Below, one piece after another: positions 1 to 17,324 of a DNA stretch of 17,324 nt. Source of the DNA: Patescibacteria group bacterium (GTDB taxonomy: Bacteria > Patescibacteriota > Saccharimonadia > Saccharimonadales > CAIOMD01); NCBI GenBank assembly GCA_025453305.1, contig JALOQO010000008.1, positions 1-17,324 of the forward strand, in the 5' to 3' direction. The translations under genes and the position numbers were made by a program. Position 1 is the stretch's first letter. Each line of letters begins with the position of its first letter. The notes under the pieces are model-generated. The model did not search any database. It was not told where the DNA came from and was given only the letters and a program-made list of their open reading frames with translations.

Positions 1-8
1 TTTTGCAT

Positions 9-169
9 TGGTGACCCCGGCGGGATTCGAACCCGCGATCTTCTGGATGAGAACCAGATATCCTACCCACATTCTGCGGGCCCGAAACTACATTCATGAA
101 AGCATAGCTTTCAGAAGTAGGTTTCCTTGCAATCCGCCACCGGCGGATCTCACGCTAGACGACGGGGCC
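9..169 (-). tRNA. tRNA-Glu (anticodon CTC) interrupted in the D-loop
   Basis: Read on the minus strand, the 5' acceptor GGCCCCG (169-163) pairs with CGGGGTC (19-13), followed by discriminator A and an encoded CCA (11-9). The T-arm is GCGGG-TTCGAAT-CCCGC. The anticodon stem TCTGG/CCAGA carries loop TTCTCAT, so the anticodon is CTC (Glu). The D-stem GTCT (160-157) pairs with GGAT (63-60), but 84 extra bases lie inside the D-loop. Removing 68-151 leaves D-loop AGCGTGGTA and a canonical 74-nt body plus CCA. All other arms are intact, so this reads as a functional gene that needs splicing rather than a pseudogene. Glu tRNA identity is strong; intron status is inferred. Confidence 0.9.
68..151 (-). 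other. 84-nt intron-like insert in the tRNA-Glu D-loop
   Basis: The insert begins after a U (152) and ends in G (68), the rule for group I introns, although an identical GTG at both edges lets the boundary slide by up to 3 nt without changing the product. It contains a perfect 7-bp hairpin (132-148, stem ATCCGCC), a second perfect 7-bp hairpin (97-113, stem TGAAAGC, loop TAT) enclosed by CTAC/GTAG, and GGAAACCTA (118-126), which resembles the P4/P5 joining segment of bacterial group I introns. At 84 nt it is far below the usual size of a self-splicing group I intron (about 200 nt or more), so its removal mechanism is unknown. Confidence 0.7.
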
Positions 170-190
170 AATAAAGCTAGTAATAATTGT

Positions 191-196
191 AGTATA
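191..196 (-). promoter_or_regulatory. Likely -10 element for tRNA-Glu
   Basis: TATACT on the minus strand lies 21 bases before the tRNA 5' end, in an A/T-rich stretch. The matching -35 is poor (a T-run), so this rests mainly on the -10 hexamer and its position. Confidence 0.35.
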
Positions 197-246
197 AGAT
201 AGGCTAAATAAGCAAAAAATCAAAAACTACCATTTTAACTTTAAAT

Positions 247-273
247 AAAACAAAAGACCTAGTTTCCTAGGTC
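247..273 (-). terminator. Rho-independent terminator after the RRM gene
   Basis: On the minus strand the perfect 7-bp stem GACCTAG/CTAGGTC closes a GAAA loop and is followed by TTTTGTTTTA. It lies 28 bases past the stop of the RRM gene and is positioned to end that transcript before the tRNA-Glu promoter. Confidence 0.85.
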
Positions 274-300
274 AATTGCTTTAAAGCGATTGTAATAAAA

Positions 301-609
301 TTACCAGCTTTTGCTTCGGAACGAACCGCCGCCACCGCCATTACCACCACGAGGGCGATCTTCTTTGGGGCGAGCTTCGTTCACTACGATGGTACGACCG
401 TCTAGCTCTGAATTATTCAAAGCCTCGATTGCAGCACGGCCTTCTTCTTCGGTTTCGTATTCTACGAATCCAAAGCCCTTGCTACGACCGCTTTCACGAT
501 CTTTGATAACGGTTGCGCTTACAACAGTACCAAAGGGTGCAAAAGCAGCCTGTAAACCATCATCGTCGGTACCCCATGCTAGGCTACCTACAAATAGTTT
601 GAATGCCAT
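301..609 (-). CDS. RRM-domain RNA-binding protein with glycine-rich tail
   Basis: A 102-aa protein made of one RNA recognition motif and a short tail. RNP2 is LFVGSL (residues 5-10) and RNP1 is KGFGFVEY (44-51), with the aromatic residues that stack on RNA bases present. After residue about 85 the chain is glycine-rich (a GGNGGGGG stretch) with Arg/Lys, typical of small bacterial RRM proteins of the cyanobacterial Rbp type that bind single-stranded RNA. AAGGA sits 6 nt before the ATG, supporting this start; another AAGGAGAT lies slightly further upstream. The gene is monocistronic, with its own terminator and a leader of up to about 140 nt containing a small GAGAT/ATCTC hairpin. Such proteins often respond to cold, but nothing here proves that. 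Confidence 0.93.
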   Translation of the reverse strand: MAFKLFVGSLAWGTDDDGLQAAFAPFGTVVSATVIKDRESGRSKGFGFVEYETEEEGRAAIEALNNSELDGRTIVVNEARPKEDRPRGGNGGGGGSFRSKSW

Positions 610-750
610 TTTGATTCCTTGTTATCTCCTTACCGCAAGTACGACCTTTTCTGTCTTTCTTTCGCTTTAGAGATAAAAAACAATCTCGAACGTAATGACA
701 AATCTTGCGCTAAGTGTTACTGTAGCACAATAAGTTTAAATAGTACATAG

Positions 751-2133
751 TTAAATACACCTAATTTTGCTAGCCGCAACCCTTACGGCTTCTCCCCAGC
801 TACCAAAAACATTTGGAGTATTTACAACATCACAAGCTCTTATATGCATTTTTACTACTAAGGCTAGTTCGTTAATTATCTCGCTAGCATTTGGCGCCAC
901 AATCGTTGCACCAATGATGGTCCCATAGTTAGATGCTATTATTTTTACAAACCCATCTTGATAAGGTTTTGTAAAAGACCTACCCACGATACTTATTGGA
1001 GTTAAAGAAGTCTGATATGGTTGCCCAGTGAGTATTATTGATTTTTCACTAGTTCCAACTGTAGCAATTTCTGGAGTTCCAAAAATCGCGCGGGGTATAA
1101 AAGAGGGGTTAAAATGGATTTTTTTACGACTCATAATGTTATGGGCTGCTATTTGCCCGCTTAAGAGTGCGCCACCCGCAGAATCAACCAAACCCGTAAT
1201 ATCACCAATAGCATACACATTTTTTTGACTTGTTCTAAGTGATTTATTAACCGTAATGCCGTCTTTATTATAATCAATACCTAAATTTTCTAAACCAATA
1301 TCGGTACTAGGCTTATTACCACAAGCAAGCATTACTGCATGCACCCTCAAGCCATGTGCTAAACCCCCTTTTTGGTAATTGACGGTAATTCCTTTTTCAC
1401 TTTTAGCAATGGATTTTATAGTAGTTTTCGTATGAACAGCAACACCAAGGTTTGTCAGAATATTTTCGGCCAAATCACTTGCTTCTGGATCAAGATGGTT
1501 TAATATGTGATCTTTCGATTCAATAATATGTACCTTTACATCAAATGCTCGCAAAATTTGTGAATATTCATAAGCGGTAGGTCCCCCACCGATAATTAAC
1601 ATAGACTTGGGTAATTCTTTGAGGTCTTGAAAACTCCTATAGGTTAAATAACCAGCATCAGACAAGCCGTTTATGTCTGGAACATAAGGGTATGAACCAT
1701 TAGCAATAATATAATACTTTGCCGTATATTGGTTTAAGCCTACCGTTATAGTTTGATTATCAATAAAGTGAGCATGGCCCCTGACTATCTTGATTCCAGC
1801 GCCATATTTGTCGTCGGTTACCAACACGCCGGTAGCTGTTATAGCTTTTTTCTGGGCATGTATAACAGCATTAAAGTCTATATCGAAATTATCTACAGAT
1901 ATACCATGATGTGAAGATTTTTTTATTTCTTGAAATAGGTTTGCACTTTCTAGTAAAGATCTTGTAGGAATACAGCTATGATGAGCGCAGTCGCCACCTA
2001 ATTTTCCATTCTCTATAACAATAACGGTCTTTCCAGAATTATGTAGAGTTTGAGCTGCCACCGTACCAGCAGCACCACCACCAATTACAATAACATCGGC
2101 ACTAAGTTTACTTTTACGATTTTTTAAAGCCAT
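751..2133 (-). CDS. FAD/NAD(P)-dependent disulfide oxidoreductase (mercuric reductase/lipoamide dehydrogenase family)
   Basis: About 460 aa, class I pyridine nucleotide-disulfide oxidoreductase. The N-terminal FAD Rossmann motif GGGAAG is at residues 18-23. The redox-active CxxxxC pair is C49/C54 in GGDCAHHSCIPT, an unusual variant of GGTCxNxGCxPSK. The NAD(P) motif GGGPTAYE lies near 182-189 and the second FAD motif NVYAIGD near residue 310. The usual C-terminal HPT..E (the His-Glu acid/base pair of the partner subunit) is not seen: the corresponding stretch reads NTPNVFGSWGEAV, keeping the Glu but not the His. The ATG at 2133 is preferred because it follows the upstream stop by 10 nt; longer in-frame starts overlap the ATP-cone gene and add no family-like sequence. 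Last gene of a four-gene operon; substrate unknown. Confidence 0.85.
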   Translation of the reverse strand: MALKNRKSKLSADVIVIGGGAAGTVAAQTLHNSGKTVIVIENGKLGGDCAHHSCIPTRSLLESANLFQEIKKSSHHGISVDNFDIDFNAVIHAQKKAITATGVLVTDDKYGAGIKIVRGHAHFIDNQTITVGLNQYTAKYYIIANGSYPYVPDINGLSDAGYLTYRSFQDLKELPKSMLIIGGGPTAYEYSQILRAFDVKVHIIESKDHILNHLDPEASDLAENILTNLGVAVHTKTTIKSIAKSEKGITVNYQKGGLAHGLRVHAVMLACGNKPSTDIGLENLGIDYNKDGITVNKSLRTSQKNVYAIGDITGLVDSAGGALLSGQIAAHNIMSRKKIHFNPSFIPRAIFGTPEIATVGTSEKSIILTGQPYQTSLTPISIVGRSFTKPYQDGFVKIIASNYGTIIGATIVAPNASEIINELALVVKMHIRACDVVNTPNVFGSWGEAVRVAASKIRCI

Positions 2134-2143
2134 ATCTATTAGA

Positions 2144-2413
2144 CTACCATAAATGCTTATGTTTTTTATAAGATAAGGCAATGGCATGATCAATTTTTTC
2201 TAACTCTTTATTAACCATAGATCTTATATCATTTGTTGTAACAACAGTTTTTTTATCTAACCAAGATTCGACATCGGCGATAACCATATCGGTGAAATGA
2301 TTTGCTTCTTTTGATGGATAGTGATTACTTATAAAAGTTTTATAAATACTGTTTTTAAGTTTTACACGATCAAAATCAACTATTTTGCCAGAGTGTTTTT
2401 TGATATGTTTCAT
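2144..2413 (-). CDS. Stand-alone ATP-cone domain protein
   Basis: An 89-aa protein that is essentially one ATP-cone, the nucleotide-binding regulatory domain normally fused to ribonucleotide reductase or to NrdR. The start fits the pattern: a Lys/Gly strand followed by IVDFDRVKLKNSIYKTF (residues 11-27), where family members have a hydrophobic-Pro-Phe-Asp-Arg motif. The later part (DIRSMVNKEL..., then ALSYKKHKHL) matches the helix ending in VA..Y..YR. No catalytic or zinc-ribbon domain is attached. Its ATG overlaps the upstream stop in an ATGA, implying translational coupling. It may sense ATP/dATP for the neighbouring enzyme, but that is inference. Confidence 0.75.
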   Translation of the reverse strand: MKHIKKHSGKIVDFDRVKLKNSIYKTFISNHYPSKEANHFTDMVIADVESWLDKKTVVTTNDIRSMVNKELEKIDHAIALSYKKHKHLW

Positions 2414-3108
2414 ATATCTAATACACCCCCAGTTGCTACCAACAATAACATTAACCAGGTTACGGCAAGTATTGCTAATCCATTATAAAGTCGCATTGTA
2501 CCTTTAGTGTTTTCTTTCCAGGCAATTATTGCACTTGGTTTAGTACCACTAGACAAAAGTGCAAGTACTATATAAATTGGTGTAGCAAGCCCAAATACAA
2601 AAGGCAAACCCCATATAAGCGCGTTGGGGCTTACAATAACACTAATTCCTCCCAAAACAGAAATTACAATCCCCAAAGACGGAATAGTGGCATAGGCGGT
2701 AACCAAAGCGAGGGCTAAAATATTTAGTAAGCCTCTTTTTTTGGTCGTTTTGTCGTGGATAACAGAAGTAAGCTTTTTAGATGGTTTTATCAACGGTTCT
2801 TGCCAAAAATAGCGCCTTATTAAACCAAGGCTATATACTATTGCAATAAGACTAATAGCTATAATAAAAGTTAGTTGATAAGCTGGGCTAAACCATAATA
2901 ATATCGAACTTACAACAACAGAGAAAAACAAAATAAATACTACATAAAAAATCAAAAACAAAAATCCACCCATAGTGTATTTATTATTAGATTCGCCATT
3001 ACCAATTAGCGATTTTATAAAAGCTACAAAAGAACTTATAACTACCGGATTAGTACCAATTAGAAGACCGGTAATTAAGCCGATAATTCCAAAACCATAC
3101 AAAGTCAT
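2410..3108 (-). CDS. Polytopic membrane protein, CcdA/DsbD-like but without cysteines
   Basis: 232 aa from the ATG at 3108, chosen because it overlaps the preceding stop in an ATGA. About six hydrophobic segments form two halves, joined by a basic loop (KPSKKL...TTKKRG). Each half opens with a proline motif inside a helix: GTNPVV near residue 18 and ATIPSLG in the second half. In CcdA/DsbD thiol-disulfide carriers these positions read NPC and TPC, followed by segments like GLPFVFGLATP. Here the cysteines are Val and Ser, and the protein contains no Cys at all, so it cannot move electrons by a thiol route. The family call is by pattern and moderately weak; a different small transporter fold is possible. 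Confidence 0.5.
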   Translation of the reverse strand: MTLYGFGIIGLITGLLIGTNPVVISSFVAFIKSLIGNGESNNKYTMGGFLFLIFYVVFILFFSVVVSSILLWFSPAYQLTFIIAISLIAIVYSLGLIRRYFWQEPLIKPSKKLTSVIHDKTTKKRGLLNILALALVTAYATIPSLGIVISVLGGISVIVSPNALIWGLPFVFGLATPIYIVLALLSSGTKPSAIIAWKENTKGTMRLYNGLAILAVTWLMLLLVATGGVLDI

Positions 3109-3335
3109 AGCCAAGTATCCACATTTACTATAGTATCTAGTGCCAGGGCAAGCATAATAAGGCTTGATATTGTGATTAAGCCACATATTAATCCAAAGGT
3201 AATAATTTTAGCCGATTTGTTTTTGTTGAACAGATTGTAAGTTATTAAAAACAATACAATTACAGCAAAGCTTCCAAATATTGTTTTTAGGCCCATTATG
3301 GCTTCACTAGATGCAATAATCGATACGGCGCCCAT
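3105..3335 (-). CDS. Small two-helix membrane protein
   Basis: A 76-aa hydrophobic protein with two predicted membrane segments (residues about 16-34 and 45-68) and a short basic loop NKNKSAKI between them. No family recognised. A GAGAGGG purine tract lies about 11 nt before the ATG. It is the first gene of the minus-strand operon, and its stop overlaps the next start as ATGA, so it is probably made together with the CcdA-like protein and may be its partner. An internal Met (residue 14) could give a shorter 63-aa form. Confidence 0.65.
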   Translation of the reverse strand: MGAVSIIASSEAIMGLKTIFGSFAVIVLFLITYNLFNKNKSAKIITFGLICGLITISSLIMLALALDTIVNVDTWL

Positions 3336-3343
3336 TAGTTTTT

Positions 3344-3392
3344 TTGCCCTCTCTCAATAAAAACTATATCATTGTAAATAGCATAACCGCAA
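3344..3392. promoter_or_regulatory. Overlapping divergent promoters
   Basis: The 80-bp gap between the operon and the P-type-ATPase-like gene holds two candidates. Minus strand: TTGCGG (3392-3387), 18 bp, TATAGT (3368-3363). Plus strand: TTGCCC (3344-3349), 17 bp, TATCAT (3367-3372). The two -10 elements overlap by 2 bp, so polymerases would compete. Neither -35 is close to consensus. Confidence 0.4.
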
Positions 3393-3415
3393 TAACGATT
3401 CCAAGGAATATATAA

Positions 3416-4381
3416 ATGACCAGTTTAAACTCACCAAGACAGTGGCATCGCCTAACAACTAACGAAGTTTTAAGTACTGTTGGTAGTAGTGTAAATGGTT
3501 TAGACAAATCATCCTTAACAAAAAATCTCAAACAATATGGCTATATTCAACCTTTGTTTATACCAAAATGGCTAAGACCATATTTTAAATACCAGGCAAT
3601 AAGGAGTGGCAAATCAGAACAAATTACAAGTCAAGAAATGATATTAGGCGATATACTGATATTAAATAAGGGCGATATAGTCCCGGGATTAATGAGAGTT
3701 ATTAAGGTTAATGATGCTACTGTTCAGGAACATGATATTACCGGCATAAGTGCTCCGATATCAAAAAACTCTTTAGCCATACAATCAATCGCACCCATTA
3801 ACCAACAAAAAAACATGTTATTTGCTGGCACTTATATCGAAAGTGGGTCAGTAGTTGCAGTACTGGTGGGCGGATCGCAAAAAAATAAAATCTTAAAAAT
3901 AAAGCAAAGCATTAAGTTTAAAAGAAATAATATAATTACTTCTATAGATAATGCAAAAAAAATAAGCAATTGCAATGCGGTAATTTTTGATGGCCTAACT
4001 AAGCCCCAAGATATCAAAGATAGTTTTCGCGAACTTTATATTAAAAATCAAATATCATGTCTTTATCTTCTTGATTTTGACAATATCAAAAAGATAACAA
4101 CTGACTTTCCAGAAATAATTCCTCTACAAAAATCTAATAGAACAGGTGTATTTGTAACATTAAAAAAACCCTACCTAGATACTAATGTGAAAGATTTTAT
4201 TAAATCCAATAAAACAATATATTTAGGGCCTGATGCTGGTAATGATCCAGTTAGTCTGGCATCAACAGTTGCAATTGTTGCAGGTAATCAATACACCCAA
4301 ATAGGATTGTTTAAATGCAAATCGATAACTATCAACCTTTCACCATCAAACTTAACAAGTATTTTATACAACATTAAATAA
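3416..4381 (+). CDS. Soluble, catalytically degenerate P-type ATPase-like protein
   Basis: 321 aa with no membrane helices. Residues 10-44 (WHRLTTNEVL...GLDKSSLTKNLKQYGY) match the cation-ATPase N-terminal domain. Residues 61-160 follow the actuator domain: GDILILNKGDIVPG (78-91), TGIS (109-112) where active enzymes have TGES, then FAGTYIESGSVVAVLVGG (136-153). Residues 187-234 recall the P-domain: AVIFDGLT (188-195) where DKTGTLT belongs, and an IKDSFRELYIKN...ISCLYLLDF stretch where enzymes have TGD. GPDAGNDPVSLA (271-282) mirrors the hinge GDGxNDxPALxxA. The transmembrane helices and nucleotide-binding domain are missing. The reading frame is uninterrupted for 321 codons and has an AAGGAA ribosome site 7 nt before the ATG, so it is probably expressed. 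Pump activity is not possible; role unknown. Confidence 0.75.
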   Translation: MTSLNSPRQWHRLTTNEVLSTVGSSVNGLDKSSLTKNLKQYGYIQPLFIPKWLRPYFKYQAIRSGKSEQITSQEMILGDILILNKGDIVPGLMRVIKVNDATVQEHDITGISAPISKNSLAIQSIAPINQQKNMLFAGTYIESGSVVAVLVGGSQKNKILKIKQSIKFKRNNIITSIDNAKKISNCNAVIFDGLTKPQDIKDSFRELYIKNQISCLYLLDFDNIKKITTDFPEIIPLQKSNRTGVFVTLKKPYLDTNVKDFIKSNKTIYLGPDAGNDPVSLASTVAIVAGNQYTQIGLFKCKSITINLSPSNLTSILYNIK

Positions 4382-4392
4382 GCATAAACCTA

Positions 4393-4421
4393 TTGACTTT
4401 TTCAGATAGATGATATATAAT
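4393..4421 (+). promoter_or_regulatory. Near-consensus sigma-70 promoter
   Basis: TTGACT (4393-4398), exactly 17 bp, then TATAAT (4416-4421). This is one of the strongest housekeeping promoter matches in the window; transcription should start near 4428. It drives the 28-codon ORF unit ending at the 4648-4674 terminator. Confidence 0.85.
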
Positions 4422-4479
4422 ACAATCATTGCTGTAAAAAAGCAAAAATAAAAACAATTTAACACCTATAGGAGTGCTC

Positions 4480-4566
4480 ATGAGCGATACACAGCTCAAC
4501 TTTGAGCTCCTAGAAACTAGCGATACTGCTATTAGTCAATTTGATACTTGGCTATCAAATTTATAG
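4480..4566 (+). CDS. 28-aa acidic small ORF
   Basis: The ORF begins MSDTQLNFEL and ends DTWLSNL, then TAG. It has five acidic and no basic residues, and no evident signal or membrane segment. Support for translation: an AGGAG 5 nt before the ATG, in a region where most genes lack such a site, and a near-consensus promoter about 60 nt upstream. No homologue recognised. It could be a microprotein, a leader peptide, or a chance ORF inside a structured small RNA; synonymous-substitution evidence would be needed to decide. Confidence 0.5.
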   Translation: MSDTQLNFELLETSDTAISQFDTWLSNL

Positions 4567-4647
4567 TAAAATCGCCAGTATAAGGAGCAAGCCACTAAGC
4601 GGATTATCATAAAAGATGATGCGCTTTTAGTGGTGTTGGAGCAAAAC

Positions 4648-4674
4648 AATCTCTGTTAAATCGGAGATTTTTTT
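4648..4674 (+). terminator. Rho-independent terminator of the small transcript
   Basis: AATCTC (4648-4653) pairs with GAGATT (4664-4669) around a 10-nt loop, followed by a T-run to 4674. The stem is short but the T-tract is good. Confidence 0.65.
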
Positions 4675-4699
4675 GTTATAGTATGCTTTGTTGGTTTGC

Positions 4700-4776
4700 G
4701 GCAGGGTAGCTCAGATGGTCAGAGCGCAGGACTCATAAGCCTGAGGTCGCGAGTTCAATCCTCGCCCCTGCTACCA
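4700..4776 (+). tRNA. tRNA with CAT anticodon (elongator Met or Ile2)
   Basis: Acceptor GGCAGGG pairs with CCCTGCT (4766-4772), followed by discriminator A and encoded CCA. The D-stem is GCTC/GAGC and the T-arm GCGAG-TTCAATC-CTCGC. Anticodon CAT is at 4734-4736 in loop CTCATAA. The 31-39 position is an A-G mismatch, leaving four good pairs in the anticodon stem. The acceptor pairs at its first position, unlike initiator tRNA, so this is elongator Met or the Ile2 tRNA that TilS converts to lysidine; tilS lies 0.6 kb downstream, but sequence alone does not decide. A TATAGT at 4677-4682 could be its own -10. Confidence 0.9.
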
Positions 4777-4781
4777 AATTG

Positions 4782-4807
4782 AAAACCTCACGCAATGTGG
4801 GGTTTTT
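4782..4807 (+). terminator. tRNA terminator, copy 1
   Basis: The stem AAAACCTCAC/GTGGGGTTTT (one G-T pair) closes loop GCAAT and is followed by a T. It sits 6 bases after the tRNA CCA. Confidence 0.8.
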
Positions 4808-4820
4808 GATTTGTGACAAA

Positions 4821-4843
4821 GGCGAGGGTTGACGAGCGACCTC
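4821..4843 (+). repeat. Segment complementary to the tRNA T-arm
   Basis: This 23-nt stretch is nearly the reverse complement of tRNA bases 4743-4766 (variable loop and T-arm). GGCGAGG, TTGA and GCGACCTC pair exactly, with one G-T wobble and one small bulge between them. It is repeated at 5008-5030. A read-through transcript could fold the two together around the terminator. Confidence 0.7.
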
Positions 4844-4860
4844 ACTTAAGGGGGAGCAGA

Positions 4861-4891
4861 TTATTGTCAAATGCATTTTATTTGACAATAA
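4861..4891. repeat. Perfect 12-bp inverted repeat
   Basis: TTATTGTCAAAT (4861-4872) and ATTTGACAATAA (4880-4891) flank a 7-nt spacer. It lies in the unique segment between the two tRNA-derived direct repeats and could be a protein-binding palindrome or hairpin. Confidence 0.85.
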
Positions 4892-4898
4892 ATAGTTA

Positions 4899-4931
4899 GG
4901 TGATGGAATAGCCAAAGGCTAGTCTGTCACC
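4899..4931. repeat. Two-step hairpin between the direct repeats
   Basis: The outer stem is GGTGA/TCACC (4899-4903/4927-4931) and the inner stem TAGCC/GGCTA (4909-4913/4917-4921) with loop AAA and 5-nt internal loops. It immediately precedes the second tRNA 3' fragment. Confidence 0.65.
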
Positions 4932-4940
4932 GTGCGATAA

Positions 4941-5030
4941 TTCAATCCTCGCCCCTGCTACCAAATTGAAAACCTCACGCAATGTGGGGTTTTTGATTTG
5001 TGACAAAGGCGAGGGTTGACGAGCGACCTC
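4941..5030 (+). repeat. Direct repeat copy 2: orphan tRNA 3' fragment and terminator
   Basis: Identical to 4754-4843 but without a 5' tRNA half in front. It carries the T-loop to CCA (4941-4963), the terminator (4969-4994) and the anti-T-arm segment (5008-5030). Its right edge abuts the 5' end of the MazG-like gene. The arrangement resembles the att duplication left by elements that integrate into tRNA 3' ends, though only 97 bp lie between the copies. Confidence 0.95.
4969..4994 (+). terminator. tRNA terminator, copy 2
   Basis: Exact copy of the 4782-4807 hairpin and T-run. Here it would insulate the mazG-tilS-ftsH run from upstream transcription. Confidence 0.75.
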
Positions 5031-5058
5031 GCAGTTTCAGGATATTATTAATCGCGCC

Positions 5059-5343
5059 ATGCAAATTCGTAAAAAGTACGAACAATTAGAAATTGAAAAG
5101 TTTGGGCGAAAGTGGAATGGCCTAGAGCAGACGCTGGGATTTGTAACAGATGTAGGCGAACTAGCAGAAATTGCTCAAATAAAAGAAGGTATACGCGATG
5201 GTGAAATTGATATCGATACTCGCTTAGCGCACGAATTAAGCGACTGTCTTTGGTCGGTTATTGTTATTGCTAATACCTACGGTATAGATATTGAGCATGC
5301 CTTTTTAACTACTATGGACGAATTAGAAAACAGATTTAGTTAG
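5059..5343 (+). CDS. MazG-like nucleotide pyrophosphohydrolase, probably missing its first residues
   Basis: 94 aa, all-alpha MazG family, which hydrolyses nucleoside triphosphates to monophosphates and pyrophosphate. Metal-binding motifs are E34-x2-E37 (VGELAEI) and E59-x2-D62 (LAHELSDCLW). Upstream of the ATG the frame stays open and reads QFQDIINRA directly into MQIRKKYEQLE, which fits the first helix of this family, but a TGA at 5018-5020 precedes any usual start codon. The sequence changes to the tRNA-derived repeat at 5030, so the repeat appears to have replaced the original start. No ribosome site is evident before the remaining ATG. It heads the tilS-ftsH run, with a 9-nt gap to tilS. 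Probably active if translated. Confidence 0.8.
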   Translation: MQIRKKYEQLEIEKFGRKWNGLEQTLGFVTDVGELAEIAQIKEGIRDGEIDIDTRLAHELSDCLWSVIVIANTYGIDIEHAFLTTMDELENRFS

Positions 5344-5352
5344 TAATTATTT

Positions 5353-6255
5353 ATGGATAATTTATTAACCAAAGAAAGCAAATATGTGGTGGCCGTTTCT
5401 GGGGGGGTTGATTCGGTGGTGCTTTTACATATGCTCGCCACAAACGGCTTTAAAAAAATAATTGTGGCTCATATTAATCATGGTATACGGCCCGATTCAA
5501 ACAAAGATCAAGAGTTAGTTAAAGAATTAGCCAGTAATTATAACTATGGTTTTGAAACCGTAAATTTTAATTTAGGTGCCAATGCCAGTGAAGAAACTTC
5601 CAGAAAAGCCAGATACGAATTTTTAAATCAAATTAAATCAAGCTATAAAGCAAGTGCGATTATTACAGCCCACCACCAAGATGATGTAATAGAAACTGCT
5701 TTTATAAATATTATAAGAGGCACCGGCAGAAACGGCTTATCATCGCTAAAATCTGACAATAATTTAGTCAGACCATTGCTAAACATATCAAAATCCCAAA
5801 TTATTAAATACGCCAAACTAAACAACTTAAAATGGTTAGAGGATTCAACAAACCAAGATAAAACCTACTTACGAAATAAAATTAGACATGATGTTGTCGC
5901 AAAAATGTCTGACAAACAAAGAGCTTCAATGATATCGATAATTAAAAATATTTCTAAGATAAATCTAGATCTTGATAACGAATTAAAATCTTTCTTAAAC
6001 CGCGGGCTACACAAAGACAAACTAGTGCTAAACAGATCATGGTTTTGTAAATTACCCCACAATATAGCTACCGAGGTTGCAAGATTAATCTTGATTAGAG
6101 CTGGATCTAGGGAAATTGATAAAGATTCTATAGAAAGATTTGTAGTTGGAGTCAAAACTTTGCCTGCTGGAAAAACCATTCAATTAAGCGGAGTAGTTAT
6201 TTTATTAACTAAACGATCAGCCAGAATAAAAAAACATAGCAAAACAGATAATTAA
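5353..6255 (+). CDS. tilS: tRNA(Ile)-lysidine synthase
   Basis: 300-aa PP-loop ATPase that adds lysine to C34 of the CAT-anticodon tRNA-Ile2, changing its reading from AUG to AUA. The PP-loop SGGVDS is at residues 16-21, with HINHGIRPDS following; HHQDDVIETAF (from residue 107) and the RGTGRNGLSSL region are the conserved family signatures. At 300 aa it is the short form, containing the N-terminal synthase domain and a helical part but not the full C-terminal TilS domains of the 430-aa E. coli protein. It follows the MazG-like gene by 9 nt and precedes ftsH, a common bacterial pairing. No clear ribosome site. Confidence 0.95.
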   Translation: MDNLLTKESKYVVAVSGGVDSVVLLHMLATNGFKKIIVAHINHGIRPDSNKDQELVKELASNYNYGFETVNFNLGANASEETSRKARYEFLNQIKSSYKASAIITAHHQDDVIETAFINIIRGTGRNGLSSLKSDNNLVRPLLNISKSQIIKYAKLNNLKWLEDSTNQDKTYLRNKIRHDVVAKMSDKQRASMISIIKNISKINLDLDNELKSFLNRGLHKDKLVLNRSWFCKLPHNIATEVARLILIRAGSREIDKDSIERFVVGVKTLPAGKTIQLSGVVILLTKRSARIKKHSKTDN

Positions 6256-6259
6256 CAAG

Positions 6260-6265
6260 TATAAT
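6260..6265 (+). promoter_or_regulatory. -10 element immediately before ftsH (possible leaderless transcript)
   Basis: TATAAT ends 8 bases before the ftsH ATG, placing the predicted transcription start at or just before the start codon. There is no Shine-Dalgarno sequence in this gap. No good -35 is visible, so this may also be chance in A/T-rich DNA. Confidence 0.35.
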
Positions 6266-6273
6266 ATTCAAAT

Positions 6274-8139
6274 ATGGATAAATCTAAAAAGCCGGTAAAA
6301 AAACCGGATGATAAGCGCAAATTGTATAAAAATATTGGCTTTGCAGTAATTATAGCTGCCTTTATTGGTGTATTTTTACTTAGTTTTAATCGCCCAGCAG
6401 AACTTGCCGAAAAGCCATATAACGATGTTATGAACCGTGCAAATAGAGGGGAAATATCTTCTCTTACTATTCAGGGCGAAAAGATAGAGGTTACTCTAAA
6501 GGATCAAGACAAACCAACCGAAAAAACTCGTAAAGACCCTAGTGCAAGTATTTATGCACCCGGTGGTTTAACCAACAGAGATGTTACGGTGAACTTTAAA
6601 GAATCTAGCAATAGTAGTGCAACCATAACAATGCTGGCTATAAACCTCTTACCGGTATTAATCATAGTTGGAGTGTTGATTTTCTTGCTTAGATCTGCGC
6701 AGGGCCAAGGTAGCCAAGCCATGGGCTTTGGTAAAAGTAGCGCAAGATTATATGGCAACGATAAGGAAATTATTAAATTCGCCGATGTAGCCGGTAATCA
6801 AGAAGCCAAACAAGATCTAGAAGAAGTTGTTGAATTTCTAAAGTATCCAAAAAAGTTTTTATCTGTTGGTGCTAAGATACCAAAAGGGGTTTTGTTGGTG
6901 GGCCCACCCGGTACCGGTAAAACTTTGCTAGCAAGGGCAGTTGCCGGCGAAGCAAATGTTCCTTTTTTTAGTATTAGCGGATCAGAATTTGTAGAAATGT
7001 TTGTTGGTGTAGGTGCCAGCAGGGTCAGGGACTTGTTTAGTAAAGCCAAAAAGAACGCACCTTGTATTATTTTTGTCGATGAAATAGACGCCGTTGGTAG
7101 GCGCCGTGGAAGTGGAATGGGCGGTGGTCACGATGAAAGAGAGCAAACCCTAAACCAAATACTTGTAGAAATGGATGGTTTTGAGCAAGGTCAAAATGTA
7201 ATAGTTTTAGCGGCTACCAACCGAATGGATGTATTAGATCCAGCGTTACTGCGACCAGGCCGTTTTGATAGACGGGTTGGTATTGGCCTGCCGGACAGAA
7301 AAGACAGACTTGCAATTTTAAAGGTTCATTTTGCCAAAAAACCCGTAGACAAGAGTGTTGATTTAGACGCTATGGCGGCTAAGTCTGCAGGTTCTAGTGG
7401 TGCTGATTTAGCTAATATTGCTAACGAGGCGGCGATTATTGCCGCGCGAGACAACAGGGATAAAATCACCAATAAAGATGTTACAGAAGCCTTTGAGAAA
7501 GTTGCTATTGGCCCAGAGCGAAAAAGTAAAGTAATGAGCGAAAAAGAAAAGGAACTAACCGCCTATCATGAGGCTGGCCATGCAATTGTAGGACATGTTT
7601 TACCGGATAGTGATATGGTTCACAAGGTTACAATTATCCCTAGGGGTGGAACGGGTGGCGTTACTTGGTTTATCCCACCCGAAGATAAAAGCTATCATAG
7701 TATTATTGAATACAAAGATGTACTTGCTAGAATGTTGGGCGGTAGGATAGCAGAAGAAGTCGTTTACGGTAAAGATAGAGTTACAACCGGGGCAGGTAAT
7801 GATCTACAAAAAGCCGCCGAACTTGCCAGAGAAATGATAGTTAATCAGGGTATGGGTAAAAAACTTAGAGATCAAGTTTTTCACACAGACGAAGGAATAA
7901 TGATGGATAGGATGATGCATGAAAGACAATATTCAGACGAGACCGCAAAATTAATAGATCAAGAAGTAGAATTGCTAATTACCGAAGCCGCAAACAGGGC
8001 AAGATCTGTTATTGCTGCAAACAGAAAGTATTTGGATATTCTTAAAGACACACTACTAGAAAAAGAAACAGTAGAAGCAGAAGAGGTAGGCAAATTATTA
8101 GAAGGATCTCTATTACCAAAAGAGGCAGCGCTATATTAG
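6274..8139 (+). CDS. ftsH: ATP-dependent zinc metalloprotease FtsH
   Basis: 621-aa membrane-anchored AAA+ protease that extracts and degrades membrane and regulatory proteins. The basic N-terminus is followed by TM1 (about residues 19-38), an extracytoplasmic domain, and TM2 (about 116-140). Walker A GPPGTGKT is at 210-217, Walker B ends VDEID (268-272), and the second region of homology includes [18 protein letters not shown]. The zinc motif HEAGH is at 432-436, with the third ligand expected at D510 in [11 protein letters not shown]. All catalytic parts are present and the length is normal. It starts 18 nt after tilS with no ribosome site. Confidence 0.98.
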
Positions 8140-8169
8140 TTAAATATAGCCAAGAAAGATTATTCGGCA

Positions 8170-9750
8170 GTGAATAGTATTTTTCAAAAGGCTAATAAAC
8201 GAATAAGTCTAGGATCTGCAGCAACCCTGCTTGCTGCCACTTCTTTTTTAGGAATATTTTTAGGCGTAGTTAGAACTAAACTAATAAATGCTAACTTTAA
8301 TGTTTTTGCATCGGACGCTTACTTTGCAGCTTTTAAAATACCAGACTTAATATTTTTTACACTGGCATCCGGTGCTATTGCGGTAGCTTTTATGCCAATT
8401 CTAAGTGAACGATTGCGGCAGAGTAAGCAAAGTGCCTGGGAAGTCAGTAGCTATATGCTAAATTTCATTGGAATTGTTGCGCTGGTTTCGTCTGTGTTGT
8501 TAATGATTTTAGCCAGACCAATCATGAACTTACTAGTTGGTGGCGCCGATGGTTTTTCGCCAGAACAGCTTGATTTATCGGTTTCGATAATGCGTATTGT
8601 ATCGGTTAATATCTTTGTTTTTGCAATATCCACTATTTTATCAACTATTCAACACGCAGTAGGTAGGTTTTTCTTTTCTGCTATTGCACCACTATTTTAT
8701 AACCTATCTATTATTGCCAGTATTTTTGTATTTCGTGACAATTACGGAATAGTCGGCTTAAGTTTAGGCGTAGCTATCGGTTCTATTTTGCAGTTATTGG
8801 TAGTGGGGTTAGGTATGGTTGGCCTTAAGTTTCGCTACTCACCAACAATTAATTTTAAAAACAAGAGCTTTCGCGAGGCCTTAAGCTTAATGCCACCAAG
8901 GGCCATTGATCAGGGTATAGACAGTATTAACGCCATAGTAGAAACTAAATTTGCATCGACATTAGGCACAGGATCTATTAGCTGGTATGAAAATGCATTA
9001 ATATTACATAATGCACCCGTAATGCTGATTGGTAATGCTATATCTACGGCAGCTTTTCCCAGGTTAACAGAACGGTTAGCTCAAGGGAGAGTAGATTTGT
9101 TCAGAAAAGAATTTATATATGTTCTTAGAATTATGATTTGGATAGCGCTACCTGTAGTTATTGTTGCTTTTTTTGGCAGGGCATACTTGGCTCGAATAAT
9201 TTTTGCCAGGAGTAGTGCAGAGATTGCGTTGATATTTGGTTTCTTAACAATAGCAATATTATTTAGGGTTTTATATACTTTGATTTCAAGATATTTTTAC
9301 GCCTACAAAGATACTAAAACTCCACTTTATGTGTCTTTATTTGTTATAGCTTTAAATATAATATTAGCCTACTATCTGTCTAGACCAGAAGCTTATGGCG
9401 TTGTGGGATTGGCTCTAGCCCAGGGTATAGTTGCGGCTACAGAGGTTATGATACTTGTAGCAATTATGATTAAACGAGACCCGTTATTATTTAGCGGAGA
9501 CTTTATACAGGTACTAACTAGAATGTTAGCAATATCAGGGTTTACGGCTTTCACTGCATTTATTATGGTTCAGTATTTTCCACTATCATTATCTGATACC
9601 GGTTTGTTGTTAACTGTTAAATTAGCTTTAATTACAGCCGTAGCTTTTGGAGTTCATACTATAATGTCCTATATATTTGATCTTCAAGAAGCAAAAATAG
9701 TAGTAAATAAGGCTCGTCGGGTGGCGCTGGGCATGGTTAAGGTCACCTAG
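8170..9750 (+). CDS. murJ: Lipid II flippase MurJ (MviN)
   Basis: 526-aa MATE-like/MOP superfamily protein that moves lipid II across the cytoplasmic membrane for peptidoglycan synthesis. It has about 14 hydrophobic segments. The opening stretch LLAATSFLGIFLGVVRTKLI matches the first helix of the family, and an Arg-rich cytoplasmic segment with a PRAIDQGIDSIN sequence precedes the central cavity helices. The start is GTG, 30 nt after ftsH; the purine tract AAGAAAGA lies just before it, but no strong ribosome site does, so a slightly different start cannot be excluded. Followed by lepA after 5 nt. Confidence 0.93.
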   Translation: MNSIFQKANKRISLGSAATLLAATSFLGIFLGVVRTKLINANFNVFASDAYFAAFKIPDLIFFTLASGAIAVAFMPILSERLRQSKQSAWEVSSYMLNFIGIVALVSSVLLMILARPIMNLLVGGADGFSPEQLDLSVSIMRIVSVNIFVFAISTILSTIQHAVGRFFFSAIAPLFYNLSIIASIFVFRDNYGIVGLSLGVAIGSILQLLVVGLGMVGLKFRYSPTINFKNKSFREALSLMPPRAIDQGIDSINAIVETKFASTLGTGSISWYENALILHNAPVMLIGNAISTAAFPRLTERLAQGRVDLFRKEFIYVLRIMIWIALPVVIVAFFGRAYLARIIFARSSAEIALIFGFLTIAILFRVLYTLISRYFYAYKDTKTPLYVSLFVIALNIILAYYLSRPEAYGVVGLALAQGIVAATEVMILVAIMIKRDPLLFSGDFIQVLTRMLAISGFTAFTAFIMVQYFPLSLSDTGLLLTVKLALITAVAFGVHTIMSYIFDLQEAKIVVNKARRVALGMVKVT

Positions 9751-9755
9751 CCAAT

Positions 9756-11531
9756 ATGAATAAGATAAGGAATTTTTGCATTATTGCGCATATAGATCAC
9801 GGCAAAAGCACACTTGCCGATAGAATGCTAGAGATAACCGGAACCGTAGAAAAAAGAAACATGAAAGAGCAGCTACTTGATAGAATGGACCTAGAGCGCG
9901 AAAAGGGAATTACTATTAAGCTCCAGCCTGTAAGGATGGACTATTTGGGTTACGAATTAAATTTAATTGATACACCTGGCCATGTAGATTTTAGTTACGA
10001 AGTTTCGCGCAGCCTAGAAGCTTGCGAAGGGGCTATTTTGGTAGTTGATGCCAGCCAGGGAATACAAGCGCAAACACTTGCCAATGTATATTTAGCTTTG
10101 GGTGCCGATTTAAAAATCATACCAGTACTAAATAAAATTGATTTGCCGGCTGCCGATGTACCTAAGGTAAAAAAAGAGGTTGTATCACTACTGGGGTGTG
10201 ATGAATCAGATATACTAATGATCTCAGCCAAAACTGGGCAAGGTGTTAAAGAAGTACTAGATTCTGTAATAGAACGAATTCCAGCACCAAAAACGAACAC
10301 CGGGGAATCTCTGCAAGCACTTATTTTTGACAGTTATTATGATGACTATCGGGGGGTTATTTTATATATTCGATTAGTTAATGGTGTTTTGAATGCTCAC
10401 GATAATATATTTATGATGGGTACTAATAGCTCGGGTATTGCACTAGAGGTAGGTTGCCTAACACCGGATATGTCGCCTACGGGTATGCTAAATACCGGCG
10501 AAATTGGCTATGTAGTAACTAATTTAAAAAGTACAAGAGAAGCTAGGGTTGGTGATACGGTTACTTTACAAAAAAGTCCCGCTAAGTTTGCCCTACCGGG
10601 TTATAAAGAGGTAAAACCATTCGTTTATGCAGGATTCTTCCCGGACAGCAACGAGAATTACCAGTTACTAAAAGATGCTATCGAAAAACTAAGCCTTAGC
10701 GATTCGGCACTACAATACACACCAGAAAATTCGCCTGTTTTGGGTTTTGGTGTAAGAATTGGCTTTTTGGGTCTTCTCCATATGGATATTGTTAAAGAAC
10801 GACTAGAAAGGGAATATAACCTAGAATTAGTTGTTACTAATCCAAGCACAGACTACCATATAGTTTTAAATAACGGTGAAAATCTTGACATAAAGAGTGC
10901 CAGTGATTTGCCCGACCCAGCATCTATAAGAGAAATACGCGAACCCTGGATAAAAGGAGAGGTTGTTTGCCCTAAAGATTTCGTAGGTTCGGTTATCCAA
11001 TTAATTGTTAGTAAAAGAGGTTTACATAAAAACTTAAGTTATGTCGATGCAACACTGGCACTTATTAGTTTTGACGCGCCACTAGCCAATTTGCTTACAG
11101 ATTTTTATGATCAACTAAAAAGTATAACCAGTGGATACGGCTCGTTTAATTACGAACTTAATAACTACAAGCCCGAAGATTTGGTAAGATTGGATTTTTA
11201 TATTGCCGGTGAAAGAGTAGATGCTTTAGGTATTATGGTTCACCGTAGTGAGGCCGATAGTCTGGGTAGAGTGACTGTTAAAAAATTAAAAGAAGTTATT
11301 CCTAGGCAAAATTTTCAGGTTGCTTTGCAAGCTGCAATTGGTGGTCGGTTTATAGCCCGCGAAGACCTAAGTGCTTACAGAAAAGATGTTACCACCGGCC
11401 TATACGGTGGTGATGTAACTCGAAAAAAGAAAGTACTAGCTAAACAGGCCAAGGGTAAGAAACGAATGAAAAGGTTTGGTAAAGTAGATATTCCTGCAGA
11501 GGCTTTTACGGTTTTGCTTAAACGCGACTAA
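9756..11531 (+). CDS. lepA: Elongation factor 4 (LepA) GTPase
   Basis: 591 aa, normal length for EF-4, a ribosome-associated translational GTPase implicated in back-translocation or in initiation and assembly. G1 AHIDHGKST is at 11-19, the switch I region includes EREKGITI, G3 is DTPGH at 72-76, and G4 is NKID at 126-129. The EF-G-like domains II, III and V follow, and the LepA-specific C-terminal domain is recognisable (VDALGIMVHRSEADSLGR, ending in a basic KKKVLAKQAKGKKRMKR stretch of tRNA-contacting character). Its stop overlaps the bcp stop on the other strand by 3 bases. No terminator is visible at this convergent junction. Confidence 0.98.
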   Translation: MNKIRNFCIIAHIDHGKSTLADRMLEITGTVEKRNMKEQLLDRMDLEREKGITIKLQPVRMDYLGYELNLIDTPGHVDFSYEVSRSLEACEGAILVVDASQGIQAQTLANVYLALGADLKIIPVLNKIDLPAADVPKVKKEVVSLLGCDESDILMISAKTGQGVKEVLDSVIERIPAPKTNTGESLQALIFDSYYDDYRGVILYIRLVNGVLNAHDNIFMMGTNSSGIALEVGCLTPDMSPTGMLNTGEIGYVVTNLKSTREARVGDTVTLQKSPAKFALPGYKEVKPFVYAGFFPDSNENYQLLKDAIEKLSLSDSALQYTPENSPVLGFGVRIGFLGLLHMDIVKERLEREYNLELVVTNPSTDYHIVLNNGENLDIKSASDLPDPASIREIREPWIKGEVVCPKDFVGSVIQLIVSKRGLHKNLSYVDATLALISFDAPLANLLTDFYDQLKSITSGYGSFNYELNNYKPEDLVRLDFYIAGERVDALGIMVHRSEADSLGRVTVKKLKEVIPRQNFQVALQAAIGGRFIAREDLSAYRKDVTTGLYGGDVTRKKKVLAKQAKGKKRMKRFGKVDIPAEAFTVLLKRD

Positions 11532-11980
11532 TCTTTTACTTTTTGTAAATCTTTATAAACTTCACCGGCATGGGTGATGGGATTAACATTTTCGTATGTT
11601 TTATATATATCACCAGATGGGTTTATAAGGTAAGTGTTGCGTTTAATGCCCTCGTATTCTTTACCCATAAATTTCTTTTTACCCCAAGAGCCATAGGCTT
11701 TAATTGTATCGGTTGACTCGTCGCTTAGTAATGTAAAATTTAAATTATGTTTTTGGGCAAACTTTTTGTGGCTGGCTACAGAATCTTTAGATACACCAAG
11801 AACCACCGCTCCAGTATTTTCTAAAAATTCTCGCCCGTCTCTAAACGCGCAGGCTTCCTTTGTGCAACCAGGAGTTGCATCTTTGGGGTAAAAGTATAAA
11901 ACAACCCACCTGCCCTTATATTGAGCTATTGTGTGTGTTGCGCCATCTTGATCGGGTAGCGAGAAACTAGGTGCTTTCAT
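11528..11980 (-). CDS. bcp: Thioredoxin-dependent peroxiredoxin, Bcp/PrxQ type
   Basis: 150 aa, typical BCP length. The peroxidatic Cys is C39 in PKDATPGCTKEACAFRD and the resolving Cys is C44, giving the C-x4-C pattern of atypical 2-Cys PrxQ. It reduces hydrogen and alkyl peroxides in the cytosol. It has one of the best ribosome sites in the window: AAGGAGG (11995-11989) 8 nt before the ATG. It is transcribed convergently with lepA and divergently from the guanylate-kinase-like gene, with only 34 bp between those two starts. Confidence 0.96.
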   Translation of the reverse strand: MKAPSFSLPDQDGATHTIAQYKGRWVVLYFYPKDATPGCTKEACAFRDGREFLENTGAVVLGVSKDSVASHKKFAQKHNLNFTLLSDESTDTIKAYGSWGKKKFMGKEYEGIKRNTYLINPSGDIYKTYENVNPITHAGEVYKDLQKVKD

Positions 11981-12002
11981 AGAACGAACCTCCTTTATAC
12001 GA

Positions 12003-12011
12003 TATAGTATA
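12003..12011. promoter_or_regulatory. Overlapping divergent -10 elements
   Basis: TATAGT on the plus strand (12003-12008) is exactly placed for transcription to start at the ATG at 12015. TATACT on the minus strand (12011-12006) suits bcp, leaving a short leader that contains its AAGGAGG. The two hexamers share 3 bp. Both -35 regions are weak and would lie inside the opposite gene or its leader. Confidence 0.4.
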
Positions 12012-12014
12012 ACT

Positions 12015-12755
12015 ATGTTTGATGCACCATCGCCAATAAAACATTTAACCGAATTTAAAAGATTATTAAAAAACTATAATCCCAATCTAGAGCTTTTAGA
12101 TCTAATTACCAAAGACCCATTTGTACTATTGGCTGCTCCAACCGCTGCTGGTCGGAACACGATAGTAAAAAATTTAATTATGACTGGCCGATATTATTAT
12201 GTAATTTCAGATACAACTCGACACCCTCGTATAAATAACGGCGTGCCCGAAAAGAACGGTAATGAATATTGGTTTAAGTCAGAAGAAGAGTTTTTGCGGG
12301 ATCTTCGCAAGAATAATTACATCGAAGCAGCAATTATTCATAATCAACAAGTATCAGGTATTAATGTACAAGAATTAAGACACGCATCGCAAACCGGCGC
12401 TATTCCAATAACCGATGTTGATATCCAGGGATGCGACACAATTATGAGTGTTATAGATAAAGCTATACCGATTTTTATATTACCTCCGGATTTTCCTGAA
12501 TGGATGAGCCGACTTGATGGCCGCGGAGCCATGGAAAGGTCCGAAAAAATTCGTCGCCTAACAAGCGCCACAAATGAAATTGAGCTAGCCTTAGAGCGCA
12601 GTTATTTTAAATTTATGGTAAATTATGATTTGCGATTAACTATAGAAACACTTCATGAACATATTATTAGTGGCCAATTTGGCGAGCTAGAGCAATCGAA
12701 TGCACGAATGCATGCTCAAAAGCTGTTGACGGATCTCGATAAGTATTTGCACTAA
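12015..12755 (+). CDS. Guanylate kinase-like protein with altered P-loop
   Basis: 246 aa; the guanylate kinase pattern is clear. ISDTTRHPRINNG (64-76) is the GMP-binding TTRxPR motif with R69 and R72. GNEYWFKSEEEF matches the dY.F..eeF region, EAAIIHNQQVSG follows, and DVDIQGCDTI with IFILPPDFPEWMSRLDGRG gives the core strands and lid. The P-loop, normally GPSGxGKST, reads AAPTAAGRNT (40-49), with Lys replaced by Arg and Ser by Asn. The C-terminus is about 40 residues longer than E. coli Gmk. I believe similar GRNT proteins occur in CPR genomes. It may be the organism's GMK, or a GMP-binding protein with little kinase activity. No ribosome site. Confidence 0.75.
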   Translation: MFDAPSPIKHLTEFKRLLKNYNPNLELLDLITKDPFVLLAAPTAAGRNTIVKNLIMTGRYYYVISDTTRHPRINNGVPEKNGNEYWFKSEEEFLRDLRKNNYIEAAIIHNQQVSGINVQELRHASQTGAIPITDVDIQGCDTIMSVIDKAIPIFILPPDFPEWMSRLDGRGAMERSEKIRRLTSATNEIELALERSYFKFMVNYDLRLTIETLHEHIISGQFGELEQSNARMHAQKLLTDLDKYLH

Positions 12756-12759
12756 CAAT

Positions 12760-12844
12760 TATAGCTACACAATCTGACCATCATAGCAAACCCACATTAA
12801 TTGCCTGCTGTGCACCTGCAGAATACTTTATTAGCACTCTTGAC
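12760..12844 (+). repeat. 85-bp direct repeat, copy 1 (with half CIRCE)
   Basis: Matches 12939-13023 with a single mismatch (G12786 against T12965). It ends TTAGCACTCTTGAC, that is the left CIRCE arm (12831-12839) and the start of a -35, after which the sequence diverges and the right arm is lost. Confidence 0.96.
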
Positions 12845-12938
12845 CCAAGCGTCTGCGAGTACAATATAGCATAATGCTGGCACACAGAAGACATTCCTGC
12901 GAGTTTTTACTCTGGTTCATTGTATAGCAATAGCTTAC

Positions 12939-13023
12939 TATAGCTACACAATCTGACCATCATATCAAACCCACATTAATTGCCTGCTGTGCACCTGCAG
13001 AATACTTTATTAGCACTCTTGAC
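12939..13023 (+). repeat. 85-bp direct repeat, copy 2
   Basis: Second copy, offset by 179 bp. It runs into the intact CIRCE and hrcA promoter, so this is the copy attached to the functional gene. Confidence 0.96.
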
Positions 13024-13036
13024 GCTTGAGTGCTAA
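13010..13036 (+). promoter_or_regulatory. CIRCE operator of hrcA (perfect)
   Basis: TTAGCACTC, 9-nt spacer TTGACGCTT, GAGTGCTAA: an exact match to the HrcA operator consensus. The -35 TTGACG occupies the spacer, so bound HrcA would block polymerase directly. Confidence 0.98.
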
Positions 13037-13047
13037 ACTGATAAAAT
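13019..13047 (+). promoter_or_regulatory. hrcA promoter
   Basis: TTGACG (13019-13024), 17 bp, TAAAAT (13042-13047). The predicted start near 13054 leaves a leader of about 15 nt before the hrcA ATG. Confidence 0.8.
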
Positions 13048-13068
13048 GCTTACTGAACGGTAGTTTAT

Positions 13069-13794
13069 ATGACAGACAGACAGGCCAAGATTTTAAGTGC
13101 AATAATAGAGCAGTACGCAGAAGTAGCCGTACCTGTTGGATCTGTTTTGTTAGCTAAAACTTTTGGTGTATCTTCTGCCACTATAAGAGCCGAAATGGCC
13201 CGCCTAGAAGAAATGGGTTACATCGAGCACCCCTATACATCTGCCGGCAGAATCCCTACCGATAAAGGCTACAGATTTTATGTTAACGGAGTTACAGAGC
13301 AAGCCAGTCCAGATCGCATAAATAGTAGTTACACCGAAAATAAAATCGATCGCAGTGCGAGAGCGATTGATGTTCGGGTAAGAAATGCTGGCCAAACTAG
13401 CCAAACAATTAGATCTGCGGTAGATAGCCTAGTTGATATCACTCATAATTTAGCGATTGCTACTATTGGTGATCAGCTTTATATGAGTGGCATGGGTTAT
13501 CTATTTAGTCAGCCCGAATTTCACGATGGTACCGCAGTTAAAGAGGTTGCCAAATTATTAGATAATCTAGAACCGTGGTTAAGAGAGGCCTCTCCAAACG
13601 AGCCTTTAAGTGTGTATATCGGGGCAGAAAACCCAATTGGTAAAGCCAGTGGGTGCAGTTTAATTATAAGTAAATTTAGGAGCCCCTATAGCGACAGGAG
13701 CTATATAGGTGTCGTAGGACCTACTCGCCAGAGTTATAGGCAGGTAATGGGACTAGTAAGGCATGCCGGGCAACTATTAGAACAGGTGTTATAA
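13069..13794 (+). CDS. hrcA: Heat-shock repressor HrcA (short form)
   Basis: 241 aa; family members are usually about 340, so roughly 100 residues of the central/insert region are absent. The N-terminal winged helix is well conserved (MTDRQAKILSAIIEQYAEVAVPVGS, then SSATIRAEMARLEEMGYIEHPYTSAGRIPTDKGYRFYV read in pieces, residues 1-70). The C-terminal GAF-like part keeps IGVVGPTRQSYRQVM, where the family has GPTRM.Y. It binds the two CIRCE sites in this window and represses its own operon and dnaK; folding of HrcA normally depends on GroEL, which is not here. Followed by grpE after 4 nt. No ribosome site. Confidence 0.93.
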   Translation: MTDRQAKILSAIIEQYAEVAVPVGSVLLAKTFGVSSATIRAEMARLEEMGYIEHPYTSAGRIPTDKGYRFYVNGVTEQASPDRINSSYTENKIDRSARAIDVRVRNAGQTSQTIRSAVDSLVDITHNLAIATIGDQLYMSGMGYLFSQPEFHDGTAVKEVAKLLDNLEPWLREASPNEPLSVYIGAENPIGKASGCSLIISKFRSPYSDRSYIGVVGPTRQSYRQVMGLVRHAGQLLEQVL

Positions 13795-13798
13795 ATTT

Positions 13799-14296
13799 AT
13801 GGCAAGACAACCCAAAAACCATACTTCAGATAAAACCAATAAGCTGGGTAAAACAGCAATTACTAGTAATCCTAAAAACGATGAACTCTTAGAATCGCTG
13901 CAAAGACTGCAGGCCGAATTTATTAACTACAAACGGCGGAGTGAAGAAGATAAAATAAAAGCTCTCGCCTTAGGTAAAGAACAAGCTATGAAAGCGTTGG
14001 TACCGGTTATCGATAATCTAGACAGAGCTCTAGCGCATGAACCAGAAGACATTAAAGAAAATCCTTGGGTAAAAGGCGTAGCCGGTATAGCCAAACAGCT
14101 AGAAACTGAACTTAAAACCCTGGGTCTAGAAAAGTTTGGCGAAATTGGAGATGTTTTTGATGCCCAGTATCACGATGCGGTTAGCATGGTAGACGGCGAT
14201 GGCGATACAGAGGTTATAGTTGGGGTGGCTCAAAAAGGCTATCTATTAGATGGCCGAGTTATCCGCCACGCCATAGTCCAGGTAGGCAAAAGGTAA
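13799..14296 (+). CDS. grpE: Nucleotide exchange factor GrpE
   Basis: 165 aa. A basic N-terminus is followed by the long coiled-coil helix (LLESLQRLQAEFINYKRRSEEDK, residues about 30-55), then the four-helix region with ALVPVIDNLDRALAH and the C-terminal beta-wing (FDAQYHDAVSMV... and VIRHAIVQVGKR). It releases ADP from DnaK. It lies in the hrcA operon, separated from dnaK by a small unknown gene and by a second CIRCE, so GrpE and DnaK are under parallel rather than strictly shared transcription. Confidence 0.97.
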   Translation: MARQPKNHTSDKTNKLGKTAITSNPKNDELLESLQRLQAEFINYKRRSEEDKIKALALGKEQAMKALVPVIDNLDRALAHEPEDIKENPWVKGVAGIAKQLETELKTLGLEKFGEIGDVFDAQYHDAVSMVDGDGDTEVIVGVAQKGYLLDGRVIRHAIVQVGKR

Positions 14297-14306
14297 GTTT
14301 ATAATT

Positions 14307-14558
14307 ATGGATGAATCATTCCCAAGGTCTACAGACCGAACAGAGCGTTTAAGCAAGGTATTGAATTTTGTAAATTCTGATACATTTTATACGATGCTTA
14401 AAACAGCACATCTAATAGATACTGAGCGCGGTGTTGGAGGAGAGGTAGCGGAACTAAAGAATCTAATTACAAGCAGGCTTACATATAGCCAAGATAGAGA
14501 GCGTGTTATTACCGAAATAGAAAATATCCTAACAAAAATTGTTAACGAAACAGGCTAA
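14307..14558 (+). CDS. 83-aa protein of unknown function between grpE and dnaK
   Basis: Begins MDESFPRSTDRTERLSKVLN. It is charged, predicted mostly helical, with no membrane segment, cysteine or recognised motif. It starts 10 nt after grpE, with AAAAGG about 12 nt before the ATG, and ends 23 nt before the dnaK CIRCE, so it should be co-expressed with hrcA-grpE. Codon use looks like its neighbours. The operon position suggests a chaperone-linked role, but nothing in the sequence shows one. Confidence 0.7.
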   Translation: MDESFPRSTDRTERLSKVLNFVNSDTFYTMLKTAHLIDTERGVGGEVAELKNLITSRLTYSQDRERVITEIENILTKIVNETG

Positions 14559-14581
14559 TTTAATAAAAAAAATTACAACAA

Positions 14582-14608
14582 TTAGCACTCTTGACTTGCG
14601 AGTGCTAG
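14582..14608 (+). promoter_or_regulatory. CIRCE operator of dnaK (one mismatch)
   Basis: TTAGCACTC, spacer TTGACTTGC, GAGTGCTAG; only the last base departs from consensus. As at hrcA, the -35 lies in the spacer. Confidence 0.97.
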
Positions 14609-14620
14609 TTTTTGTATGAT
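14591..14620 (+). promoter_or_regulatory. dnaK promoter
   Basis: TTGACT (14591-14596), 18 bp, TATGAT (14615-14620). The predicted start near 14627 gives a leader of about 50 nt that includes the AAAGGA ribosome site. Confidence 0.75.
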
Positions 14621-14677
14621 ATAGTTATTAGCAGTTAAGTTACCACAGTGCTAAATTATAGAAAGGAAAATATTATA

Positions 14678-16606
14678 ATGGGTAAAATAATTGGAATAGA
14701 TTTAGGAACAACCAATAGCGCAATGGCCGTAATGGAAGGTGGAAAGCCAGAAATAATTGCCAATATAGAGGGTGCTCGTACTACACCTAGTGTTGTTGCT
14801 GTCACCAAAAACGGTGAAAGAATAGTTGGCGCTCAAGCTCGCCGCCAGGCGGTTACGAACCCTTCTAATACTGTGTACGAAATGAAAAGGCTAATTGGCC
14901 GCCGATGGACAGATAAAGAAGTCCAGCGGGATATTAAACTTATGGGCTACGAAATGTCCAAAGGTTCAGATGGCAGCGTGAAAGTCAAAATGGGCGACAA
15001 AGATTATAGCCCAGAAGAACTATCTGCAATGGTGTTATCTAAACTAAAGGCCGATGCCGAGAGCTTTTTGGGCCAACCCGTATCAGAGGCTGTTATTACT
15101 GTTCCGGCATATTTTGATGACGCACAGCGCCAAGCTACAAAAGATGCTGGTAAGATCGCCGGCTTAGAAGTAAAACGAATTATAAATGAACCTACTGCCG
15201 CAGCTCTTGCATATGGTCTTGATAAAGAAGGCAAAGACGAAAAGATTGCTGTTTATGACCTAGGTGGCGGTACCTTTGATATTTCTATTCTAGAACTAGG
15301 CGACGGAGTATTTGAGGTTAAGAGTACCAACGGTGATACTCATTTGGGTGGAGCCGATTTTGATCGCACCATTGTAAATTACTTGCTAGAAGAGTTCAAA
15401 AAAGAACATGGTCTAGATCTTACAGATGACAAATCGGCTATGCAACGGCTACGAGATGAGGCCGAAAAGGCAAAAATTGAACTGTCTACAGCTACAGAAG
15501 TAGACATTAATCTGCCTTTCCTTACAGCTACAGCCGATGGCCCCGTACACTTTGAAATTAAATTAACCAGAGCCAAACTAGAAAGTCTTGTAGCCGATCT
15601 TGTAGATAGAACAGCAGAACCATGCACCAAAGCACTAAAAGATGCTGGTTTGAAAGCTAGCGATATTGATGCGGTGGTACTGGTTGGCGGTATGACTCGT
15701 ATGCCTGCCGTACAAGAAAAGGTTAAAAAGATTTTTGGTAAAGACCCAATGAAAGGTGTAAACCCAGACGAAGTTGTTGCTGTAGGTGCCGCTATACAGG
15801 GTGGAGTTTTAGCCGGTGATGTAAAAGATGTTCTTTTGCTAGATGTAACACCATTAAGCCTTGGTATAGAAACAATGGGCGGGGTTACTACAAAGCTTAT
15901 AGAGCGAAACACTACTATTCCATCAAGTAAAAGCGAGGTGTTTAGTACCGCTGCCGATAATCAACCACAGGTAGAAATTCATGTTTTGCAGGGTGAGCGC
16001 CAAATGTCAGCCGATAACAAAAGCCTAGGCCGATTTATTCTAGACGGAATTGCTCCAGCACCGCGCGGCATTCCGCAAATAGAAGTTACCTTTAATATTG
16101 ATGCTAACGGTATTTTACATGTAACCGCCAAAGATAAAGGAACCGGTAAAGAACAAAGTATTACTATCCAAAACAGTGGAAATTTGTCCAAAGAAGATAT
16201 AGAAAAGGCGGCCAAAGAGGCAGAAGCTCACGCAGAAGAAGATAAGAAAAAGCGCGAAGCCGTAGATGCTAAAAATGCCCTAGAAAACGGCATATATCAG
16301 GCAGAAAAGCTCAAAAAAGATAACGGCGACAAACTATCAGACGACGATAAAAAAGAGCTAGACAAGGTTATAGAAGAGGCCAAGAAAGCTCTAGAATCAG
16401 ACGATAAAGATAAGCTAGAAACAGCCGCCAAAGAACTTACAGACAAGCTTATGCCAATTGGCGCCAAGCTGTATGAGCAGGCTGCGCCCGCAGATTCAGG
16501 CGATGGGAAAGAGAAATCGGGTAATGGGGATGGTAAAGATGAGCCCGTAGAAGGCGAAGTCGTAGAAGAAAAAGACGACAAAAAGTCTGACAAGAAAGAA
16601 AAGTAG
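14678..16606 (+). CDS. dnaK: Chaperone DnaK (Hsp70)
   Basis: 642 aa. The nucleotide-binding domain opens [17 protein letters not shown] and includes the phosphate-2 motif [12 protein letters not shown] and the adenosine motif [12 protein letters not shown]. The interdomain linker [13 protein letters not shown] lies near residue 385, followed by the substrate domain and lid. The tail after about residue 600 is highly charged (Asp/Glu/Lys with Gly) in place of a conserved end motif. The ATG at 14678 is chosen because AAAGGA lies about 10 nt before it and the protein then starts exactly as the family does; a GTG 30 nt upstream would add an unsupported decapeptide. It works with GrpE and DnaJ, both encoded here. 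Confidence 0.98.
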
Positions 16607-16611
16607 CCAAA

Positions 16612-16998
16612 GTGATAACTAAAGAGCTCGCTGGATGTGTTATTTATAATGACAAAGGCGAGCTTTTGGTGTTACACAGAAACACTCCCCATCTAACGCA
16701 GTGGGAACTACCTGGTGGCAAAATTAGGCAAGGCGAATCGGCCGAAAATTCCGCAGTTAGAGAACTAAGAGAAGAGCTATCTATCAAAGTTAAGATATTA
16801 CGATATTTGGGTGGTGCTGAATTTGTCCAAAACAATATAAAATGGAACTATAATTGGTTAGAGGCTGAAATAGTTAATGGCGAACCAAGCATTGGTGAAC
16901 CTGATATTTTTGATAATTTTAGCTACTTTAGTATTAAGGAACTTACAAAAATGAACGACATTTCACCAAATCTAGTAAACTTATTAAAGGTGATTTAA
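16612..16998 (+). CDS. NUDIX hydrolase
   Basis: 128 aa, single NUDIX domain. The box is GGKIRQGE, seven residues, RELREEL, SI (about residues 36-58), fitting Gx5Ex7REUxEExGU except that the late Gly is Ser; the metal-binding glutamates are intact. WELPGG before the box is typical of MutT/8-oxo-dGTP-like members, but substrate cannot be assigned. The start is GTG, 5 nt after the dnaK stop. Its place between dnaK and dnaJ would give it heat-shock (CIRCE) control, plausible for a sanitising enzyme under oxidative or thermal stress. Confidence 0.9.
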   Translation: MITKELAGCVIYNDKGELLVLHRNTPHLTQWELPGGKIRQGESAENSAVRELREELSIKVKILRYLGGAEFVQNNIKWNYNWLEAEIVNGEPSIGEPDIFDNFSYFSIKELTKMNDISPNLVNLLKVI

Positions 16999-17007
16999 CT
17001 ACACATT

Positions 17008-17324
17008 ATGACAAAACGAGATTATTATGAAGTTTTAGGAGTTAGCAAGGATGCTAGCGCAGATGAAATTAAGAAGGCTTTTAGGCGCGCTGCAGTTCAA
17101 CATCATCCCGATAAAGAAGGTGGTGATGAAACCAAGTTCAAAGAGATAAACGAGGCCTACGAGGTGTTAAAAGACACCGAAAAGCGCAAAAGATATGATC
17201 AATTTGGTCATGCTGGTGTTGGTGGCGCTGGTAACCAAGGTTACGGCGGTGGCGCATACGACTTTAGTGGTGGCGGCTTTGATTTTAGTGGCCAAAATAT
17301 TAACTTTGATTTTGGTGATATGGG
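17008..17324 (+). CDS. dnaJ: Chaperone DnaJ, N-terminal part (cut by window end)
   Basis: 105 codons are visible and the frame stays open to the edge. The J-domain (residues 1-70) begins [20 protein letters not shown] and carries the essential HPD at 33-35, followed by [13 protein letters not shown] Gly/Phe-rich region begins at about 71 ([18 protein letters not shown]), as in class A/B DnaJ; the zinc-finger region is beyond the window. It stimulates DnaK ATPase and delivers substrates. AAAGGTGAT lies about 14 nt upstream and serves as a probable ribosome site within the end of the NUDIX gene. Confidence 0.96.

What the first reader, a model, noticed from the sequence alone, without database searches (positions are those of the whole stretch)
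9..169. tRNA-Glu(CTC) split by an 84-nt insert in the D-loop
Every arm of the tRNA is intact once 68-151 is removed, and the D-loop becomes a normal AGCGTGGTA. The insert obeys the U|...G| border rule of group I introns and has a GGAAACCTA resembling their P4/P5 joint, yet it is under half the usual minimum size and sits in the D-loop instead of the anticodon loop. Either a miniature or degenerate group I intron, a non-autonomous one spliced in trans, or a new kind of bacterial tRNA intron. Patescibacteria are known for unusual rRNA and tRNA introns; whether this type has been catalogued I cannot tell.
Basis: partly seen in the sequence, partly recalled or inferred. Interest (0 to 1): 0.82.

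Follow-up and report, generated by a model that had tools for sequence, protein, structure and literature searches.

The report
New RNA element inside tRNA copies
The insert in this tRNA gene is one copy of an uncatalogued folded RNA element of about 88 letters that sits, often in many copies per genome, inside spare or partial tRNA genes of tiny Saccharibacteria; it is probably not an intron, and its job is unknown.

Summary
The insert is real, but it is neither a group I intron nor an interruption of the only tRNA-Glu(CTC). It is one copy of a repeated, covarying three-hairpin element (label 'e', mine; window 66-153, minus strand). Rfam 15 has no model for it. It occurs in 85 of 246 genomes of the window's order, own genome included, named Saccharibacteria/Saccharimonadia in most records; this genome has 24 copies. 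Covariation supports the pairing (124 double-change cells, 35 in shuffles). At 43 of 45 scorable junctions e replaces exactly three tRNA nucleotides, always G-N-N, mostly in the T-loop, so plain excision does not restore the tRNA. Copies usually lie in partial tRNA copies beside an intact gene; the window is one of three complete tRNAs seen broken only by e. An intact tRNA-Glu(CTC) lies elsewhere in the assembly. Congeners mostly carry e at different tRNAs, though at least two sites are shared. I read e as a dispersed, structure-selected RNA element living in duplicated parts of structured-RNA genes. How it spreads and what it does are inferred; no protein tested tracks it.

The parts
9..169 (-). 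tRNA-Glu(CTC) copy interrupted only by e; CCA is encoded at 9-11
154..169 (-). tRNA positions 1-16 (acceptor 5' strand, D-stem 5' strand)
   Evidence: identical to the intact gene at C53
66..153 (-). element e (88 nt), in place of tRNA positions 17-19 (GGT)
   Evidence: model R1 102.5 bits; junction analysis
128..152 (-). e hairpin 1 (outer UG/CA pairs, mismatch, 8-bp stem, short loop)
84..125 (-). e hairpin 2 (long stem with conserved bulges)
66..80 (-). e hairpin 3 (contains the conserved G-U pair)
9..65 (-). tRNA positions 20-76, complete 3' part including anticodon CTC and CCA
   Evidence: 57 nt identical to the C53 gene
170..218 (-). 49 nt upstream of the tRNA, identical to the region upstream of the intact tRNA-Glu at C53 (promoter role inferred)
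   Evidence: blastn match 153-218 at 100%

Best explanation
The insert is a member of a new family of small dispersed elements, found almost only in the window's order (Saccharibacteria), that act as folded RNA on the tRNA-sense strand. SHOWN: the conserved three-hairpin fold; many copies in many genomes; residence inside complete or, usually, partial copies of tRNA genes, nearly always in tRNA orientation; substitution for exactly three nucleotides (GNN) of a loop or hinge; occupied tRNAs that mostly differ between congeners. INFERRED: e arrives together with a duplicate of the 5' part or the 3' part of the target gene, as a single crossover with a small unit carrying tRNA-e-tRNA would produce, so the cell keeps one intact tRNA while the e copy is transcribed from inherited signals as a tRNA-like chimera. 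The window would be the simplest product: a separate complete tRNA copy carrying e. What the RNA then does, and which enzyme moves it, is not known; maintained covariation means some role, selfish or useful.
For: Covariation: 22 of 34 pairs with double changes, 124 double-change cells against 35.1 in shuffles, 0 of 500 as high; 132 unique copies give 4042 Watson-Crick, 209 G-U, 66 A-C, 93 other cells, with a G-U pair in hairpin 3 in 108 of 123, which favours sense-strand RNA. Copies: 24 in own genome, 85 of 246 order genomes. Sites: 43 of 45 junctions replace 3 nt, all G-N-N. Neighbourhood: 94 of 139 distinct sites have a same-strand tRNA within 130 nt upstream or 420 nt downstream; the flank-match test is passed by 41 of 51 upstream and 29 of 46 downstream cases. 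In two complete genomes 17 of 20 copies lie within 200 nt of a same-strand tRNA. Turnover: no shared tRNA-side between congeners G070 (11) and G077 (10), none between G149 (10 copies assigned) and G157 (7), one between G157 and G217. Uninterrupted tRNA-Glu(CTC) at 15 of 16 relative loci, which were chosen for their tRNA-Glu match. Complete e-carrying tRNAs: window and L141 by ARAGORN among 169 joined sites, L213 by eye.
Against: No transcript data. No mobility protein found: tyrosine recombinase in 229 of 246 genomes, mostly one; reverse transcriptase 2 of 10 e-positive vs 2 of 10 e-negative genomes, Y1 transposase 5 of 10 vs 2 of 10, IS110 0 of 20. Turnover is not complete: congeners G070 and G077 share at least two sites that lay outside the tRNA-side count because no intact tRNA is on the locus, a D-type tRNA-Glu copy (L254, L263) and a site upstream of a dprA-like gene, the latter also in G061 of another genus; G070 and G077 also both occupy tRNA-Pro(TGG) and tRNA-Gln(CTG), on opposite sides. 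This looks like a resident function at some places. Promoter duplication is clear in only 4 of 22 five-prime copies (30 of 30 identical nt without gaps; the rest 16 or fewer). 45 of 139 sites have no close same-strand tRNA, in part from contig ends and cargo.
Confidence: 0.55

Rival explanations
1. Cis-acting switch or overlapping tRNA: the e copy and the intact tRNA share one transcript, the antisense stretch between them (A) pairs with the intact tRNA segment, and the e copy supplies the alternative half, so each locus can make either a normal tRNA or an e-bearing tRNA-like RNA.
For: In 3' copies the spacer holds a degenerate antisense copy of the tRNA 3' end: 29 of 41 beat at least 99 of 100 shuffles. 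It pairs better with the intact tRNA than with the e copy in 41 of 41. Lowest-energy folds pair the acceptor 5' strand with the e copy in 34 of 41. T runs follow both the intact tRNA (38 of 41) and the e copy (29 of 41). Some sites are kept between genomes.
Against: Shuffling the spacer gives nearly the same fold preference: 122 of 164 (74%) against 34 of 41 (83%). In one search A was chosen by its match to the intact tRNA, a bias. The antisense signal is weak in 5' copies (5 of 28 at 99%, 12 of 28 at 95%), and a first pairing test found none (4 of 116). Most occupied tRNAs differ between congeners.
Confidence: 0.23
2. Attachment site of an integron-like or tRNA-targeting integrative element: e is the structured arm of an att site, and genes are sometimes captured between the tRNA and the e copy.
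For: tRNA fragment duplication on either side, and insertion in D-, anticodon- and T-loops, resemble integrase sites in tRNA genes (recalled). Genes lie between a tRNA or e copy and the next e copy at L203, L204, L208, L060, L220; e of the same tRNA-Lys type occurs twice around 2.7 kb in L203.
Against: In the sites listed most e copies lie within about 100 nt of the tRNA, without cargo. Most genomes carry one tyrosine recombinase, with or without e. The G-U bias favours sense RNA over folded DNA.
Confidence: 0.12
3. Inert small repeat (REP/MITE-like) that landed in duplicate tRNA pseudogenes; no RNA role.
For: Dispersed, patchy, multi-copy, in duplicate tRNA fragments.
Against: Strong compensatory change across copies, a constant 3-nt substitution rule, near-constant orientation, and no e-tracking transposase among those tested.
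Confidence: 0.1
4. Bacterial tRNA intron (miniature or degenerate group I, or a new type) that is spliced out to give tRNA-Glu(CTC).
For: All arms intact without the insert; two further tRNAs broken only by e (L141, L213).
Against: Three tRNA nucleotides are lost at 43 of 45 junctions; intact paralogue in the assembly; no group I match; no RtcB in 20 of 20; copies are usually partial tRNAs.
Confidence: 0.05

Closest known systems
Group I introns in bacterial tRNA genes
   Same: RNA structure interrupting a tRNA loop in bacteria.
   Different: 88 nt and three simple hairpins, no Rfam match; substitutes for 3 nt; found mostly in the T-loop, also D-loop, hinge and anticodon arm. A cyanobacterial survey reports introns of 22-49 nt only in the anticodon loop (PMC5733544, passages).
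Short insertion sequences / intervening sequences in CPR rRNA genes (PMC11270868, passages)
   Same: Same wider bacterial group; in Ca. Saccharibacteria 64 of 66 rRNA insertions were short (250 bp or less) without intron or endonuclease.
   Different: Those are in rRNA; the word tRNA does not occur in the main text. Whether any of them is e was not tested.
REP / MITE-type dispersed palindromic repeats, IS200/IS605-derived (recalled)
   Same: Short, hairpin-rich, multi-copy, patchy.
   Different: Sits inside tRNA-like sequence with a 3-nt substitution rule and near-constant orientation; no Y1 transposase match in the complete e-rich genomes G039 and G149.
Integrase attachment sites in tRNA genes and integron attC sites (recalled)
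   Same: tRNA fragment duplication, loop-centred sites, folded elements, occasional cargo genes.
   Different: No dedicated tyrosine recombinase tracks e; an RNA-like domain of 88 nt lies at the junction.
Staphylococcal cell-wall tRNA-Gly lacking elbow nucleotides (recalled)
   Same: Loss of conserved D-/T-loop residues in an extra tRNA copy.
   Different: Here a structured domain replaces them, in many isoacceptors.

Membership tests
Group I intron | Conserved catalytic core detectable by the Rfam group I models | tested here: not met
   no group I match up to E 5 in window 1-300, none up to E 2 in 12 loci with copies
Group I intron | Precise excision restores the host RNA | tested here: not met
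   3 host nucleotides missing at 43 of 45 scorable junctions; splicing itself not testable
Group I intron | Self-splicing with guanosine | not testable with these tools
   needs in vitro transcription
Archaeal-type tRNA intron | RtcB-type ligase in the host | tested here: not met
   0 of 20 genomes of the order, while 9 of 14 control genomes were positive; own genome and endonuclease EndA not tested
Integron attC / tRNA-integrase att site | Dedicated recombinase tracking the sites | tested here: not met
   PF00589 in 229 of 246 genomes, mostly one per genome, e-rich and e-free alike
Integron attC / tRNA-integrase att site | Recombination at the site | not testable with these tools
   no reads, no assay
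IS200/IS605-derived MITE or REP | Y1 transposase in genomes with copies | tested here: inconclusive
   5 of 10 e-positive, 2 of 10 e-negative genomes
IS110 bridge RNA | IS110 transposase in the genome | tested here: not met
   0 of 20 genomes, 10 of them e-positive
Known RNA family | Match to an Rfam 15 model at gathering score | tested here: not met
   only tRNA reached gathering score; weaker matches touching e (e.g. a coronavirus 5'UTR model at 15.3 bits, cut-off 150) read as chance
Functional tRNA | Intact D- and T-loop elbow nucleotides | tested here: not met
   GGT of the D-loop replaced in the window

The most novel reading that the evidence does not exclude
Saccharibacteria carry an RNA-level mobile element that lives inside tRNA loops: each occupied locus encodes two overlapping tRNAs, a normal one and an e-bearing tRNA-like RNA, and the e-bearing form (complete in the window) is the working product, a tRNA-based vehicle for spread or for a non-translational task.
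Probability: 0.25. Interest if true: 0.95.

Novelty: categorically new. Interest (0 to 1): 0.85.

Why it matters
A covarying RNA element present in about a third of the sampled genomes of a bacterial order, obeying a three-nucleotide substitution rule in tRNA loops, fits no described class that my searches found (Rfam; papers). If it is mobile it would be a new way for a parasite to live in an essential gene family without destroying it; if it is a regulator or an alternative tRNA it would add a layer to tRNA biology in reduced genomes. It also means that tRNA annotation in Saccharibacteria can contain false ends, as in this window.

Tried and rejected
Group I intron, Rfam searches: no match. 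Viruses and plasmids: no blastn match in phages or plasmids; the single IMG/VR pattern hit (L081) has no tRNA and no model match. Pattern scan of genome contigs: 71 stretches; the covariance model confirms 63 and finds nothing in 8, all 8 titled as other phyla. Integrase, reverse transcriptase, RtcB, Y1 transposase, IS110: none tracks e; the 10 e-positive and 10 e-negative genomes were chosen by me. Helix between the antisense spacer and the e copy: not supported. Fold preference as evidence for a switch: undone by the shuffle control. C66/C53 as one mis-assembled or exchanged locus: considered because C53 carries, upstream of its tRNA, what looks like the tail of a D-type copy, of the same form as D-type tRNA-Glu copies in G018, G070 and G077; it cannot be settled without reads. 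A reading frame inside e and a T-box reading of the dprA-upstream sequence were considered by eye and dropped. The dprA-upstream sequence matched neither tmRNA nor an Rfam family. On checking this report I found that the statement 'congeners share no site' was too strong; two shared sites are now told, and I lowered the best explanation from 0.60 to 0.55 and raised the switch from 0.20 to 0.23.

Full report
What is there. On the minus strand, window 169-9 reads as a tRNA-Glu with anticodon CTC whose D-loop is interrupted. The automatic calls (ARAGORN 9-83, Rfam 12-83, 35.9 bits) use the end of the insert as a false 5' half; this is the weakest of the 33 tRNA matches in the genome. An intact tRNA-Glu(CTC) lies at C53:12763-12838 of the same assembly. 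The two share 66 identical bases (window 153-218: 49 upstream, positions 1-16 and one more G) and 58 identical bases (window 8-65). Against that gene the window has tRNA positions 1-16, then 88 nt, then positions 20-76; GGT is missing.

The insert is a family. A DNA search of 60 genomes (own genome included) found the insert, apart from the tRNA, at many dispersed places at about 70-86% identity. Aligning 23 copies showed a common element. A covariance model was built from 22 of them; the one left out, C43a, runs into a second copy. It finds 24 copies in this genome at E 0.1 or better, the weakest at 28.9 bits, and matches in 85 of 246 genomes of the order, own genome included, in 62 of 132 genera. 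In a sample of the phylum it matches 11 of 379: ten of the order, own genome included, and one weak partial hit at a contig edge (how many of the 379 belong to the order is not given). Scored candidates were capped per genome (18, 11), so high counts are lower bounds. Of 71 pattern matches in genome contigs the model confirmed 63; the 8 without a match were all titled as other phyla.

It behaves as an RNA. In 22 sequences 96.3% of cells of the three-hairpin structure pair (79.5% in shuffles), with 124 double-change cells (35.1 in shuffles), and sliding the partner by one to three columns destroys the signal. RNAalifold, predicting for itself, gives nearly the same fold with 23 of 33 pairs showing double changes. 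In 132 unique copies, on an alignment fitted to the model, the pairs are 4042 Watson-Crick, 209 G-U, 66 A-C and 93 other; one pair of hairpin 3 is G-U in 108 of 123. Without that pair and two pairs whose register is doubtful (columns 69-111 and 75-105) it is 57 G-U against 25 A-C, 23 of the 57 from one pair, so outside hairpin 3 the bias is modest. It favours an RNA of the tRNA-sense strand without proving it. Rfam has no counterpart at permissive thresholds.

Where it sits. Of 139 distinct sites, 94 have a same-strand tRNA within 130 nt upstream or 420 nt downstream; 45 have neither. The flanks match that tRNA by the test used in 41 of 51 upstream and 29 of 46 downstream cases. In this genome 16 of 24 copies are within 450 nt of a same-strand tRNA, against at most 2.4% expected; the eight others include the window copy itself, copies at contig ends, and one in an antisense copy of tRNA-Phe. 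In complete genomes G149 and G157 it is 10 of 11 and 7 of 9 within 200 nt. Opposite-strand cases exist but are few. The flanks of e are themselves tRNA sequence. Three arrangements recur: a 5' part of the tRNA with e in the D-loop or hinge, upstream of the intact gene; a longer 5' part with e in the T-loop, upstream; and a 3' part with e in the T-loop, downstream, often ending in CCA. tRNA-Pro(TGG) copies carry two e (L091, L127), and tRNA-Pro(GGG) copies carry e in the anticodon loop (L207). Where the tRNA match on both sides of e is exact over at least 5 nt (45 of 139 sites, tRNA on the same locus or, for the window, C53; gaps of -2 to 8 allowed), e replaces exactly three nucleotides in 43: GGT 22, GTT 12, GCA 2, GCG 2, GGC 2, GTG 2, GAA 1; in two it replaces two. 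By position the 45 are 33 T-arm, 6 hinge, 2 D-loop and 4 anticodon arm. This rule is the strongest single argument that e is a unit, and that simple excision does not recreate a tRNA.

Complete e-bearing tRNAs. When the flanks of 169 sites were joined with GGT as stand-in, ARAGORN found a tRNA across the junction in two: the window and L141, a tRNA-Gly(CCC). L213 carries a third by eye, tRNA-Gly(GCC). The window is thus unusual in its own family: a whole tRNA copy rather than a half.

Turnover, with its limits. Counting tRNA and side, congeners G070 and G077 have 11 and 10 occupied sides (from 15 of 15 and 15 of 19 copies examined) and share none; G149 (10 of 11 assigned) and G157 (7 of 9) share none; G157 and G217 share one, tRNA-Lys(TTT) 3'. 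But G070 and G077 both occupy tRNA-Pro(TGG) and tRNA-Gln(CTG), on opposite sides, and among copies without a tRNA on the locus at least two are shared: a D-type tRNA-Glu copy (L254, L263; hairpin 1 changed on both sides) and a site upstream of a dprA-like gene, the latter also present in G061 of a second genus. At the dprA site e stands in a partial copy of the 5' end of a long conserved non-coding sequence without Rfam match and replaces GGG, so e is not restricted to tRNA. Uninterrupted tRNA-Glu(CTC) genes are found at 15 of 16 loci of relatives, which were fetched because their tRNA-Glu matched.

The antisense spacer. In 3' copies the stretch between intact tRNA and e contains a degenerate antisense copy of the tRNA 3' end (29 of 41 beat at least 99 of 100 shuffles; mean score 12.4 against 6.2). 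In 5' copies the signal is weak (5 of 28 at that level, 12 of 28 at 95). A different test, helix between e-copy flanks and spacer, gave nothing (4 of 116 beat all 20 other-locus controls, 12 of 116 all 20 shuffles), but it left out the nearest 14 nt. The spacer pairs better with the intact tRNA than with the e copy in 41 of 41, though it was chosen by that match. Lowest-energy folds put the acceptor 5' strand on the e copy in 34 of 41 and the intact 3' third on the spacer in 32 of 41, but a shuffled spacer gives the first result in 122 of 164, and in 5' copies it is 13 of 14 against 55 of 56 shuffled. I therefore keep the switch or double-tRNA reading as a rival, not as the finding.

Mechanism. 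One intact tRNA plus one e-bearing part, on either side, with e in the distal part, is what a single crossover between a tRNA gene and a small unit carrying tRNA-e-tRNA would leave: left of e gives the 5' arrangement, right of e the 3' one. That is inference. The region upstream is duplicated without change in only 4 of 22 five-prime copies. No candidate enzyme tracks e in 10 e-positive and 10 e-negative genomes of my choosing: reverse transcriptase 2 and 2, Y1 transposase 5 and 2, RtcB 0 and 0, IS110 0 and 0; tyrosine recombinase occurs in 229 of 246, mostly once, and was not found in the incomplete own genome. Protein genes lie between a tRNA or e copy and the next e copy in a minority (L203, L204, L208, L060, L220), among them NUDIX-like (L220, L060) and LexA-like (L203) genes, named by eye.

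Literature. Eight searches of open-licence PMC full text (no preprints) showed no paper on such an element in the listings. Two papers were seen in passages: a cyanobacterial survey that places tRNA introns only in the anticodon loop (PMC5733544), and a survey of rRNA insertions in CPR bacteria in which 64 of 66 Saccharibacteria insertions are short and intron-free (PMC11270868). Whether those are e is open.

Limits. The genome is a 69.6% complete MAG in 97 contigs. The window copy lies 8 nt from a contig end, and C53 carries what looks like the tail of a D-type copy, so an exchange between C66 and C53, in the cell or in assembly, is possible. It would not affect the family. No expression data exist here.

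Noticed in passing
L259 1588-2060, L264 1539-2180, L143 minus strand 4650-5290: Long (about 450-650 nt) conserved non-coding sequence upstream of a dprA-like gene (named by eye) in three genomes of two genera, without Rfam, tRNA or tmRNA match: perhaps another undescribed structured RNA.
   Followed up: partly
L064 547-707, L220 5398-5556, L221 448-607, L166, L175, L160, L174: Head-to-tail double e; the first copy is short, lacking hairpin 3 in the case looked at (L064).
   Followed up: no
L219 4232-4318 minus strand: e inside an antisense copy of the tRNA-Phe 3' end, an exception to the orientation rule.
   Followed up: no
L203 7066-9687; L220 4819-5398; L060 867-1501; L204 12417-13365: Protein genes (LexA-like, NUDIX-like; toxin-antitoxin-like pairs just beyond the last e in L203 and L220; named by eye) between a tRNA or e copy and the next e copy.
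   Followed up: partly
L141 4895-5187: tRNA-Thr(CGT) followed by a tRNA-Gly(CCC) broken only by e; in the window's genome (C75) the same tRNA pair is kept with a double e between them.
   Followed up: no
L061 about 3890-3960 (G000:C53 about 12890-12960): Upstream of the intact tRNA-Glu a lipoprotein-like ORF ends at GGGTAGGATATC followed by an antisense-like stretch, as if the e-bearing half of a D-type copy had been exchanged.
   Followed up: partly
window 9-83: ARAGORN and Rfam both mis-place the 5' end of the tRNA by using the end of e as acceptor strand; other Saccharibacteria annotations may share this error.
   Followed up: no
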